Origin: Roseburia hominis
GTDB lineage: Bacteria; Bacillota; Clostridia; Lachnospirales; Lachnospiraceae
DNA length: 64,000 nt
Direction: 5' to 3'
Assembly: GCA_021771815.1 (NCBI GenBank)
Contig: JAETOE010000010.1
Span: 35,599-99,598 of the forward strand
The notes beneath the pieces are model-generated. The model searched no databases and was not told the origin of the DNA. It saw nothing but the letters and a program-made list of their open reading frames with translations. Of this stretch, positions 1 to 64,000 are shown one piece after another (positions within the stretch are counted from its first letter, which is position 1; each line of letters starts with the position of its first letter). A program made the position numbers and the translations under genes.

Positions 1-949
1 GGGAAACAGTACCGGAGCCGTATTTTTGATTCGTCTCAATTTCCAATGTGCGAAGCTTATTAAGGCGCGTTTCAAAGATATTTTTGTTGTGGTCGCGGAT
101 AATATAGGAAAGAGACGCGGACTCCACGTTTCCTTTCATGTCAGTCAGATGATAGAAACCCTCCCTGCCTTCTGTGTGCGCAGGTGTTTCGTCTGACGGG
201 AGTAAGGATTGGATTTCACATGCAACGAGAGCCGCATTTACCATAATATCTTTTGCTTCGCCCGGATGCACATTGATACCATTGATCGTAAAAGTCGCGC
301 TGGCAGCGTTAAAATTTTCATAAGCGACTTCGCCCTCATAGTCCCCATCGACAGTATAGGCAAAATCTGCCTTGAAATAGTCCAGATCAAAAAGGTCTGC
401 GCCGCAGCCGACCTCCTCATCGGGAGTAAATCCTACCCAGACATCACCGTGCGGCTGTCCGGATGAAATGATTTCTTCCAATGCAGTGATAATTTCTGCA
501 ATGCCCGCTTTGTCGTCTGCGCCGAGCAGCGTTGTCCCGTCGGTCGTAATAAGCGTTCTGCCCTTCAAGGATTTAAGACTCGGAAAATCAGAAACTTTCA
601 AATAATTCCCGTTTCCTTTTAATAGAATGTCCTCTCCGTCATAATCCGGGATAATCTGCGGTTTAACGTTTTTGCCAGAGTAATCGGGCGCTGTGTCCAT
701 ATGGGAGATAAATCCGACTGCTTTTCGGTCCTCATATCCCGGGGTCGCAGGCAAAAGTCCGTAAACATAGCAGTGATCCGTCAGTGTTACATTTTCAAGA
801 CCTAATTGGGTCAATTCCTCTTCTAACACTTTGCCGAGTTCAAACTGACGGTCTGTAGAAGGAATGCGCGTGTTTCCATCTGTGGTATGATCCTCATCAG
901 AGGTTGTCCAATAAGAGACATATTTCAAAAATCTCTGTTCAATTTGCAT
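1..949 (-). CDS. pepT: Peptidase T (tripeptide aminopeptidase), 3' part cut by window edge
   Basis: Cytosolic M20-family zinc exopeptidase that removes N-terminal residues from tripeptides. The reverse-strand reading from ATG at 949 gives 316 codons without a stop. It starts MQIEQRFLKYVSYWTTSDE and contains the M20 landmarks GFISHMDTAPD (metal-binding His/Asp), TLLGADDKAGIAEI (bridging Asp) and GFTPDEEVGCGADLF (catalytic Glu pair). The family is about 405-410 residues long, so roughly the last 90 are outside the window. A GGAGG ribosome site lies 8 bases before the ATG. The gene faces away from the tRNA-Lys gene and shares its AT-rich upstream region. Family assignment is secure. Confidence 0.95.
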   Translation of the reverse strand, partial: MQIEQRFLKYVSYWTTSDEDHTTDGNTRIPSTDRQFELGKVLEEELTQLGLENVTLTDHCYVYGLLPATPGYEDRKAVGFISHMDTAPDYSGKNVKPQIIPDYDGEDILLKGNGNYLKVSDFPSLKSLKGRTLITTDGTTLLGADDKAGIAEIITALEEIISSGQPHGDVWVGFTPDEEVGCGADLFDLDYFKADFAYTVDGDYEGEVAYENFNAASATFTINGINVHPGEAKDIMVNAALVACEIQSLLPSDETPAHTEGREGFYHLTDMKGNVESASLSYIIRDHNKNIFETRLNKLRTLEIETNQKYGSGTVS

Positions 950-1029
950 AAAAAACCTCCTTTACAATGCACTTGATATCTATAAAATAACATAATTAAA
1001 TAAAAAATTGAAGTTTTTTAAAAAAAATG

Positions 1030-1058
1030 TTGCATTTCTAAAATTTTTATTATATAAT
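1030..1058 (+). promoter_or_regulatory. Promoter of tRNA-Lys
   Basis: TTGCAT at 1030-1035 and TATAAT at 1053-1058 are separated by 17 bases in a very AT-rich stretch. The predicted start lies about 15-20 bases before the tRNA. Confidence 0.7.
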
Positions 1059-1080
1059 AACTTTCGTGTTCAAGAGATAT

Positions 1081-1153
1081 GCGCCACTAGCTCAGCTGGC
1101 AGAGCACCTGACTCTTAATCAGGGTGTCCAGGGTTCGAACCCCTGGTGGCGCA
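1081..1153 (+). tRNA. tRNA-Lys (anticodon CTT)
   Basis: A full cloverleaf can be drawn. The acceptor stem GCGCCAC pairs with GTGGCGC, the D stem is GCTC/GAGC, the anticodon stem CCTGA/TCAGG has loop CTCTTAA, and the T arm is CAGGG-TTCGAAC-CCCTG. Loop positions 34-36 read CTT, so it decodes AAG. The discriminator base is A and CCA is not encoded. It has its own promoter and terminator, so it is a single-gene transcription unit. Confidence 0.96.
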
Positions 1154-1159
1154 TTTAAA

Positions 1160-1204
1160 GTACCGATTTTGCAGCAGTGACTGCGGGGTTGGTGCTTTTT
1201 TTTT
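1160..1204 (+). terminator. Intrinsic terminator of tRNA-Lys
   Basis: A 15-bp RNA stem with several G-U pairs (GTACCGATTTTGCAG against CTGCGGGGTTGGTGC) has a CAGTGA loop and is followed by nine T. Confidence 0.9.
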
Positions 1205-1305
1205 GTGCTCAAATAGTTATAATAAACAGTATATGCGGGAACAGGAAGATTTATAGTAATATTGTATGAGAATTACGAAAAAGTATATAAAATTGCAGAT
1301 ATTTA

Positions 1306-1333
1306 TTAACATGTAATACAAAATAGCCGATAT
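1306..1333 (+). promoter_or_regulatory. Possible sigma-D (flagellar) promoter of the chemoreceptor
   Basis: TTAA at 1306-1309, then 16 bases, then GCCGATAT at 1326-1333. This resembles the SigD consensus TAAA-N15-GCCGATAA used for motility genes. It is about 120 bases upstream of the MCP start. Confidence 0.45.
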
Positions 1334-1450
1334 AAACATATACAAGAAATATGGAGTAAATAACATAGATAGGAATATTTCATGCGATATACACAGGAAA
1401 ATGTCTGTCAGTGCTATTGAAAAATTAAGTAAACTAAGGAGAATTACACA

Positions 1451-3184
1451 ATGGAGCAGGAGAAGATCGTATTGGAGAAGAAAAAGGGCTTGAACCTGAT
1501 GATGAAGATCCTTGTAATATCGGTTATTCCATTGATCATTTTGGTCTTCATGGCAGGTCTCGCCATCCGGTCTGTCGGAATATCAGTCTCGGAGAAGTGC
1601 GTGCAGCATGAGCTCAATGCTTCTATCTATGCATTAGAGCAGACGCTTTCCATGTTGTCGGACGGAGATTGGAGTTACGATGGAAATGCGTTATACAAAG
1701 GGGAGTATAACATTTCAGACAGTCAGGGATTTATGGATGCATTCAAAGAAAATACGGACGTTGACGTAACTATTTGCTGGGGAACAACACGGATGGCGAC
1801 CAGTATTGTGGATAAAAACGGTAATCGTGCCGTGGGAACAGAGATTTCTGACAAAGTCAATGAGGAAGTAAAAAAGAACGGTTCGTATTTTACTTCGGAT
1901 ATTGTGATCGAGGGAAAGGATTATTTCGGATATTATGAAGCGCTATACAACAGCGACGGCACACAGATCGGTGTTTTGTTTGTCGGTATGGATGCTACTT
2001 CTGTGCAGGCGATTTATAAAAAGCTGATGATAAATAATATTCTATTTATGATTGCCATTGCAGTTGCATCCTGCGTCTTGATCGGAATAGTGATGAAAGT
2101 AATTGTAAAGGCAATGACTTCTATGATCCATCACCTGGATGATGTTGCGAGCGGCGATCTGAGCAGCACGATCAGCAACCGTATGATTACAAGAAGCGAC
2201 GAGATCGGAAATATCGCACGTGCGCTGCATTCTCTGATAGGCGGTCTTGTAACAATCGTCAAGAATATTCATACATCGGCGACGTCGCTGGATGATTTCA
2301 GCGGGAAGTTCCAGACAAGCTTTAATACAATCAATGAATCCATTCATAATGTAAATACAGCCGTAGAGGAAATTGCGAACGGCGCGACGAGCCAGGCAAG
2401 TGAGATGCAGAGAGTAAATGAGCAGATCGGCGATATGGGTGGAGCAATCACGGAGACAACGAAGAACGTTGATACGCTGGTGGAGAGTACCGAGGAGATG
2501 AAGAACCAGAACGTCAAGCTCCGTGGAACTCTTGTAGAGTTAATTGAAATCAGTAACCGGACCAGAAATTCGATTGATGAAGTCAATCGTCAGACAGATA
2601 TTACAAATAAGTCCGTTATGGAAATCGGCAGTGCGGTTGATATGATTACGGACATTGCAAGCCAGACGAATCTTCTTTCCTTAAATGCGAGCATTGAGGC
2701 GGCAAGAGCCGGTGAGCACGGAAGAGGTTTTGCAGTTGTTGCGGATGAAATCAGACAGCTTGCGGATCAGTCGAGTGAGTCTGCAAAGAAGATTGGAGAG
2801 ATTGTAGAAGAGTTGATTGCAAATTCCAATCGCAGCGTACAGACCATGAACGGCGTTCTTACGGAAATCAACGAGCAGAACGAGATGCTGGATACGACGA
2901 GAAATGTTTTCCGTGAGTTAAATGAAGAGGTTGGAAACGTAGTTGTCGCCATCGACAATATTCAGCGTGAAATCAATTACGTTAATCAGGCGAAGGATGG
3001 TGTCTTGAACAGCATGGACAGTCTTGCGGCGATTGCACAGGAGAATGCTGCGAGCACCGAGGAAACTTCAGCTTCCATGATGGAACTTGGCAATATTGTC
3101 AATGACTGCTATAACGCGACACAGGACCTTGTGGATATTGCGGGTGATATGAACGATAATGTAAACAGATTCCAGATTAAATAG
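1451..3184 (+). CDS. Methyl-accepting chemotaxis protein
   Basis: Membrane chemoreceptor that signals to CheA/CheW. The order is a cytoplasmic basic start, TM1 at about residues 17-39, a roughly 150-residue extracellular single-Cache-like sensor (residues 40-190, with GISVSEK near its start), TM2 at about 193-215, HAMP at 215-270, then a long coiled-coil signalling domain. The hairpin tip has the conserved core [19 protein letters not shown] and [16 protein letters not shown]. At 577 residues it is normal for the class. The C terminus NRFQIK has no CheR-docking pentapeptide. AAGGAG lies 9 bases before ATG. The gene is monocistronic, with a bidirectional terminator downstream. The ligand cannot be inferred. 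Confidence 0.95.
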
Positions 3185-3242
3185 GAATTTCGGGTCAGAG
3201 AGAAAGAAAAAGCGTAGAATTACGCATCAATAGGTTCAAAGA

Positions 3243-3288
3243 AAACATCGAACTGCTTTGATACAGGAAAAGCAGCCCGATGTTTTTT
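3243..3288. terminator. Bidirectional terminator between MCP and trmB
   Basis: AACATCG-AA-CTGCTTT pairs with AAAGCAG-CC-CGATGTT across an 8-base loop and is followed by six T. The reverse strand also reads into a T-rich run, so it can serve the convergent trmB gene as well. Confidence 0.85.
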
Positions 3289-3340
3289 ATAATAAGAAAA
3301 AGAGTTCTATTGCATAAAAGTACTTCGCATCTGTGCAATT

Positions 3341-3979
3341 TCAACGGGATGCGATCAGCTTGCAGATTGGATTGCCGAGAGAAGAAAATTTCTCCTCGTA
3401 TTCTGTCATAATATTCCCCTCGTTCAAGACAGGATCGTGATGCAGATCTCTTGTAAAGGAATCAAGACGCCAGCCGGCGGCGGGAATCTCCTCGAGAGAG
3501 AAGGTAAATAAATCCTGATTGTCCGTTTTGAATTCCAACCGCCCGTCCGGTGCAAGAATTTCGTTATATCTCGCAAAAAACTGCCTCGATGTGAGACGTC
3601 TTTTAGCGTGGCGGTCCTTCGGCCATGGGTCGGAGAAATTGAGGTAGATCCGATCGACTTCGCCAGGAGCGAAGACGTCCGCGACATCGGCTGCATCCAT
3701 GCAGATAAAACGAAGATTCGGAAGAGGATTCTGTTCCATTTTCTGAAGCGCACGTAGCAGCACGCTCGAGTAGCGCTCGATTCCGAGATAATTAATATCT
3801 GGATTTGCAGCAGCCAGGTCCATGATGAAGCGCCCTTTTCCCATGCCGATCTCAATGTGCAGGGGCTGTGTCGTCTCAAATGCTTCCTGCCAGTATCCTT
3901 TATGTGTCTCCGGCTCTTTGACACAATAGACGCTCTGTTCAATCGCGTCATCCGCGCCTGGTATATTTCGAAGTCTCAT
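3341..3979 (-). CDS. trmB: tRNA (guanine-N7-)-methyltransferase
   Basis: SAM-dependent enzyme forming m7G46 in the tRNA variable loop. The SAM-binding motif is IEIGMGKGRFIMDLA near residue 45, followed by YLGIERYSSVLLRAL. The family signature LNFSDPWPKDRHAKRRLTS and the C-terminal TEYEEKFSSLGNPI are intact. I chose the start MRLRNIPGA (ATG at 3979) because GGAAAGG lies 9 bases upstream. Two earlier in-frame ATG codons (3988, 3997) overlap this ribosome site. The product is 212 residues, usual for TrmB. It is convergent with the MCP gene and divergent from the carboxypeptidase gene. Confidence 0.95.
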   Translation of the reverse strand: MRLRNIPGADDAIEQSVYCVKEPETHKGYWQEAFETTQPLHIEIGMGKGRFIMDLAAANPDINYLGIERYSSVLLRALQKMEQNPLPNLRFICMDAADVADVFAPGEVDRIYLNFSDPWPKDRHAKRRLTSRQFFARYNEILAPDGRLEFKTDNQDLFTFSLEEIPAAGWRLDSFTRDLHHDPVLNEGNIMTEYEEKFSSLGNPICKLIASR

Positions 3980-4173
3980 TGTATACATCCTTTCCATAAA
4001 ATCCTAAGTTATCAACTATTCTACAATAAAACTGTGGATAAAAAAAGAGTTTTGGGAAGAAAAGTTGTTGCATGTATTTTTTTGAAATATTATACTGATA
4101 CTAGCTATATGAATGGGAAAATGTGTCTGTGCTTATATTACGCACGGATTTTGATAGAATGGAGCACAATGTA

Positions 4174-5559
4174 ATGTCTAAGAGAGCAAATTGGAAAAGG
4201 GTAGTTTGTCTGATGACGAGCTTTTTGTGTCTGCTGCAGATGAAGCCAGCGGAAGTTTCTGCGGCGGAATATTGGCCGGAAGGACCGGAAGTAGAGTCGC
4301 CGTCTGTCATTTTAATGGAAATGTCTACGGGAACGGTGCTTTATGAGAAGAACTGTGACGAGCAGAATTATCCGGCAAGTATCACGAAGATCATGACGAC
4401 ACTGCTCGCGCTCGAGAATTCTAAGATGGATGAGATCGTCACCTTTTCGGATGATGCAATTAACAATACCGAAGGTTCCGGCATATACCGCGATTACGGC
4501 GAACAGATGACGATGGAACAGTGCCTTTACGCGGTCATGCTCAATTCCGCAAACGAATGCGCCTATGCAGTTGCGGAGCACGTCGGGGGAACAGTCGACA
4601 ATTTTGTAAAAATGATGAATGACAAGGCGGCGGAGCTTGGCTGCACAAATACACATTTTGCCAATCCGCATGGTCTGTTTGATGAAAATCATTATACGAG
4701 TGCGCACGACATGGCGCTGATTGCGAAGGCGGCTTATGAGAATGAGACGTTCCGCATTATTACGGGGACGGCGCGCTACACCATTCCGCCGACGAACAAG
4801 CATGACGAGGAGACAAATCTGCAGAATCATAATGAAATGCTCTATCCGTTTAAGACACTGAATTACCGCTACGAATATTGTACCGGAGGCAAGACGGGGT
4901 ATACGGATGTGGCGAGAAGTACACTTGTGACATACGCGGAAAAGGATGGCATGAATCTGGTGTGCGTTGTGATGCATACAGAATCACCAAGCCAGTGGAC
5001 AGACAGTATCAATTTGTTTGATTATGCATTTGATAATTTTCAGGTGTTTAATATCGCGGATAACGAGACGCGATATAATACTTCGGAGGCAGTGGAAGTC
5101 GGGGCGCTTAATAATAATAAGGCATTTGTAGATATTGATAAGAACGCCAAGATCGTTATGCCTAAGACGACGGAATTCGGGGATGCGGCTTCCCAGATTG
5201 TATATGATGATATTGATGAGAACGTAGTAGGATCGATTGTATATAACTATGCAGGACGCGAGGTAGGAAGGGCGGACATTGTAAAAACAGGCGCAGAGAT
5301 TGACGGCTTCGTGTTCGACAACGAGGAGGATATGGAGAGGGAGATGAAGGAGCAGGAGAAGTCTACCGTGCACATTAATCCGTTTACGATTATTCTCGTT
5401 GGTCTTGGAATCATTGCCATTGCTGTGTTTGGATTTGCGATAAAGAAGGTCGTGGACAATTACTACATCATCAAGCACAATATGGAAGTAAAGAAGAGCC
5501 GCAGAGAGCAATTCAAGAAAATAAAGCCGAAGAGACATCGCAGGCGGCGTAGGAGATAA
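4174..5559 (+). CDS. Serine-type D-alanyl-D-alanine carboxypeptidase (PBP5/DacF type)
   Basis: Extracytoplasmic enzyme that trims the terminal D-Ala from peptidoglycan stem peptides. It has a signal peptide (SKRANWKR, hydrophobic core, cleavage near VSA-AEY) and all three penicillin-binding motifs: YPASITK (SxxK), NSANE (SxN) and TGGKTGYTD (KTG). Instead of the usual amphipathic helix alone, the C terminus has a clear TM segment (about 35 residues after KEQEKSTV) and a highly basic cytoplasmic tail ending in seven arginines around one histidine. The start ATG at 4174 has GGAG 9 bases upstream. An earlier ATG at 4123 lacks a ribosome site. The sporulation paralogue DacF or vegetative DacA cannot be separated by sequence alone. 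Confidence 0.93.
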   Translation: MSKRANWKRVVCLMTSFLCLLQMKPAEVSAAEYWPEGPEVESPSVILMEMSTGTVLYEKNCDEQNYPASITKIMTTLLALENSKMDEIVTFSDDAINNTEGSGIYRDYGEQMTMEQCLYAVMLNSANECAYAVAEHVGGTVDNFVKMMNDKAAELGCTNTHFANPHGLFDENHYTSAHDMALIAKAAYENETFRIITGTARYTIPPTNKHDEETNLQNHNEMLYPFKTLNYRYEYCTGGKTGYTDVARSTLVTYAEKDGMNLVCVVMHTESPSQWTDSINLFDYAFDNFQVFNIADNETRYNTSEAVEVGALNNNKAFVDIDKNAKIVMPKTTEFGDAASQIVYDDIDENVVGSIVYNYAGREVGRADIVKTGAEIDGFVFDNEEDMEREMKEQEKSTVHINPFTIILVGLGIIAIAVFGFAIKKVVDNYYIIKHNMEVKKSRREQFKKIKPKRHRRRRRR

Positions 5560-5561
5560 AA

Positions 5562-5735
5562 GTAAGAGAAGAAAGAAAAGCCAGAAAAGCCGGGGAGGAA
5601 GTATCACAAACAGCGCCGGAGATGAAAGAAAGAGAAGAGAGAAAAAGCAGAGAAGTCAGAAAAGTTAGAGAAGAAGAATTACGGACGGCGCAGAAGAAAA
5701 TGGTGGAAATGATATAAAACGACAGTAAGAATTAC
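5562..5735 (+). other. Purine-rich, decayed repeats of the carboxypeptidase basic tail
   Basis: Read in the carboxypeptidase frame past its stop, the sequence gives two further Lys/Glu-rich segments (for example EKKEKPEKPGRKYHKQRRR, then a longer one with YGRRRRKWWK), each closed by a stop. They mimic the arginine-ended tail of the upstream protein. No ribosome site or independent gene is seen. Confidence 0.4.
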
Positions 5736-5754
5736 AAAATTATAATATCAGAAT

Positions 5755-5796
5755 AAAAACGACAATATTTTTTTGAAAATATTGTCGTTTTTTACT
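5755..5796. terminator. Bidirectional intrinsic terminator
   Basis: AAAACGACAATATTTT pairs with AAAATATTGTCGTTTT around a TTTG loop, with T runs on both strands. It ends the carboxypeptidase transcript and the convergent ArgR-like gene. Confidence 0.9.
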
Positions 5797-5824
5797 ATAT
5801 AGACATAGTATAAATTGTGTTAAA

Positions 5825-6337
5825 TTATCTGACAATTAAGCTATTTAAAAGGACTTCAAGCTGTGTCGGGTTCTTTGAGTAAAAGAGAATCCCGCCTGCC
5901 GTCGTGTGTGCCGTCAGATATTTTCCGTCAAAAAAGGGCGAACGACGGATTACGTCGAGCAGATAGGATGCAATAGCGTCGTCCGCTTTTAAGAACAGGG
6001 GTTTGTAATCTTCCATGGAACAGACTGCCGCGCCCGCTTTCTGAAAAAGGTATTGAAGTTCTTTTTCCTGCGTGAGCTGCTCTGCCGTCTTGTTCGGAAT
6101 GAAATAACCGAATTCGTCCTTTGGCATATCGAGGGCGCGGATGGCGCGCTGTACCTGTTTTGTCAGAGCGTTGGAGGCAGGATAGAGTGATTCAAAATAA
6201 TTCATGAAATCTGCGGCGGTGCGGAAATGCTCGTTCTTACCCTTTTCGAGGATCTCGGTCATTAGAATTCGTTTGATGATTCCCTCGCATGTCTCGCGGG
6301 AGGGGTTTTTGCGCAGAGTTGTTTTTTCGTATTCCAT
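5825..6337 (-). CDS. Hypothetical protein with ArgR-like layout
   Basis: This 170-residue protein has no family I can name with certainty. The N-terminal part (EGIIKRILMTEIL, then SNALTKQVQRAIRALDM and GYFIP) follows the winged-helix pattern of arginine repressors. The C-terminal part (DDAIASYLLDVIRRS, then YLTAHTTAGGILFYSKN) follows the ArgR oligomerisation domain, where GTIAGDDTILII would be expected. The acidic AGDD core is replaced by TAGG, so arginine binding is doubtful. The start ATG at 6337 has GAAAGGA 6 bases upstream; in-frame ATGs at 6352 and 6367 are less likely. It is divergent from the AbiE-like pair. The ArgR link is inference from alignment by eye. Confidence 0.6.
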   Translation of the reverse strand: MEYEKTTLRKNPSRETCEGIIKRILMTEILEKGKNEHFRTAADFMNYFESLYPASNALTKQVQRAIRALDMPKDEFGYFIPNKTAEQLTQEKELQYLFQKAGAAVCSMEDYKPLFLKADDAIASYLLDVIRRSPFFDGKYLTAHTTAGGILFYSKNPTQLEVLLNSLIVR

Positions 6338-6602
6338 GGTGATTCCTTTCATAAAAGTATCTTCCAAAATTTCACATATTATATTTGGAAATTATCTTAA
6401 GGTTCACAAAAGACATCTATATATGTCCTTATACAATTATAAGACAACATATTATTCAAAACAAGCGCAAAAAAAGACAAAAATGATAAATTGACAAATG
6501 CTTGCAGATAACTTATAGTAGAATTAAGAAATAAGTACCACAAAAATGTGCATGGAGCGGAGAAATTATACCAAATATTGGCACGGAAAGGTATGGAAAA
6601 AC

Positions 6603-7232
6603 ATGTCGGATTCATATGTAATAAATGAAAAAAGAGAGCTGATCTTAGACCGTGTGAAGGAGTTCATTTATCAGCATGGCGGCGTTGTGAAGAAGAGCCA
6701 GTTGAATGAACTTGGAATTGACTATCGCAGAATTTTGGATTTCGTGGAGAAGGGCGATCTTATCAGAATCAAGAACGGTTATTATTCGGTGCGGCTCAGT
6801 GATTTTTCTGAGGAGGAATTGATCGCGCGCCTGTTTCCGGACTGTGTGCTCAATCTTGAGACGGCGCTTTACGCATATGGCTATCTGGAGCGTAAACCGT
6901 TCGGGTATAAGCTGTCGGTGGACAAGAATACGTCAAAATCGAGGTTCCGTCTGGATTTTCCGCAGGTGACGCCGCTTTACGCGGAGCCGGAGACGCTTAC
7001 GCTTGGCGTGTCAGAAATTGCGTACGGCGGGGCGAGGATGAAGATTTTTGACAAAGAGCGTCTGGTCTGTGAGTGTCTGAAATATGAGGATAAGATGGAA
7101 CGCGAGTGTTTTAAGGAAGGGCTGCTTGCCTATATCAGAGATCCCAAAAAGGATGTTGCGAAGTTGATGAAGTATGCAAGAGAACGGAGAGTCGTAAAAA
7201 AAGTACAGACGATGATAGGAGTATGGCTTTAA
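6603..7232 (+). CDS. AbiEi-like antitoxin / winged-helix transcription factor
   Basis: The protein is 209 residues. Residues 10-60 form a winged helix-turn-helix (LILDRVKEFIYQHGGVVKKS, QLNELGIDYRRILDFVEKGD, then LIRIKNGYYSV), the arrangement of type IV AbiEi antitoxins. The rest carries the AbiEi C-terminal pattern, for example FPDCVLNLETALYAYGYLE and GGARMKIFDKERLVCECLKY. The start ATG at 6603 has GGAAAGG about 11 bases upstream. ATGs at 6546 and 6552 have no ribosome site. Its stop codon abuts the next gene (TAAATG), so the two are translationally coupled. AbiEi proteins normally repress their own operon. Confidence 0.8.
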   Translation: MSDSYVINEKRELILDRVKEFIYQHGGVVKKSQLNELGIDYRRILDFVEKGDLIRIKNGYYSVRLSDFSEEELIARLFPDCVLNLETALYAYGYLERKPFGYKLSVDKNTSKSRFRLDFPQVTPLYAEPETLTLGVSEIAYGGARMKIFDKERLVCECLKYEDKMERECFKEGLLAYIRDPKKDVAKLMKYARERRVVKKVQTMIGVWL

Positions 7233-8144
7233 ATGAAACATACAATCATAGAAAAGGCTGCGCTTAAGGCGAAGAGTGAGGAGCTTAAGATTCCTTTTTC
7301 AAATCTGCTTGCCGGGTATGTGCTTGAAGAACTGATGTATTTGATTGAGGATTCGCCGTTTTCCCTTTTTCTCTGGCTGAAAAACAGCAGCGTGCTTGGA
7401 ATTGAACAATACAGCAAAAAGAATATCCTGACTTTGGACTTTGCCTACACAACGGACAAGCTTGCCATGAAGAAGGAAGGCATCGTGCCGGGGCAGAAGC
7501 TGTCGCTCAAGATGGGTTATGTTATGCTGGCATATATCCTCAAGGTCGAGAAAGTGCCTGAGATTTCATGGAAGGGCAGAGCGACCGCCGGAGAAAATAC
7601 GGTGGAACTTGAGATTACCGGTGAATTTGAGGAAATGCTTGTACCGATTCGGATTCGGATCACGGAGCTGGAGGAGCAGGGGCTTGTTCCGGTGAGGCGG
7701 TCATTTCCGCTTTTCATGGAGACCGGAAAGAAGATTCCTTATCTGGGATATCCGACAGAGAGTATTCTTACGGAACGGCTATTCTATATTATTAAGAATA
7801 TGGAATTGATTCCTGAGATGGGCGCCTACGATACTGCGTATCAGATTCTTTGCACGGAGGCAGTCGACGGACGTCATATTCGTGATATGCTTGGTGAGTT
7901 CTGTGAGAAGGAACTGCTTATCCCGGAAATGGCACGTGCGGAAGAGATTATTTCCTATCAGAATTACAGCTATATGAGGAAGCGTTGGGAAAAATATCTG
8001 CGCCATCGCAGCAGGAAGGAACCGTCATGGCAGGAGGTCATGACAGTGTTGGAAGGTTTTCTGCCGCGAATATGGAAGTCACTATGCGAGGACGAGGTGT
8101 TCTTCGGAGACTGGATGCCGGAGCTAGGAAGATTTTTAGATTAG
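7233..8144 (+). CDS. AbiEii/AbiGii-like nucleotidyltransferase-fold toxin, divergent
   Basis: Partner of the AbiEi-like protein, 303 residues. SSVLGIEQYSKKNILTLDFAY stands where AbiEii toxins have the nucleotidyltransferase motif (G-T-A-L then R-x-S-x-D-x-D). Later, GYPTESILTERLFYIIKNME matches the conserved yPxE...AEKL segment. Only one aspartate of the expected D-x-D pair remains (LTLDF), so catalytic activity is uncertain. AGGAG lies about 11 bases before the ATG inside the upstream gene. The 3' end overlaps the convergent mobA-like gene by 4 bases. Assignment rests on the gene pair plus the partial motif match. Confidence 0.65.
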   Translation: MKHTIIEKAALKAKSEELKIPFSNLLAGYVLEELMYLIEDSPFSLFLWLKNSSVLGIEQYSKKNILTLDFAYTTDKLAMKKEGIVPGQKLSLKMGYVMLAYILKVEKVPEISWKGRATAGENTVELEITGEFEEMLVPIRIRITELEEQGLVPVRRSFPLFMETGKKIPYLGYPTESILTERLFYIIKNMELIPEMGAYDTAYQILCTEAVDGRHIRDMLGEFCEKELLIPEMARAEEIISYQNYSYMRKRWEKYLRHRSRKEPSWQEVMTVLEGFLPRIWKSLCEDEVFFGDWMPELGRFLD

Positions 8145-8758
8145 TGTTTCGGAGGGCAGATGCAGTGCAGATGCCTAAGCGCCTGATAATAGTCCGTCCG
8201 TGTGTCCAGATGCGCAAACTGGACATTGGGCGGAGTTTTGGTATTTTCGGAAAGTTCCTCCTTCGTCCGGTATGAGACACTGCATTTCTCGCGTAGCGTC
8301 TGAAATGTGAACTGGTGCAGCAGCAGGCATTTCCCGATTGAGGGAATGCAGCCTTTGGAGTAGGCGGCGGCAGGTATCTCCTCGTAATTTTCCTCGGCAA
8401 CGGTGCAGATGTCGGAATCACTGAGTCCTTCTAAGAGCGTCAGCGCGGTCTGCGGTTCGAGAAAAGGTATGTCGATCGGCAAAAAGAAAGCCCGCTCCTC
8501 GTCCATCATTGCCAGACCCGAGAAAACGCCCGACATTGGGCCGGCGTTCGGATAGAGGTCCGGGATTTCGGTCACCGGAAGGGATAAGGAAGTATAATCT
8601 CCCCTTGTTTTTACGGAGAGGTAGATTTTTGGAAAGTATGGCTGATATTTTTTTACCAGATATGTAAGCAAACATTCTTCTCCGAAGGGAAGAAGCGCTT
8701 TATCGGTACCCATCCGGCGGCTGCTGCCGCCGCAGAGGATAATAAGTGCGTATTCCAT
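8141..8758 (-). CDS. MobA-like molybdenum cofactor guanylyltransferase / NTP transferase
   Basis: Transfers GMP from GTP to molybdopterin, or a related nucleotidyl transfer. The N-terminal signature LCGGSSRRMGTDKALLPFG is textbook MobA, followed by TEIPDLYPNAGPMSGVFSGL and the metal-binding FLPIDIPFLEP, where MobA usually has D-x-P. The start MEYALIILCGG (ATG at 8758) has GGAAGGA 6 bases upstream. Length 205 residues is normal. No other molybdenum cofactor gene is in the window, so the substrate is inferred from family only. A MocA-like or CDP-sugar role is possible. Confidence 0.82.
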   Translation of the reverse strand: MEYALIILCGGSSRRMGTDKALLPFGEECLLTYLVKKYQPYFPKIYLSVKTRGDYTSLSLPVTEIPDLYPNAGPMSGVFSGLAMMDEERAFFLPIDIPFLEPQTALTLLEGLSDSDICTVAEENYEEIPAAAYSKGCIPSIGKCLLLHQFTFQTLREKCSVSYRTKEELSENTKTPPNVQFAHLDTRTDYYQALRHLHCICPPKH

Positions 8759-8909
8759 GGAAATTCCTTCCTGCCGCGTCATGCGGACATGTCATTTGTA
8801 ATGTATACAAGTATCTGATATATGGCGCAAAGTATTTGTATCCATACGGAATCATTTTGCAATATGCCACCTATTATATATGGAAACTTTTGAAAAGGAA
8901 AGTGTGAAA

Positions 8910-10403
8910 ATGAAAAAAGAGCAGCCGCTTTACGATATGCTAATTTCATATGGCAGGACGGATATGTACCCGTTTCATATGCCGGGGCACAAGAGACAGC
9001 CGCTTTCCTTTCCGAATCCCTATACGGCGGATATTAGCGAGATCGACGGCTTTGACAATCTCCATCACGCGGAGGGAATCTTAAAGGAGGCGCAGGAGCG
9101 CGCCGCTGCGGTCTATGGTTCAAAGCGCTGTTATTATCTGGTGAACGGAAGTACCTGCGGGCTGCTCGCGGCAATCTGCGCCGCTGCCGGAAGAGGGGAT
9201 AAGGTGCTCGTGGCGCGCGGCAGCCATAAAGCGGTGTATCATGCACTCGCGATTCAGGGACTTAATGCGGAATATCTTTATCCGGTCATCACCGGAAATG
9301 ATTTACAGGGGCAGGTTACGCCGGAGCAGGTGGAAGATGCATTGAAAGAGCATCCCGACATCCGGGCGGTCATTATCACTTCCCCCACCTATGAGGGAAT
9401 CATTTCAGATATTGCCGGAATTGCAGAGTGCGCCCATGCGCACGATGTGCCGCTTATTGTGGATGAGGCGCATGGCGCGCATCTCGGTTTTGGCGGCGGT
9501 TTTCCGGAGAATGCAGTGCGTCTCGGTGCGGACGCAGTTATCATGAGCCTGCACAAGACCCTTCCATCGTTTACACAGACAGCGCTCCTGCATCTGACTT
9601 CCGACAGAATTGCGCCGGAGCGCATCGAGCGTTACCTTGGAATCTTCGAGACAAGCTCGCCGTCGTATTTGTTCATGGCGGGTATGGATGCATGTGTGCG
9701 GATGGTGGAAAAAGACGGAGAGCGGCTTTTTGCAGATTATAGAAAGAGGCTGGATGCGTTCTATCAAAAGACAGCGGATTTGAAATATTTGCATATCATG
9801 AAAAGAGAGGATTTGACGCCGGAGGAGGCATACGGCTGGGACGACTCCAAGCTTGTGATCTTTGCGAAACGGTTGGGAAAAACAAATATTACAAATGTAA
9901 AATGCGGCGTTGAAAGTTCGATGTGCGCAGGTGCGGGCACGATGCTTCATGAACGCCTGCTGCACGACTATCATCTTCAGATGGAGATGGTGTCGGCGGA
10001 TTATGTACTCGGTATGACGAGTATCATGGACACGGACGAGGGCTTTGCGCGGCTGTCCGCGGCGCTGCATGAGATTGACCTGGAGCTTGCCGGGGGCATA
10101 GAGGCAGTCAGCACTCCATGTGAGCAGGGGTTCACGGCGCAGATGTACCGCAGCAATCCACGCGAAATGCAGATTTACCAGGCGATGGAACTGCCATATC
10201 AGGAGGTATCCTTTGCGGAGGCTGGGGGTGAGATGTCCGCAGATTATGTGTATCTGTATCCGCCGGGGATTCCGCTCATCGTTCCGGGCGAGGTCATCAC
10301 GTCAGAGTTTTTGGAGAGAATCCGGGAATGCATCAGATACGGGCTACGTGTGGAAGGGCAGGCAAATCTTTCCGAGGAGCGGATAAAGATTGTATATTTT
10401 TAA
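8910..10403 (+). CDS. PLP-dependent arginine/lysine/ornithine decarboxylase (YaaO/SpeA type)
   Basis: Fold-type I PLP enzyme of the Orn/Lys/Arg decarboxylase group, probably feeding polyamine synthesis. It starts near PLYDMLISYGRTDMYPFHMP, has FHMPGHKR, the cofactor aspartate in LIVDEAHGAHLGF and the Schiff-base lysine in MSLHKTLPSFTQ. The C-terminal domain ends YLYPPGIPLIVPGEVI, typical of the Firmicutes short form. The start ATG at 8910 has AAAAGGAAAG upstream. An ATG at 8880 lacks a site. At 497 residues it matches B. subtilis YaaO/SpeA. It opens the yaa block, as yaaO does in Bacillus. Confidence 0.9.
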   Translation: MKKEQPLYDMLISYGRTDMYPFHMPGHKRQPLSFPNPYTADISEIDGFDNLHHAEGILKEAQERAAAVYGSKRCYYLVNGSTCGLLAAICAAAGRGDKVLVARGSHKAVYHALAIQGLNAEYLYPVITGNDLQGQVTPEQVEDALKEHPDIRAVIITSPTYEGIISDIAGIAECAHAHDVPLIVDEAHGAHLGFGGGFPENAVRLGADAVIMSLHKTLPSFTQTALLHLTSDRIAPERIERYLGIFETSSPSYLFMAGMDACVRMVEKDGERLFADYRKRLDAFYQKTADLKYLHIMKREDLTPEEAYGWDDSKLVIFAKRLGKTNITNVKCGVESSMCAGAGTMLHERLLHDYHLQMEMVSADYVLGMTSIMDTDEGFARLSAALHEIDLELAGGIEAVSTPCEQGFTAQMYRSNPREMQIYQAMELPYQEVSFAEAGGEMSADYVYLYPPGIPLIVPGEVITSEFLERIRECIRYGLRVEGQANLSEERIKIVYF

Positions 10404-10432
10404 AGACTATATTATACTAGAGGGTACAGCGA

Positions 10433-11014
10433 ATGGGAAAAATCTATTGTATGATGGGAAAAAGTTCGTCGGGCAAAGATACATTATATAAGATGCTTCT
10501 CCAGGATAAGGAGTTGTCGTTAAAAACAGTCGTTCCATATACGACACGTCCGATGCGCGCAGGAGAGAGAGACGGTGTAGAGTATTATTTCTGTGACGAA
10601 GAGCGGCTCGCGGAACTTGAGACAGCGGGAAAGGTCATTGAACTGAGGGCATATGATACCGTGCACGGCGTGTGGAAGTATTTTACCGTGAGCGATCATC
10701 AGATGGAGGATGAGACGCGGGACTATCTTCTTATCGGTACGCTGGAATCCTATCAGAAACTGAAGTGTTACTTCGGAAAAGAGAGGGTTGTTCCGATATA
10801 TATTGAGGTGGAGGACGGCGTTCGCTTAGAGCGTGCCCTGCAGAGAGAGCGCACACAGAAAGAGCCGCGGTACGAGGAGATGTGCCGCAGATTCCTTGCA
10901 GATTCTATGGATTTCTCGGAGGAGAAGCTTCGGGAAGCGCAGATTACCACCAGATTTGAAAATGAGAATTTAGAAGAAACCGAACAAAATATTAAGAAAT
11001 ATATGTTACAATAA
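10433..11014 (+). CDS. Guanylate-kinase-like protein at the tmk position
   Basis: P-loop kinase of the guanylate kinase/MAGUK fold. The Walker A is MGKSSSGKDTL. The GMP-binding region shows PYTTRPMRAGERDGVEYYF, close to the canonical S-x-T-T-R-x-x-R-x-G-E. Residues LLIGTLESYQKLK replace the usual VLLDIDVQG-type segment, and the C terminus is shortened around QITTRFENENLEE. The length is 193 residues. In Bacillus the gene between yaaO and yaaR is thymidylate kinase. Here the slot holds this protein, so it may be a diverged paralogue rather than the essential Gmk. It sits 29 bases after the decarboxylase, probably in the same operon. Confidence 0.8.
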   Translation: MGKIYCMMGKSSSGKDTLYKMLLQDKELSLKTVVPYTTRPMRAGERDGVEYYFCDEERLAELETAGKVIELRAYDTVHGVWKYFTVSDHQMEDETRDYLLIGTLESYQKLKCYFGKERVVPIYIEVEDGVRLERALQRERTQKEPRYEEMCRRFLADSMDFSEEKLREAQITTRFENENLEETEQNIKKYMLQ

Positions 11015-11052
11015 TATTGTAGGGCGATACTTTTTGGAAAGAGGGTGGCATT

Positions 11053-11493
11053 TTGGACATTAAAGTCAATCAGGCGGCTCCGGTGACGCAGGTGCCGGAT
11101 ACGGTCACGACAGAGACGGGCGACGGGACGTTTAAGTTCACGCTGGCGAGTGCCATTACGGATGCGGAGCTTCAGGCGAAGGTAGACAGCCTGTTGTCCG
11201 ACATTACTTTTCAGGGAAACCGGATCGCCGAGCACATGGATATCCGGGATATGAGGAAATACAGGGAACTGATTCGCGAATTCATGAATGAAGTCGTATA
11301 CCGTTCTCACAAGTTTTCGCGGGAAAATTTTCTCGACCGCAAAGGCCGCCACAGGGTCTACGGACTCATTAAGCTGATCGATGCGAATCTGGATGAACTT
11401 GCGCAGGAGCTTGTCAAGGATGAGAAGGATCATATTTCTATCCTGAACAAGATCGGAGAAATCCGGGGACTTCTGTTGGATATCCTGACTTAG
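11053..11493 (+). CDS. YaaR family protein (DUF327)
   Basis: A 146-residue helical protein of unknown biochemical role, conserved in Firmicutes between tmk and holB. Recognisable parts are [39 protein letters not shown] and the C-terminal [14 protein letters not shown]. Translation appears to start at TTG (11053) with GAGGGTGG upstream; no in-frame ATG fits the conserved N terminus. It follows the guanylate-kinase-like gene by 38 bases. Confidence 0.87.
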
Positions 11494-11589
11494 GGAAGCT
11501 ATTTCTTCAGAAAGCGGAAGAGTATTATCCGAGGATAGAATTCATCTGTCGGACAACCAATAGACGACAAATATAATATGGAGGGAAAA

Positions 11590-12642
11590 ATGGCAGGATT
11601 TAAGGAAATCGTAGGTCATGAGCAGATTGTCGAGCATTTGCAGAATGCCATTACCATGGATAAAGTATCACACGCGTATATTATAAACGGGCCGGATAAG
11701 TCCGGTAAGATGATGTTGGCGGAAGCGTTTGCAAAGACGCTGCAGTGCGAACGGCTTGACGGGACGATTGCAGCGGCAAAGGCAGCAGCGGATTTTGGTG
11801 CGTCAGAGGCGGGCAGCAGTGCGGTGGAACCCTGTATGGAGTGCCATTCCTGTAAGCAGGCGGACGGCAGGAACCAGCCGGATATCATCTATGTGAAGCA
11901 TGAGAAGCCGAATACGATATCGGTGGATGATATCCGCACGCAGGTCAACAATGATATTGTAATAAAGCCGTACAGCAGCAGGTATAAGATTTATATTATA
12001 GATGAAGCGGAGAAGATGAACGAGCAGGCACAGAACGCGCTTCTTAAGACGATCGAGGAGCCGCCCACATATGCCGTTCTGATACTTCTGACGACGAATG
12101 CAGCCTCATTTCTGCAGACGATACTTTCCCGCTGTGTGACCTTAAACATTAAGGTTGTGCCGGATGAGAGCATCAAAAAGCTTCTGATGAGCAAATATCA
12201 GATTCCGGATTATCAGGCGGACGTCTGTGTGGCGTTCGCACAGGGAAATGTCGGGAAAGCGATTCAGCTCGCATCCTCGGAGGATTTCAACGAGTTGAAG
12301 GCATCCGCGCTGCAGCTCATCAAGCGTCTGCGCGATATTGAATTGTATGAGATGACGGAGGCGGTAAAGCAGATCGGCGAGTATAAGCTCACAGTCAACG
12401 ATTACTTCGATCTGATGATGATCTGGTACCGCGACGTGCTGCTTTTTAAGGCGACGGGCGATGTGAACGGCCTTATTTTCAAAGACGAGGTGTATGATAT
12501 AAAGAGGCAGGCGGAGAAGAGTTCCTACGAAGGAATCCAGACGATATTGGAGGCGCTGCGCAAAGCGCAGATTCGTCTGAATGCCAACGTGAATTTTGAT
12601 CTGGTGATCGAGCTTTTATTGCTGACTATAAAGGAGAACTAA
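11590..12642 (+). CDS. holB: DNA polymerase III subunit delta'
   Basis: Clamp-loader subunit that helps load the sliding clamp. The AAA+ module begins FKEIVGHEQIVEHLQNAI. The P-loop is degenerate (GPDKSGKMM), as is common for delta'. A zinc-binding cluster CMECHSCKQ follows an alanine-rich insertion, then KIYIIDEAEKMNEQAQNALL (Walker B region), KTIEEPP and the SRC motif in TILSRCVTLNI. The start ATG at 11590 has GGAGGG 5 bases upstream, overlapping an earlier ATG at 11578. At 350 residues it is normal. It is followed one base later by ricT. Confidence 0.92.
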   Translation: MAGFKEIVGHEQIVEHLQNAITMDKVSHAYIINGPDKSGKMMLAEAFAKTLQCERLDGTIAAAKAAADFGASEAGSSAVEPCMECHSCKQADGRNQPDIIYVKHEKPNTISVDDIRTQVNNDIVIKPYSSRYKIYIIDEAEKMNEQAQNALLKTIEEPPTYAVLILLTTNAASFLQTILSRCVTLNIKVVPDESIKKLLMSKYQIPDYQADVCVAFAQGNVGKAIQLASSEDFNELKASALQLIKRLRDIELYEMTEAVKQIGEYKLTVNDYFDLMMIWYRDVLLFKATGDVNGLIFKDEVYDIKRQAEKSSYEGIQTILEALRKAQIRLNANVNFDLVIELLLLTIKEN

Positions 12643-12643
12643 C

Positions 12644-13555
12644 ATGACAAAGGTAGTAGGAGTCCGTTTTCGGAATGCAGGGAAGATTTATTATTTCGGA
12701 CCCGGAGATTTAGATATTCATGCAGGAATGCATGTAATCGTAGAGACAGCCCGCGGGGTGGAGATGGGAACTGTGATGACAGAGCCTAAGACAGTCCCGG
12801 AGGACGAGGTGATCGCGCCGTTAAAGCCTGTCATCCGCATCGCTACAGAAGCGGATGAGAAGACCGTGGAGCGAAATCATGAGAAAGAGAAGGATGCGTT
12901 TAAAATCTGTCTCGAGAAGATTGCCAAGCACAAGCTGGAGATGAAGCTTGTGGAAGCGGAATATACATTTGACAACAATAAGTTGCTCTTTTATTTTACC
13001 GCAGACGGAAGAATTGATTTCCGTGAGCTGGTAAAGGATCTGGCGGCGGTATTCCGCACCAGAATCGAGCTGCGTCAGATCGGCGTCCGCGATGAGACGA
13101 AGATCATGGGCGGTATCGGTATTTGCGGAAGAGAGCTTTGCTGCAACACGTATCTGTCGGAATTTGTTCCGGTTTCGATCAAGATGGCGAAGGAGCAGAA
13201 TCTTTCGCTTAATCCGACGAAGATTTCCGGTGTGTGCGGCAGACTGATGTGCTGCCTTAAGAACGAGGAAGAGACTTACGAATATTTGAACAGCCGTCTC
13301 CCGAACAACGGAGACTACGTGACGACATCTGACGGTTTCAAAGGTCAGGTATCTTCCGTCAACGTCCTTCGTCAGACCGTAAAGGTGTTAATCGAAGTGG
13401 AGGACGAGAAGGAAATTCGGGAATACGGGGTGGACGAGCTTCGGTTCAAGCCGCGGCGCAGAAGGGATAATGTCAAGCTTTCCGCGCAGGAATTAAAGGA
13501 GCTTTCTGCATTGGAGGATAAGGGAGGAAAATCCAAGATCGATGACGCCAAATAA
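12644..13555 (+). CDS. ricT: RicT (YaaT/PSP1 domain), Fe-S regulatory complex subunit
   Basis: In Bacillus, RicT with RicA and RicF forms a complex that carries iron-sulfur clusters and promotes RNase Y processing and the Spo0A phosphorelay. The PSP1 domain is seen from FYFTADGRIDFRELVKDLA through GGIGICGRELCCNTYLSEF and KISGVCGRLMCCLKNEEETY. The cysteine pairs are the cluster ligands. The length is 303 residues. The ribosome site AAGGAG lies in the last codons of holB. Its 3' end overlaps trmN6 by 14 bases. RicA and RicF are not in the window. Confidence 0.93.
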   Translation: MTKVVGVRFRNAGKIYYFGPGDLDIHAGMHVIVETARGVEMGTVMTEPKTVPEDEVIAPLKPVIRIATEADEKTVERNHEKEKDAFKICLEKIAKHKLEMKLVEAEYTFDNNKLLFYFTADGRIDFRELVKDLAAVFRTRIELRQIGVRDETKIMGGIGICGRELCCNTYLSEFVPVSIKMAKEQNLSLNPTKISGVCGRLMCCLKNEEETYEYLNSRLPNNGDYVTTSDGFKGQVSSVNVLRQTVKVLIEVEDEKEIREYGVDELRFKPRRRRDNVKLSAQELKELSALEDKGGKSKIDDAK

Positions 13556-14285
13556 TCTTGTCCACGAAAACGAACGGTTAGACGAATTACATCGGAACGG
13601 CTATTTTATTATTCAGGACCCGGAGCGTTTCTGTTTTGGGATGGACGCGGTTCTTCTCTCCGGTTTTGCCCGGGCAAAAAGAGGAGAGCGTGTGCTTGAT
13701 CTCGGTACAGGCACCGGAATTATTCCGATTCTTATGGAAGCCAAGACGGAAGCGGAGGACTTCACGGCGCTCGAGATTCAGGAGGAGAGTGCGGACATGG
13801 CGCGCCGCAGCGTGCTCTACAATCATCTGGAAGATAGGATCAAGGTCGTAACAGGAGATATTAAGGATGCTTCAAAGCAATTTGGAGCATCTTCTTTTGA
13901 TGTTATTACCACAAATCCACCTTATATGATCGGGCGGCACGGTTTAAGTTCCGGGAATGAGGCGAAGGCGATCGCAAGACACGAGGTGCTCTGTACGCTG
14001 GATGATATTTTAAGGGAGAGCGCGAGACTGCTTGTTCCCGGCGGGAGGTTCTATATGGTTCACCGTCCGTTCCGTCTCGCCGAGATTATGAGTAAGATGA
14101 CGTTCTGTGGAATTGAACCGAAACGTATGCAGCTCGTGTACCCGTATATCGATAAGGAGCCGAACATGGTACTCATTGAGGGATTGCGCGGCGGGAAGTC
14201 GCGCCTTACGGTGGAAAAGCCCCTGATCGTTTATAAAGAGCAGGGCGTATATACAGACGAAATTTATGACATTTACGGTTATTGA
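13542..14285 (+). CDS. trmN6: tRNA1(Val) (adenine(37)-N6)-methyltransferase
   Basis: SAM-dependent N6-adenine tRNA methyltransferase (YabB/YfiC family). It begins near ERLDELHRNGYFIIQDPERF and has motif I VLDLGTGTGIIPILM and the catalytic TTNPPYMIG. It ends with the family's EPKRMQLVYPYIDKEPNMVL. At 247 residues it is normal. The start overlaps the ricT coding end, with GGAGG 12 bases upstream, so translation is likely coupled. Confidence 0.92.
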   Translation: MTPNNLVHENERLDELHRNGYFIIQDPERFCFGMDAVLLSGFARAKRGERVLDLGTGTGIIPILMEAKTEAEDFTALEIQEESADMARRSVLYNHLEDRIKVVTGDIKDASKQFGASSFDVITTNPPYMIGRHGLSSGNEAKAIARHEVLCTLDDILRESARLLVPGGRFYMVHRPFRLAEIMSKMTFCGIEPKRMQLVYPYIDKEPNMVLIEGLRGGKSRLTVEKPLIVYKEQGVYTDEIYDIYGY

Positions 14286-14310
14286 CGGATAGGTATGGAT
14301 AGGAGGCTTT

Positions 14311-15075
14311 ATGTTTAACGATATTGTGATAGGACCGGTTACAATTCATATGTACGGGGTAATGATTGCGGTGGGATTTCTGGCGGCGCTTATGATGACG
14401 CTGCGCCGTGGCAGGAAAAGGGGCTATAATGAGGATATCATTTGGGGCATTTTTTTCTGTGCGATTATCGGTGGAATGGGCGGAAGCCGTATTCTGTATT
14501 ATATTGTAGAGATTCCGCATATTATCGAGGACCCGTCGATCCTCTGGAATTTCAAGAACGGTTATGTGGTCTATGGAGGAGTCATAGGGGGAATTCTGAC
14601 GAGTTGTATTTACTGTAAAGTGAAAAAAGAGACATTTATGCCGTATTTTGACCTGGTGATGCCGTCGGTTTCACTTGCACAGGGCTTTGGGCGGATCGGC
14701 TGTCTTTTTGCGGGCTGTTGTTATGGAAGAGAGACGGATGCCTGGTATGGTATCGTCTTTCACAATTCAAAGCAGGCGCCAAACGGCGTGAAGCTGATTC
14801 CGACACAGATTATTTCCTCCGTGGGAGACTTTATTTTCTGTGGCATTCTGTTATGGTACGCGTCGAAGGAGCCGAAGCACGGGCGTGTGGCGTCCATGTA
14901 TCTTGTGCTCTATGGTGTAGGACGCTTTGCGGTGGAATTTCTCAGAAATGATTACCGCGGCAGTGTCGGCGCACTGTCCACCTCACAGTTTATTTCACTT
15001 GGAATTATAGCAATCGGTATTGGACTCTATGTTCTTGCACCAAAGGCTTTTTGCGAAAGAGCAGGTGAAGGATGA
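14311..15075 (+). CDS. lgt: Prolipoprotein diacylglyceryl transferase
   Basis: Integral membrane enzyme that attaches diacylglycerol to the lipobox cysteine of prolipoproteins. About seven TM segments are visible. Family motifs include IHMYGVMIAVGF, GYVVYGGVIGG and the signature AQGFGRIGCLFAGCCYG, followed by the late GRFAVEFLRNDYRGS. The length is 254 residues. AGGAGG lies before the ATG. It is unusual to find it within the yab block. The window holds several lipoproteins that need it (18524, 22989, 44033). Confidence 0.95.
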   Translation: MFNDIVIGPVTIHMYGVMIAVGFLAALMMTLRRGRKRGYNEDIIWGIFFCAIIGGMGGSRILYYIVEIPHIIEDPSILWNFKNGYVVYGGVIGGILTSCIYCKVKKETFMPYFDLVMPSVSLAQGFGRIGCLFAGCCYGRETDAWYGIVFHNSKQAPNGVKLIPTQIISSVGDFIFCGILLWYASKEPKHGRVASMYLVLYGVGRFAVEFLRNDYRGSVGALSTSQFISLGIIAIGIGLYVLAPKAFCERAGEG

Positions 15076-15158
15076 GGCAGCAGAAGAAGAAATGTAGAGC
15101 CTGGGTATGTTTGAAGAGTAAGAGGAGAATCTTGTAGTTGAATCAGGACGGAGGTATT

Positions 15159-16319
15159 ATGCAGGATATCAGAGAACTCTATGCAGCAGTGGAAGAGCGA
15201 ATGGGGAAGATTGATTTTGCAGCGCTCTGGCAGGATTTTCATCAATATGAGTTCGCGCTTTATACGGGTGATACCGTGTATTTAAAGGATCGCGAGATTG
15301 CGTGGGATGAACGATTTCTGGCGAACACCACCATAACGTTTGAGGGCGGGCAGCTTGCCATCTGGAATATCGGAGCGGAATTGTCCGCGCAGAGAGAGGC
15401 TTACGCTAAAGGGAAGCCGTCCACAGAGAAAGTGCCCTCCGTTGTGGAAAATTTCCCAGAAAACGGACCTGATGTGGATATCCTTACGGCGGGAATGGTG
15501 CATGAGATGTTCCATGCATTTCAGATGGAACAAGGTGAGATGCGGTTTCCGGATGATATTGAAGTGTTGGATTATCCGATGGAAACAGATAATTTTCGGA
15601 TGAAATATGCGGAAAATAAGATTTTGGCACAGACATTTGATGTAACAGACGAGGGAGAACGCCGGGAGCTCTTGCGGGAATTTATGGTATTGCGGGCTGC
15701 GAGACAAAAATGCTTCGGTTCCAAAATCTGCTACGAGGGCAGAATTGAGACGGTAGAAGGAATGGCAGAATATGTAGGGACGAGAGCGCTTTATGTACTT
15801 TCTCCGCGAAAGTACCATGTGCGGGTTGCCGCATATCAGTCTCGATTAAGGGAGCTTTCACAGGATATGTTCGACGTGAGAAACCAGTCATATTATGTGG
15901 GAGCGTTGCTGCTTCTTGCGGCAAAGGAGGCAGGCGTTTCTCTGGCGCATAAGGTCGGCGCAGAGCAAAGGTCTGTCTGGGAGCTCTTAAAGAGTGGGCT
16001 TGATTGTGAGGACGACTTCATGTCTGAGATTTTGGGACAGCGCAGAGAAAAACAAGAGAAAATAGTTCAGGATTTCATACACAAGGCATCCGCTGAGATG
16101 ACGGGAGATTTTGAAATTTGCGGATATGATCCCATGAATATGTTCAAGGTCGGAAATTGGATTTACGGAAGTAATTTTTTCGCATTGCGTGTGACAGGCG
16201 AAAAGGGGATTGACTGTGCTCATGCGGGGGCGCGGCAGGATGAGATAATGAAGCTGTTCGGAGAGACGGTTCTCTGGACAGATGAGACGGGCAGAGTGAA
16301 GAAGTACTACGTGAAATAA
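15159..16319 (+). CDS. Putative zinc metallopeptidase (HEMFH)
   Basis: A 386-residue soluble protein without signal peptide. The motif AGMVHEMFHAFQME is an HExxH zincin site, and GRIETVEGMAEYVGTRAL about 85 residues later offers a Glu for the third zinc ligand. I cannot name a characterised family. The substrate is unknown. The start is chosen as ATG 15159 with GGAGG 4 bases upstream; TTG at 15138 is an alternative. It is placed between lgt and rsmI with short spacers, so it is probably cotranscribed. Confidence 0.75.
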   Translation: MQDIRELYAAVEERMGKIDFAALWQDFHQYEFALYTGDTVYLKDREIAWDERFLANTTITFEGGQLAIWNIGAELSAQREAYAKGKPSTEKVPSVVENFPENGPDVDILTAGMVHEMFHAFQMEQGEMRFPDDIEVLDYPMETDNFRMKYAENKILAQTFDVTDEGERRELLREFMVLRAARQKCFGSKICYEGRIETVEGMAEYVGTRALYVLSPRKYHVRVAAYQSRLRELSQDMFDVRNQSYYVGALLLLAAKEAGVSLAHKVGAEQRSVWELLKSGLDCEDDFMSEILGQRREKQEKIVQDFIHKASAEMTGDFEICGYDPMNMFKVGNWIYGSNFFALRVTGEKGIDCAHAGARQDEIMKLFGETVLWTDETGRVKKYYVK

Positions 16320-16328
16320 AGGAGAACT

Positions 16329-17180
16329 ATGATGGCAGGAAAGCTGTATCTGTGTGCGACGCCAATCGGAAATTTAGAGGATATTACATACCGGGTCTTG
16401 CGCACCTTAAAGGAAGTGGATCTGATTGCGGCGGAGGACACCAGAAATTCCATTAAGCTGTTAAATCACTTTGACATTAAGACACCGATGACAAGCTATC
16501 ACGAGTTCAATAAAATCGAGAAGGCATATCAGCTTGTTGATAAGCTGTGTGAAGGGCAGAATATTGCACTTATCACAGATGCAGGAACGCCGGGAATCTC
16601 CGATCCCGGAGAGGATCTTGTACGAATCTGTTATGAGGAGGGCATCGAGGTGACTTCCCTCCCGGGACCTGCCGCGTGTGTTACGGCGCTTACGATGTCA
16701 GGACTTCCCACGAGACGGTTTGCATTTGAAGCATTTCTTCCGAGGGAGAAAAAGGAACGCGCGGCTGTGCTTGCCGGGCTTGTCAATGAGACGCGCACGA
16801 TCGTCCTTTATGAAGCACCTCATCATCTTGTGAAGACCTTAGAGGAGCTTTATGAGGTACTTGGAGAGCGGCGGCTCACCGTCTGCAGAGAGTTGACGAA
16901 GCACTATGAAGAAAAGACATTAACGACATTCTCTGAAATCCTTAATTACTATAAAGACAATGAACCACGCGGGGAATATGTCTTAGTCATCGAAGGAAAG
17001 ACATTTGAGGAATTAAAGAAAGAGGAGCAGCAGGCGTGGGAGAATATGTCTATTGAGGATCATATGCAGGTATACGAGGATCAGGGAATCGACCGCAAGG
17101 AAGCGATGAAGCTGGTCGCGAAGGACCGCGGCATCAGTAAGCGGGACGTGTATCAGGCGTTGCTTTTACGTGAAGATTAG
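16329..17180 (+). CDS. rsmI: 16S rRNA (cytidine(1402)-2'-O)-methyltransferase
   Basis: Tetrapyrrole-methylase-fold enzyme that methylates C1402 in the ribosomal decoding centre. Conserved blocks are LYLCATPIGNLEDITYR, LIAAEDTRNSIKLLNHF, ALITDAGTPGISDPGEDL, LPGPAACVTALTMSGLP and LYEAPHHLVKTLEEL. The length is 283 residues. AAAGGAG precedes two adjacent ATGs; the second (16332) is equally plausible. It corresponds to yabC and ends the conserved block. Confidence 0.95.
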   Translation: MMAGKLYLCATPIGNLEDITYRVLRTLKEVDLIAAEDTRNSIKLLNHFDIKTPMTSYHEFNKIEKAYQLVDKLCEGQNIALITDAGTPGISDPGEDLVRICYEEGIEVTSLPGPAACVTALTMSGLPTRRFAFEAFLPREKKERAAVLAGLVNETRTIVLYEAPHHLVKTLEELYEVLGERRLTVCRELTKHYEEKTLTTFSEILNYYKDNEPRGEYVLVIEGKTFEELKKEEQQAWENMSIEDHMQVYEDQGIDRKEAMKLVAKDRGISKRDVYQALLLRED

Positions 17181-17190
17181 GAGAATAGAA

Positions 17191-17234
17191 AGAGGCTGCC
17201 ACATTAGAATTGTAGATGCGGCAGCCTTCGTTTA
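17191..17234. terminator. Hairpin between rsmI and the convergent Rpn gene
   Basis: AGGCTGCC-ACAT pairs with ATGC-GGCAGCCT around a roughly 13-base loop. Only a short T stretch follows on plus, so termination strength is uncertain. The stop of the Rpn gene overlaps its end. Confidence 0.6.
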
Positions 17235-18161
17235 CATTGCGGCAATAAAATGTTCAATGGAGTCGGTTTTGGCGGCAAGCTTGAGCCAGCGCTTTAGTGT
17301 ATCGAGATTTGTTTCTTCACAAATTTTTATATTTAATGATTCCGATATCTCTCCCAAATCTTCAAGGAGCTCCAGAACAGACTCTTGCCTTGCCTGAAGT
17401 AGACCTTCATTTCTTCCGTCTTCTCTCTCGTCACTTCGTATCAGAGCCATCACGGCTTCCTCATCATATTCAAAAATACTCATGGCAACTACCTCCGCTT
17501 TGTTTTTTCTGAGAAAATCTTCCAGTATGCCATTTTTGATACATTCATCAACTGCCAGATTGACAGCATCCTCAATATCCATTCGTGAAGCGTAACTGCG
17601 AACAAGATCTACATATTCTGTATATTCTCTTAGAATTCTGCATTGATCCATCAGACGGAGGTTGTTTCCGTGATTGATATTTAAAACGAGTACTTTTAAT
17701 TCCAACTGAGGATCCTTTTCTCGATGGAAAAAGGCGTTGGACAGCTTTAAGAGCTGCTTTTCCGGCTGTGGTGCAGTCCCGTTATAAAACACGATGAAAT
17801 GAGGCGCTGGTATTTTGACCAGATGATTGCGATAGAGCAAATTCTTTTCAACCAGTCGTTCGTACTCCTTTGTCACATATTGCAGGAAACGGAGCGGCAT
17901 GTTTGGATTCCCGGTAGACTGATGTTCATAAAGATTCAGTTCAAAATCGATAATAAATGCTAAATCGTTTTTCATGCTCATGTAAATGGCATTGTCCAGG
18001 GTTACAATTTCGAGTTCTTCCGGGTTGTTGTAGGCATTACCACTGACCGCATTGTAGAGAGAGAGGAGTTCGCGCTTATCCTCGAAAAGCTTGCGGAAAA
18101 CGGTATCCTTGTAATTGCGGGTGACAGATGGTCTGCTGTTCTTTTGGCGTTTTTTCTTCAT
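17232..18161 (-). CDS. Rpn family recombination-promoting nuclease / transposase-like PD-(D/E)XK protein
   Basis: Family of PD-(D/E)xK nucleases that includes E. coli RpnA and is often labelled putative transposase. Seen here: NYKDTVFRKLFEDKRELLSL, LDNAIYMSMKNDLAFIIDFE (nuclease core with the D and E residues), LYEHQSTGNPNMPLRFLQYV and FIVFYNGT. The C-terminal half (residues 200-309) is helical and acidic. The length is 309 residues from ATG at 18161, which has AAGGAGG 5 bases upstream. No terminal repeats or target duplications are seen around it, so it is not an obvious mobile element. Confidence 0.85.
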   Translation of the reverse strand: MKKKRQKNSRPSVTRNYKDTVFRKLFEDKRELLSLYNAVSGNAYNNPEELEIVTLDNAIYMSMKNDLAFIIDFELNLYEHQSTGNPNMPLRFLQYVTKEYERLVEKNLLYRNHLVKIPAPHFIVFYNGTAPQPEKQLLKLSNAFFHREKDPQLELKVLVLNINHGNNLRLMDQCRILREYTEYVDLVRSYASRMDIEDAVNLAVDECIKNGILEDFLRKNKAEVVAMSIFEYDEEAVMALIRSDEREDGRNEGLLQARQESVLELLEDLGEISESLNIKICEETNLDTLKRWLKLAAKTDSIEHFIAAM

Positions 18162-18523
18162 GAATCCTCCTTCTTGCACGGATCTCCCGGAAAACCGATA
18201 CAAAAAGGAATCACATATTTCTGCCCGGTCCTGGTATTTTAAAGAATTCTGTGCATTTGTAAAAATGGAATAAAAGCACAGATTTCTTAAAAATCAGACT
18301 GGCAGAAAGCCGAATAAGATATGATGTCAAGCATCAAGTATGTGAATTTCAGAATCGATATGCTTTGTGTAGATTATAGCAAATGCCATATGCCATTGCA
18401 AGCATCCACGGTAGTTTTCCCGGTAGTTCTATAGTATAATGTAAAACATGGGATAACTGGCATAAATGCTCGCGGTAACTGGCATTGGCAGTATCAAAAT
18501 CGAATGATAAAGGGAAGCGCACA
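18162..18523. other. Intergenic region between the Rpn and CapA genes
   Basis: No coding signal. It contains a TATAAT at 18435-18440 with weak upstream contacts, a direct repeat CGGTAGTT (two copies just before it), and two copies of TAACTGGCAT about 26 bases apart just upstream of the CapA gene, which could be regulator sites. Nothing more can be supported. Confidence 0.4.
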
Positions 18524-20077
18524 ATGGATAAATCAAAGGTCGTACATCGAATCTGTACTATAACTACAATAACAGTCATATTTAATACCACAATGACCGC
18601 ATGCGATAGGCAGGAGACGATCGCATACTTCAATCACATAGAAGCTACGGAAAGCAATACCCAGACAGCCACAGAAGAATATCAGACAGAGGAGAACCGT
18701 CCAGCGAGACCATCCGGACAGCAGGAAACTGCTGATAAGTCAGGCACGGAATCAGCACAAGAGACAAATAAGGCAGACGCGGCACAGAAATCCAATGAGA
18801 CAGAAGGAACGAACCAGACAGATGCGGCGCACAAATCCGGCGAGACGGAAGAGACAGATAGAACAGAAAAAAGTGTCGGAAGTGTATATAATAGTGAATA
18901 TAGCGGAAAAGAAGTGTCTGTTATAATGGTTGGAGACATCCTCCTTCATACCCCCGTCGCGGAGAGCAGCATGCAGGAGGACGGAACATATAACTTTGAT
19001 GCAATCTTTTCCAATGTAAAGGATGATATTAAGGAAGCCGACCTTGCGCTCGTCAACGAAGAGGTCATTATCGGAGGGGTGGAGCTCGGCGTGTCGGGTT
19101 ATCCGAGCTTTAACGCTCCATACGAGCTGGGGGATGCACTTGTGGATGCCGGATTTGATGTGGTACTTCACGCGACGAACCACGCGCTTGATCAGGGAAA
19201 GAAGGGAGTTAAAAACTGCCTTTCTTTTTGGAAGCAGCATTATCCTGATATAGCGGTGCTCGGTATCAATGAGAGTCAGGATGCGCAGGACAATCAGATA
19301 TATGTCTATGAGCAGGACGGCATCCGCATAGCCATATTGAACTACACCTATGGAACGAACGGGATTGATCTTCCTGCGGATATGCCCTATGCGGTAAACC
19401 TATTAGAGGAAGAGAAGGTAACGACAGACCTTGCAAAAGCGAATGAACTGGCGGATTTTATAGTGGTCTGTCCGCATTGGGGAACGGAATACCAGCTTGC
19501 GCCGGATGCGAAGCAGGAGTACTGGACGAATCTTTTTCTGGAAAACGGCGTGGATCTGGTGATCGGGACACATCCGCATGTGATTGAGCCCGTGAAGTGG
19601 GTCATGGATGGGAAAGGCAATACAATGCTTGTCTATTATTCGCTTGGCAACTTCGTGAACTGGACGGCGAGCTCTGGGGAGGGTATTGCAAACCGGATGG
19701 TCGGCGGGATGGCGCAGATCACCGTCGGAATGGAAAATGGCGAAGCGTTCATTGTAGATTACGATGTAACGCCGCTTGTCTGTCATGTGTCAGAGGGGAT
19801 AAACGGTGTGACGGTCTACCGCCTGTCCGATTACACGGACGCACTTGCAGCGGAAAATGCGATCGTGCAGCAGGATGGCGCTTTTTCAAAGGAATATTGC
19901 GAGGCACTGTGCGGGGAAGTCTGGGAAGAAATAAAAGAAAAAAAAAAAAGAAACCAATCCTATAGGAGAACCGTATTACAGATAAAGAGATGTAGTGCAG
20001 GCAGCAATAAAATCTTTAAGGGCAGTCGGCACGAAGGAGCGGAGCAGAGCGATGGATACGGTAATAGAATGGAATGA
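18524..20077 (+). CDS. CapA family lipoprotein (PGA_cap metallophosphatase fold), 3' end frameshifted at a poly-A run
   Basis: Secreted lipoprotein related to the capsule protein CapA/PgsA. The signal peptide ends MTAC-DRQ (lipobox), followed by a Thr/Glu/Lys-rich linker with NQTDAAHKSGETEETDRT-type repeats. The fold then starts SVIMVGDILLH and continues LVNEEVIIGG, LHATNHALDQG, VCPHWGTEY and IGTHPHVIEPVKW, the expected metal ligands. After a run of 12 A (19938-19949) the frame reads into an unrelated Arg/Lys-rich tail ending at 20077 that overlaps the next gene. With 11 A the protein would end ETNPIGEPYYR and stop at 19985. The start ATG at 18524 follows AAAGGGAAG. Function on the cell surface is inferred. 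Confidence 0.88.
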   Translation: MDKSKVVHRICTITTITVIFNTTMTACDRQETIAYFNHIEATESNTQTATEEYQTEENRPARPSGQQETADKSGTESAQETNKADAAQKSNETEGTNQTDAAHKSGETEETDRTEKSVGSVYNSEYSGKEVSVIMVGDILLHTPVAESSMQEDGTYNFDAIFSNVKDDIKEADLALVNEEVIIGGVELGVSGYPSFNAPYELGDALVDAGFDVVLHATNHALDQGKKGVKNCLSFWKQHYPDIAVLGINESQDAQDNQIYVYEQDGIRIAILNYTYGTNGIDLPADMPYAVNLLEEEKVTTDLAKANELADFIVVCPHWGTEYQLAPDAKQEYWTNLFLENGVDLVIGTHPHVIEPVKWVMDGKGNTMLVYYSLGNFVNWTASSGEGIANRMVGGMAQITVGMENGEAFIVDYDVTPLVCHVSEGINGVTVYRLSDYTDALAAENAIVQQDGAFSKEYCEALCGEVWEEIKEKKKRNQSYRRTVLQIKRCSAGSNKIFKGSRHEGAEQSDGYGNRME

Positions 20078-21098
20078 GGAGCGGTTGTCAAATGTGTATT
20101 ATCCCTGGAGAAGATTTTTCGCTAGAATGCTAGACTTTGAGATTTATCAGGTCATCTATCTGCTGTTTTTATGGACGGCTCAGATAAAGTATGAAGGAAC
20201 CATGTTAGAGATATTCGGAGAAATCACACAGTTGGGGCTGACAATACTTGTGGAACCTATTTTACTATGTATTTGGGGAACAACACCTGGGAAGGCGATT
20301 TTCGGCTTGGAAATTCGGGATTTTCAGGGAAATAAGCTTTGCTATAAGGATGCGGTGGACAGAACCGCATATGTTATTACAAAAGGAATGGGCGTGCAGA
20401 TACCGTTTATCCGGCTGATTATGTTGTGGAAGGCGTACAAAAAGTGTAGTGACTGCGAAACGCTGCCGTGGGATGCGGATATTAACTATACGATTCGCGA
20501 CACAAAGGAATACCGGTCATTTCTTTGTGTCAGTGTATATGTGCTTTGTATGCTGATGCCCGCCTTTATCAATACAATGCTTTTGATTCCGCCGAACCGG
20601 GGAACACTCACGGTGGAGGAGTTTGCAGAGAACTATAACTACTATCAGGCGTATTTTAAGCAGGTAGAGCCGTGTCTGGACTCCGATGGCAATTGGATTT
20701 CACCGAAGGATAAGATGCCAATCAGATTTTATGATATCAGGAATTATATGGAATTCGAGGGTGAATTCGAAATGCGCTTTATGCCTGATTTCGTATACGA
20801 GACGGAGGATGGGAGAATCAAAAGTATCACAGTGGAAGGCTGTAGAAATGATGACGTGATCTGCGTAACGCTTGCTTCTGTCGCTTACGCGGGCGCAAAA
20901 ACGAATGTCACATCTATGAAAACGGTCTGCAGGGGGGTTGTAGAGACAATACAGAATACGGGATTAGAAGATGTATATGAGTTTGAATGTTCGGGTCTTA
21001 TATTTGCAAACACAGTTTATACAGACGATCATGGTGAGAATTACATAAGCCATCGGAGGGAATATACCATCACGCTCACCCTGGAGACAGAAAAATAG
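20052..21098 (+). CDS. RDD family membrane protein
   Basis: A 348-residue protein. It opens with NVYYPWRRFFARMLDFEIYQ, the Arg-Asp-containing RDD motif, then TM segments near VIYLLFLW and LGLTILVEPILLCIWG. GTTPGKAIFGLEIRD is the second hallmark. A later TM (SVYVLCMLMPAFINTMLLI) leads into a C-terminal extracytoplasmic domain of about 170 residues without recognised family. GGAG sites lie upstream of ATG 20052; a GTG at 19995 is an alternative. If the CapA frame is corrected, this gene begins 66 bases after it rather than overlapping it. Confidence 0.85.
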   Translation: MDTVIEWNEERLSNVYYPWRRFFARMLDFEIYQVIYLLFLWTAQIKYEGTMLEIFGEITQLGLTILVEPILLCIWGTTPGKAIFGLEIRDFQGNKLCYKDAVDRTAYVITKGMGVQIPFIRLIMLWKAYKKCSDCETLPWDADINYTIRDTKEYRSFLCVSVYVLCMLMPAFINTMLLIPPNRGTLTVEEFAENYNYYQAYFKQVEPCLDSDGNWISPKDKMPIRFYDIRNYMEFEGEFEMRFMPDFVYETEDGRIKSITVEGCRNDDVICVTLASVAYAGAKTNVTSMKTVCRGVVETIQNTGLEDVYEFECSGLIFANTVYTDDHGENYISHRREYTITLTLETEK

Positions 21099-21128
21099 AT
21101 AATATCATTTTCACGGGATGGGGGATTC

Positions 21129-21154
21129 CCCCGGGGAAGTTTTATTCCCCGGGA
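21129..21154. repeat. GC-rich inverted repeat at the convergent gene ends
   Basis: CCCGGGGAA and TTCCCCGGG are separated by GTTTTA and overlap the stop codon of the DUF885 gene. There is no T tract on either strand, so this may be a weak terminator or a stabilising 3' hairpin. Confidence 0.45.
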
Positions 21155-22989
21155 GCCGCTTCCTCCGCCATATAATAATCATCCAGATACTTTTCTACGA
21201 TCGAGAACGGTGCGGGACCGATCTCGAGTACCGCCTTATGAAATGCAACATCGCTGTAGGCGCTGCCATAAGTTTCCTTCGCTTTCTCTTTTAAATCACG
21301 AAATTCCATATATCCTACATAGTATTTCAGATAATGCGACGGTTCTTCTACGATCAGTTCGTAGACATCGCGCAGCGCTTTCTGGTCGGTGATGCCGTAG
21401 TCCTTCCAGAAAGCTACGGTATCGGCGAACGACCAGCCGTCGTAGTGGATGCCGAGGTCGGTCGTGGCATAGAGACTTAGAAGCGCCGACTGATTCAGGG
21501 ACATGAGTTTTGCCAGATTTTCATCCAGCCCGGCGTAACCGTAGGAAATCATTTCTACATACGTAGCCCATCCTTCCACATAGCCTGGAAAATTAAGGAT
21601 TGAGCGGACGGGTGGAAGCCCTGCTTCGTAGGACATGACAGTCTGATAGAGATGACCGGGAAAGCCTTCGTGCGCAAGCGTCGTAAAATACCGCATGGAA
21701 GTAGCGTCTGTTGACGCGTTGATGAAAATGGAATTTTTCTCGTAGTTGTCAATGGGAGACGTAATGTAGAATGCCGGGGCCATATAATCCTCCATGCATT
21801 CGTCGATATAGCTGACCGTAAATTCCGTGTCGGGCGCCGCAGGGAAATCCGCAAGCATAGCGTCCTGCAATGCGTTTAAGGTCGCAATACTGTCCATGCC
21901 GCTTAAGGCGGCGTCGTTTTCCGCAGTCTTTAACTCGGGGTGCTCACTTAAAAGCAGCGCGGCTTCAGTGAGATCGGCGGTTCTTGTTTCACTGATCCTT
22001 GTTTCGAGCTCTTTAGCGTTCGAACTGCTGCCCGTGTTGTGATAGACAAGATATTCATAATAATCTTTTCCGTTCGGGAAATAGCAAAGTCCCTGATCGT
22101 TTTCTCCGCTCCCGAGCAGTTCCGTGAGCGAGGAGGCGAGATTTTCATAGGCGGGGAGAACATGCTCCTTCACAAGCGCAGCGTTCTTTTCCTTGTAAGC
22201 CTCCCGCTCGGCGTCCGTCAGATCGGTCATGGCGTCCACCTTGTGATTGAAGGTCTGAATCAGATAGTGGGAGTCAGGGTTAGCGATAAACGTCTCGCAC
22301 TGTGAGATAAGCGTATCGCATGTGAAATCAGACATGAAAAGTCCGGCGTGCGCTTTTTCCTTCTCAAAATCGATGATCTGGGAAAAATAGTCGTCCGTCA
22401 GAGCAATCAGTGCCAGATAATCTTCGATGTCCTGCCTATCATAGAAGCGATATTCCTCATAGAGTACGGGAAGCTGTGCCTGAATTCCGGTCGTCGGGCG
22501 CAGGATTTCATCGTAGAGCGTCAGGTCTGCAGCGGAAAGTTCCGTCTTCAGATAATCCGACAGAATATCGTAGGTGAGCTGCTGCTTTAAAGAGAGCGAG
22601 TCGTAATCGTAGCTTTTCAGCACGGAAATGGTATTTTCCAGAGAAGCCTGCGATTTCGTGATTGCCTCATCGGAGATCACGCCGAGCGTGATCGGTGTTT
22701 CCGTAATACCATAGTTTTCCGGGTTGGAAAGTGTAAAATGCAGGTTGATCGTGTTCGATTGTACTTCCGACCGGAAGAATGTTTCGAGAAAGGAATCGAA
22801 ATCTTCGGCAGATTTATTGCTGCCTGGGTTGGATGCTTCACTGTCCGAAAAACCGGACGATGAGCTGCCGTCCCGTGCGCCGGATGCGCCGCCGAAGGGG
22901 AGCGCGCAGGAGCAGAGACAGGAAGTGCAGAGAGTAAAAAGGAGAAGGATCGTACCGAGCGCGGTACGTTTCGGATGATTATGTTTCAA
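21142..22989 (-). CDS. DUF885 family lipoprotein, putative metallopeptidase
   Basis: Secreted lipoprotein of 615 residues. The lipobox is LCSC after a hydrophobic stretch, then a Ser/Gly-rich linker. DUF885 features include YRFYDRQDIEDYLALI, the zinc-type motif TLAHEGFPGHLYQ and GYVEGWATYVE with its conserved Glu. Related proteins are thought to be M3/M32-like peptidases. The start is TTG at 22989 (LKHNHPKRTALG), with GAGGTG 8 bases upstream. The longer reading to 23064 lacks a ribosome site and would bury the signal peptide. Monocistronic and convergent with the RDD gene. Confidence 0.88.
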   Translation of the reverse strand: MKHNHPKRTALGTILLLFTLCTSCLCSCALPFGGASGARDGSSSSGFSDSEASNPGSNKSAEDFDSFLETFFRSEVQSNTINLHFTLSNPENYGITETPITLGVISDEAITKSQASLENTISVLKSYDYDSLSLKQQLTYDILSDYLKTELSAADLTLYDEILRPTTGIQAQLPVLYEEYRFYDRQDIEDYLALIALTDDYFSQIIDFEKEKAHAGLFMSDFTCDTLISQCETFIANPDSHYLIQTFNHKVDAMTDLTDAEREAYKEKNAALVKEHVLPAYENLASSLTELLGSGENDQGLCYFPNGKDYYEYLVYHNTGSSSNAKELETRISETRTADLTEAALLLSEHPELKTAENDAALSGMDSIATLNALQDAMLADFPAAPDTEFTVSYIDECMEDYMAPAFYITSPIDNYEKNSIFINASTDATSMRYFTTLAHEGFPGHLYQTVMSYEAGLPPVRSILNFPGYVEGWATYVEMISYGYAGLDENLAKLMSLNQSALLSLYATTDLGIHYDGWSFADTVAFWKDYGITDQKALRDVYELIVEEPSHYLKYYVGYMEFRDLKEKAKETYGSAYSDVAFHKAVLEIGPAPFSIVEKYLDDYYMAEEAAPGE

Positions 22990-23176
22990 AAAAGACACCT
23001 CATATAAGCGTGTGCACAGCGTTGCGGGAGAATATACGGCACTGTCGTGGAGCGCGCTTTGCACACGGACGAATTAGCACATCATATGACACAAAAAACG
23101 TAATTATTCAAAATTTCATGAATATATATGTATCAAATAAAATGAAGCGTTTCTATGCTTTGGAACGGAGCTATCT

Positions 23177-23782
23177 GTGAATTATCTCTGGGCTTTTATG
23201 ATCTTAATCGGCGTTGTTTTCGCCGCATTCCACGGAACATTGCCGCAGCTTACCACGGCAGCGCTCGATTCGGCGAAGGAGGCGGTAACGCTGTGCATCG
23301 CGATGATGGGCGTGATGTCGTTCTGGGTGGGTCTGATGAAAATCGCGGAGAAATCCGGCATCATCGAAGGACTCTCAAGGAAGATGCGTCCCGTGCTGCG
23401 TTTTCTGTTTCCCGGCATCCCCGAGGGACATATTGCGAATAAATACATTGCGACGAACATGATCGCCAATATTTTCGGGCTTGGCTGGGCGGCGACCCCG
23501 GCGGGGCTTAAGGCGATGGATGCCCTGCAGGAGTTAAATGTAAGCGACTGTAAGAGGCTTGGCACATCGAAAAGGCGCGCGCCGGATATTGCCACGGATG
23601 AAATGTGTACATTTTTGATTATCAACATTTCTTCCCTGCAGCTCATTCCGGTCAATATTATTGCCTACCGTAGTCAGTACGGGAGCGTGAACCCTGCGGC
23701 AATCGTAGGTCCGGCGCTGGTTGCGACAACGTGCAGTACCCTCGCCGCCGTCATTTTCTGCAAAATAAAAAATCATCATTGA
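23177..23782 (+). CDS. spmA: Spore maturation protein A
   Basis: Membrane protein of the nucleoside-recognition (Gate) family, needed for spore core dehydration in Bacillus. At 201 residues with about five hydrophobic segments, it contains MGVMSFWVGLMKIAEKSGII, ANKYIATNMIANIFGLGWAA, TPAGLKAMDALQ, DEMCTFLIINISSLQLIPV and a final TTCSTLAAVIF. GTG start at 23177 with CGGAG 6 bases upstream. SpmB follows only after an intervening signalling gene (23857). Confidence 0.92.
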   Translation: MNYLWAFMILIGVVFAAFHGTLPQLTTAALDSAKEAVTLCIAMMGVMSFWVGLMKIAEKSGIIEGLSRKMRPVLRFLFPGIPEGHIANKYIATNMIANIFGLGWAATPAGLKAMDALQELNVSDCKRLGTSKRRAPDIATDEMCTFLIINISSLQLIPVNIIAYRSQYGSVNPAAIVGPALVATTCSTLAAVIFCKIKNHH

Positions 23783-23856
23783 TGATTTGACGCACAGCAA
23801 TTATAATAAGATATAGAAAAGATGTATCAGCGTGTTTTTAGAAAGACGGTGAGCGT

Positions 23857-25515
23857 ATGGGAAGAAAAAACCATATTTTAATAGTGGACGATGGGAAGTT
23901 GGTCCGGGCGGCGTTTCAGGAAATCTTAAGGGATGAATATTTTATTCTTGAGGCGGAAAACGGAATGGAAGCGCTTGATATTCTCTCCCGTGAGAGCGAG
24001 CATATCGCGTTGATTATTCTGGATCTTGTCATGCCCGTCATGGACGGTTTTCAGTTTTTGGAGGAATTTGGCAGGATAGACGAATACCGTTTTATTCCGG
24101 TCATTGTATCAACGACGAACGACGATGCTGACAATGAGTGCAGATGTCTGGAGCTTGGTGCGTGGGATTTTATTCCGAAGGAGTTTCATAAGGAGATTAT
24201 CCGGTTTCGCGTGCGCAATGCGATTGAGAAGAGCCGCGTGCGGTTTCTGGAGTATGACTCATTGACGGGCGTCTACAGTCAAATGAAGTTTTATCAGATG
24301 ACAAGGGATATGTTGGATGGCGGCGCAGGACAGCAGTTCGCGTTCATTCATTTCGATATTGATCGTTTCCGTATGATCAATGCATTCTATGGTTCGAGGG
24401 AGGGCGACCGCCTGATCGGAATCGTCGCGAATGCGATCCGCGGCGCGATGAAGGAGTATGGAAGAGGCACGTTCGGCAGGATCGCCGGGGATGTCTTTGG
24501 AATCTGTATGCCATATGACAGCAGCGACGATATCCATAATGTTATAAACCGTATCCGCCGGGAGATTAAGAGCCATCCGGTACAATATTATCTGGAAACC
24601 TGTTCCGGCATTTACCTGATCGAAGACCGTGAGATGGACGTCGCGGTCATGTACGACAATGCGGCGCTTGCCGCGACGCAGTGCAAGGATCAGTATATGG
24701 TGCACGATGTATTGTACACAAAAGAATTGAGTGAACGGCTGATACAGGAGCAGAATATTATTGACGAGATGGATGTCGCGCTGGAGGAGGAGCAGTTTAT
24801 CGTTTATTTCCAGCCGAAGTACGATCTTGAGAGCATGAGCCCGTATGGGGCGGAAGCGCTGGTACGCTGGCAGAGACCCAACGGTACGCTGGTTTCTCCG
24901 GCTGATTTTGTTCCGGTGTTCGAGAAGAACGGTTTTATTACCAAGCTGGACTACTATGTATGGGAGAAGGTCTGTCAGTTCATTCGCGGTGAGTTGGATG
25001 GAGGCAGGGAGCCGGCGCCGATTTCGGTCAATGTTTCCCGTGTGAATCTCTACAATCCGCAGTTTATGGAGACGCTCATCAATCTGGTTGAGAAATATAA
25101 GATTCCGCCGAGGTATCTGCATCTGGAACTGACGGAGAGCGTATTTTCCGAGGAGGCGAGAACGATTCAGAGCGCGATCAAGTATTTGCATAAAGCCGGG
25201 TTCACGATTATGATGGACGATTTCGGCAGCGGCTATTCGTCGCTTAATGTGTTAAAGGATCTCGATCTGGACGTGTTAAAGATTGACATGAAGTTCTTTT
25301 CGAAGGGAAATACCGCAGAGAAGGGCGCGAAGATCATAGAGGCCGTGATCAAGATGGCGGAGTCGCTCGATATGACGGTGATCGCGGAGGGCGTCGAGGA
25401 GAAGGGTCAGGTCGACATGCTGACGAATCTCGGATGCGATTATATTCAGGGTTACTACTTTGCAAAACCGATGTCGCAGGCGCAGTATGAGAAGCTTACG
25501 AATGGCATCGAGTAA
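23857..25515 (+). CDS. REC-GGDEF-EAL response regulator, probable c-di-GMP phosphodiesterase
   Basis: The protein is 552 residues. The receiver domain (5-125) has HILIVDDGKLVR, the phospho-acceptor in IILDLVMPVMDG and the late lysine in DFIPKEF. The GGDEF domain (140-290) is degenerate: RIAGDVFGI replaces R-G-G-D-E-F, so cyclase activity is unlikely. The EAL domain (300-545) is intact: YGAEALVRWQ, LELTESVF, MMDDFGSGYSSL, LKIDMKF, VIAEGVEE and DYIQGYYFAKP, so hydrolysis of c-di-GMP is predicted. It lies between spmA and spmB, 74 bases after spmA. No histidine kinase partner is adjacent. Confidence 0.92.
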   Translation: MGRKNHILIVDDGKLVRAAFQEILRDEYFILEAENGMEALDILSRESEHIALIILDLVMPVMDGFQFLEEFGRIDEYRFIPVIVSTTNDDADNECRCLELGAWDFIPKEFHKEIIRFRVRNAIEKSRVRFLEYDSLTGVYSQMKFYQMTRDMLDGGAGQQFAFIHFDIDRFRMINAFYGSREGDRLIGIVANAIRGAMKEYGRGTFGRIAGDVFGICMPYDSSDDIHNVINRIRREIKSHPVQYYLETCSGIYLIEDREMDVAVMYDNAALAATQCKDQYMVHDVLYTKELSERLIQEQNIIDEMDVALEEEQFIVYFQPKYDLESMSPYGAEALVRWQRPNGTLVSPADFVPVFEKNGFITKLDYYVWEKVCQFIRGELDGGREPAPISVNVSRVNLYNPQFMETLINLVEKYKIPPRYLHLELTESVFSEEARTIQSAIKYLHKAGFTIMMDDFGSGYSSLNVLKDLDLDVLKIDMKFFSKGNTAEKGAKIIEAVIKMAESLDMTVIAEGVEEKGQVDMLTNLGCDYIQGYYFAKPMSQAQYEKLTNGIE

Positions 25516-25571
25516 GTATATTCGCCTGTTGTTACCAATATAATGTACCAAGAGCGCAAGCCGGGTGCATT

Positions 25572-26096
25572 ATGAAAGTGATGATGTTTTTGTCGGACGT
25601 GATGATACCGCTTTTGATTTTCGGTATCGTCGGTTACGGTCTGCTGAATAAGCAGAATATTTATGAGGAATTTATCGAGGGGGCCAGAGATGGATTTCAG
25701 ACGGTCATAGGCATCATGCCGACGTTAATCGGGCTGATGGTGGCAGTCGGGATTCTTCGGGCCTCTGGTTTTTTGGAGTTTTTTTCACAGATCTGCGGAC
25801 ACTTCACGAAATATCTGGGATTTCCGTCGGAATTGCTTCCGGTCACGGTGGTGAAGATGTTTTCTTCCTCCGCGGCGACAGGGCTGTTACTTGATATTTA
25901 TAAGGAGTACGGCGCGGATTCGCTTCTCGGGAAGATGGCGTCCATCATGATGAGCAGCACGGAGACGATCTTCTATACGATGTCAGTCTATTTTATGACT
26001 GCGAAGGTGAAGAAAAGCAGGTATACGCTTGTAGGAGCACTGATCGCGACACTCGCGGGGACGGCGGCAAGCGTCGCGTTGGCGAAATACATGTAG
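25572..26096 (+). CDS. spmB: Spore maturation protein B
   Basis: Partner of SpmA, same nucleoside-recognition fold. The length is 174 residues. Conserved stretches are DVMIPLLIFGIVGYGLLNKQ, YEEFIEGARDGFQTVIGIMP, ATGLLLDIYKEYGADS and GKMASIMMSSTETIFYTMSV. It begins 56 bases after the REC-GGDEF-EAL gene, consistent with a three-gene transcript. Start ATG at 25572; the upstream ribosome site is weak. Confidence 0.92.
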   Translation: MKVMMFLSDVMIPLLIFGIVGYGLLNKQNIYEEFIEGARDGFQTVIGIMPTLIGLMVAVGILRASGFLEFFSQICGHFTKYLGFPSELLPVTVVKMFSSSAATGLLLDIYKEYGADSLLGKMASIMMSSTETIFYTMSVYFMTAKVKKSRYTLVGALIATLAGTAASVALAKYM

Positions 26097-26154
26097 GACT
26101 CTTTGGCATGTGGGATGCCCGGACTTTATATTCTGTTTTTAGGAGGAAAAGAAA

Positions 26155-27084
26155 ATGGTTTACAATAATATATTAGAAGCAATGGGACACACGCCGCTGA
26201 TCCGGCTGAATTATCTGGCGGAGGAAAATGCCGCCGAGATTCTCGTAAAAGTCGAGGGACTTAACGTTGGAGGTTCTATTAAGACGCGGACTGCATATAA
26301 TATGATCAGAGAGGCGGAGAGACAGGGAAAGATCGGGAAGGGCACAATCATTGTGGAACCGACCAGCGGCAATCAGGGGATCGGCCTTGCTCTCGTGGGC
26401 GCAGTGCGCGGCTATCAGACAATTATCATCATGCCGGATTCGGTCAGTGAGGAGCGCAGAAAGCTGGTGCAGCATTACGGCGCTAAGGTCATTTTGATTC
26501 ATGACGACGGGAATATCGGCGCGTGCATTGAGGAATGTTTAAATACCGCGCTTCGCATGGCGGCGGAGAATCCGAATGTCTTCGTTCCGCAGCAGTTTGA
26601 GAATCCGGCAAATCCGGCGGTGCACAGAAGCCAGACCGGACTGGAAATTTTAGAACAGGTAAACGGACCGATTCACGGTTTCTGCTCCGGCATCGGAACG
26701 GGCGGTACGATTACCGGAATCGGCGAGGTACTCAAAGAGAAGAACCCGGATATGACGATATGGGCGGTAGAACCGGAACATGCGGCGATTCTTTCCGGCG
26801 GATCGATCGGCACACATATCCAGATGGGAATCGGCGACGGTATCATTCCCGAGATTTTAAATCAGAAGATTTACGATGAAATCTGCATCGTCACAGACGA
26901 GGAAGCGATTTCTACATCGAAGGCGCTGGCATCGGAGGAAGGAATTATGTGCGGCATATCAAGCGGAACGAATGTAGCGGCGGCGAGAAAGCTTGCGAGA
27001 GTGCTCGGGCCGGGCAAAACGGTAGTCACAGTGCTTCCGGACACTGCGGAGCGGTATTTCTCCACACCACTGTTCGAGGACTAA
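26155..27084 (+). CDS. cysK: Cysteine synthase family protein (O-acetylserine sulfhydrylase)
   Basis: PLP fold-type II enzyme making cysteine from O-acetylserine and sulfide. It begins NNILEAMGHTPLIRLNYL; the PLP lysine is in VGGSIKTRTAYNMI. The phosphate-binding loop is GIGTGGTITGIG. Two motifs differ from the textbook ones: GGSIKTR instead of GGSVKDR, and TSGNQGIGLA instead of TSGNTGIGLA. So the exact acceptor or donor may differ. The length is 309 residues. AGGAGG lies 8 bases before the ATG. No T-box or CymR-like site is evident upstream. Confidence 0.88.
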   Translation: MVYNNILEAMGHTPLIRLNYLAEENAAEILVKVEGLNVGGSIKTRTAYNMIREAERQGKIGKGTIIVEPTSGNQGIGLALVGAVRGYQTIIIMPDSVSEERRKLVQHYGAKVILIHDDGNIGACIEECLNTALRMAAENPNVFVPQQFENPANPAVHRSQTGLEILEQVNGPIHGFCSGIGTGGTITGIGEVLKEKNPDMTIWAVEPEHAAILSGGSIGTHIQMGIGDGIIPEILNQKIYDEICIVTDEEAISTSKALASEEGIMCGISSGTNVAAARKLARVLGPGKTVVTVLPDTAERYFSTPLFED

Positions 27085-27253
27085 GCGCGCCGGATGGCGG
27101 GACTGTTCCAAGCGTGGGAAAAGCGGTATTGTCTGCCGGCAGCGAAGAAGGTCACGGATGTGTCATGCCTGTCAAATCGCAAGAAAATATGGGATATCAG
27201 TGTATAATATGGAAGGTCCTGTCAATAACGCGATAAAGTATGAAAGTAAGGGT

Positions 27254-27282
27254 TTGACAAGTCGGTATAAAAGGGTTATAAT
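27254..27282 (+). promoter_or_regulatory. Consensus promoter of tRNA-fMet
   Basis: Perfect TTGACA at 27254-27259 and TATAAT at 27277-27282 with a 17-base spacer. The transcript start is expected about 10 bases before the tRNA. Confidence 0.88.
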
Positions 27283-27301
27283 GCATTATGTCAACAAGCA
27301 G

Positions 27302-27375
27302 CGCGGGATGGAGCAGTCTGGAAGCTCGTCGGGCTCATAACCCGAAGGTCACAGGTTCAAATCCTGTTCCCGCAA
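27302..27375 (+). tRNA. Initiator tRNA-Met (anticodon CAT)
   Basis: Cloverleaf with anticodon loop CTCATAA. Initiator features are present: an unpaired C1-A72 at the top of the acceptor stem (CGCGGGA opposite TCCCGCA) and three consecutive G-C pairs in the anticodon stem (TCGGG/CCCGA). The T arm is ACAGG-TTCAAAT-CCTGT. CCA is not encoded. Confidence 0.95.
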
Positions 27376-27385
27376 CTATTAAGAG

Positions 27386-27420
27386 GCAGTAAGCACGAAA
27401 GTGTTTACTGCTGTTTTTTT
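27386..27420 (+). terminator. Intrinsic terminator of tRNA-fMet
   Basis: GCAGTAAGCAC-GAAA-GTGTTTACTGC stem-loop followed by TG and a run of seven T. A dispersed repeat begins directly after the T run. Confidence 0.92.
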
Positions 27421-27478
27421 GCTCTACAGGAAATACCGTGCTGCCGCAAAGCGTGAAAGTAATGATTCCTATAGAGGA
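27421..27478 (+). repeat. Short dispersed repeat with inverted ends, copy 1
   Basis: A 58-base core bounded by CTCTACAGGAA and TTCCTATAGAG. It matches 49048-49103 (opposite strand) along its length, including GCGTGAAAGTAATGATTCCTATAGA versus GCGTAAAAGTGATGATTCCTATAGA in shorter blocks. A second hairpin (AAAAGTGCGC-TTC-GCACACTTTT) follows to about 27503. Both copies start at the T tract of a terminator. Confidence 0.75.
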
Positions 27479-27566
27479 ACAAAAGTGCGCTTCGCACACT
27501 TTTGCATTCCAACCCGTCTGCCATCATTTGAAACTGTTTTCCAAGCAATGAATTCTATCGGGTATC

Positions 27567-27611
27567 TTCTCAAAAACGGTCAACGGATTTATACTATATT
27601 CAGTATTAACC
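27567..27611 (+). promoter_or_regulatory. Promoter and likely TetR operator
   Basis: TTCTCA at 27567 and TATACT at 27590 are 17 bases apart. An imperfect palindrome, GGATTTATACT-ATATTC-AGTATTAACC (27585-27611), covers the -10 box, as expected for autorepression by the TetR protein that follows. The octamer CGGTCAAC flanks it twice (27577 and 27616). Confidence 0.55.
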
Positions 27612-27637
27612 GATACGGTCAACAAGGAGATTGTGAT

Positions 27638-28252
27638 ATGAATGACAAGTTCTTCGAACTCCCGTTGGATAAACAGCAACGGATCATAAATGCCGCATAT
27701 AAGGTGTTTTCTCAAAACAGCTACAAGAAAGCTCCCATGTCAGAAATCGCGGATGAAGGCGGTATTTCGAAAGCATTGCTCTTTCATTACTTTGGAAACA
27801 AAAAGGAATTATATATATACCTATGGTCGAACGCCATTGAGATGACAAGAAAAGCGGTTAGAGAATATAACACTTTGGGAACAAATGATTTTTTTGAAAT
27901 GCTTGGGAGAAGTTTGTTGTCAAAATGTTCCCTGATGCGCGATTACCCGTATATGTACGCATTTTCGTTGAGGGCATATTACGAAACCATCCCGGAAATT
28001 CAGGAAGCCATTCAGGAGAATTATTCAGACGTCAGTAACGCGAGCAAAAGAATCATATTTGAAAAGATGGATCTGTCGGAATTTCGGGACGATATTGATC
28101 TGGAAATGATGTATGATGAGATTTTCTATGCAGTCGACGGGTATATGCTGAAAAAATATCGTTTGGACCGTGTTATCCCGGATGAAATTGAGCGGGAGCT
28201 TCTTAAATTAATCGATCTTTGGAAAAAGATTTATACGAAAAAGGGGGCGTAA
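27638..28252 (+). CDS. TetR/AcrR family transcriptional regulator
   Basis: The protein is 204 residues. The N-terminal TetR helix-turn-helix is complete: KQQRIINAAYKVFSQNSYKK, then MSEIADEGGISKALLFHYFG and NKKELYIYLW. The ligand-binding C-terminal half is not recognisable. The start ATG at 27638 has AAGGAG 8 bases upstream; the long open frame before it is the repeat region, not protein. It precedes two alpha/beta hydrolases by 5 bases and likely controls them through the palindrome at 27585. Confidence 0.93.
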   Translation: MNDKFFELPLDKQQRIINAAYKVFSQNSYKKAPMSEIADEGGISKALLFHYFGNKKELYIYLWSNAIEMTRKAVREYNTLGTNDFFEMLGRSLLSKCSLMRDYPYMYAFSLRAYYETIPEIQEAIQENYSDVSNASKRIIFEKMDLSEFRDDIDLEMMYDEIFYAVDGYMLKKYRLDRVIPDEIERELLKLIDLWKKIYTKKGA

Positions 28253-28257
28253 TTCAA

Positions 28258-29073
28258 ATGCAGCACAGGACAATTTCGGCAAAAGGCGGAACGGTACATT
28301 ATTGGATCGACAAAAAAGAGAGTGCGGCGGACTGTATTGTTTTTACGCATGGGGTAACGGCAGACCATACAATGTTTGAAAAGCAGGTAGAGTATTTTGC
28401 AGGACATTATACGATTATTCTATGGGATGTCCCCATGCACGGACTGTCAAGACCATATGATGAGTTTTCCTATCGGGATACGGCAGAAATATTGCGCGAT
28501 ATTTTACAGACAGAGCGCATCGAAAAAGCGTTTTTTGTGGGAATGTCTATGGGCGGTTATCCAAGCCAGCATTTTGGCGTTCTGTATCCTGATATGGTGA
28601 AAGGATTGATCGCATTAGACACAACGCCGTTAGGCTTACGTTATTATTCAAAGTCGGATATGTGGTGGCTGAAGCAAGTTGCTTCGATGGCAAAATGTTT
28701 TCCCGCAAATATTCTGCGGAAAAGCATGGCATGGTCAGTATCTATGAGCGGGTATTCTTATCAAAAAATGATGTCTATGCTAAGGCCACTTTCAAAAGCA
28801 GAAATTATCGAACAAATGCGAGTGGCATATGAATACTTTCCCAGGGAAAATAAAGATGCCGCATTTTTGTTTCCTGTATTGATACTTGTAGGAGAGAAGG
28901 ATAGCACAGGAAAAGTCAAAGCATATTGTAAGGAATGGGCGAAACAAACGGGTTATCCTTTGCATTTTATAAAGAAAGCAAAACATTTTGCGAACGGGGA
29001 TAATCCAGAACAGGTAAACAGAGAAATAGAGGATTTCATTACAGGAGTGAATAATCATGCTGCATTACGATGA
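28258..29073 (+). CDS. Alpha/beta hydrolase 1
   Basis: Cytosolic hydrolase of 271 residues. The oxyanion segment is FTHGVTADHTMFEKQ, the nucleophile elbow GMSMGGYPSQ (Ser), the acid in LVGEKDSTG (Asp) and the base in KKAKHFANGD (His), so the triad is complete. The substrate is unknown. AGGGGG lies before the ATG. It is translationally linked with the next hydrolase (17-base overlap). Confidence 0.9.
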   Translation: MQHRTISAKGGTVHYWIDKKESAADCIVFTHGVTADHTMFEKQVEYFAGHYTIILWDVPMHGLSRPYDEFSYRDTAEILRDILQTERIEKAFFVGMSMGGYPSQHFGVLYPDMVKGLIALDTTPLGLRYYSKSDMWWLKQVASMAKCFPANILRKSMAWSVSMSGYSYQKMMSMLRPLSKAEIIEQMRVAYEYFPRENKDAAFLFPVLILVGEKDSTGKVKAYCKEWAKQTGYPLHFIKKAKHFANGDNPEQVNREIEDFITGVNNHAALR

Positions 29074-29806
29074 ATACGGGAGTATAAATAATCCAACGAT
29101 ATTGCTTTTACATGGAGCAGGTGCGCTGGATACCTTTTGTCAGCAATATGATTTCGCTGACAGATATCACCTTATCGTGCCGCATCTGCCGGGAGCAGGG
29201 AAGGCGGCTGATAAAATATATGAGCCGGAAAATACCGCAAAAGAACTGTTTGCTTTGATTGATAGTTTACATAAAGAGCGAATCGGTGTGATCGGTCATT
29301 CTCTGGGAGGACAAATTGCAATAATGCTTGTAAGCAGAAAGCCCGAACGGTTTCATTTCGCTGTATTCTTAAGCGCATGGGTGAACCCCAGACCCAAGAC
29401 CATTCAAATGTATTGCTCTGCTTCCGAATTATCCGTAAAGATGCTTCACTGGAAACGGTTAGTGCGGCTTCAGGGAAAATATTGGCGGTACACGGCGGAG
29501 CAGACAAGTTATATGGCGGAATATGCAAAACAAATCACCGCACAGGTGTATCGATCCTTTTTCATTAATACATTAGATTTATCAAAGCTTCCTGAATATA
29601 AAAGAGCAGACATTCCCATGCTGGCGATCTGCGGCAGCAGGGAAACAAGAGATATGAAAGTCTCTCTTACATTGCTTTCCGAAAATCCGAGGTGCAGGAC
29701 GATCACGTTACAAGGTGCAAATCACGACTTTCCTATGCGCAATGCAAAAGAACTGAATCCTATTCTTGAAAAATTCTTTCGGTGTGTATATGAATCGGAA
29801 AAGTAA
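29057..29806 (+). CDS. Alpha/beta hydrolase 2
   Basis: A second hydrolase of 249 residues. It has ILLLHGAGALDTFCQQYDF, the nucleophile elbow VIGHSLGGQIAIML, a weak acid region near LAICGSRETRD where the usual Asp is absent (Glu or Asp nearby could substitute), and the histidine in LQGANHDFPMRN. The two hydrolases differ in sequence, so this is a functional pair rather than a recent duplicate. The triad acid is the uncertain point. Confidence 0.88.
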   Translation: MLHYDEYGSINNPTILLLHGAGALDTFCQQYDFADRYHLIVPHLPGAGKAADKIYEPENTAKELFALIDSLHKERIGVIGHSLGGQIAIMLVSRKPERFHFAVFLSAWVNPRPKTIQMYCSASELSVKMLHWKRLVRLQGKYWRYTAEQTSYMAEYAKQITAQVYRSFFINTLDLSKLPEYKRADIPMLAICGSRETRDMKVSLTLLSENPRCRTITLQGANHDFPMRNAKELNPILEKFFRCVYESEK

Positions 29807-29873
29807 AAATCGCAGGTCACGTATTCCCCGGATGCAGGATACGCGAAAATCTATTGTGCAAAAAGCCATAATT

Positions 29874-30017
29874 GGTATAATGTCCACATAAGCAATGAGC
29901 AGTGCCAAGACGTGAAGAAACAAATATCCGTGCTTGCACGGGAATATTTGTTTCTTTGCGGATTGATAGGGCGAATGCCCTTGAACGAGCGAGCTTTGCT
30001 CGCGAGTGCGCACTGCG
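29874..30017 (+). ncRNA. Predicted structured RNA element, copy 1
   Basis: This 144-base element starts with GGTATAAT and has TTGTGC 17-18 bases upstream, so it carries its own promoter. The fold: GCAGTGC near the 5' end pairs with GCACTGC at the 3' end. Inside are a roughly 17-bp hairpin (GAAGAAACAAATAT against ATATTTGTTTCTTT), a small GGGC-GAAT-GCCC hairpin and GCGAGC-TTT-GCTCGC. Copy 2 (43431-43575) keeps the same fold with different stem sequences. It ends 24 bases before the LytTR gene. I know no named RNA family for it. Confidence 0.6.
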
Positions 30018-30040
30018 AACTTAAGAAAAGCGAGGAGCAT

Positions 30041-30493
30041 ATGAAAATCAATTACTATCGGGATGAAGCGCTTGCGGACGACCGCGTCGACGTCTACTAC
30101 CGGAAGAAGAACGCCCAAATTACGAATCTGATGGCATATCTGGAATCGGAACAGGTGCTGTACGGTAGGAGCGAGGGGGAGCAGCGGAGGCTGTACCTCA
30201 ATGAAATTTACTATGTCGAGGTCGTGGAGCGTCATTGCTTCGCTTATCTGGAATCGGGCGTCTGGGAAATTGACGAAACGCTGCGAAGCTTTCTTGCCCG
30301 GTATCAGGAGAGCGGATTTCTTCAGATCGGGAAGGCTGCCGCGGTCAATATGAACCACATTGAGAAAATTGTGCCGGATCTTAATATGCGGATGCATCTG
30401 ACCCTCGAGAACGGGGAACGGCTTGTGCTTTCAAGGGCGTTTAAGAAGGAGTTCATGGAGTATTTAAAACAGAAGAAGGAGGAGAGACGATGA
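30041..30493 (+). CDS. LytTR family DNA-binding regulator
   Basis: This 150-residue protein has no receiver domain. The LytTR domain spans about residues 45-148: LYLNEIYYVEVVERHCFAYL, EIDETLRSFLARYQESGFLQ, IGKAAAVNMNHIEKIVPD and RLVLSRAFKKEFMEYL. GAGGAG lies 4 bases before ATG. It overlaps the following DUF3021 gene by 4 bases (ATGA), the common LytTR-membrane-inhibitor pairing. The structured repeat lies directly upstream and probably provides its leader or promoter. Confidence 0.92.
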   Translation: MKINYYRDEALADDRVDVYYRKKNAQITNLMAYLESEQVLYGRSEGEQRRLYLNEIYYVEVVERHCFAYLESGVWEIDETLRSFLARYQESGFLQIGKAAAVNMNHIEKIVPDLNMRMHLTLENGERLVLSRAFKKEFMEYLKQKKEERR

Positions 30494-30921
30494 AGCTGAT
30501 AGATAAAAGCAACTTTATATCGACAATATGCGTGGTCTTTACCTGTCTGGTACTTGGCAAAATTGCCATAGAGGCACTTTTTGCGGGGGTATTTGGCAAC
30601 GATCAGGAAAATCTGCTGCTGATGTTCCTGTTTTCCGCACTGGGAACATTTGTACTATCACAGCATTACCGGCTAGAGCGCTTTCCGTTGATGGCGGTGA
30701 TGGCAGGGCAGTATGTGCTACTGGTTGCAGCAGTCATGCTCGTGACATGGATTTCTGGATTTTTCGTGGAGCTGCACGAGGATGCATATCGGGATATGTT
30801 CCGGTCGTTTACGATACCGTATGTAATTGCGGCAGCAGTGTATTACATCTCGCTTTATTTCGAGATAAAGAAGGCGAACCGCCTGCTGCAGGAAGTCAGG
30901 GGAACAGAAGACGCAAAGTAA
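30490..30921 (+). CDS. DUF3021 family membrane protein
   Basis: A 143-residue protein with four predicted TM helices (about 10-32, 42-58, 68-92 and 106-125) and a C-terminal cytoplasmic tail. The family regularly follows LytTR regulators, probably to hold the regulator in check at the membrane; that role is inference here. The start overlaps the LytTR stop (ATGA), with AGGAGG upstream. Confidence 0.85.
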   Translation: MKLIDKSNFISTICVVFTCLVLGKIAIEALFAGVFGNDQENLLLMFLFSALGTFVLSQHYRLERFPLMAVMAGQYVLLVAAVMLVTWISGFFVELHEDAYRDMFRSFTIPYVIAAAVYYISLYFEIKKANRLLQEVRGTEDAK

Positions 30922-30997
30922 CAGAAACGGAAACAGAGCAACGGGGAGTCTGCGCCGCAGAGGGGCGGACGATGGATAACGAATCAGGAGGTAAGTT

Positions 30998-31663
30998 ATG
31001 GAAAAGAATACGACAAAGAAACTGGGATGGAATTATTTCTGGCTGGCAATGACAGCGTTCGGCGGTCTGGGGCTGGAGATTTTGTGGGCGTTTTTGATCG
31101 AGCCGATGATTTATGGTGCGCCGATGCAGGAATGGACAACGATGCAGAATATTCTGCACTGGACGATTACTTGTGTAACATGGGGACTGGTGGCGCTCTG
31201 GGTCGGACATGATGCGAAAAAAAGCTGCGGGTTTTCTCTTATGGAAAAGGGCGAGCAGATGAAGCTCTGGCAGTGGGCGGCGGCGCTTGGCTGTGTTGTC
31301 GTTGCGGTTGGAATTAACTATCTTGACTGGGGCGGGTTTAAGATTATAAAAGAATTTCAAAATAAGACGCTTCCGGTGTTTGTATTCCAGTATATCTACT
31401 ATGCGTTTGAGACGGTGCTCTTCATGTTGATTGTGGTGTTCGGACAGAAGCTTTGTGAGACAATGTTTCAGAAACGCAACATTCCGTATGGCGGGATCAT
31501 CTGCGGATTGACCTGGGGATTGGCGCACATCTTTACCAAGGGCAGCCTTGTAACGGGATTGAACGGGCTTGTCTATGGTTTCCTGTTTGGCGTGGCGTAT
31601 CTTGTGGTCGGAAGAGATATTAAGAAAACGTGGCTGTCGCTGTTTCTGATGTTTGCGTTTTAG
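30998..31663 (+). CDS. Multi-pass membrane protein, degenerate CPBP-like
   Basis: A 221-residue protein with six or more TM helices. The arrangement of the second half (FVFQYIYYAFETVLFMLIVV, then GGIICGLTWGLAHIFT and GLVYGFLFGVAYLVV) resembles CPBP/CAAX-type intramembrane proteases. The usual EExxxR is not conserved (only FETVLF), though the LAH histidine is present. Proteolytic activity is doubtful. AGGAGG lies before the ATG. It may share the transcript of the LytTR-DUF3021 pair, 76 bases downstream. Confidence 0.65.
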   Translation: MEKNTTKKLGWNYFWLAMTAFGGLGLEILWAFLIEPMIYGAPMQEWTTMQNILHWTITCVTWGLVALWVGHDAKKSCGFSLMEKGEQMKLWQWAAALGCVVVAVGINYLDWGGFKIIKEFQNKTLPVFVFQYIYYAFETVLFMLIVVFGQKLCETMFQKRNIPYGGIICGLTWGLAHIFTKGSLVTGLNGLVYGFLFGVAYLVVGRDIKKTWLSLFLMFAF

Positions 31664-31712
31664 GGAATGACAAATGCGGGATATGGTACATAAAAGCCGA
31701 TGACGATAAAGT

Positions 31713-31745
31713 AGGGCAGGATCACTTTGGTGGTGCTGCCTTTTT
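31713..31745 (+). terminator. Intrinsic terminator
   Basis: GGGCAGGATCAC-TTTG-GTGGTGCTGCC stem-loop followed by five T, closing the LytTR operon. Confidence 0.8.
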
Positions 31746-31837
31746 CGTTGGCAGTGCAATGACGGGTGTGCTATACTTATGCTTATAAAAATATCACTTG
31801 GAAGGTTTTATGACGTTGCGGAAAGGAAGGATGGGTT

Positions 31838-32563
31838 ATGACGAACACGGAACAGTTTTTGCAAATGGTAAAGGAATCGGACAACATTGTATTCTTTGGC
31901 GGCGCAGGCGTATCGACGGAAAGCGGAATACCGGATTTTCGCAGTGTGGACGGGCTTTACAACCAGAAATATGACTATCCGCCGGAGACGATTCTGAGCC
32001 ATTCCTTCTATATGAGAAATACGGAAGAGTTCTATCGTTTTTACCGCGATAAGATGCTCTGCTTAGATGCAGAGCCGAACACGACGCATGGGAAGCTCGC
32101 CGCGCTTGAGGCGGCGGGAAAGGTAAAGGCAGTCATCACGCAGAACATCGACGGACTCCATCAGAAGGCGGGGAGTAAAAAGGTCTTAGAGCTTCACGGC
32201 AGCGTGCACCGGAATTATTGCAGAAAATGCGGGAAAGGCTTTGATGCGGAATATATCCTTAGTTCAAGCACAAAAGTTCCGCTATGCGATGAGTGTAGCG
32301 GAGAAATAAAGCCAGATGTCGTACTCTACGAGGAGGGACTCGACCAGCAGACTCTTGAGGATGCAGTCTTCTACATCAGTCACGCGGACATGCTGATTAT
32401 CGGGGGGACCTCCCTTGCAGTTTACCCGGCGGCGGGGCTGATCGATTATTACAGAGGGCATAAACTGGTGCTTATCAATAAATCGACAACACCGATGGAC
32501 GCGCGGGCGGATCTTTTGATTCAGGCGGGGCTTGGCGAGGTCTTCGGACAGATTGAGGTGTAA
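31838..32563 (+). CDS. cobB: NAD-dependent protein deacylase (sirtuin, CobB type)
   Basis: Canonical Sir2 enzyme removing acyl groups from lysines. NAD-binding motif FFGGAGVSTESGIPDFRS, then TQNIDGLHQKAG, the catalytic histidine in LELHGSVHRN, and four zinc cysteines (YCRKCGKGF and LCDECSG). The late IIGGTSLAVYPAA and VLINKS complete the Rossmann fold. The length is 241 residues. GGAAGG lies before the ATG. The response regulator gene starts 13 bases after its stop. This is a different class from the SirTM protein at 52710. Confidence 0.94.
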   Translation: MTNTEQFLQMVKESDNIVFFGGAGVSTESGIPDFRSVDGLYNQKYDYPPETILSHSFYMRNTEEFYRFYRDKMLCLDAEPNTTHGKLAALEAAGKVKAVITQNIDGLHQKAGSKKVLELHGSVHRNYCRKCGKGFDAEYILSSSTKVPLCDECSGEIKPDVVLYEEGLDQQTLEDAVFYISHADMLIIGGTSLAVYPAAGLIDYYRGHKLVLINKSTTPMDARADLLIQAGLGEVFGQIEV

Positions 32564-32576
32564 GGAGCAGAGAAAG

Positions 32577-33269
32577 ATGCAGGATTATATTTTGGTCGTG
32601 GAGGATGACAACGATATTAATCACATGGTATGCGAATTGCTGGGAAATCACGGATACCAGACCACGCCCGCTTTCTCCGGGACAGAGGCGCTCTTATATA
32701 TAGAAAGAAAAGCTCCGGCAGCGGTAATTTTGGACCTCATGCTGCCGGGCATGACAGGGGAAGAACTCTTGGAGAAAATCAAAGAAACGGACCGAGGCAT
32801 TTCCGTAATCGTCGCCTCGGCGAAGGACGACGTGCATACCAGGGTAGAACTGCTCCGGGCGGGGGCGGATGATTATGTTGTGAAGCCGTTTGACACGGAG
32901 GAGCTTCTTGCAAGACTGGAAGCGGTTCTTCGCAGAAACGGCGGAGAGAACGGAACCGGCGGGAGTGCGTCGCCCGTCCTGCATTATAAGGACATTGTTG
33001 TAGAGACAGAAAATTATAAGGTGACTGTCGCGGGAGCGGAGGTCGTGCTCACGCGAAGAGAATATCTGATATTGGAGCTTTTGATCCGCAATCCGGGAAA
33101 GGTATTTACCAAAAATAATATCTATGAATCCGTGTGGAACGAGGAATACCTTGGGGAGGACAATGCGGTAAATGTCCATATCAGTAACATCCGCCAGAAG
33201 CTTGCGCGGGCAAACGATACAGAGAATTACATCCAGACTGTGTGGGGAATCGGATTTAAGATGGGCTAA
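32577..33269 (+). CDS. OmpR-family response regulator
   Basis: The protein is 230 residues. Receiver domain: YILVVEDDNDINHM, phospho-acceptor in VILDLMLPGMTGEEL and lysine in DDYVVKPFDTEELLA. The winged helix (130-228) carries VVLTRREYLILELLI, NPGKVFTKNNIYESVW and DNAVNVHISNIRQKL. The start ATG at 32577 follows AAGGAG. It heads an operon with an ABC transporter and a sensor kinase (35083), the arrangement of peptide-antibiotic sensing and resistance modules. Confidence 0.94.
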   Translation: MQDYILVVEDDNDINHMVCELLGNHGYQTTPAFSGTEALLYIERKAPAAVILDLMLPGMTGEELLEKIKETDRGISVIVASAKDDVHTRVELLRAGADDYVVKPFDTEELLARLEAVLRRNGGENGTGGSASPVLHYKDIVVETENYKVTVAGAEVVLTRREYLILELLIRNPGKVFTKNNIYESVWNEEYLGEDNAVNVHISNIRQKLARANDTENYIQTVWGIGFKMG

Positions 33270-33367
33270 AACTTTATGATTTCTTTATACTTTTCCTAAT
33301 GTTTCTAAAAAGTCCTTTGTTAGGATGTATTTGTAAGGACAAAACAAAGGAAAGGAAGAGTGAGAAA

Positions 33368-34285
33368 ATGGAATACATTCTAAAAACGGAAAAGCTCACA
33401 AAGATATACGGCGGCGTAAAAGCAGTCAACGAAGTCAGCATGAGCGTGAGAAAAGGTGACATCTATGGCTTTATCGGTAAGAACGGCGCAGGTAAGACCA
33501 CATTCATGAAAATGATTTCGGGGCTTGCGGCGCCGACTGCGGGCAGCATGGAACTGTTCGGAAAGAGCGACTTAGAGCAGGCGAGAAAACGCATTGGAAC
33601 ACTGATCGAGAATCCCGGTGTCTATCCGAACATGACGGCGGAGGAAAATCTTGAGATTGTCCGCAGGAACCTTGGGATTCCCGAGCGGGCGGCAACAAGA
33701 GAGATGTTGGAATTTGTAGGACTTGACAGTGCGGGGAAGAAGAAGGTAAAGAACTTTTCCATGGGTATGAAGCAGAGGTTAGGTCTTGCCGTTTCCCTCA
33801 TAAGAAATCCTGATTTTCTGGTTTTGGATGAACCGATCAACGGACTTGATCCGGCGGGAATCAAGGAAGTCAGGGAGCTGCTTTTAAAATTGAACAGAGA
33901 AAAACAGATTACGATTCTTATTTCCAGCCACATCTTAGGCGAACTGTCCAAGGTGGCGACGAGGTATGGCATTATCCGGGACGGTGTGCTGATGGAAGAA
34001 TTTGGCGCGAAGGAACTGGAAGAAAGGTGCAGGAAATGCCAGAAGATTACCGTGAACGACGTGGGACTTGCGGCTTCTATCCTGGAGAAGAAGCTTTCTA
34101 TTTCACATTATGATGTTCTGGAAGGAAATGTGCTTCGAATATTCGAGAGAATAGAAAATGCTGCACAGATTAACCGCGATCTAATCACCGGAGGGGTAGA
34201 AATTACGGAAAGCTGTCTTTCGGGACTGGATCTTGAGGGTTATTTTATGGATTTGCTTGAGAATGGAGGGAGTCGTAATGTTTAA
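33368..34285 (+). CDS. ABC transporter ATP-binding protein (BcrA/lantibiotic-immunity type)
   Basis: The protein is 305 residues. Walker A IGKNGAGKTTFMKM, Q-loop IGTLIENPGVYPNMTAEENL, signature KNFSMGMKQRLGLA, Walker B FLVLDEPINGLDP and switch histidine in LISSHILGEL. Residues 220-305 form the accessory domain typical of BcrA/SpaF-like ATPases. GGAAAGGAAG lies before ATG 33368. It overlaps the permease start by 8 bases. The partner permease is broken (34278), so transport may be lost. Confidence 0.93.
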   Translation: MEYILKTEKLTKIYGGVKAVNEVSMSVRKGDIYGFIGKNGAGKTTFMKMISGLAAPTAGSMELFGKSDLEQARKRIGTLIENPGVYPNMTAEENLEIVRRNLGIPERAATREMLEFVGLDSAGKKKVKNFSMGMKQRLGLAVSLIRNPDFLVLDEPINGLDPAGIKEVRELLLKLNREKQITILISSHILGELSKVATRYGIIRDGVLMEEFGAKELEERCRKCQKITVNDVGLAASILEKKLSISHYDVLEGNVLRIFERIENAAQINRDLITGGVEITESCLSGLDLEGYFMDLLENGGSRNV

Positions 34286-35060
34286 TTTGTTTGGCGGAGA
34301 GTTTTATAAATGGAAAAAGAGCAGGAGCTTTAAAATCTGTACGGTGATAGCCGTCGCAGTTGTAGTGTGGCTTTATCTGATGATCGCGGTGGCGTCGCAT
34401 TTAGCCGGAGAACCGTTGACGAATCCGGAGGGCGAGATACCGACCGTACTTGAGATGGTGGGTGAAGTCAATTCTACCGGGGTTGGTACGATTTTTATGG
34501 CGATTTTTATCTGCATCTGGGTGGTAGGTGAATACAGCCACGGAGCCATCAAGAATATTGCGGGAAAGGGATTGACCAGAGAACAGGTCTTTCTGTCGAA
34601 GTATTTTTCGAGCGTGACAGCTACGATGGTCATGAATTTGATTTACTTTGCAGCGATTGTCATTGTCGGATGCATTTATCTGGGAACGGACAGTATCGGA
34701 AGCGGATTCTTCCGGGAATTATCTGCTTATATTGGCCTGCAGTTGTTTTTTGGCGTGGCGGTGAGCGGTATCATCGTAGCCATCTGTGAATTTACCAGAA
34801 ATATGGCGGTAGGAATTTCTATCAGCCTGTGAATTCTCCTTCTGTCCGATGTGCTGCTGATGGGTCTGGATCTGCTGCTTTCCGCGGCAAAGCTCGATAT
34901 AAAGGCAAGCACCTACTGGATCATCAATGTGATCAAAGATTGCCCGACGATCGGTCTTACGGCGGATTTTCTTGGGAGAGCGATTTCTGTAATGGTTATG
35001 TGGACGGCGCTTTCACTGGTGCTTGGCATGGTGCATTTCAAAAGGACGGATGTAGTGTAG
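34278..35060 (+). pseudogene. ABC-2 type permease interrupted by in-frame TGA
   Basis: The reading frame starts at ATG 34278 (MFNLFGGEFYKWKKSRSFK, GGAGGG 7 bases upstream) and stops at TGA 34830-34832 after ISISL. It then continues in the same frame as a membrane helix (ILLLSDVLLMGLDLLLSAAK), STYWIINVIKDCPTIG and a last TM helix to the natural stop at 35060. Removing the single TGA gives a normal permease of about 260 residues with six TM helices. A one-base change (for example from TGG) explains it. The first 184 residues (four to five TM helices) may still be made. Confidence 0.85.
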
Positions 35061-35082
35061 GAATAAGAAAGGAACGTATGCT

Positions 35083-36000
35083 ATGACAATCATTCTGGCG
35101 GCGGCGGTAATTACTTTTTTGATGGTGGCAGCCGGACTTGCAATCCGGCTGTCACTCTACCGGAAACAGATTCTGCATATGAAAGAGGAACTTATGATGA
35201 TACAGAAAGAGGATACCAATTATCGGTTATCCTCTTATTGTCATATCGGGGAGACGGAGGAGGTCATCCGGCTGTTCAATGCGAAGCTCACGGAGGTGCA
35301 GCAGAAAGCTGCCGAGCTCGGGAGAGAAAACCGTATCTACAGGGAAAGCATTACGAGTATTTCCCACGATATCCGTACGCCGCTGACAAGTGCGAAGGGC
35401 TATATGCAGATGCTTTCCGCCGGGGAAGGCATCACGGAGGAGAAAAAGAAATCGTACATTACAACCGTAGAAAGGCGAATTGATGCGGTGACGGATATGC
35501 TGAACCAGTTATTTGAGTACGCGAGAGTTGAGGCAGGAGAAATGGAGTTTATACCGGAACGGATTAATCTCGGGAATCTTTTTGCGGACACGATCGCGCT
35601 GTTCTATGATGATTTTGTAAAAAAGGGCTGTGAGCCGGAAATCGTGCTTACGGAGACGCCATGTCTTATTCTGGCGGACAGTCACGCCATGTCGCGGATT
35701 GTTGAGAATCTTATCAAGAACGCATTGGTGCACGGCGTCGGTGATTATCGGTTCAGTCTAAGAAGGCAGGGGAATTCGGCATATCTTTCCGTATCCAACC
35801 GGACAAGCAGTATCGAGCAGAGTGATATGGAGCGCATTTTTGACCGATTTTACACAACGGACACGTCGCGCACGAAAAAGACGACGGGGCTTGGGCTTGC
35901 GATTGTGAAGCAGTTTGCCGAACGGATGGGGCAAACGGTCAGTGCGTCGCTCGACAATGGTATTTTTTCGGTGGAAATAACGTTTACGTGTGTAGATTAG
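35083..36000 (+). CDS. Sensor histidine kinase
   Basis: A 305-residue membrane kinase. It has a single N-terminal TM helix (residues 3-24) and no sizeable extracellular domain, an intramembrane-sensing layout. The H box is SITSISHDIRTPLTSAKGY, the N box VENLIKNALVHG, the F region RIFDRFYTTD and the G2 box TTGLGLAIVKQF. AAAGGAAC lies before the ATG, 22 bases after the permease. It pairs with the OmpR-type regulator at 32577. Confidence 0.93.
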   Translation: MTIILAAAVITFLMVAAGLAIRLSLYRKQILHMKEELMMIQKEDTNYRLSSYCHIGETEEVIRLFNAKLTEVQQKAAELGRENRIYRESITSISHDIRTPLTSAKGYMQMLSAGEGITEEKKKSYITTVERRIDAVTDMLNQLFEYARVEAGEMEFIPERINLGNLFADTIALFYDDFVKKGCEPEIVLTETPCLILADSHAMSRIVENLIKNALVHGVGDYRFSLRRQGNSAYLSVSNRTSSIEQSDMERIFDRFYTTDTSRTKKTTGLGLAIVKQFAERMGQTVSASLDNGIFSVEITFTCVD

Positions 36001-36082
36001 AAGCCGCCGGGGCTGGAACTTTCGGTCGGAGTTTGTGCAGGCATTGGCTATGCACAAAAAAATGTGCAGAAACGAGGGAAAA

Positions 36083-37012
36083 ATGAAGGAAAGCCGCTTA
36101 TTTCAGATCTTATATTATCTGCTCGAAAGGGGGCAGGCGACCGGGCCGGAGCTGGCGGAAAAACTCGAGGTATCGGTTCGGACGATTTATCGGGACATCG
36201 ACGCCTTAAGCGAGGCGGGAATCCCCGTTTATGCGGAGCGGGGACGGGACGGCGGTGTCCGGCTGATGGAAGACTTCGTTTTGGATAAGGCGCTGTTTTC
36301 GAATGCAGAAAAGCAGACGATACTGGACGCCATACAGAATCTTGCGGTGATAGAACAGGCGGAGGGCAACGCATTAAGAAAGCTGTCCGCCCTTTTTGGC
36401 ATACAGCCGGAGAACTGGGTCGAGATAGATTTTTCGAAATGGGGCAGCGCTCCGTGGGAGGAGCAGAAATTTACATTGTTGAAAACAGCCATTTTATCGC
36501 ACCGGGTTGTTGAAATCCTCTATGCTGGGGCAAACGGCAGCATGAAGCGGCGAAAAATTCAGCCTTTAAAGCTTTTATGTAAGTCGGGGAACTGGTATGT
36601 CAAGGCGTATTGTATGGAAAGGCAGGATTTCAGGGTTTTTAAAATCAGCAGGATTGTCGAGACGACAATGCTTGCAGAGGTATTTGTGCCGATGTCATTT
36701 CCCAAGGAGAAGGACGGAGGGGAAACAAAGCTCTGCGACATCAAACTTCGTTTTTCCAGGGAGGGGGCATACCGGGTTTATGATGAATTTGATATAAGCC
36801 AGATTACGCCGCAGGAAGACGGAACGTTCCTTGTGAGGATCCGGATGCCGGAGGATGTGTGGCTTGTAAATTATCTGCTGTCCTTTGGATGTGATGTCAC
36901 AGTGATCGAGCCGGAATATCTGCGGGGGGTCTTAGCGGAGGAAGCGAGGAAAATTTACGAGAAAAATAAGTCCCCAAAGACCGAGAAAGAAGCAGACGAA
37001 GAGAAAATATGA
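36083..37012 (+). CDS. WYL-domain transcriptional regulator (YafY family)
   Basis: The protein is 309 residues. N-terminal winged helix (SRLFQILYYLLERGQATGPE, KLEVSVRTIYRDIDALSEAG, IPVYAERGRDGGVRL). The WYL domain follows (LPLKLLCKSGNWYVKAYC-like segment at about 175-190), and a C-terminal WCX part (VTVIEPEYLRGVLAEEARK). The start ATG at 36083 has GAGGGAAA upstream; ATGs at 36035 and 36050 are less likely. It probably controls the GNAT/GyrI-like genes that follow. The ligand is unknown. Confidence 0.9.
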   Translation: MKESRLFQILYYLLERGQATGPELAEKLEVSVRTIYRDIDALSEAGIPVYAERGRDGGVRLMEDFVLDKALFSNAEKQTILDAIQNLAVIEQAEGNALRKLSALFGIQPENWVEIDFSKWGSAPWEEQKFTLLKTAILSHRVVEILYAGANGSMKRRKIQPLKLLCKSGNWYVKAYCMERQDFRVFKISRIVETTMLAEVFVPMSFPKEKDGGETKLCDIKLRFSREGAYRVYDEFDISQITPQEDGTFLVRIRMPEDVWLVNYLLSFGCDVTVIEPEYLRGVLAEEARKIYEKNKSPKTEKEADEEKI

Positions 37013-37127
37013 CATAGGATGTCAGGATTTATCTGTTAAGATATAGAAAAATTGACACACGGTCTGTTGGCATCATGAAAGAGAACGGGATAAGTTTTCG
37101 GCGCAGGTACGTGGGAGGGAGTATCCT

Positions 37128-37910
37128 ATGGAATTAATAGATGTAACGGAAGAAAATATTGAAAGGGAGCACATCTGCTGTGCGATTGCAGACAGCGGGC
37201 AGGCGGGGCTTGGAGTTCGCGCAAAAAAGGAATGGATGAAGGAGCGTTTTGCGGACGGGCTTGTGTTTAAAAAGCTCAATGTCCGGGGAAAGTGCTTTAT
37301 CGAATATATCCCGGCGGAAAAGGCGTGGGCGCCGATCGAGGCGGCAGGATATATGTATATTGACTGCCTGTGGGTGTCCGGGCAATATAAAGGGCAGGGC
37401 TATTCCAATCTGCTGCTTGATGCCTGTATCCGCGATGCCCGCACGAAAGGGAAAAAAGGGCTGGTCGTCTTGTCTGCAAAGAAAAAGCTGTCATTTCTTT
37501 CCGATCCGAAATATCTGAAGTATAAAGGTTTTCAGACGGCAGATACGGCGGAGCCTTATTTTCAACTGATGTATCTGCCGTTTGACGCAGCTTGGGAGAC
37601 GCCGCATTTTAAGAAGGGGGCGAAGCATCCGAAACTCGGAACAGCGGGATATGTCCTATATTACACGCATCAGTGTCCGTTTACGGCAAAATATGTACCG
37701 CTGCTCGCGGAGGTCGCGGCGCGAAACGGCGCGGCGTTTTCGGCAGTGCGGTTTGAGACGGTAAAAGAGGCGCAGGATGCGCCCGCTCCGGTTACCACAT
37801 TTTGCCTGTTTTATAATGGAAGCTACGTGACAAACGAGATTTTATCAGAGAAAAAATTTGAGAAAATGATTGCGGAAAACCGCAGACAGGAGGAGCCGGA
37901 TGGCATTTGA
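37128..37910 (+). CDS. GNAT N-acetyltransferase with YoaP-type C-terminal domain
   Basis: The protein is 260 residues. The acetyl-CoA-binding segment is CLWVSGQYKGQGYSNLLLDA (R/Q-x-x-G-x-G pattern). The C-terminal half (TAGYVLYYTHQCPFTAKYVP, TTFCLFYNGSYVTNEILSEK) matches the YoaP extension with a conserved Cys. GGGAGG lies before the ATG. It overlaps the next gene by 11 bases. The acceptor substrate is unknown. Confidence 0.87.
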   Translation: MELIDVTEENIEREHICCAIADSGQAGLGVRAKKEWMKERFADGLVFKKLNVRGKCFIEYIPAEKAWAPIEAAGYMYIDCLWVSGQYKGQGYSNLLLDACIRDARTKGKKGLVVLSAKKKLSFLSDPKYLKYKGFQTADTAEPYFQLMYLPFDAAWETPHFKKGAKHPKLGTAGYVLYYTHQCPFTAKYVPLLAEVAARNGAAFSAVRFETVKEAQDAPAPVTTFCLFYNGSYVTNEILSEKKFEKMIAENRRQEEPDGI

Positions 37911-38538
37911 TTACAAGAAGGAATATAAAGAATTTTACCTGCCGAAAAGGAAGCCGGAGATCGTGGAGATTCCCGCCATGAATTTTCTCGCGGTGCGCGG
38001 GAAAGGAGATCCCAACGAAGAGGGCGGCGCATACAAGGAAGCGATCGGTCTGCTCTACGGGATTGCATTTACGATTAAGATGAGTTATAAGGGAGATCAT
38101 CGGATCGAGGGCTATTTCGACTATGTTGTGCCGCCGCTGGAAGGCTTCTGGTGGCAAGAGGGAGTCATGGGAGTGGATTATGTGCATAAAGAGAACTTCG
38201 AGTGGATCTCCGTGATCCGTGTGCCGGAATTCGTGACAGAGGCGGAGTTTGAGTGGGCAGTCGCGGAAGCAGCGCAGAAAAAGAACACGGATTTTTCGAG
38301 GGTGGAATTTCTAAGCTTTACGGAAGGATTGTGCGTACAATGCATGCACATTGGTCCTTACGATGATGAGCCTGCGACCGTCCGTCAGATGGATGAATAT
38401 GCAAAGGCGCAGGGGTTTGAGCTTGATTTTACGGACGAGCGGCGGCATCATGAGATATACTTAAGTGATGCGCGCCGATGCGCCCCGGAGAAATTAAAGA
38501 CGGTCATTCGCCATCCGGTCAAAGCGGCGGGTGAGTAG
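37900..38538 (+). CDS. GyrI-like small-molecule-binding protein
   Basis: A 212-residue protein of the GyrI/SOUL-like fold used for binding small amphipathic ligands. Family pattern: KPEIVEIPAMNFLAVRGKGD, YGIAFTIKMSYKG, LEGFWWQEG, CMHIGPYDDEPATVRQMDEY and RRHHEIYLSDARR. AGGAGG lies before ATG 37900, inside the upstream gene, so translation is coupled. Together with the WYL regulator and the GNAT this is a recurrent Firmicutes cassette, probably for detoxification or drug sensing. Confidence 0.9.
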   Translation: MAFDYKKEYKEFYLPKRKPEIVEIPAMNFLAVRGKGDPNEEGGAYKEAIGLLYGIAFTIKMSYKGDHRIEGYFDYVVPPLEGFWWQEGVMGVDYVHKENFEWISVIRVPEFVTEAEFEWAVAEAAQKKNTDFSRVEFLSFTEGLCVQCMHIGPYDDEPATVRQMDEYAKAQGFELDFTDERRHHEIYLSDARRCAPEKLKTVIRHPVKAAGE

Positions 38539-38543
38539 CTTTC

Positions 38544-38572
38544 TTGTACATAAAAGATAAGTATGATAATAT
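38544..38572 (+). promoter_or_regulatory. Promoter of the nucleotidyltransferase-HEPN pair
   Basis: TTGTAC at 38544 and TAATAT at 38567 with 17 bases between. Confidence 0.55.
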
Positions 38573-38624
38573 GAAAACAGAGGCAGGCAAGATATGTGCA
38601 AGGGAACGAATGGGGGCATAGCAT

Positions 38625-38960
38625 ATGAGGGATAACCAGAAGGTGATACAATCATTTGCCAAAGATGTACAGAAGGTATTTGGAAAAGCACTGTACCAGG
38701 TTATATTATATGGTTCCTACGCAAGAGGAGACTACAGAGATAATTCGGACATAGACATTATGATACTGACGTCATTATCAGAGCAGGAAATAAAAGACAT
38801 AGAGAACACAATCTATGATATTGCATTTGAGTACGAATTAAGCTGCGAAGTCATGATAAGTGTAAATATTAAAAATACGGAGCATTTTAATTATTGGCTT
38901 GGTGCATTGCCTTATTATGACAATGTGCGAAAGGAGGGGGTTGTGCTTGCAGAAGGATAG
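38625..38960 (+). CDS. MNT-type minimal nucleotidyltransferase
   Basis: This 111-residue protein carries the pol-beta-type motif VILYGSYARGDYRDNSDIDI (GSxxRG and DxD), with the third acidic position near CEVMISVNI. In HEPN-MNT (type VII) modules the MNT protein modifies and neutralises the HEPN toxin by AMPylation. It overlaps the HEPN gene by 14 bases. GGGGG before the ATG is a modest ribosome site. Confidence 0.88.
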   Translation: MRDNQKVIQSFAKDVQKVFGKALYQVILYGSYARGDYRDNSDIDIMILTSLSEQEIKDIENTIYDIAFEYELSCEVMISVNIKNTEHFNYWLGALPYYDNVRKEGVVLAEG

Positions 38961-39345
38961 AAAAAATGATCTGTGTAAGTATAGAATGCAGAATGCACTC
39001 GAGAGCTTAGATGTAGCGGAGGATTGCTTTGAAAAGAACCATTATAAAGATGCGATTAATAGGTCGTATTACGCTGCATTTTATGCGATAAAAGCGATAT
39101 TGGCGTTAGAAGAAACGGATTTTAAACGACATAAGGATGTTGTTGCATATTTTAATAAAACCTATGTTGCAACGGATATATTTTCGAAAGATACCGGACG
39201 AAAGATAGCGCGTTTGCAACAGAAAAGAGAAAAGAGTGACTACGACGACTTTTATATTGCATCAAAGGAGGAAACAACAGAGCAATTAGAGTATGCAAAA
39301 ACAGTAATTCATGAAATTGAAAGGTATTTGAGAGAAAAACAGTGA
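38947..39345 (+). CDS. HEPN-domain protein, partner of the MNT protein
   Basis: A 132-residue helical HEPN protein. KDAINRSYYAAFYAIKAILA is the family core. The usual R-x(4-6)-H ribonuclease motif has Tyr where His is expected (NRSYYAAFY), so RNase activity is uncertain. Start at TTG 38947 with AGGAGG 9 bases upstream, inside the MNT gene. The conserved N terminus (KNDLCKYRMQNALESLDVAE) supports this start. It acts with the upstream MNT as a toxin-antitoxin or substrate-binding pair. Confidence 0.85.
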   Translation: MQKDRKNDLCKYRMQNALESLDVAEDCFEKNHYKDAINRSYYAAFYAIKAILALEETDFKRHKDVVAYFNKTYVATDIFSKDTGRKIARLQQKREKSDYDDFYIASKEETTEQLEYAKTVIHEIERYLREKQ

Positions 39346-39393
39346 TAGAATGAGGACGGTTGCAAATTAGAGTTTTTGGAGTGTAATAATGAT

Positions 39394-39924
39394 ATGAGAA
39401 ACGTAGTTTTATTTATTGCAATGAGTCTTGACGGATATATTGCGGACAAGGATGGTGGTGTAGACTGGCTGGGCGGACAGAATAGCGATCAGGAAAATAT
39501 GGATTCCTATTCAAATTTTATAAAAGATGTCGATACCGTCGTCATGGGCTGGAATACCTATCAGCAAATTGTGACAGAGCTTTCCCCGGAAGAATGGGTA
39601 TATGCTGATTTAACAAGCTATGTCATTACGCATAGCAAAGCAGTTTCGACAAATAATATTAAATTTACAGGAAAAGATGTTTGCGGCATCGTCAACGAAT
39701 TAAAGCAGCAGGAAGGAAAAAAGATATGGATTTGCGGCGGCGCGAACATTGTTCAGCAGTTAGTGAAAGCGGATTTAATTGACGAATATTATATTTCGGT
39801 CATACCGACAATTTTGGGCTCTGGAATCCGTCTTTTTGAAACATCCCCAAAGGAAATCAAACTGAAATTAATTCATACGCAAACTTATAACGGAATAACG
39901 GATTTGAATTATATACGTAGATAA
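39394..39924 (+). CDS. Dihydrofolate reductase / RibD C-terminal-like protein
   Basis: A 177-residue cytosolic oxidoreductase of the DHFR/RibD-C superfamily. It starts VLFIAMSLDGYIADKDGGVD, has MGWNTYQQI, YVITHSK, KIWICGGANIVQQLVKADLI and IISVIPTILGSGIRLF-like ending with the GSG. The NADPH-binding GG is present. It is not a housekeeping FolA; related genes are often accessory. ATG 39394 is preferred over TTG 39376; GGAG is upstream. Confidence 0.87.
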   Translation: MRNVVLFIAMSLDGYIADKDGGVDWLGGQNSDQENMDSYSNFIKDVDTVVMGWNTYQQIVTELSPEEWVYADLTSYVITHSKAVSTNNIKFTGKDVCGIVNELKQQEGKKIWICGGANIVQQLVKADLIDEYYISVIPTILGSGIRLFETSPKEIKLKLIHTQTYNGITDLNYIRR

Positions 39925-39975
39925 ATCTCGGTTCATAGCACGAATGCCAACAAAGAACAACTAAGAGGTGAGCCG

Positions 39976-40401
39976 TTGAACAACTGGGAGATGAGCGTAA
40001 TCAAAATTAAGAAATTTTTTTCCTGGGTACTCTTATTTTATATGGCAGTACCTTTCATAGAATGTATCATACTGACAGCGGCAGCGTATGCAGGCTGGAA
40101 TGGATTTGGCGGTGTGACAATGGAATATACAAAAAAAGGTGAGCAGTGTGTCGGTGTGCTTATTTTTTTCCCGTCGCTGCTTTTTTTGGGGGTTCTCGTC
40201 TGCCGGCTGTTAAGATTTCACTGTGAGAAAAAAGCGGCAGGATTTTATATTATGGAACTCTTGCGCTGTATTATAGGGGCAGGTATAGGGATTGCGGTAT
40301 TCTGTTTCCTGATGTGGTGCGATGTTCTTATGCCTGCGGCGGTGAGAATTCTGCAGTACAGAATAGAAAATTCGGATTGGATGCATTACCCGATACCTTA
40401 G
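39976..40401 (+). CDS. Hypothetical membrane protein
   Basis: A 141-residue protein with three hydrophobic segments (about 14-38, 58-78 and 91-120). I recognise no family. TTG start at 39976 follows AGAGGTGA. Base composition is like its neighbours. It stands alone between the DHFR-like gene and DUF951, and nothing links it to a function. Confidence 0.6.
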   Translation: MNNWEMSVIKIKKFFSWVLLFYMAVPFIECIILTAAAYAGWNGFGGVTMEYTKKGEQCVGVLIFFPSLLFLGVLVCRLLRFHCEKKAAGFYIMELLRCIIGAGIGIAVFCFLMWCDVLMPAAVRILQYRIENSDWMHYPIP

Positions 40402-40478
40402 TATATTTGATTTAAGGCATTGGGTAATAAAAAGGTTCTGGTTTCATTTAAAGTATAATCGGAAAGTGGAGGTATGTT

Positions 40479-40664
40479 ATGGATAAATACGAAGTAGGCG
40501 ATATTGTGCGCCTGAAAAAGCAGCATCCCTGCGGCAGCAGCGAATGGGAAGTCCTGCGTGTCGGAGCGGATTTCCGGCTCAAGTGTACGGGCTGCGGACA
40601 TCAGATCATGATTGCAAGAAAGCTCGTGGAAAAAAATACAAAAGAAATCCGCAAAAAGTCTTGA
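40479..40664 (+). CDS. DUF951 family protein (YyzM-like)
   Basis: A 61-residue protein with MDKYEVGDIVRLKKQHPCGS, then CTGCGHQIMIARKLVEK. A zinc-ribbon-like set of three Cys is visible (one in HPCGS, two in CTGCG). It is conserved next to rpsF-ssb-rpsR in many Firmicutes. GGAGG lies before the ATG. The rpsF promoter overlaps its last codons. Confidence 0.9.
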   Translation: MDKYEVGDIVRLKKQHPCGSSEWEVLRVGADFRLKCTGCGHQIMIARKLVEKNTKEIRKKS

Positions 40665-40689
40665 AATCCAGGGAAAAACATGCTATAGT
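40661..40689 (+). promoter_or_regulatory. Promoter of rpsF-ssb-rpsR, with a leader
   Basis: TTGAAA at 40661 and TATAGT at 40684, 17 bases apart. The leader to the rpsF start (about 70 bases) contains TCGTGA/TCACGA and CACG/CGTG complementarity and could hold an S6:S18 autoregulatory structure. That last point is inference. Confidence 0.55.
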
Positions 40690-40765
40690 AGATGCTCGTG
40701 ATATAATAATTATTCCTTGCTCACGAATAAAAGCGTGGGCCAGAGACCAAAAGGAGGAAATTCGC

Positions 40766-41056
40766 ATGAATAAGTATGAGTTAGCACTCGTTGTCAGTGC
40801 AAAGATCGAAGACGATGCGAGAACAGCGACTGTTGAGAAGGCAAAAGAGTACATCACTCGTGCCGGCGGTACTGTAACAGAAGTAGAGGACTGGGGTAAG
40901 AAGAAGTTAGCTTACGAGGTTCAGAAGATGACCGAAGGTTATTACTACTTTATTCAGTTCGATGCAGAGCCGACCGCTCCGGCAGCGGTTGAGCAGGATG
41001 TTCGTATTATGGATAACGTTCTTCGTTTCTTATGCGTTAGAAAAGACGAGAAATAG
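40766..41056 (+). CDS. rpsF: 30S ribosomal protein S6
   Basis: A 96-residue ribosomal protein that pairs with S18 on the 30S platform. It starts MNKYELALVVSAKIEDDART and contains EDWGKKKLAYEVQKMTEGYY and DNVLRFLCVRKDEK. Start ATG 40766 with AAGGAGG 9 bases upstream; the longer open frame upstream is non-coding. First gene of rpsF-ssb-rpsR. Confidence 0.97.
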   Translation: MNKYELALVVSAKIEDDARTATVEKAKEYITRAGGTVTEVEDWGKKKLAYEVQKMTEGYYYFIQFDAEPTAPAAVEQDVRIMDNVLRFLCVRKDEK

Positions 41057-41106
41057 GATTCTTTGAACTGATAACGGTTTGTTTGAGGGAAGAGAGGAAT
41101 CGTAAT

Positions 41107-41553
41107 ATGAATAAAGTAATTCTTATGGGAAGAATGACCAGAGACGCAGAGGTACGTTACTCACAGGGTGAGAATTCCACTGCCATTGCAAGATTTTCGC
41201 TTGCAGTAGACCGTCGTTTCCGTCGTGACGGAGATGAGCAGACAGCAGATTTTATTAACTGCGTTGCATTCGGCAAGACGGCGGAGTTTCTGGAGAGATT
41301 CGGACGTAAGGGAACGAAATTCGCTCTGGAAGGGCGTATTCAGACCGGAAGCTACACCAACAAGGACGGACAGCGTGTGTATACGACAGATGTTGTTGTA
41401 GAGAATATAGAGTTCGCGGAGAGCAAGAATGCTTCCGGCGGCGGAAACAATTCCGGTTACACACCTTCCGACCGCCCGTCACCGAGCAGCGCGGCAGGCG
41501 ATGGCTTCATGAATATTCCGGACGGAATCGATGAAGAGTTACCATTTAATTAA
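41107..41553 (+). CDS. ssb: Single-stranded DNA-binding protein
   Basis: A 148-residue SSB. OB fold MNKVILMGRMTRDAEVRYSQ, ARFSLAVDRRF, FINCVAFGKTAEFLERFGRK and LEGRIQTGSYTNKDGQRVYT. The disordered Gly/Ser-rich linker ends in the acidic tip DEELPFN, which recruits repair proteins. ATG 41107 is chosen over 41083 because GAGG lies 7 bases upstream and the conserved fold begins here. Confidence 0.97.
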   Translation: MNKVILMGRMTRDAEVRYSQGENSTAIARFSLAVDRRFRRDGDEQTADFINCVAFGKTAEFLERFGRKGTKFALEGRIQTGSYTNKDGQRVYTTDVVVENIEFAESKNASGGGNNSGYTPSDRPSPSSAAGDGFMNIPDGIDEELPFN

Positions 41554-41598
41554 TGGAGATTACACAGTAATTTACGATATCAACAGGAGGTAATGATC

Positions 41599-41862
41599 AT
41601 GGCTTTCAATAAAGCAGCAGACAAAGAAGGCGCTCCGATGAAGAGACGCCCGATGCATAGAAGAAAAAAAGTTTGTGTATTCTGTGGTAAGGACAATGTT
41701 ATCGACTACAAAGACACAAACAAGTTAAAGAGATACATCTCTGAGAGAGGAAAGATTCTCCCTCGCCGTATCACAGGCAACTGTGCAAAGCATCAGAGAG
41801 CGCTTACCGTAGCGATCAAGAGAGCTCGTCACGTAGCATTGATGCCGTACGTATGCGAGTAA
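41599..41862 (+). CDS. rpsR: 30S ribosomal protein S18
   Basis: An 87-residue protein with [39 protein letters not shown] and [20 protein letters not shown]. The Cys residues (CVFC and NCAKH) suggest the zinc-binding C+ form. AGGAGG lies 8 bases before ATG 41599; the ATG at 41593 is too close to it. Last gene of the operon, followed by a strong terminator. Confidence 0.97.
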
Positions 41863-41890
41863 GACTCGCAACAAATGATTTAGTTATGAT

Positions 41891-41929
41891 AAAAAGGAGA
41901 CATTCCGAAAGGATTTGTCTCCTTTTTTT
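41891..41929 (+). terminator. Intrinsic terminator after rpsR
   Basis: AAAAAGGAGACA pairs with TGTCTCCTTTTT around a roughly 14-base loop, followed by a T run. Confidence 0.9.
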
Positions 41930-42116
41930 GTTGTGCGCATTCCGGCGCACGCGTCTATTAATATTTTTTGACAAAAGTTAAGATATGTCTAATGTAAAAC
42001 CATCTTTTTTCTATTATCCTAAAATCAGAATCGGCGAAGGCAATGATAAAGAATACATGAAATGTCGCCGTATAAACCGATAATCCGTTGAAACGATGAG
42101 CAAGGGAGGGTATTAT

Positions 42117-42680
42117 ATGTCATTGATTGGGAAGGAATTAGAAGATTTCAAGGTATGGGCGTTCCACAATCAGGAGTTTAAAGAGGTAAAGAAAGAAGAT
42201 TTGCTGGGGAAATGGAGTCTGCTGTTCTTCTATCCGGCAGATTTTACATTTGTCTGTCCAACAGAGTTAGAGGATCTGCAGAACCATTACGAGCAGTTTA
42301 AAGAGTGCGGTTGTGAAATCTATGCGGTGTCCTGCGATACACATTTCGTGCATAAGGCGTGGTGGGATCACTCTGAGCGTATCAGAAAGATCGCATATCC
42401 CATGTTGGGCGATCCGACCGGAAGGCTGGTGCGGAGCCTTGATGTGATGATTGAGGAGGATGGTGTTGCGGAGCGTGCCGATTTTATCATAAACCCACAG
42501 GGCATTATCAAAGTTTATGAGGTGTTGTCCGGAAATGTCGGAAGAAATGCGTCAGAGCTGCTACGTCGCCTTGAAGCGTGTCAGTTTGCGGAGGAACACG
42601 GGGATGAGGTGTGTCCTGCAAATTGGAAGCCGGGTGAGGAGACGTTAAAGCCGAGTCTTGATCTGGTCGGTCTGCTGTAG
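42117..42680 (+). CDS. ahpC: Peroxiredoxin AhpC
   Basis: Typical 2-Cys peroxiredoxin reducing H2O2 and organic peroxides. The length is 187 residues. Peroxidatic Cys in YPADFTFVCPTELEDL, AVSCDTHFVHKAWWDHSE, RADFIINPQGIIKVYEV, and resolving Cys in GDEVCPANWKPGEETLKPS. ATG 42117 has GGGAGGG 6 bases upstream; ATG 42096 is less likely. The upstream 180 bases have a TTGACA at 41968 but no clear -10 and no PerR box that I can see. It is convergent with a thioredoxin-fold gene likely to act as its reductase arm. Confidence 0.96.
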   Translation: MSLIGKELEDFKVWAFHNQEFKEVKKEDLLGKWSLLFFYPADFTFVCPTELEDLQNHYEQFKECGCEIYAVSCDTHFVHKAWWDHSERIRKIAYPMLGDPTGRLVRSLDVMIEEDGVAERADFIINPQGIIKVYEVLSGNVGRNASELLRRLEACQFAEEHGDEVCPANWKPGEETLKPSLDLVGLL

Positions 42681-42715
42681 GGCAGGCCGCCAGAAAAGAC
42701 GCTAAAGTATGCGCA

Positions 42716-43381
42716 TCAAAGATCTTTGATCAGTGCATAGACCTCTTCCATGGATTTGTCGCCTAAGACGCGGGTTTCGTTGTTTATGATAAGCAGCGGT
42801 ACCCGCTCTATTTTTTCGGCTTCCACGAACTTTGGGTATAATCGCGCGTCGATCGCGCAGGCACGGATGTGCGGATTCAAAAGAGCCATCTGCTGACAGA
42901 CGGCGACCAGGTTTGCGCAGTGATGGCAGGAGAGAGAGACGCAGACGTTCAGAGTGATATCGCTTGTAAGCGCCTGAATCTTTTTCTTAAGGAAAGGAGA
43001 TAGCTTCCGCCCGGGATCGGCGCAGTTGTAGAGCGCGAGTACGAAGGCGTTGATCTCTTTTCCGCCGGGAATGCCGTGGAACGAGACATTCTGGTATGTG
43101 CCGTCTTTGCGCAGCAGTGTTGCGGGAAGAAACGGACAGTTCAGCTTCTGCCTGGCGGCAGGATTCTCATCCGGGGCGTAGAACTCGCAGGACAGTTTAT
43201 CGCTCAGGCGTGTGAAATGCCGGATGAAGACGGCGAGCTCCCGACTGGTCGGCTCTTCTGGGTCGATGATGGAGCAAAGCGTGATTTCTCCGGTGAGCTT
43301 TCTAAGAAGCGGCGTAAGCTGCGCTTCAAGTTCCGCGTCGATCAGAGGGCTCTGATCAGAAAATGTGTTGACAGGGTACAT
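42716..43381 (-). CDS. Thioredoxin-fold protein like the AhpF N-terminal domain
   Basis: A 221-residue protein built of two thioredoxin-like modules, as in the AhpF N terminus. The second has the redox motif VSLSCHHCANLVAVCQQM (CxxC), followed by ACAIDARLYPKFVEAEKIER and VPLLIINNETRVLG with the cis-proline. The flavin and NADH domains of full AhpF are absent. It probably relays electrons to AhpC (42117), with which it is convergent. The start ATG at 43381 has AAGGAGGTG upstream. A palindrome and a structured repeat lie in its leader. Confidence 0.85.
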   Translation of the reverse strand: MYPVNTFSDQSPLIDAELEAQLTPLLRKLTGEITLCSIIDPEEPTSRELAVFIRHFTRLSDKLSCEFYAPDENPAARQKLNCPFLPATLLRKDGTYQNVSFHGIPGGKEINAFVLALYNCADPGRKLSPFLKKKIQALTSDITLNVCVSLSCHHCANLVAVCQQMALLNPHIRACAIDARLYPKFVEAEKIERVPLLIINNETRVLGDKSMEEVYALIKDL

Positions 43382-43399
43382 GGCAGACACCTCCTTGCG

Positions 43400-43420
43400 T
43401 ATCATACGAATTGTATGATA
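43400..43420 (-). promoter_or_regulatory. Palindrome in the leader of the thioredoxin-fold gene
   Basis: TATCATAC-GAATT-GTATGATA is a perfect 8+8 inverted repeat between the structured repeat and the ribosome site. It could be an operator or an RNA hairpin near the start codon. Confidence 0.5.
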
Positions 43421-43430
43421 TTTTGTAATG

Positions 43431-43575
43431 CGCAGTGCAGCGCTCGCAAGTATAACTTGCGAGCTCACGGGCATTCGCCCTATCAATCTGCGAAGATACA
43501 ACAAGCCTCGTGCAAGCACAGCTTGTTGTATTTTCGCGGATTGGCACTGCTCATTGCTTATATGTATATTATACC
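43431..43575 (-). ncRNA. Predicted structured RNA element, copy 2
   Basis: Read on the minus strand from GGTATAAT. It has the same conserved parts as copy 1: AAGCAATGAGCAGTGCC, the loop GTGCTTGCAC, GATTGATAGGGCGAATGCCC and a final GCACTGCG. The variable stems are rewritten yet still pair: GCGAAAATACAACAAGC with GCTTGTTGTATCTTCGC, and GCTCGCAAGT with ACTTGCGAGC. The outer stem GCAGTGC/GCACTGC is identical. It is 145 bases long and lies 49 bases upstream of the thioredoxin-fold gene start. Confidence 0.6.
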
Positions 43576-43620
43576 CTGTTTTGAGGGTAAGCAGTTTGTA
43601 CAATTCCCGGTTTTTGTCTA

Positions 43621-43650
43621 TTGCGGGCGGCGGGGGTGGCAACCTACAAT
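43621..43650 (+). promoter_or_regulatory. Promoter of the triple-repeat Cys peptide gene
   Basis: TTGCGG at 43621 and TACAAT at 43645 with 18 bases between, about 50 bases before the start codon. Confidence 0.5.
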
Positions 43651-43702
43651 AAAAATATCAAAGTATCGCTATAGTTGGCACCATAAAAAGGAGGATTTTT
43701 GC

Positions 43703-43897
43703 ATGGAGAAGAATAAGTACGGTTACATGAATCAGAATGGTATGACAAAGGAAGATGACAAGACCTGTGGACTCAACAATATGAACTGTGAGGAGGAGGA
43801 CGACAAGACCTGCGGACTCAACAACATGAATTGTGTTCCGGAGGAGGACGACAAGACCTGCGGACTCAACAACATGAACTGCGAGAAAGATAATTAA
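43703..43897 (+). CDS. Small peptide with three CGLNNMNC repeats
   Basis: A 64-residue, acidic peptide. After a leader-like start (MEKNKYGYMNQNGMTK) come three near-identical units EDDKTCGLNNMNC, at a 16-17 residue period, and the end EKDN. Each unit has two Cys six residues apart. AAGGAGG lies 9 bases before ATG, and a promoter is visible, so it is very likely expressed. I know no family. It could be a ribosomally made, modified peptide precursor or a metal/thiol-reactive peptide. No maturase is adjacent; the nearest redox genes are AhpC and the thioredoxin-fold protein. Confidence 0.75.
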   Translation: MEKNKYGYMNQNGMTKEDDKTCGLNNMNCEEEDDKTCGLNNMNCVPEEDDKTCGLNNMNCEKDN

Positions 43898-44032
43898 TGT
43901 AAATCACCTGCCCATTTCCCACAGATTCTAAATCTTTCCTTAATATTGCCGGAATGTGCTTGGCAATGAGGGTGGAATCATATAATATAAGGATTGTGAG
44001 TTTTACAGTCATGGGAAGGGCAGGAGAGGCAT

Positions 44033-44701
44033 ATGAGAGGGAACAGATGCATGCTGGCGTTTGTCTTGACGACAGCGGCATTACTTGCGGGATGTCAGAG
44101 GAATAAGACGGCGGATACGTCGGAGCAGATGCCGGCCTCGGAGCAGGAGGAATCTTTTCTGGCGGGGTTTGAGGCTGCAGAGGATTTTTCTGTGGAGACG
44201 GTGTATGCAGAGAAGGAAGAATATCCGGAGCTTGCAGCGTTCCTGATTTCTTATTATCAGATTCCGCAGGAATATCAGAGCGAGACTCGTTACTACTATA
44301 ATTATATAGATTTAAATGAGGACGGTGCGGATGAACTATTTGCATTTATCGTTGGAGAGTACACGGAAGTGCCGTTCGGCAATCCGATGCTGATTCTCCA
44401 AAAGGATGATGCTGGAGCATTTGTCGTGGTCGAAGCGTTCGAGGGTGTGCATACGCCGATTACGATCAGTGAGAACACGACGAACGGATGGCATGATATT
44501 ATTTACAACGAATACGGTATGGGAGCGGAAGATGGATACCGCATTTGCCACTATAATCCGAGCGGCGGTTATCAGACAGAAATTAATGAACTGCTCGAGG
44601 ATAAGCCGATGCAGGACGGGACACAGATTCTTTCCAACAATCTGATTGATGATATGGATAAGGGAAATTATCTGACACTGGCGCCGTGCCCGGAGGAATA
44701 A
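44033..44701 (+). CDS. Lipoprotein of unknown function
   Basis: A 222-residue secreted lipoprotein. The signal peptide is FVLTTAALLAGC-QRN with a clear lipobox. After an acidic linker, the mature domain contains YIDLNEDGADELFAFIVGEY, a calcium-loop-like D-x-N-x-D-G sequence often found in repeat lipoproteins. No enzyme motif is visible. GGAGAGG lies before the ATG. Monocistronic, with its own terminator. Confidence 0.82.
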   Translation: MRGNRCMLAFVLTTAALLAGCQRNKTADTSEQMPASEQEESFLAGFEAAEDFSVETVYAEKEEYPELAAFLISYYQIPQEYQSETRYYYNYIDLNEDGADELFAFIVGEYTEVPFGNPMLILQKDDAGAFVVVEAFEGVHTPITISENTTNGWHDIIYNEYGMGAEDGYRICHYNPSGGYQTEINELLEDKPMQDGTQILSNNLIDDMDKGNYLTLAPCPEE

Positions 44702-44765
44702 GGGTATTTTGCCGCAAGGTTTTTTCAAGCGGACATGAATAACTATATATAGCAGATGAATGACG

Positions 44766-44798
44766 GAACTGCCCGGGTTGCCCTGGGCGGTTCTTTTT
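44766..44798 (+). terminator. Intrinsic terminator of the lipoprotein gene
   Basis: GAACTGCCC pairs with GGGCGGTTC around a 10-base loop, then five T. Confidence 0.88.
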
Positions 44799-44940
44799 GC
44801 GTGCGCGGTTGGCAGTGCATTCGGCGCACTGTACAGCGCCCCTGTAAAAAAGGCTTTATCTTGTGTCTCCAAAATGGTATAATTTATGGTAAGTGACTAT
44901 AATAGCGTTATTGTTTTTTCAGGAATATGGAGGCGGGCTT

Positions 44941-46995
44941 GTGAGGAAAAGTAACGTAAGGTTGAAAGGAAAGCTTCGTACATATTTATACTGGCCATTG
45001 TTGCTGACGATTCTTCTGGTTGTGATAAATGTTGTTGTCTATATAGAAGATACGAGTACGGGATTCATGTTTTCCGGCTTTGTGGTGGTATATTTTCTGG
45101 TGATGCTGGCATCATACCTGCGTAATAAGCCGCGGCTTATAGACGAATTGATTAATTTTGCCACGCAGTACGGTACGGTGCAGAAGCAGCTTTTGAACGA
45201 ATTTGAGATTCCGTATGCGCTGATTGACTATAATGCGAAATTTCTGTGGGTCAATGAAGAGTTTACGGCGATTACCGGGAAGGATAAAAAGTACCACAAA
45301 TCCGTGATGACCGTGTTCCCGACGCTTACGAAGGAACTTTTCCAGCGGAATGACATGGAGGGGACACTGCATGTGACATTGGACGACAGGTATTACCGGG
45401 TGTCCTTGCGGAGAATCTATTTCAATTCTATGATGGACAATAGTACTATTTTGTCAATCGACGACAGCAACGAGTACCTGACAGCGATGTATCTGTTCGA
45501 TGAGACAGAACTGAACCACTACATGAAGGAAAATGAGGAGCAGCGTCTGGTTGCCGGACTTGTCTATATCGACAATTACGACGAGGCGCTCGACAGCATT
45601 GAGGATGTTAAGCGTTCCCTGCTTGTCGCGCTCATTGACCGTAAGGTGAATAAATACTTTACCGAGATTGATGCGCTTGTCCGCAAGATTGAGAAAGATA
45701 AGTATTTTGTAGTGTTCAAGAAGCAGTATTTAGAGCAGCTTCGGGAGAACCGTTTCAGTATTATCGAAGATGTCAAGACTGTCAAGGTCGGAAATGAGAT
45801 GGCGGTCACGCTTTCTATCGGTATCGGCGTAGGCGGCGACAGCTATACGCAGAATTATGAATATGCCAGGATGTCGATTGATCTCGCGCTCGGACGAGGC
45901 GGAGATCAGGTAGTACTGCGGGAGGGGGAGGACGTCTCCTACTACGGCGGCAAGACCAAGCAGGTAGAGCGCAACAACCGCGTCAAAGCGCGTGTCAAGG
46001 CGCATGCGCTGCGTGAGGTCATTGAGAGCCGCGAGCATGTGATTATCATGGGACACAGCATCAGCGACGTGGATTCGCTCGGCGCGGCAATCGGTGTGTA
46101 CTGTGCAGCGCGCGTACTCGGAAAGAAGGCACAGATCGTCTTAAACGAAGTGACGTCATCGCTCAGACCGCTGGTCGAGGGCTTTTCGGAGGAGAAAGGG
46201 TATCCGTCGGATCTCTTTATCAAGAGCGAGGAAGCAATTCTTTTGACCAACCGCAACACGCTTGTTATGGTCGTGGACGTCAACCGGCCGAGCTACACGG
46301 AATGCCCGGAGCTCCTTAAGCGCACAGATACCGTATGTGTATTTGACCATCACAGGCAGAACCGGGAAGTCATTGAGAATCCGGTGTTGTCTTATGTAGA
46401 GCCATATGCATCAAGCGCTTGCGAGATGATTGCAGAGGTACTACAGTACTTTTCGGAAAACATCGAATTGAAGCCGCATGAGGCGGATTGTATTTACGCG
46501 GGTATCCTGATCGATACGAACAACTTTATGACGAAGACGGGCGTGCGTACCTTTGAGGCGGCGGCGTATTTAAGGAGAGCCGGCGCGGAGGTCACAAGAG
46601 TCCGCAAGATGCTTCGGAATGATATGTCAGCATACAAGGCGCGCGCGGAGGCGGTACGGCATGCGGAGGTATACCGCGGTGCATTTGCGATTTCTGTGTG
46701 TCCCGCGGATAATGTAGAGAGTCCTACAATAGTAGGGGCGCAGGCGGCAAATGAACTTCTTAATATCGTCGGAATCAAGGCATCTTTTGTGTTGACTGAG
46801 TATCAGGGCAAGATTTATGTCAGCTCGCGGTCGATTGATGAGATCAACGTGCAGCTTATCATGGAGCGGCTCGGCGGCGGCGGTCATTTAAATGTTGCAG
46901 GGGCGCAGCTTGCGGATTGCACGATGGCACAGGCAAAGCGCATTATTCAGGACACGATTGATGAGATGTTAAGAGAGGGCGATATCGAGGAGTAA
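44941..46995 (+). CDS. gdpP: Cyclic-di-AMP phosphodiesterase GdpP (YybT)
   Basis: Membrane enzyme degrading c-di-AMP. The length is 684 residues. Two N-terminal TM helices (about 15-60), a PAS-like domain (70-150), a degenerate GGDEF domain (160-300, SIGIGVGGDSYTQNYEYA), then DHH (VIIMGHSISDVDSLGAAIGV, VVDVNRP, CVFDHHRQN) and DHHA1 (GGGGHLNVAGAQ). The start is GTG 44941 with GGAGG 7 bases upstream. It is followed by rplI and dnaB, the conserved Firmicutes order. Confidence 0.95.
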   Translation: MRKSNVRLKGKLRTYLYWPLLLTILLVVINVVVYIEDTSTGFMFSGFVVVYFLVMLASYLRNKPRLIDELINFATQYGTVQKQLLNEFEIPYALIDYNAKFLWVNEEFTAITGKDKKYHKSVMTVFPTLTKELFQRNDMEGTLHVTLDDRYYRVSLRRIYFNSMMDNSTILSIDDSNEYLTAMYLFDETELNHYMKENEEQRLVAGLVYIDNYDEALDSIEDVKRSLLVALIDRKVNKYFTEIDALVRKIEKDKYFVVFKKQYLEQLRENRFSIIEDVKTVKVGNEMAVTLSIGIGVGGDSYTQNYEYARMSIDLALGRGGDQVVLREGEDVSYYGGKTKQVERNNRVKARVKAHALREVIESREHVIIMGHSISDVDSLGAAIGVYCAARVLGKKAQIVLNEVTSSLRPLVEGFSEEKGYPSDLFIKSEEAILLTNRNTLVMVVDVNRPSYTECPELLKRTDTVCVFDHHRQNREVIENPVLSYVEPYASSACEMIAEVLQYFSENIELKPHEADCIYAGILIDTNNFMTKTGVRTFEAAAYLRRAGAEVTRVRKMLRNDMSAYKARAEAVRHAEVYRGAFAISVCPADNVESPTIVGAQAANELLNIVGIKASFVLTEYQGKIYVSSRSIDEINVQLIMERLGGGGHLNVAGAQLADCTMAQAKRIIQDTIDEMLREGDIEE

Positions 46996-47067
46996 TGGAC
47001 AGGAGTTTTATCTGGTGTCCGGCAGAATGCAGATTGACATGAGGAAATAGAGCAGGAGGTATGGAAA

Positions 47068-47514
47068 GTGAAAGTAATTTTATTGCAGGATGTGAAAGCA
47101 TTAGGAAAAAAAGGTGATATTGTAAATGTCAGTGACGGATACGCGAGAAACGCGATTTTTCCGAAGAAGCTGGGCGTGGAGGCAACGCCTAAGAATCTGA
47201 ACGACTTAAAGCTGCAGAATCAGCACGCGGATAAAGTGGCGCAGGAGAATTATGAGGCGGCGCTCGCACTGGCGGAGGAATTAAAGGATAAGAAGGTAAC
47301 GGTTAAGATGAAGGCGGGAGAGGGCGGACGTACTTTCGGCTCTGTTTCCACAAAGGAAATTGCCCAGGCAGCCAAAGAGCAGCTTGGCATGGAACTTGAC
47401 AAGAAGAAGATGCAGCTTCCCGAGCCGATCAAGAGCTTTGGCATGACAGAGGTAGCAATCAAGCTTCACCCGAAGGTGACGGGTAAGTTTACCGTTCATG
47501 TAGTAGAAGAGTAA
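47068..47514 (+). CDS. rplI: 50S ribosomal protein L9
   Basis: A 148-residue protein. [39 protein letters not shown], a long connecting helix and C-terminal [20 protein letters not shown] and [21 protein letters not shown] start with AGGAGG 9 bases upstream. It lies between gdpP and dnaB as usual. Confidence 0.97.
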
Positions 47515-47523
47515 GAACAGACG

Positions 47524-47561
47524 CACAGGCAGAGGATTCGCAGAAGAATCCTTTGCCTGTG
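47524..47561 (+). terminator. Strong hairpin after rplI, possible attenuator
   Basis: CACAGGCAGAGGATTC and GAATCCTTTGCCTGTG form a 16-bp stem with one G-U pair. No T tract follows, so it may only reduce readthrough into dnaB or stabilise the rplI mRNA end. Confidence 0.55.
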
Positions 47562-47571
47562 TTAATTAAAG

Positions 47572-47677
47572 CGGAAAACAAGGAGGAAAATCCTGCACAG
47601 CTTGCTGGGCACTGCTCCACGCAGGGGCGCACGCCATGCAAGCATGGCAGGCATTTTCCTTCGGAAAACAAGGAGGA
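47572..47677 (+). repeat. Small hairpin insertion flanked by a duplicated dnaB ribosome site
   Basis: The 16-mer CGGAAAACAAGGAGGA occurs at 47572 and again at 47662, exactly 90 bases apart. The stretch between them has inverted ends GGAAAATCCTGC (47585) and GCAGGCATTTTCC (47647). It looks like a mini-element that duplicated its target, here the Shine-Dalgarno region of dnaB. Confidence 0.6.
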
Positions 47678-47682
47678 TTATC

Positions 47683-49017
47683 ATGGAGGAGGCTTTGATT
47701 AAGCGGATTATGCCAAACAGCTTAGAGGCAGAGCAGTCCGTGATCGGTTCCATGATTATGGACAAGGACGCGATCGTGACGGCGATGGAAATGCTCATCA
47801 GCGAGGATTTCTACCATCAGCAGTACGGCGTCTTGTTTGATACGATGATAGAACTGTATAATAAAGGGCTTCCGGTGGATCTGGTGACTTTGCAGAACAA
47901 GCTGAAAGAAAAGGATGTTCCGGCGGAGATTGCCAGTCTGGAATTTGTCCGCGATCTCGTGACGGCAGTGCCGACCTCTGCGAATGTCAAGTATTATGCG
48001 CAGATTGTGAAAGACAATTCGATGCGCAGAAAGCTCATCAAGCTGAACGAAGAGATCGAGAATGAGTGCTATCTTGGCAAGGAGAGCGTCGAGACGGTCA
48101 TGGATATTACGGAGAAGAAGGTGTTTGATCTCCTTTCCAGCAGAGGCGGCGGCGGAGATTATGTACCGATCCGCCAGGTCGTTATGAACGCGCTCGAGAA
48201 AATCGAGAACGCGGCGAAGACTTCCGGCACGGTAACCGGAATTCCGACCGGATTTATCGATCTGGATTACCGCACGGCGGGTTTACAGCCTTCCGATCTG
48301 ATTCTGATTGCGGCGCGCCCGTCTATGGGTAAGACGGCGTTCGTACTCAATATCGCGCAGTATGTTGCATTCCATGAAAATATGTGCACCGCGATATTTT
48401 CGCTTGAGATGTCCAAGGAGCAGCTTGTGAACCGACTTTTTTCTCTTGAGTCGAGAGTCGATGCGCAGGCGCTCCGTACCGGTAATCTGTCTGACGCGGA
48501 CTGGGAGAAGTTGATCGAAGGGGCGGGAACCATCGGTAATTCCGAACTGATTATTGATGATACACCGGGTATCTCGATTTCCGAGATGCGCAGCAAGTGC
48601 AGGAAATATAAGCTGGAGCACGATCTGAAGCTTGTCATCATCGACTATTTGCAGTTGATGTCCGGCTCCGGGAAATCTACGGATTCACGTCAGCAGGAGA
48701 TTTCGGATATCTCGCGTTCTCTTAAGGCGCTGGCGAGAGAACTTTCCGTTCCGGTCATCGCATTATCCCAGCTCTCGCGAGCCGTAGAGCAAAGACCGGA
48801 TCACCGTCCGATGCTCTCCGATCTTCGTGAGTCGGGAGCCATCGAGCAGGACGCCGACGTCGTAATGTTTATCTATCGTGACGATTACTACAATCATGAT
48901 TCGGATATGAAGGGCATTTCCGAGATCATCATTGCAAAACAGAGAAACGGTCCGATCGGTACGGTCAACCTGGTATGGCTGCCGCAGTACACGAAGTTTG
49001 CGAATATGGAGAAATAA
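47683..49017 (+). CDS. dnaB: Replicative DNA helicase
   Basis: Hexameric helicase at the replication fork. The length is 444 residues. N-terminal domain MPNSLEAEQSVIGSMIMDKD; RecA core with GIPTGFIDLDYRTAGLQPSD, Walker A AARPSMGKTAFVLN, FSLEMSKEQLVNRL, Walker B LVIIDYLQLMSG, and SDLRESGAIEQDADVVMFIY. No intein. Start ATG 47683 with AAGGAGG 6 bases upstream (the second of the duplicated sites). It ends the gdpP-rplI-dnaB group. Confidence 0.97.
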   Translation: MEEALIKRIMPNSLEAEQSVIGSMIMDKDAIVTAMEMLISEDFYHQQYGVLFDTMIELYNKGLPVDLVTLQNKLKEKDVPAEIASLEFVRDLVTAVPTSANVKYYAQIVKDNSMRRKLIKLNEEIENECYLGKESVETVMDITEKKVFDLLSSRGGGGDYVPIRQVVMNALEKIENAAKTSGTVTGIPTGFIDLDYRTAGLQPSDLILIAARPSMGKTAFVLNIAQYVAFHENMCTAIFSLEMSKEQLVNRLFSLESRVDAQALRTGNLSDADWEKLIEGAGTIGNSELIIDDTPGISISEMRSKCRKYKLEHDLKLVIIDYLQLMSGSGKSTDSRQQEISDISRSLKALARELSVPVIALSQLSRAVEQRPDHRPMLSDLRESGAIEQDADVVMFIYRDDYYNHDSDMKGISEIIIAKQRNGPIGTVNLVWLPQYTKFANMEK

Positions 49018-49047
49018 CATGCGCATCCTGCCCGGCAGGGATTTTGG

Positions 49048-49103
49048 TTCTATAGGAATCATCACTTTTACGCCTTACAACAACACAGTACCTCCTATAG
49101 AGT
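49048..49103 (-). repeat. Short dispersed repeat with inverted ends, copy 2
   Basis: On the minus strand it runs from ACTCTATAGGAGG to GATTCCTATAGAA and aligns base by base with 27421-27478. It is followed on that strand by a different GC-rich hairpin (TCCCTGCC-GG-GCAGGA). It begins directly after the T run of the hxlR terminator, as copy 1 begins after the tRNA-fMet terminator. Confidence 0.72.
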
Positions 49104-49133
49104 AAAAAAGCAGGAAATCCAAGATTTCCTGCT
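49104..49133 (-). terminator. Intrinsic terminator of the HxlR gene
   Basis: On the minus strand GCAGGAAATC-TTG-GATTTCCTGC is followed by six T. It is directly adjacent to the stop codon. Confidence 0.9.
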
Positions 49134-49484
49134 TTAATGTTTTTCGCCTGTGGCAGCAGCTTTTGTAGCACTTTTATACGTATATCCAAACTCTGCCATA
49201 GAGTCGAGAATTGGTCTCATGGCTTCGCCAAGCTCGCTTAAGGCATATTCCACGCGCGGCGGCACTTCTGCATACACGGTGCGCGTGATGATGCCGTCCT
49301 CCTCCAAGGCGCGAAGGCTGTCGGTCAGGACTTTCTGGCTGATGCCGTCCAAATCTTTTTTCAGTTCATTGAATCTCCAGGGTCTTTCGCGGAGATTTCG
49401 GATAATCAAAAGCTTCCATTTGCTGCCGATCAGTTGGACGGTAGTTGCCACCGGACACTCCGGTAATTCTTCCTTTGTCAGCAT
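49134..49484 (-). CDS. HxlR family transcriptional regulator
   Basis: A 116-residue winged-helix protein. ECPVATTVQLIGSKWKLLII is the HxlR signature with the redox-capable Cys near residue 10, then RNLRERPWRFNELKKDLDGI, SQKVLTDSLRALEEDGIITR and PPRVEYALSELGEAM. Start ATG 49484 with GGGGGGAA upstream. Divergent from the ACGX peptide gene, so it is a candidate redox or electrophile sensor for that cluster. Confidence 0.93.
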   Translation of the reverse strand: MLTKEELPECPVATTVQLIGSKWKLLIIRNLRERPWRFNELKKDLDGISQKVLTDSLRALEEDGIITRTVYAEVPPRVEYALSELGEAMRPILDSMAEFGYTYKSATKAAATGEKH

Positions 49485-49577
49485 AAAAATTCCCCCCATT
49501 TTGCGCAGAGCGAGCAGAAGGTATTTTCATACAAGCCTGCAAATCTGCAATAGTTCAAAATCGAATGTTATATTCAT

Positions 49578-49606
49578 ATTATAGTGTAAGTTATGACAGG
49601 AAGCAA
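49578..49606 (-). promoter_or_regulatory. Promoter of the HxlR gene
   Basis: On the minus strand TTGCTT (49606-49601) and TATAAT (49583-49578), 17 bases apart. The 307-base gap 49485-49791 holds this and the divergent promoter; I see no further gene in it. Confidence 0.55.
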
Positions 49607-49691
49607 TCCTGTAAAACCTCTTTTGCAGAAGAAATGCGCGAAAATACACAAATGTTACAAAAAGGTAACTACGGCACTTTTTTGTGCGTAC

Positions 49692-49720
49692 TTTTCGGGG
49701 CAGCCGCAGCCTGCTATGAT
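49692..49720 (+). promoter_or_regulatory. Possible extended -10 promoter of the ACGX peptide gene
   Basis: TGC-TATGAT (49712-49720) is an extended -10. The -35 region (TTTTCG at 49692) is weak, suggesting activation or control by a regulator. Confidence 0.4.
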
Positions 49721-49791
49721 ACAGTCAGGACGAAGGAAAAACGTCTGAGAATCAGGGAGAAATCCCAATAGAGAATCAGGAGGGAAAAACA

Positions 49792-50058
49792 ATGGCATTA
49801 TCAAACATTGCAGAGTGGAACGAGGACAAGAAGGCATCGTCGGCGTGCGGAAGCGCGTGCGGAGCAGGCGAACCGGAAGAGAAGTCGGCAGCGTGCGGAG
49901 CAAGTGCACCGGAAGAGAAGCCGGCAGCGTGTGGAAGCGCATGCGGGGCAGGCGCACCGGAAGAGAAGCCGGCAGCGTGCGGAAGCGCGTGCGGAACAGG
50001 CGAACCGGAAGAGAAGCCGACAGCGTGTGGAAGCGCGTGCGGAGCAGGCGATAAGTAG
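49792..50058 (+). CDS. ACGX-repeat peptide, probable RiPP precursor
   Basis: An 88-residue peptide. A short leader MALSNIAEWNEDKKAS is followed by nine ACG[S/A/T] tetrapeptides, mostly in pairs such as ACGSACGAG, separated by EPEEKPA-type linkers. The repeats are also near-identical in DNA. AGGAGG lies 9 bases before ATG. A radical SAM/SPASM protein follows 106 bases later. From memory of radical SAM peptide systems, this agrees with the so-called ACGX system, where the maturase is thought to modify Cys or neighbouring residues. The product is not known to me. Confidence 0.87.
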   Translation: MALSNIAEWNEDKKASSACGSACGAGEPEEKSAACGASAPEEKPAACGSACGAGAPEEKPAACGSACGTGEPEEKPTACGSACGAGDK

Positions 50059-50164
50059 GAATGCCCGGAAAGTGCAGAGCCAGACGGTTTTACATTCTTT
50101 TCACGGACAGAGAACCGCTGGCTCTGGATTGCCATAGGGAAGAAACGAGAAAGAAGGGATAGAG

Positions 50165-51247
50165 ATGAAACAGAATTTGGGGAAGGCAAAACAGTATTTC
50201 GCTTTTCAGTGGCATATCACAGACGACTGCGATCAGCGGTGCAAGCACTGCTACATTTTTTCCGAGGATAACTGTAAGAAATTAGACAGTATGACCTGGG
50301 AGCAGATGCAGGAGGTTCTTGCAAACTGCGAGGATTTCTGCAGGACATACAACCGGATTCCCTATTTTTACATCACGGGAGGAGATCCGATTCTTCATCC
50401 CGATTTCTGGAAGCTGATGGAGTGCCTGAAGGAAAAGGAAATTCCGTTTACGATTCTCGGAAATCCGTTTCACCTGACAGACGAGGTCTGTACCAGATTA
50501 AAGGCGTGCGGCTGTCAGAAATACCAGCTTTCTCTTGACGGAATGAGGGAAACGCACGACTGGTTTCGCAAGCCGGGTTCTTTTGATATAACGCTGGAAA
50601 AGATCGCAACCATAAAAAAAGCGGGAATTACGTCCGTAATTATGACGACCGTTTCGGGAAAAAATGCGAAGGAAATACCGGATATCATTGATACCGTGGT
50701 AGCGCATAAGGCGGATGTATTTGCGTTTGCAAGATATTGTCCGACAAGTGAGGAAAAGGACACCGGAATGACGCCGGAGGAATATCGAACGCTGCTTGCT
50801 GTCTGCGATAAGAAATATAAGGAGTACCGGGCGGCAGGCTGCGAGACATACTTTAACAAAAAGGATCATCTGTGGACGCTGTACGAATATGAGACAGGCG
50901 AATTTGTAATCCCGAAGGATGCGAAGGAGGGCATGATTTACGGCGGCTGTAACTGCGGAAATTGCCATATGACCATTCTCCCGACCGGGGACGTGTACGC
51001 CTGCCGTAGGGTACAGGGCAGCAGGGTCGCAAATGTGTTTGAGGAGCGGCTTGCGGACGTATGGGTGTGCCAGATGGAGCAGTACCGCGATTATGATAAA
51101 TTTAAGAAATGCGCGAAATGCGAGCTAAAGCCCTGGTGCAGGGGATGTCCGGCAGTTGCAGGCGGAGCGCACGGAGATTTCTATGACGTCGATCCGCAGT
51201 GCTGGAAACAGAAAAATGAGATAACGGGAGAGATGTTATGCAGTTAA
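50165..51247 (+). CDS. Radical SAM/SPASM maturase of the ACGX peptide
   Basis: The protein is 360 residues. The cluster motif is ITDDCDQRCKHCYIF (C-x3-C-x2-C), then YITGGDPILHPDFWKLM and YQLSLDGMRETHDWFRKPGS of the SAM barrel. The C-terminal SPASM region is Cys-rich: GGCNCGNCHMTILPTGDVYA, CRRVQGSRVANVFE and CAKCELKPWCRGCPAVAGG, enough for two auxiliary Fe-S clusters. Overlaps the nitroreductase by 10 bases. AGAAGGGA lies before the ATG. Expected to act on the peptide at 49792. Confidence 0.92.
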   Translation: MKQNLGKAKQYFAFQWHITDDCDQRCKHCYIFSEDNCKKLDSMTWEQMQEVLANCEDFCRTYNRIPYFYITGGDPILHPDFWKLMECLKEKEIPFTILGNPFHLTDEVCTRLKACGCQKYQLSLDGMRETHDWFRKPGSFDITLEKIATIKKAGITSVIMTTVSGKNAKEIPDIIDTVVAHKADVFAFARYCPTSEEKDTGMTPEEYRTLLAVCDKKYKEYRAAGCETYFNKKDHLWTLYEYETGEFVIPKDAKEGMIYGGCNCGNCHMTILPTGDVYACRRVQGSRVANVFEERLADVWVCQMEQYRDYDKFKKCAKCELKPWCRGCPAVAGGAHGDFYDVDPQCWKQKNEITGEMLCS

Positions 51248-51816
51248 TGGAAATTATAAAAGCGCGCCATTCCATTCGAAAATATACAGAGGAGCAGATC
51301 GCGCGCGAGGAACTGGAAAAAATACTGGAAGCGGGAACTTTTGCACCGAATGCAGGCGGCGGACAGCGCAGCATGATGGTCGCAGTTTATAATAAAGAAT
51401 TGACAACAAGGCTCGGGACGATGAATATGGCGAAATTTGATCGGAGCCATCTGGCAGGCTCTTATGTATCGAAGGAGCAGCCGAGCACAATTGACGACCC
51501 GACGATCAAAAACGGTTTCTACGGAGCGCCGACGGTGGTAGCTATTTTCGGGCAGACAAATTTCATGTTCCGGGTGGCAGACGCCTTCTGTTGTGCAGAA
51601 AACATGATTTTGCAGGCGACGGAGCTTGGAGTTGCGTCCTGTATCATATCGCGGGGCGAGGAGACATTTGCAAGCCCGGAGGGCAGGGCGCTTCTTAGGG
51701 AGTGGGGAGTCCCGGAAAATTATTCCTGTGTGTGCTTTGTAATACTCGGAAAAATCGACGGCGCGCAGCCGCATACAAAGCCGAGAAGAGAAGGGCGCGT
51801 GAAGATCGTGGAGTGA
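51238..51816 (+). CDS. Nitroreductase family flavoprotein
   Basis: A 192-residue FMN oxidoreductase. FMN-binding start IIKARHSIRKYTEEQIAREE, EAGTFAPNAGGGQRSMMVA, GAPTVVAIFGQTN, DAFCCAENMILQATELGVAS and FVILGKIDGAQPHTKPRREG. It overlaps the radical SAM gene, so it is probably made with it. It may reduce or oxidise the modified peptide or supply electrons; that role is inference. Confidence 0.9.
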   Translation: MQLMEIIKARHSIRKYTEEQIAREELEKILEAGTFAPNAGGGQRSMMVAVYNKELTTRLGTMNMAKFDRSHLAGSYVSKEQPSTIDDPTIKNGFYGAPTVVAIFGQTNFMFRVADAFCCAENMILQATELGVASCIISRGEETFASPEGRALLREWGVPENYSCVCFVILGKIDGAQPHTKPRREGRVKIVE

Positions 51817-51984
51817 GTGAAGTCCGCAAAGAAGGATCAGAAAGCGTGAGGAAGGAATCGCAGAGCATGAAGAAGCAAACAGAAAAACGTGAAAAAGGAA
51901 TTGGGAAAGTGTAAAGTAGCAATCAGAAAAGAGCAAGACTGTCGGGAGCCTGCAAGCTTCTGGCAATAAACGGAGGAATAAGAA

Positions 51985-52608
51985 ATGGATGCGGCAACAT
52001 GTCTGAAAAAATTAGAGTATGTCGGTGTGCTGGCGTTTGCCACAGTGGACGAGAATGGCGCGCCGCAGGTTCGAAATATCAGTGCAATTCACTATGAACC
52101 GGACAGAATGTACTTTTTCACCGCGCGCGGAAAAGAATTTGCCCGGGAACTGGAGCGGGACGGACGCGTACAGATTCTTGGCTATACAAAATACAAGGAA
52201 ATGATCCGGGTTTCGGCTAAAGCGGTCGCTGCCCCCGCAGAGGAGCAAAAGAAATGGATGGACAGGATCTTTATGGAGCAGCCATATCTGAAAAATGTCT
52301 ATCCGGGCGATACCAGAGAGATAGGCGTTATATATGAAATCCGGCAGGCACAGATCGAATATTTTCATCTAGGCGTTTCCCCGATTTTCCGCGAAACCTA
52401 TACGATAGGCGGTGGTATCACAGCACAGAGAGGCTATCGGATCACGGAGCAGTGCATTGGCTGCGGAACCTGCCTTTCGCATTGCCCGCAGAAATGCATC
52501 GCGGCAGGAGAGCAATATTCGATCCGGCAGGAGCATTGTCTCCACTGCGGAAACTGTTTCGTACATTGTCCCGTCGGTGCTGTCCGGCGCGCCGGGGAGG
52601 ATGCATAA
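51985..52608 (+). CDS. Pyridoxamine-phosphate-oxidase-like flavoprotein fused to a 2[4Fe-4S] ferredoxin domain
   Basis: The protein is 207 residues. Residues 1-140 form an FMN-binding split barrel (VGVLAFATVDENGAPQVRNI, YFFTARGKEFARELERDGRV). Residues 150-205 carry two four-cysteine clusters, CIGCGTCLSHCPQKCI and CLHCGNCFVHCPVGAV. Such fusions shuttle electrons between ferredoxin and flavin. GGAGG lies before the ATG. It lies between the nitroreductase and the SirTM gene, 169 and 101 bases away, in the same direction. Confidence 0.92.
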   Translation: MDAATCLKKLEYVGVLAFATVDENGAPQVRNISAIHYEPDRMYFFTARGKEFARELERDGRVQILGYTKYKEMIRVSAKAVAAPAEEQKKWMDRIFMEQPYLKNVYPGDTREIGVIYEIRQAQIEYFHLGVSPIFRETYTIGGGITAQRGYRITEQCIGCGTCLSHCPQKCIAAGEQYSIRQEHCLHCGNCFVHCPVGAVRRAGEDA

Positions 52609-52709
52609 AAAATGGAATTGTGTCCTCCTGGGTAAGGGAAATACGCAGGCTATAAGATAAATGGAAGGAAGCCGAAAAGTGCGTTTTCATAATGAAAGGG
52701 TGGTGCGTA

Positions 52710-53726
52710 ATGCAGAGAAGGAAAGTTCAAATTCGAACGACAAATACAAAGGTAACCGGGCGGTTTGGTAAGGAGACAGAACTGCCTGGAACATTGACAG
52801 AGAGGTTTGACACGGCGACAGAACAGCCTGGAACATTGACAGAGCGGATTGATGGGGAGACAGAACGGCTTGGCGCGGCGATAGCGCAGGCGGACGCGAT
52901 TGTTATTGGGGCGGGAGCCGGACTGTCAACTGCCGCGGGTTTTACATATACGGGAGACAGGTTTAAGAAATACTTTACGGATTTTGAAGAAAAGTATGAC
53001 TTTCACGATATGTATTCCGGCGGTTTCTATCCTTATGCCACTTTGGAAGAGTACTGGGCGTATTGGAGCAGATATATTTATATTAACCGTTATATGAATG
53101 CGCCAAAGCCGGTGTATAATGATTTATATGAACTGATACGCGATAAGGACTATTTTGTAATCACCACAAACGTAGACCACTGTTTTCAGAAAGCCGGCTT
53201 TGACAGGCACCGTCTTTTCTATACACAGGGAGATTACGGGCTATTGCAGTGCAGCAGGCCGTGTCATAGAGATACATATGACAATGAAGAGCTTGTGAAG
53301 AAAATGGTACTTTCACAGGGTTTTGAGATTGACGCGGACGGCGGGCTTTTTGCTCCGCGCGGGAAACAGGTGCAGATGCGCGTGCCGACGGAACTGCTTC
53401 CGGTATGTCCGCATTGCGGCAGACCGATGACGATGAATCTGCGGGCGGATGAGACATTTGTGCAGGATGCGGGCTGGGATCAGGCGGCGCAGCGGTATGA
53501 TCTGTTTCAGCGGCGGCACAGAGGGCTTCGGACGTTGTATATGGAGATGGGAGTAGGGTTTAATACGCCCGGCATAGTGAAATTCTCTTTCTGGCAGATG
53601 ACACAGCAGAATCCCAATGCAGTTTATGTATGTATTAACAAAGGAGAAGCATATGCTCCCGGGGAAATTATGGGGAGATCTATCTGCATTAATGATGATA
53701 TAGGAGAAGTTTTGCAACGATTATAA
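52710..53726 (+). CDS. SirTM-type sirtuin (macrodomain-linked, protein ADP-ribosyltransferase class)
   Basis: The protein is 338 residues. The NAD motif is VIGAGAGLSTAAGFTYTGD rather than GAGxSxxSGIPDFR, followed by DFEEKYDFHDMYSGGFYPYA, TTNVDHCFQKAGF and FYTQGDYGLLQCSRPCH. Zinc ligands are CSRPC and VCPHCGRPM. These are the hallmarks of class M sirtuins, which ADP-ribosylate rather than deacylate. The canonical HG histidine is missing. The first 55 residues are a tandem repeat extension. A zinc-macrodomain gene follows downstream (55048), as in known SirTM operons. The usual GcvH-L and LplA2 substrates are not in the window. Start ATG 52710 with AAAGGG upstream; ATG 52692 is possible. Confidence 0.88.
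   Translation: MQRRKVQIRTTNTKVTGRFGKETELPGTLTERFDTATEQPGTLTERIDGETERLGAAIAQADAIVIGAGAGLSTAAGFTYTGDRFKKYFTDFEEKYDFHDMYSGGFYPYATLEEYWAYWSRYIYINRYMNAPKPVYNDLYELIRDKDYFVITTNVDHCFQKAGFDRHRLFYTQGDYGLLQCSRPCHRDTYDNEELVKKMVLSQGFEIDADGGLFAPRGKQVQMRVPTELLPVCPHCGRPMTMNLRADETFVQDAGWDQAAQRYDLFQRRHRGLRTLYMEMGVGFNTPGIVKFSFWQMTQQNPNAVYVCINKGEAYAPGEIMGRSICINDDIGEVLQRL
52773..52885 (+). repeat. 42-bp tandem repeat in the SirTM 5' coding region
   Basis: About 2.7 units with starts at 52773, 52815 and 52857, each beginning GMGACAGAAC. Translated, each unit is about 14 residues (TELPGTLTERFDTA, TEQPGTLTERIDGE, TERLGAAIAQADAI). The last unit is the natural helix before the NAD motif; the others look like duplications of it. 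Confidence 0.8.
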
Positions 53727-53748
53727 GACAACAGATCAGATAATCCGC

Positions 53749-53867
53749 TTTCGAAAAAGTAAAGATTTTAATGTTTTGAAACCGATTCCTTGCACACACT
53801 ATTTTATGGCGGTATAATGGGATCTAAGATATAGTTTCAAAAAAGTAAAATTTTTTAACTTTTGAAA
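53749..53867 (+). promoter_or_regulatory. Promoter between twin operator-like repeats
   Basis: TTGCAC (53790) and TATAAT (53813) are 17 bases apart. Two similar 33-base inverted repeats flank them: 53749-53781 (TTTCGAAAAAGT ... TTTTGAAA) and 53835-53867 (TTTCAAAAAAGT ... ACTTTTGAAA), 86 bases apart. The layout suggests looping repression of the ATPase gene that follows. Confidence 0.6.
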
Positions 53868-53879
53868 GCGAGTGATTGT

Positions 53880-54994
53880 ATGAAGACAATAACAAGAGCA
53901 AAGTATCTAAACCGCATCATCGATTTGAACGGAACTCCGGATATCAAAATCATTACAGGTATTCGTCGTTCGGGAAAGTCAAAGTTGATGCAGGCATACA
54001 TTGAATATCTGAAAGATCATTTTGAAAATATCAATATTATCTTTATTGACTTTATGGATCTTGCATATGAGGAAATCAGAGAATATCATGCGCTTCATGC
54101 TTATGTAGAGGAACATTATCAAGAGGAAAAAATAAACTACCTTTTTGTGGATGAAGTTCAGATGTGTCCCAAATTTGAATTGGCAATCAACAGCCTTTAT
54201 TCCAAAGAAAAGTATGATATTTATATTACAGGCTCCAATGCCTTTTTATTGAGTGCTGATCTGGCAACTCTTTTTACCGGACGTTATATCGAGATTCATG
54301 TTTTCCCATTCAGTTTTCAGGAATACTGCCAGTATTATAAAAGGATAGAATAAATTATATTAAGGAAGTTTATGAGGCAGTTGTCACGAGAGATCTTGTA
54401 CAAAAATATTCTTTGTCAGATACGTTGGTCTTACAGAGATTAAGCGAATTCCTCATGGATAACATCAGCAATCTTACCTCTCCGAATAAGGTCAGCCAGC
54501 TTTTGACAGCGAACCAGACAATAACCAATCATGTGACAGTTGGCAGATACATTAAATATTTGTGCAGTGCCTTTGTTTTTTATGATATAAAGCGCTATGA
54601 TATACGCGGAAAGAAATATTTGGAAAGTTCCGAGAAATTCTATTTGTGTGATACGGGGATCCGATATGCCATTCTGGGGAGCAGGAATTTGGATTACGGC
54701 AGAGTGTATGAGAATATGGTCTGCATGGAACTGCTCCGCCGGGGATATGATGTGTATGTCGGAAAATTGTATCAGAAAGAAATTGATTTTGTAGCCCAAA
54801 GGGGAAGCGAGAAAATATATATACAGGTCAGTGACAATATTTCGGATCAGAAAACGCTTGAAAGAGAATGTTTGCCATTACTGCAAATCCGAGATGCATA
54901 TCCGAAAAAGATTATTGCCAGGACGCGACATCCGAAGTATAGTTATGAGGGTATTGAGATTTATAATATAGTTGATTGGTTATTGCAGAAATAG
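53880..54994 (+). pseudogene. DUF4143-type AAA ATPase, disrupted by an internal deletion
   Basis: N-terminal part (53880-54353): ITGIRRSGKSKLMQAYIEYL (Walker A), NYLFVDEVQMCPKFELAINS (Walker B), YITGSNAFLLSADLATLF and [14 protein letters not shown], then a stop. In another frame from about 54341 the rest follows: [40 protein letters not shown] and [15 protein letters not shown] (DUF4143 nuclease-like domain), to 54994. About 25-30 codons between the two parts are missing, with loss of frame. It interrupts the SirTM-macrodomain pair and has its own promoter. Confidence 0.87.
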
Positions 54995-55047
54995 GAAAAT
55001 AGAAATGCCGTAAAAATCCGAAAACAAGAGTAGGGGGGAAGGACGAT

Positions 55048-55875
55048 ATGACACAATCAGAAAGGCTCGATTATCTGTTGGATGAATTTAAAATGGATTC
55101 CCTGGAATACAAAAATCTTAAAACGCCTAATGTGGCGGAGGACAAACGGGCACTGCTGCGCTCTCTGATGAATATCCGTATGCCGCGCGCTATGGATGCA
55201 GAGGTTCTAAAAGTGCAGGATGCTTATTTAAAGGAGCGTGCGGTCGAGAAGGGAATTGTGAGGGTCTGTGATATTCAGACAGTACGCGAAGAATTTAACA
55301 GCACGCACCTTTTTTCCGATAAGCTGTCGGTCTGGCAGGGGGATATCACGCGGCTTGCGGTGGGTGCGATTGTCAATGCGGCGAACTCGCAGATGCTTGG
55401 CTGCTTCGTTCCGATGCATACATGTATTGACAACTGTATTCATACATTTGCGGGGATTGAACTGCGGGAGGAGTGCTGCAGATATATGAACCGGAGGAGG
55501 GCGGAGTATGGCAGCGATTATGAGGAGCCGACAGGCGGCGCGGTGCTCACCGCCGGTTACAATCTTCCTGCTGAACATGTCATTCATACGGTAGGGCCGA
55601 TCGTGCATTCCCGCCTGACCGACGCCCTGCGGAGCGATCTGGCAAGCTGTTACCGGAGTGTGCTGCAGTGCTGTGTGGAGAACGGAATCAGGAGCGTCGC
55701 ATTCTGCTGTATTTCGACCGGGGTATTCCGCTTCCCGAACGAAGAAGCGGCAAATATTGCAGTAGACACCGTGACGGATTTCTTAAGACGGCATGGCGAC
55801 TGCTTTGACCGGGTGATTTTTAACGTGTTCGGAGATAAGGATAAGGAGATTTATCAGGGATTATTTGCCCGATAG
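55048..55875 (+). CDS. Zinc-containing macrodomain protein-ADP-ribose hydrolase
   Basis: A 275-residue protein. The macrodomain starts LSVWQGDITRLAVGAIVNAA NSQ (NAANS ligand loop). Zinc-site residues are in LGCFVPMHTCIDNCIH, typical of SirTM-linked macrodomains, then TGGAVLTAGYNLPAEHVIHT and the phosphate-binding FCCISTGVFRFPNEEAA. The N-terminal 85 residues are a helical extension common to this type. It removes the ADP-ribose that SirTM (52710) adds. GGGGGGAAGGA lies before the ATG. Confidence 0.92.
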   Translation: MTQSERLDYLLDEFKMDSLEYKNLKTPNVAEDKRALLRSLMNIRMPRAMDAEVLKVQDAYLKERAVEKGIVRVCDIQTVREEFNSTHLFSDKLSVWQGDITRLAVGAIVNAANSQMLGCFVPMHTCIDNCIHTFAGIELREECCRYMNRRRAEYGSDYEEPTGGAVLTAGYNLPAEHVIHTVGPIVHSRLTDALRSDLASCYRSVLQCCVENGIRSVAFCCISTGVFRFPNEEAANIAVDTVTDFLRRHGDCFDRVIFNVFGDKDKEIYQGLFAR

Positions 55876-55978
55876 GAAATACTGTATCCCCCAAAGAAGG
55901 GAAAAGAAATGCCGTCCTAAAGAATCACGAATCACTTTTCTTTTCCCGCTTCTCTATAAATGCAACCTGTCTTTTTTG

Positions 55979-56533
55979 TTATTTTTGATGAATCGACTTG
56001 TAATATTTCCAGAATGGAATGACAAAGGAAATAAACATTGCCAAATATATTCCAAACATAGCAACGAAAAATACCATCAACCCACAACTGAAAGACGAAT
56101 TAATTTGACTCTGCATAATTATTTGTGGAATGATTATCAAAAAGAAAATTATTAAAAGGGGTATCATACGCCCCACAAAAACCCGTTTCATCATATCCAA
56201 CCGGGAAGCATCGTCACAGAAGATTTCTTCCTCTGTTCCGTTCATTTCAGAAGCCGCTTTGCGAAAATAGCTGTAGCCCACATAATTCTGCAAATATTCC
56301 CACCCACAATCGCTGAACATTTGAGTGTATTCACTTTTTTGGGAAACGCTGTCGGGATTATAGTCTAATTGATAGATAACATCCTTGGGTTCGCATTTTC
56401 GGAAATGATACAGACAAAGACCATTTATTCCGACAAATTCCCAACCATTATGATGCTGTTCCCTTAAATACGCTTCTTCTTTCTTCCATTGGGGAACAGA
56501 AAAAAATCTGATTTCGGTTTTCGTATTTTTCAT
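55979..56533 (-). CDS. DUF2812 membrane protein
   Basis: A 184-residue protein. The cytoplasmic DUF2812 part has FFSVPQWKKEEAYLREQHHN, GWEFVGINGLCLYHFRKCEP, VIYQLDYNPDS and DCGWEYLQNYVGYSYFRK. Two TM helices lie in the last 70 residues. It starts one base after the PadR stop (TAATATG) and forms the common PadR-DUF2812 pair. The biochemical role is unknown; probably the regulated membrane effector. Confidence 0.9.
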   Translation of the reverse strand: MKNTKTEIRFFSVPQWKKEEAYLREQHHNGWEFVGINGLCLYHFRKCEPKDVIYQLDYNPDSVSQKSEYTQMFSDCGWEYLQNYVGYSYFRKAASEMNGTEEEIFCDDASRLDMMKRVFVGRMIPLLIIFFLIIIPQIIMQSQINSSFSCGLMVFFVAMFGIYLAMFISFVIPFWKYYKSIHQK

Positions 56534-56534
56534 A

Positions 56535-56849
56535 TTATTTTGCCTCCATCATACTTTTGTATAAGCGCTCGATTCGCTTCATTTCCAACGCGAGCACCTG
56601 CATTCCTAATTCTGTAATGCAATATATTTTGCGTTTGTCTTCTTCTCTGACAAACCGGATCAGACCATCCTTCTCCATTTTAGATAAGCTGCCATACAAT
56701 GTTCCCGGACTGATTTTGATTTCCCCGTTCGTTAGCTGTTCTGTTTTTTTAACAATGCTGTATCCGTGTGCTTCTTCCCTAAGACATAGTAAAATATAGA
56801 AACCTGTTTCGGTCATTGGCACATATACTTTCTTAATATGATTGTCCAT
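56535..56849 (-). CDS. PadR family regulator 1
   Basis: A 104-residue protein with the PadR winged helix: TETGFYILLCLREEAHGYSI, VKKTEQLTNGEIKISPGTLY, GSLSKMEKDGLIRFVREEDK and RKIYCITELGMQVL. Start ATG 56849 with AAGGG upstream; an ATG at 56864 is possible. Translationally coupled to the DUF2812 gene. The palindromes at 56874 and 56911 are its likely operators. Confidence 0.92.
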   Translation of the reverse strand: MDNHIKKVYVPMTETGFYILLCLREEAHGYSIVKKTEQLTNGEIKISPGTLYGSLSKMEKDGLIRFVREEDKRKIYCITELGMQVLALEMKRIERLYKSMMEAK

Positions 56850-56873
56850 TATATTACCCTTCATATAATACTG

Positions 56874-56927
56874 CGATATATCGTACTTCGATGCATATAG
56901 TATAGCACTGCGATATATCGATGTCAA
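56874..56927 (-). promoter_or_regulatory. Promoter with two PadR operator palindromes
   Basis: On minus: TTGACA (56927-56922), 17 bases, TATACT (56904-56899). The palindrome CGATATATCG occurs twice, at 56911-56920 inside the spacer and at 56874-56883 near the transcript start, each preceded on plus by CTG. Confidence 0.65.
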
Positions 56928-56982
56928 TAGTAGCAACAAATTTGAGCATCGCGAGGGTAATGATTCCGCTTTTTCTTTTCTG

Positions 56983-57028
56983 TTGATAATTTGAATATTA
57001 TGTTTTATAATATATTTAGTAATACTAA
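56983..57028 (+). promoter_or_regulatory. Promoter and operator of the second PadR operon
   Basis: TTGATA (56983) and TATAAT (57006), 17 bases apart. Directly downstream lies TTAGTA-A-TACTAA (57016-57028), a perfect palindrome at the expected transcript start. Confidence 0.65.
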
Positions 57029-57059
57029 GTATATAGAAAGAGATTCGTGAAGAAGATAT

Positions 57060-57404
57060 ATGAATGAAAAATACGAACGACAGATGAAGAAAGGAGTCTT
57101 AGACCTTTTGGTCTTAAAACTTCTGGAAAAAGAGCCGAAATACGGATATCAGTTGATTACAGAACTTCGGGAAAAGAGCGGAGGGGTATTTCTCCTAAAG
57201 GAAGGTACGCTGTACCCTATTTTGTACCGGCTGGAGGAAGAGGGATTGGTAGAGAGCCGTTGGAGCGAGCCGGAGGACCGGAAGGTTCCGCGGAAATATT
57301 ACGCCATGACGGAGAAGGGCGGCAGGACTCTGCCGGAAATCGCCGGCCTGTGGAAACAGATTTCGGAAGGGATTCGTCAGATTTTGGAGGAGGAAGAGGC
57401 ATGA
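57060..57404 (+). CDS. PadR family regulator 2
   Basis: A 114-residue protein with the PadR fold: QMKKGVLDLLVLKLLEKEPK, YGYQLITELREKSGGVFLLK, EGTLYPILYRLEEEGLVESR and PRKYYAMTEKGGRTLPEIAG. Its stop overlaps the next start (ATGA). It heads a five-gene membrane-protein operon and probably represses it through the palindrome at 57016. Confidence 0.93.
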   Translation: MNEKYERQMKKGVLDLLVLKLLEKEPKYGYQLITELREKSGGVFLLKEGTLYPILYRLEEEGLVESRWSEPEDRKVPRKYYAMTEKGGRTLPEIAGLWKQISEGIRQILEEEEA

Positions 57405-58048
57405 GCGCAGAGAAATACGTGGATTCCGTTGTGAGGAAGGTCCGGTGCGGGCGGGAGAAGAAAAAGGAGATCAGGCAGCAGTTGCTGTCGGATATTACGG
57501 TCGCGCGCGAGGAAGGCGAAAGCCTGGAGAGTATCATCGGGCGCATGGGATCGGCAGCGGAGGCAGCGGAGGAATTTAATCAGAATTTATCGGAGACGGA
57601 GCAGAAGCGGTACCGCAGAGGAAAACGGTGGAAGATATTCGGCTTCATCGCAGTCGTGCTTGTGTTGCTTTTGAGCGGAATCTATTGGTTTCTGCCGAAG
57701 ACATACGAGCTTTCGAAGGGCGGATATTTTGACAAGGAGACAGTGGAGGCGAGAATGCAGGAAGTCATTGCAGAGCTTGACAGGGGAGATTATGAAGCGA
57801 TGCAGGCGAAGGCGACAGAGGAGATGAAACCGATGCTTACGGCAGAGTCTATGGAGAGCGCGAAGGCGACGGTTTCAGATGATTGGGGAGCATTTGAGGC
57901 ATACGGAACGGTGTACGCAGTGCAGATCAAACAGCAGGGGAAGCGGTACGCCGTAGGGCAGATGACGGTGGGTTATGAAAATGTGAGTGTGACTTATACC
58001 TTGACATTTGAGGAGGATATGAAACTTGCGGGCTTATACATAAGGTAA
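57401..58048 (+). CDS. HAAS-domain membrane protein (DUF1700/DUF3887-like)
   Basis: The protein is 215 residues. The N-terminal helical HAAS-like domain has EKYVDSVVRKVRCGREKKKE and SLESIIGRMGSAAEAAEEFN. One TM helix (about 75-97, IFGFIAVVLVLLLSGIYWFL). The extracytoplasmic C-terminal domain (110-215) is DUF3887-like. PadR-HAAS pairs are common in Firmicutes. The start overlaps the PadR stop, with GGAGG upstream. Confidence 0.85.
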   Translation: MSAEKYVDSVVRKVRCGREKKKEIRQQLLSDITVAREEGESLESIIGRMGSAAEAAEEFNQNLSETEQKRYRRGKRWKIFGFIAVVLVLLLSGIYWFLPKTYELSKGGYFDKETVEARMQEVIAELDRGDYEAMQAKATEEMKPMLTAESMESAKATVSDDWGAFEAYGTVYAVQIKQQGKRYAVGQMTVGYENVSVTYTLTFEEDMKLAGLYIR

Positions 58049-58172
58049 GAATCCGGCTACGGCAAGGCGGGAACACGACTTTGAGAGACAGGCGTGGACA
58101 CGGCATTGAATAGATAGGTGTGCGGTGGCGGAATGATGGAAGCACAGGTTGGAAAGGGGGCGGAAGGAGATT

Positions 58173-58505
58173 ATGAATATCGGATTCTGGATGTGTGCGG
58201 TGCTTGTTCCGTGCTTTGGCGTGATGGCATTGGTTTTTGGCATCGGGAAGGAGAAGACGGCAATTCTGATATCCGGTTTTAACTCGCTGCCGAAGGAAGA
58301 GCGGGTTCATTACGACCGGGAGCGGATGGCAAAGGATATGCAAAATCAATACCTCGTGTGGATGACCGTTATGCTGTTCGGTGCAGCAGGTGCATGGCTG
58401 TTTACCGGATACAGTGCGGTCGCCGCCTATGCGGTCTGGCTTGTTATGTTCTTTAAAGAGGTGCATCTTGACAACGAAAAAGCATTCCGCAAGTATCGGC
58501 TATAA
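58173..58505 (+). CDS. DUF3784-like small membrane protein
   Basis: A 110-residue protein. TM helices at about 5-25 and 55-95; between them is LISGFNSLPKEERVHYDRER, the DUF3784 signature. ATG 58173 has AAGGAG 4 bases upstream. Precedes an SdpI-like gene; probably part of one operon. Confidence 0.82.
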   Translation: MNIGFWMCAVLVPCFGVMALVFGIGKEKTAILISGFNSLPKEERVHYDRERMAKDMQNQYLVWMTVMLFGAAGAWLFTGYSAVAAYAVWLVMFFKEVHLDNEKAFRKYRL

Positions 58506-58533
58506 GCGGAGGCGTGAAAAGGGGAGGACTCAG

Positions 58534-58926
58534 ATGGGATTCTGGATATTTATGCTGATTATGGATTTATTGACTCCGGCGATTATGATCGGTTTCGGAC
58601 GGGGATTTATGAAACACCCGCCAAAGACCATCAACATGGTATATGGATATCGCACATCCATGTCTATGAAGAATAAGGAAACATGGGACTTTGCGCACAA
58701 ATATTTTGGGAAGCTGTGGTATATTTGCGGTCTGGCGACAGTTCTTCCTACAGCCGTAGTAATGGTCACTGTACTGGGAAAGGACACAGATACGGTCGGA
58801 ACAGCCGGAGGAATTCTCTGCACCTTGCAGTTGGTACCGCTGATTGGCTGTATCTTTCCGACAGAATGTGCGCTGCGGAGACATTTTGACAAACAGGGCA
58901 ATCCCAGACCCGGAAAGGAGAAGTAG
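58534..58926 (+). CDS. SdpI family protein
   Basis: A 130-residue membrane protein with family features MKHPPKTINMVYGYRTSMSM and NKETWDFAHKYFGKLWYICG, plus three or four TM helices. In Bacillus SdpI confers immunity to the SdpC toxin and acts as a signal receptor. No SdpC-like toxin gene is in the window, so a role in resistance to foreign peptides is inference. GGGGAGG lies before ATG 58534. Confidence 0.87.
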   Translation: MGFWIFMLIMDLLTPAIMIGFGRGFMKHPPKTINMVYGYRTSMSMKNKETWDFAHKYFGKLWYICGLATVLPTAVVMVTVLGKDTDTVGTAGGILCTLQLVPLIGCIFPTECALRRHFDKQGNPRPGKEK

Positions 58927-58931
58927 GGCGT

Positions 58932-59273
58932 ATGGAAAGGTATATTGCATTTTTTATATGGACAGCCGTCGGTGCGGCGTTTATCGTGCTCGGAATCTAT
59001 GATTATGTCTCGAAAAAGCCGGTGGCGTTCGGCTTCTGGGCGAATGCAGAGGTATTTCCCGTGAAGGATGTGAAAGGTTATAACCGGGCGCTTGGAAAGC
59101 TGTTTATGGTATTTGGCGTTTTGTTCATTCTGCTTGGGCTTCCGATGCTCGCCGGGCAGAATTCACCGTGGATCGTATTTTCTATATTGGGAGTACTTGT
59201 GGAGGCGATCGGAACGATGGCGGTCTACGTCACGGTCATTGAGAGGAAGTACCGCGTGAAGGGCGGGGAATAA
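58932..59273 (+). CDS. DUF3784-like membrane protein 2
   Basis: A 113-residue protein with three TM helices (about 5-24, 55-78 and 82-104). KKPVAFGFWANAEVFPVKDV then GYNRALGKLFMVFGVLFILL resemble the DUF3784 family. It begins 6 bases after the SdpI stop and closes the operon. Confidence 0.8.
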   Translation: MERYIAFFIWTAVGAAFIVLGIYDYVSKKPVAFGFWANAEVFPVKDVKGYNRALGKLFMVFGVLFILLGLPMLAGQNSPWIVFSILGVLVEAIGTMAVYVTVIERKYRVKGGE

Positions 59274-59303
59274 GAGATACAAGAGTAGACAATCGAATGT
59301 GGA

Positions 59304-59333
59304 GAGGTGCAGGCGCTAGTGCGCCTGCACCTC
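59304..59333 (+). terminator. Hairpin closing the SdpI operon
   Basis: A perfect 13-bp stem GAGGTGCAGGCGC/GCGCCTGCACCTC with a TAGT loop, followed by TTCTTTG. It contains the stop codon of the convergent XRE gene. Confidence 0.75.
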
Positions 59334-60401
59334 TTCTTTGTATTGCGCCAGCAATTTCTGAAATTCCTCATTTTCCAACAGAAAATCATAGCGTTCATCC
59401 TGCTCTAAGCCTGCGATCAATCCCGGAAGTATCCGTTTTCCGTAATTCATCCGCGTATCCTGCTTTTCCGGCGCGGCGTCCGCGGTCATATGGAAATACA
59501 GGGGAGAGTTCGACATATCCCACGGTGTGTCGCAGGCTTCAAAAAGCGACTTTATCAGAGAAAGGCATTCGGCGGCATCGCGCTCTGACAGTGCAAGCGA
59601 AAGCGGTGCAACATAGGAATTGAAATCCCACAGACCAAGTAGCTTTGCCGCCTGTGTGTGAAGTGATGCGATGACGGCGGCATCTTTCGTGCGATTCTCT
59701 TTCCAGGCAATCTCTGCAAGCTGCAGCAGCGAACCAAGCAGCATATTGGCGCAGGAGAGTGCTTTGCGTTCATAGATCAGCGCAGCATCGGCATATTTTT
59801 CTTCCGCAAGAAAAAGCTGTGCCTGTACCAGCCGCCGATCCAGCTCGGACGGCGTGGAAAGCTGGTCGATCAGCTCCTGCGCTTTCTCGAAATCATTTTG
59901 TGCGATATATTTCGGGACGAGCATAAAAATAGCGAGTTCCCGAATGGCGGGATCATTTCCGGCGGCGGCTTGTTCATAGAGGGCGGTGAGCTGCTTTGTG
60001 TAGGCTTCGCGTTCGGTCTTTCCGATTCCGGACATCATTAAAAGACCCTCTAACGTGACGGTAACGTTTTCCAACAGCGGCATACAGTTCGGGTATTCCC
60101 GGATTTTAGCGAGGGCAAGGGAAAAGGCTTCTTCGTAACCCCTGGTTTTTGCGCAGTCGGATATTTCGATTAAGCAGTCGGCGATTTCCAACTCTGTAAG
60201 TTCTTCTTTAAAGCATAGCAGTGTATTCGGGTCTGTCTTTAAAAGTCTTGCAAGCGGTGCGACCAGAGAGAGATCCGGGCAGCTTGCGCCGGACTCCCAT
60301 TTGCTGACGGCGGGGGTGGATACGCCGAGATAGTCGGCGACCTGTTCCTGTGTCAGATGGTGTTCTTTTCTTTTTTCGCGAAGAATCTGAGCGATTGACA
60401 T
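59316..60401 (-). CDS. XRE family regulator with helical repeat C terminus
   Basis: The protein is 361 residues. N-terminal helix-turn-helix (residues 1-60: AQILREKRKEHHLTQEQVAD, YLGVSTPAVSKWESGASCPD). The rest is all-helical with TPR-like stretches (NDFEKAQELIDQLSTPSELD, EEKYADAALIYERKALSCAN). Probable ligand- or peptide-responsive regulator. GGAGAAAAATT lies before the ATG. The target is unknown; the neighbouring SdpI operon is convergent. Confidence 0.9.
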   Translation of the reverse strand: MSIAQILREKRKEHHLTQEQVADYLGVSTPAVSKWESGASCPDLSLVAPLARLLKTDPNTLLCFKEELTELEIADCLIEISDCAKTRGYEEAFSLALAKIREYPNCMPLLENVTVTLEGLLMMSGIGKTEREAYTKQLTALYEQAAAGNDPAIRELAIFMLVPKYIAQNDFEKAQELIDQLSTPSELDRRLVQAQLFLAEEKYADAALIYERKALSCANMLLGSLLQLAEIAWKENRTKDAAVIASLHTQAAKLLGLWDFNSYVAPLSLALSERDAAECLSLIKSLFEACDTPWDMSNSPLYFHMTADAAPEKQDTRMNYGKRILPGLIAGLEQDERYDFLLENEEFQKLLAQYKEEVQAH

Positions 60402-60670
60402 AATTTTTCTCCTTTTTCTAATTATCGGAAAGCGCTTTCGGTAATTCTATCGTAGCAGATAGGGAAGCGCTGCACAATGGAACGTTGGTTTAAATAACGA
60501 GAAAGAAATTTAACCACAGGTTAAGACGATTTCCTACGATTCCTGTCGCAATAAGACGAGCGATTCTTGTTGTGCGGGTGTCTGGGAATGCCTATAATAT
60601 AGGTTAAGGGTATCTGGGAAGGAACGGAACAGATACGGCTAAGGAAAGTCAGAGAGGAGCAGAGGTAGCC

Positions 60671-61387
60671 ATGGAAAAAGTGCGTTACATGATTTCCGAC
60701 GCGGCGAATATCGTCAATGTGGAATCACATGTGTTACGTTACTGGGAAGATGAACTGGCGCTTGATATCCCACGCAATGAATTGGGACACCGGTATTATA
60801 CGAAGGAAAATATTAAAGAGTTCCAAAGGATCAAGGAATTGAAGGAGCAGGGATATCAGCTCAAGGCAATCCGTATGATTGTACATAACGGGCCGCTGGA
60901 AGGTCTTGCGGCGGAGGACATGCCTGTGAACCAGAAGCCGGGGACGCCTCTTGCGGAAACGGTGCCAAAGGGAGCGGCCGTACCGGAGTCTGTGCCGAAA
61001 GCAGCGGAGGGAACGGTGGAAACGCCGCACACGATGCCCGCACAGCTTGTGTCTAAAGGGCAGGAGACGGCGTTGGCGGAGCGTAATGTGGTGGAAACTC
61101 CGCAGAGCATTTTAGATAACACCGACCGGATGGCGCAGTTCACGGAGCTTATGACAGAAATTGTGGGGAAAGCGCTTGCTGCTAACAATGAGGAACTTGG
61201 ACAGAGTATCAGCGAGGAGGTCGGAAAGCAGGTGTTAAAGGAGATGAACTATCTCATGCGGGAGCGCGAAGAAGCGGAGGAGGAGCGTTTCCGCAAGCTG
61301 GATGCCGCCATCCGCGGAAACTTTAAGAAAAGGGAAGAAGAGAAGGAAAAAGGATTCTGGAGAAAAAAGAAGCCGTCACAAGCGTGA
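60671..61387 (+). CDS. MerR-type helix-turn-helix protein with coiled-coil C terminus
   Basis: The protein is 238 residues. The MerR DNA-binding domain (YMISDAANIVNVESHVLRYW, EDELALDIPRNELGHRYYTK, IKEFQRIKELKEQGYQLKAI) is followed by a Pro/Glu-rich linker (80-150) and a charged coiled coil (YLMREREEAEEERFRKLDAA). This resembles RacA-like or chromosome-associated MerR proteins rather than metal sensors. AGGAG is 14 bases upstream, with a second AGAGG closer. Monocistronic. Confidence 0.87.
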   Translation: MEKVRYMISDAANIVNVESHVLRYWEDELALDIPRNELGHRYYTKENIKEFQRIKELKEQGYQLKAIRMIVHNGPLEGLAAEDMPVNQKPGTPLAETVPKGAAVPESVPKAAEGTVETPHTMPAQLVSKGQETALAERNVVETPQSILDNTDRMAQFTELMTEIVGKALAANNEELGQSISEEVGKQVLKEMNYLMREREEAEEERFRKLDAAIRGNFKKREEEKEKGFWRKKKPSQA

Positions 61388-61395
61388 CGGCTTTC
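61370..61395 (+). terminator. Terminator at the MerR-like gene end
   Basis: AGCCGTCAC-AAGC-GTGACGGCT hairpin, then TTCTG. It includes the last codons of the gene. Confidence 0.65.
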
Positions 61396-61414
61396 TGCTA
61401 TGCGGTCTGTCGGA

Positions 61415-61621
<207 letters not shown>

Positions 61622-61660
61622 TTAGTTACCCTAACTTGATAACTTGAAGATATTTTAATA

Positions 61661-61701
61661 CAAAAACGCGAGCTTTACAAGAGAGAAAGCTCGTGTTTTT
61701 T
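61661..61701. terminator. Bidirectional terminator next to galM
   Basis: ACGCGAGCTTT pairs with AAAGCTCGTGT across a 9-base loop, with T runs on both strands. It ends galM on minus. Confidence 0.85.
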
Positions 61702-61712
61702 ATTTTGCACAT

Positions 61713-62750
61713 TTAAAAGGTTGAGAAATGATATAAGGTCTTGGAGCGGAACGGATTTTCCGGCTCAAGAACGATGCTCGGGAAATTGTCGTGGTTGATC
61801 GCATCCGGGAAATGCTGCGTCTCTAAACACACGCTCGTGTGGCGTTCATAGGTCTTTCCGTCCTTGCCCGGAAGCTCGATCGGCTGATTGGCAACATAGA
61901 GCTGCAGACCGGGCTGATCCGTGAAACAGGTCATGCGGATGCCGCTCTCTTTAGACTGTAAGACGGCGGCTTCACGCAAGCCGGTACCGTTGATAACAAA
62001 ATTGTGGTCGTAGGTGCCGAACTTCTGAAACTGCTCATAATCGGAATGCATCAGCTTCCCGATCGTGTGCATGGTGCGGAAATCAAACGGTGTGTCGTCC
62101 ACCGGAAGGAAAGCTCCGGTCGGCGCCTGGGAGTCATCCAGTTCCGTGATCTGGTCGGCGTCAATAAAAAGCTCGTGAGACAGCACGTTACCGGAACCTT
62201 CGCCGTTTAAGTTGAAGTAACCGTGGCTTGTGACATTCAGCAGAGTATCCGCGTCAGAGGAAGCCTCGTACAGAATGGAAAGTTCGTTGTCCTCCGACCA
62301 GCCGTAAGTGACGGAGAGCGTCAGATTACCCGGATATCCCTCCTCGCCGTCCTCGGAATCCAGGGATAAGGTAAGCTTGTCGTCTTTTACTTTCGAATCC
62401 CAGGTCTTTGAACCGTAGCCGATCAGACCGCCGTGCAGATGATTCGTACCGTTGTTTACCGCGAGCTGATAAGTCTTGCCGTGCAGAGAAAAATGGCCGT
62501 TCTTAATGCGGTTTGCCACACGTCCTACGACTGCGCCGAGACTGGCGTTGTCGTTGGCGTAGCCGTCCATGGAATTAAAGCCGAGACAGACGTCCGTCAT
62601 ATTTCCCTCGCGGTCGGGAACAACGATTTTCACAAGACGGCAGCCGAAATTGATGATTTCAACATAAGCGCCGCTTGCATTTTCAAGATGGTATATATAA
62701 ATGTTTTCTCCTGTGTTTGTCGTACCAAAATCAGATTTTGTAATTTTCAT
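61713..62750 (-). CDS. galM: Aldose 1-epimerase (galactose mutarotase)
   Basis: Cytosolic enzyme interconverting alpha and beta forms of aldoses. The length is 345 residues. YVEIINFGCRLVKIVVPDRE, GRVANRIKNGHFSLHGKTYQ, NNGTNHLHGG (catalytic His), NVTSHGYFNLNG (second His) and the catalytic Glu in SVCLETQHFPDAINH-like segment. AAAGGAG lies 7 bases before ATG 62750. No other sugar genes are beside it. Confidence 0.95.
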   Translation of the reverse strand: MKITKSDFGTTNTGENIYIYHLENASGAYVEIINFGCRLVKIVVPDREGNMTDVCLGFNSMDGYANDNASLGAVVGRVANRIKNGHFSLHGKTYQLAVNNGTNHLHGGLIGYGSKTWDSKVKDDKLTLSLDSEDGEEGYPGNLTLSVTYGWSEDNELSILYEASSDADTLLNVTSHGYFNLNGEGSGNVLSHELFIDADQITELDDSQAPTGAFLPVDDTPFDFRTMHTIGKLMHSDYEQFQKFGTYDHNFVINGTGLREAAVLQSKESGIRMTCFTDQPGLQLYVANQPIELPGKDGKTYERHTSVCLETQHFPDAINHDNFPSIVLEPENPFRSKTLYHFSTF

Positions 62751-62942
62751 AGGGAACTCCTTTCCAGATCATATCAGGATGAACCTAACGGACATAATTA
62801 TGCCACATTTGCCAAAACATAGCAAGTAGATTGCCGTATTTTGGGATAGAACGCGCCAAACGCGTATATTTTTCAAACCATAACAAATAGAAGACAAGGG
62901 AGACAGGGTTTCCCAAAATATAAAAATTATTCAAAAATGGGC

Positions 62943-62973
62943 TTGACTTGGAGTGAACTCCAGGGATTAGAAT
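62943..62973 (+). promoter_or_regulatory. MerR-type promoter with 19-base spacer
   Basis: TTGACT (62943) and TAGAAT (62968) are separated by 19 bases. The spacer carries the palindrome TTGGAGT-GA-ACTCCAG, the typical MerR activator arrangement. Confidence 0.75.
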
Positions 62974-63010
62974 GTGCTTATGAACCGCAAGAAAGGAGGC
63001 GGAATGGAAG

Positions 63011-63385
63011 ATGACGATCAAGGAAGTCAGTGAGAAATACAATATTTCACAGGACACGCTGCGCTATTATGAGCGCGTCGGCATGATACCTCCGGTAACG
63101 CGGACGGCGGGCGGCATACGGGATTATCAGGAGTGTGACCTTGGATGGGTGGAGCTTGCCATCTGTATGCGCAGCGCGGGGCTCGCGGTGGAGAGCATGA
63201 TCGAATATGTGCGGCTTTATCAGGAAGGGAACGCGACGATTCCGGCGAGGCTGCAGCTTTTGGAGGAACAGAGGAGAATTTTAGAGGAGCAGAAGGCGCA
63301 GATCGAGGAGACGATAAAGCGGCTGGACTATAAGATTTCGCGGTATCAAGCGGCGGTGGAGACAGGGAAGCTGACCTGGGACTAA
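63011..63385 (+). CDS. MerR family regulator (AdhR-like)
   Basis: A 124-residue protein. Helix-turn-helix TIKEVSEKYNISQDTLRYYE and RVGMIPPVTRTAGGIRDYQE, then WVELAICMRSAGLAVESMIE, a dimer coiled coil and KRLDYKISRYQAAVETG. No metal-binding cysteines are seen apart from one near the middle. AGGAGG lies upstream of ATG 63011. It probably activates its own promoter and the reductase gene 64 bases downstream. Confidence 0.93.
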   Translation: MTIKEVSEKYNISQDTLRYYERVGMIPPVTRTAGGIRDYQECDLGWVELAICMRSAGLAVESMIEYVRLYQEGNATIPARLQLLEEQRRILEEQKAQIEETIKRLDYKISRYQAAVETGKLTWD

Positions 63386-63449
63386 AACGGTGGAGGAAAT
63401 GTGCAGGAAGGTATGAACGCTGCACAGGGGAGCAGAGGAGGAAACATTT

Positions 63450-63989
63450 ATGAGCAAGAAAGTACTTGTAATATCGGCAAGCCCAAGAAAGGGCGGCAAT
63501 TCAGACATGTTGTGCGACGAATTCATTTGTGGTGCGAAAGAGACGGGGAACGAGACAGAAAAAATTTATCTGTGCGATAAGAACATTCACTTTTGCACGG
63601 GCTGTGGCGTCTGCAATGAGACATCTGTCTGTGTGCAGAAGGATGATGCGGCGGAAATCCTGAATAAGATGGTGGAAGCCGACGTGATCGTACTGGCAAC
63701 ACCCGTTTATTTCTATACGATGGACGCGCAGTTAAAGACCATGATCGACCGCACCGTGCCGCGTTACACCGAGATTCGGAACAAAGAGTTCTATTATATT
63801 ATGACGGCGGCAGACACACAGACCGCAAACCTTGAGAAAACAGTCGAAGGGCTGCGGGGCTTTACGCTCGACTGTCTGCCCGGAGCGCAGGAGAAAGGAA
63901 TCATCTACGGCGTCGGCGCATGGAAGGTCGGAGAGATCAAAGGAACACCGGCAATGCGTCAGGCATATGAAATGGGAAAAGAGGTGTAG
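63450..63989 (+). CDS. Flavodoxin-fold NAD(P)H-dependent FMN reductase
   Basis: A 179-residue protein. FMN phosphate loop VISASPRKGGNSDMLCDEF, the Cys-rich IHFCTGCGVCNETSVCVQKD (ferredoxin-like or disulfide cluster), then VLATPVYFYTMDAQLKTMID. Iron-sulfur flavoprotein-like members of this family are common in anaerobes. GAGGAAAC lies before the ATG. Likely controlled by the MerR regulator upstream, as in aldehyde- or electrophile-response pairs. Complete within the window. Confidence 0.92.
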   Translation: MSKKVLVISASPRKGGNSDMLCDEFICGAKETGNETEKIYLCDKNIHFCTGCGVCNETSVCVQKDDAAEILNKMVEADVIVLATPVYFYTMDAQLKTMIDRTVPRYTEIRNKEFYYIMTAADTQTANLEKTVEGLRGFTLDCLPGAQEKGIIYGVGAWKVGEIKGTPAMRQAYEMGKEV

Positions 63990-64000
63990 ACAGCGTTATT

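Follow-up and report, generated by a model that had tools for sequence, protein, structure and literature searches.

Among described RNA families, Clostridiales-1 RNA (Rfam RF01699) is the one that comes closest to the element analyzed here. It is rated as probably an RNA and as probably neither cis-regulatory nor a switch (Weinberg et al. 2010, PMC2864571). Searches of the literature by the name Clostridiales-1 returned no title or opening abstract on its function, and no work treating repeats of the present kind was found, as judged by title and opening abstract. BOX elements of Streptococcus pneumoniae are alike as modular folded repeats in which one module occurs in variable number, and as elements able to supply and overlap stop codons. 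One BOX was found joined with T-box leaders, BIMEs are named beside BOX, and BOX elements are overrepresented between convergent genes (PMC3049150), whereas the present element, likened to BOX by description and not by sequence, lay between convergent genes in 2 of the 126 copies for which both neighbors were called. Group IIC introns insert immediately after rho-independent terminators (PMC8919778). Similarly, 7 of 139 copies here stood directly behind a T-run, but the element is of 125 bases, has no intron-encoded protein, and in most of its copies follows a -10 box. Rfam includes group II intron models, and none of them matched in our Rfam scans, including those at lax settings. REP/BIME elements with RAYT transposases are hairpin-rich extragenic repeats that can occupy operons; going by this general description, the present element resembles them as an extragenic hairpin-rich repeat with operon placement but differs in anatomy.

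The window, i.e., the whole stretch of 64,000 nucleotides that was analyzed, contains two copies of the element. A first-pass annotation had placed them at 29874-30017 (+) and 43431-43575 (-), and re-reading of the sequence confirmed both places and the blocks common to the two (Table 1). The element itself measures roughly 125 bases (model positions 1-125). Both copies possess the conserved fold that had been proposed for them, with z values of -8.1 and -7.6 and with 0 of 200 dinucleotide shuffles as good in either case. A covariance model built from the copies, as the annotation had recommended, scored copy 1 at 115.4 bits and copy 2 at 112.8 bits; this model (R1) was made from 28 seeds, both window copies among them, and its E-values are rough. 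At Rfam cut-offs, the whole window yielded two tRNAs only, and neither copy reached any named family at its cut-off, in keeping with the earlier remark that the element could not be tied to a named RNA class. For copy 1, transcription is predicted to start at the last bases of the spacer GTCCACATAA; a transcript beginning some 7 bases past TATAAT, as the annotation expected, would have its 5' end 1 to 4 bases ahead of the conserved GCAAUGAGC. The AUG in GCAAUGAGC was considered as the start of an upstream reading frame, and this was rejected, because by eye the AUG is absent from several copies and the frames differ. No terminator was visible by eye between the core and the Shine-Dalgarno site of either window copy. 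The protein encoded downstream of copy 2 scored 176.8 bits with TIGR03143, under that model's cut-off, and 29.9 bits with Pfam Thioredoxin_3.

Table 1. Positions of the two element copies, their parts, and the genes downstream of them
Feature	Coordinates	Strand	Evidence
-10 box TATAAT, copy 1	29876..29881	+	sequence; equal spacing in 46/139 copies
TG extending the -10 box, copy 1	29873-29874	+	sequence
Spacer GTCCACATAA, -10 box to core, copy 1	29882..29891	+	consensus GTNCRCGWAR, 46 copies with spacing 10
Structured element, copy 1 (model positions 1-125)	29892..30017	+	R1 115.4 bits; fold z -8.1
P1 5' strand GCAGTGC, copy 1	29899..29905	+	fold and 28-copy alignment
P2 long hairpin with CUUG loop, copy 1	29906..29965	+	fold, alignment, covariation
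P3 GGGCGAATGCCC, copy 1	29969..29980	+	fold and alignment
P4 variable hairpin, copy 1	29981..30009	+	fold, alignment, covariation
P1 3' strand GCACTGC, copy 1	30010..30016	+	fold and alignment
LytTR DNA-binding domain protein gene, downstream of copy 1	30041..30493	+	Pfam LytTR 69.2 bits
-10 box TATAAT, copy 2	43568..43573	-	sequence; element-free G077 has TATACT there
Spacer ATACATATAA, -10 box to core, copy 2	43558..43567	-	sequence
Structured element, copy 2 (model positions 1-125)	43431..43557	-	R1 112.8 bits; fold z -7.6
Segment with no equivalent at the orthologous G077 site	43406..43569	-	query bases 832-995; alignment
Thioredoxin-domain protein gene resembling part of AhpF, downstream of copy 2	42716..43381	-	TIGR03143, Thioredoxin_3

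An alignment of 28 copies, made structure-blind with MAFFT from 5 copies of this genome and 23 from named records, revealed the architecture of a four-way junction. P1 pairs GCAGUGC with GCACUGC, P2 is a long stem, free in sequence and with a CUUG loop, P3 has the form GGGC-GAAN-GCCC, and P4 is a free-sequence hairpin that usually contains a CGAG/CGAG internal loop. The compensatory change first noted between the two window copies extended to this set, since 23 of the 38 predicted pairs were altered on both sides. Such changes amounted to 184 cells; shuffles gave 53.1 ± 7.6, and slid controls did not exceed 54. Among the 28 copies they were confined to P2, the P2 tip and P4, with P1 and P3 nearly invariant; in 34 further matches (29 family-wide loci), in an alignment fitted to the model, 5 of 7 P1 pairs and 2 of 4 P3 pairs also covaried. 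P1 was fully paired in 109 of 139 copies, taking the best of three registers, and 15 of the 139 carried P1 variants, e.g., GCCGUGC/GCACGGC. Moreover, when the arms of 130 distinct P2 hairpins were scored symmetrically, mismatches were distributed unequally, with G-T at 124 versus A-C at 34 and G-A at 232 versus C-T at 6; counted per hairpin, G-T was in excess in 67 and A-C in 18. Since a DNA structure equal on the two strands would show no such asymmetry, the folding form is the sense strand, either as RNA or as single-stranded DNA. Thus, the interpretation as a structured RNA rather than protein-coding sequence acquired both statistically supported covariation and a defined folding strand. 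In several copies (L144, L051, L076, L302 and copy 1 of G077), the 3' half, comprising P3, P4 and the P1 3' strand, was repeated in tandem, so that one P1 5' strand has several possible partners.

With lax settings, the Clostridiales-1 model matched the two window copies at 26.7 and 31.0 bits, against a gathering cut-off of 48, and in both cases the alignment spanned model positions 1-166 of 166 with equal stem order. None of 6 loci of this genome reached the RF01699 cut-off, and 4 of 16 gave sub-threshold matches, the best at 38.6 bits. The best score outside this genome, among 20 loci, was 44.3 bits, and an intermediate copy (L318) scored 44.3 bits with RF01699 and 87.4 bits with R1. The two families are alike in their four-way layout, in a long second arm with a GCUUGC loop and in bacterial order; some RF01699 copies (L012, L036) also follow T-runs. 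They differ in the outer stem, which is of the UGAUACC type in Clostridiales-1 and GCAGUGC here, in a long third arm of which 42 positions are unmatched by this element, and in the weak sense bias of Clostridiales-1 (15 sense versus 8 antisense copies between co-directional genes among 30 loci; Fisher P value = 1.6e-4 against this element). Clostridiales-1 exceeded its cut-off in 18 of 60 genomes, 16 of these from the same genus as this genome. One genome of that genus (G025) had 36 Clostridiales-1 matches, many about 140 nt long and of equal score, resembling a recent burst. This element and Clostridiales-1 probably represent two branches of a single superfamily. Under Rfam's own rule, this branch is not a member of Clostridiales-1 and constitutes a related, unnamed family.

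Beyond what the first-pass annotation had seen, copies are scattered, their presence varies from one relative to another, and they stand at precise positions with respect to -10 boxes, terminators and stop codons. R1 matched 16 copies in this genome at E <= 0.001. An initial sample of 40 genomes contained 18 with matches, namely this genome, 15 of 23 congeners and 2 of 16 genomes from other families of the order; in a family-wide sample of one genome per genus with stricter filters, matches were present in 105 of 200. The records behind 40 loci retrieved with a DNA pattern were labeled Lachnospiraceae, Roseburia, Coprococcus, Faecalicatena, Clostridium, Clostridiales and Eubacteriales; going by these labels, the family sampled would be Lachnospiraceae. 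Three of the copies (L063, L065 and L071) belong to Roseburia inulinivorans DSM 16841. Carriage by phages or plasmids was considered and rejected, as the exact pattern in viral contigs and BLAST in plasmid and phage records gave zero matches. The set of 139 copies used for the counts comprised 78 plus 38 matches (116, or 110 after removal of duplicates) and 29 added later; weaker second matches in tandem arrays were mostly excluded, and the copies are non-independent, having been sampled through patterns, models and close relatives. Genes were called with a home-made caller based on codon usage. Between co-directional genes, 81 copies were in the sense and 3 in the antisense orientation; counted per distinct downstream gene family, the ratio was 63 to 3 (P value = 1.3e-15). 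The other contexts were 40 copies between divergent genes and the 2 between convergent genes, and no downstream gene was called for 9 copies and no upstream gene for 4. The 130 downstream genes called belonged to 102 families. A riboswitch serving a single pathway was rejected on this count, there being no common theme. A similar ATTAT...TTCTTAA stretch precedes two of the three antisense copies, one in this genome (L148) and one in G022 (L168), which hints at one common site.

The position of the element relative to signals already present was often sharply defined. Among the 139 copies, 78 began 7 to 12 nt after a -10-like hexamer, with peaks at 8 nt (21 copies) and 10 nt (46 copies), 7 began 7 to 9 nt after a run of at least five T's, and 54 belonged to neither class by rule, including by eye five copies preceded by GATAAT and one by AATAAT at a spacing of 9 to 10; these shares depend on how the copies were sampled. 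The 60 nt upstream of 110 copies contained 52 exact TATAAT boxes in total, and every one was 8 to 11 nt away. The -10 box was extended by TG in 53 of the 67 copies with a spacing of 8 or 10. At spacing 10, the stretch from box to core followed the consensus GTNCRCGWAR; all 46 copies of this class had T at place 2 and C at place 4, and copies behind T-runs showed a comparable NCRCG stretch. Where a promoterless copy followed a co-directional gene, it began -7 to +11 nt from the stop codon in 26 of 32 cases. Short operon gaps may force this placement at stop codons but not the exact junctions at -10 boxes and T-runs. The T-run class includes T-box leaders (L311, 100.7 bits against an Rfam cut-off of 93; L320, 76.3 bits and below it) as well as a leader of the SAM type, L316, whose 74 bits exceed the cut-off of 44.4. 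Composite leaders, with the element directly after the terminator of a T-box or SAM leader, were seen at L311, L316, L320 and L330, the leader upstream of the last being T-box-like by eye only.

Comparison of orthologous sites revealed that the element is present in some genomes and absent from others. At the site of copy 2, the close relative G077 lacks the element and retains the promoter, the Shine-Dalgarno site and the gene, and neither of two G077 loci for this site contained an R1 match. Copy 1 was found in G077 as well, with additional tandem 3' units. At truA, G077 and G070 were occupied and this genome, G034 and G073 were empty, an identical -10-like box standing at the junction in all five; the truA locus of G082 had no R1 match, and the site itself was unreadable. 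At mutS2, 3 of 30 loci had an R1 match (G000, G077 and, with a different P2, G076), G073 was scarred by eye, and most empty loci had TATAAT at the corresponding place; G005 had no R1 match, its site not being located in the alignment. In the ilvB-ilvN interval, 5 of 30 loci had an R1 match, 2 retained one end, and the remaining 23 had gaps of 9 to 51 nt; for ilvN, as for mutS2, the loci are those of the best 30 matches only. At metK behind a SAM leader in another genus, 5 of 15 loci had an R1 match, with at least four types of P2, 4 retained parts by eye, and 6 were without a clear element. The scars indicate that losses do occur. Since the -10 box is also present at the element-free sites of mutS2, truA and copy 2, it belongs to the downstream gene, and the idea of a promoter of the element's own was rejected on the same grounds.

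Of 15 copies of this genome that were compared, 8 had a counterpart among the retrieved G077 copies (7 by flanks, plus copy 1), and of the 7 without one, an empty site was confirmed for copy 2 only. At the L262 site, the promoter in this genome is followed by a different sequence of comparable length, which R1 did not match. The nearest non-orthologous copy resided in the same genome for 30 of 80 copies, versus 3.7 (maximum, 11) with shuffled labels; this clustering was driven by G077 (11 of 20), one metagenome bin (5 of 5), R. inulinivorans (3 of 3), G076 (3 of 3) and G034 (3 of 5) and was weak in this genome (3 of 15), G004 (0 of 9) and G019 (0 of 7). Several sites, those at mutS2, ilvN and a YrdC/TsaC-like gene, were retained across more than one species. 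Of the features by which MITEs are recognized, presence and absence at orthologous sites was thus observed, and terminal inverted repeats beyond P1 were not: repeats with at most 3 mismatches in 14 occurred in 11 of 138 copies, about 5 being expected, and a few copies had longer ones (L046, 14/14; copy 2, 12/14). No target site duplication was evident by eye in the alignments of orthologous sites that included truA, read without a fixed 3' end for the element. At some orthologous sites (L142/L060, L202/L207, and L343 versus L353 and L357), the whole of P2 differed with core and place constant, reflecting either repeated insertion at the same spot or replacement of the hairpin.

Any explanation has to accommodate what the comparisons showed: scattered copies; orthologous sites that are occupied, empty or scarred; a -10 box or terminator already resident at the junction; a strong sense bias; covariation; and folding of the sense strand. 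We consider it probable that these are the properties of a small, non-coding, non-autonomous mobile element whose sense strand forms a four-way junction and which is the predicted 5' leader of host mRNA. The scatter of genes, the empty sites and a partial grouping of copies by genome favor a mobile element over a regulon, and insertion would be one source of the pattern of presence and absence. Seemingly without a promoter of its own, the element would be transcribed from a resident host -10 box at the junction and, behind such a box, from its first bases, so as to form the leader of the mRNA. Its fold, strand and position suggest that an RNA or single-stranded form is under selection; the fold may be kept as a recognition feature, in RNA or a single strand, for the machinery that moves it, and any effect on mRNA stability or translation would be a by-product. 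The factor that moves it would act via RNA, single-stranded DNA or double-stranded DNA. Against this reading, clustering within genomes is uneven, inverted repeats longer than the 7-bp P1 are rare, no target duplication was evident, and some sites are kept in several species as those of a useful leader would be. A host regulatory leader, that is, a selected cis-acting RNA at many mRNA 5' ends whose binding of a general factor or signal would set stability or translation, would account for the sense orientation before genes, the fixed position after -10 boxes, the covariation and conserved core, and the retention at some orthologous sites. It nevertheless appears unlikely, given 102 families without a theme among 130 downstream genes, empty and scarred sites between close relatives, and nearest copies that are often in the same genome.

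We regard as quite unlikely a miniature transposon that moves at the DNA level with a transposase in trans and owes its placement and direction to purifying selection alone. Presence and absence at orthologous sites and the lack of coding content agree with it, as do the few copies with longer inverted repeats (L046 and copy 2), and the operon gaps of 9 to 51 nt might by their shortness alone push insertions toward stop codons. Long inverted repeats are rare, however, so that as a classical DNA element it would have weak ends; the mismatch asymmetry is not expected from a DNA structure of both strands, and neither the abutment to -10 boxes and T-runs nor the orientation of 81 to 3 would be predicted from selection alone. 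Very improbable is an independent small RNA gene driven by a promoter of its own, the type to which Rfam assigns Clostridiales-1: about half of the copies do directly follow a -10-like box, but that box is also found at the element-free mutS2, truA and copy-2 sites, no terminator was visible by eye after the core of either window copy, and many copies lie within operons without a promoter.

A bolder form of the mobile-element reading, which we hold to be rather improbable, likens the element to a bacterial SINE. It would then be a host-transcribed RNA, without protein or promoter, that inserts in the sense direction into the melted non-template strand at promoters and terminators, thereby supplies the precise 5' terminus of both its own transcripts and the host mRNA, and has dispersed through an entire family of gut bacteria; the melted strand would be that of RNA polymerase complexes held at these places, and insertion would fall directly behind the -10 box or the terminator T-run. 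Insertion into a melted strand would account for the sharp junctions at -10 boxes and T-runs and for the near-uniform forward orientation, but leaves the stop-codon class unexplained, which may be a matter of space. If the element is mobile and forms leaders as proposed, about half of the sampled genera in a dominant gut bacterial family would carry an unnamed mobile RNA module located where transcription is predicted to begin, leaving the host promoter in place and serving as leader to unrelated genes. Such a target rule would be unusual among bacterial elements, would provide a natural experiment on the effect of strong 5' structure on mRNA, and would give direction to work on Clostridiales-1-type RNAs.

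Two minor observations concern the surroundings of copy 2. Its P2 is strongly palindromic, and R1 also matched the opposite strand there (43484-43543, +) with 23.7 bits. A short reading frame that begins nearby in divergent orientation to the copy-2 promoter (43703-43897, +) contains three DDKTCGLNNMNC units (tandem repeat, 43749-43885) and is close to an ahpC-like gene at 42096-42680.
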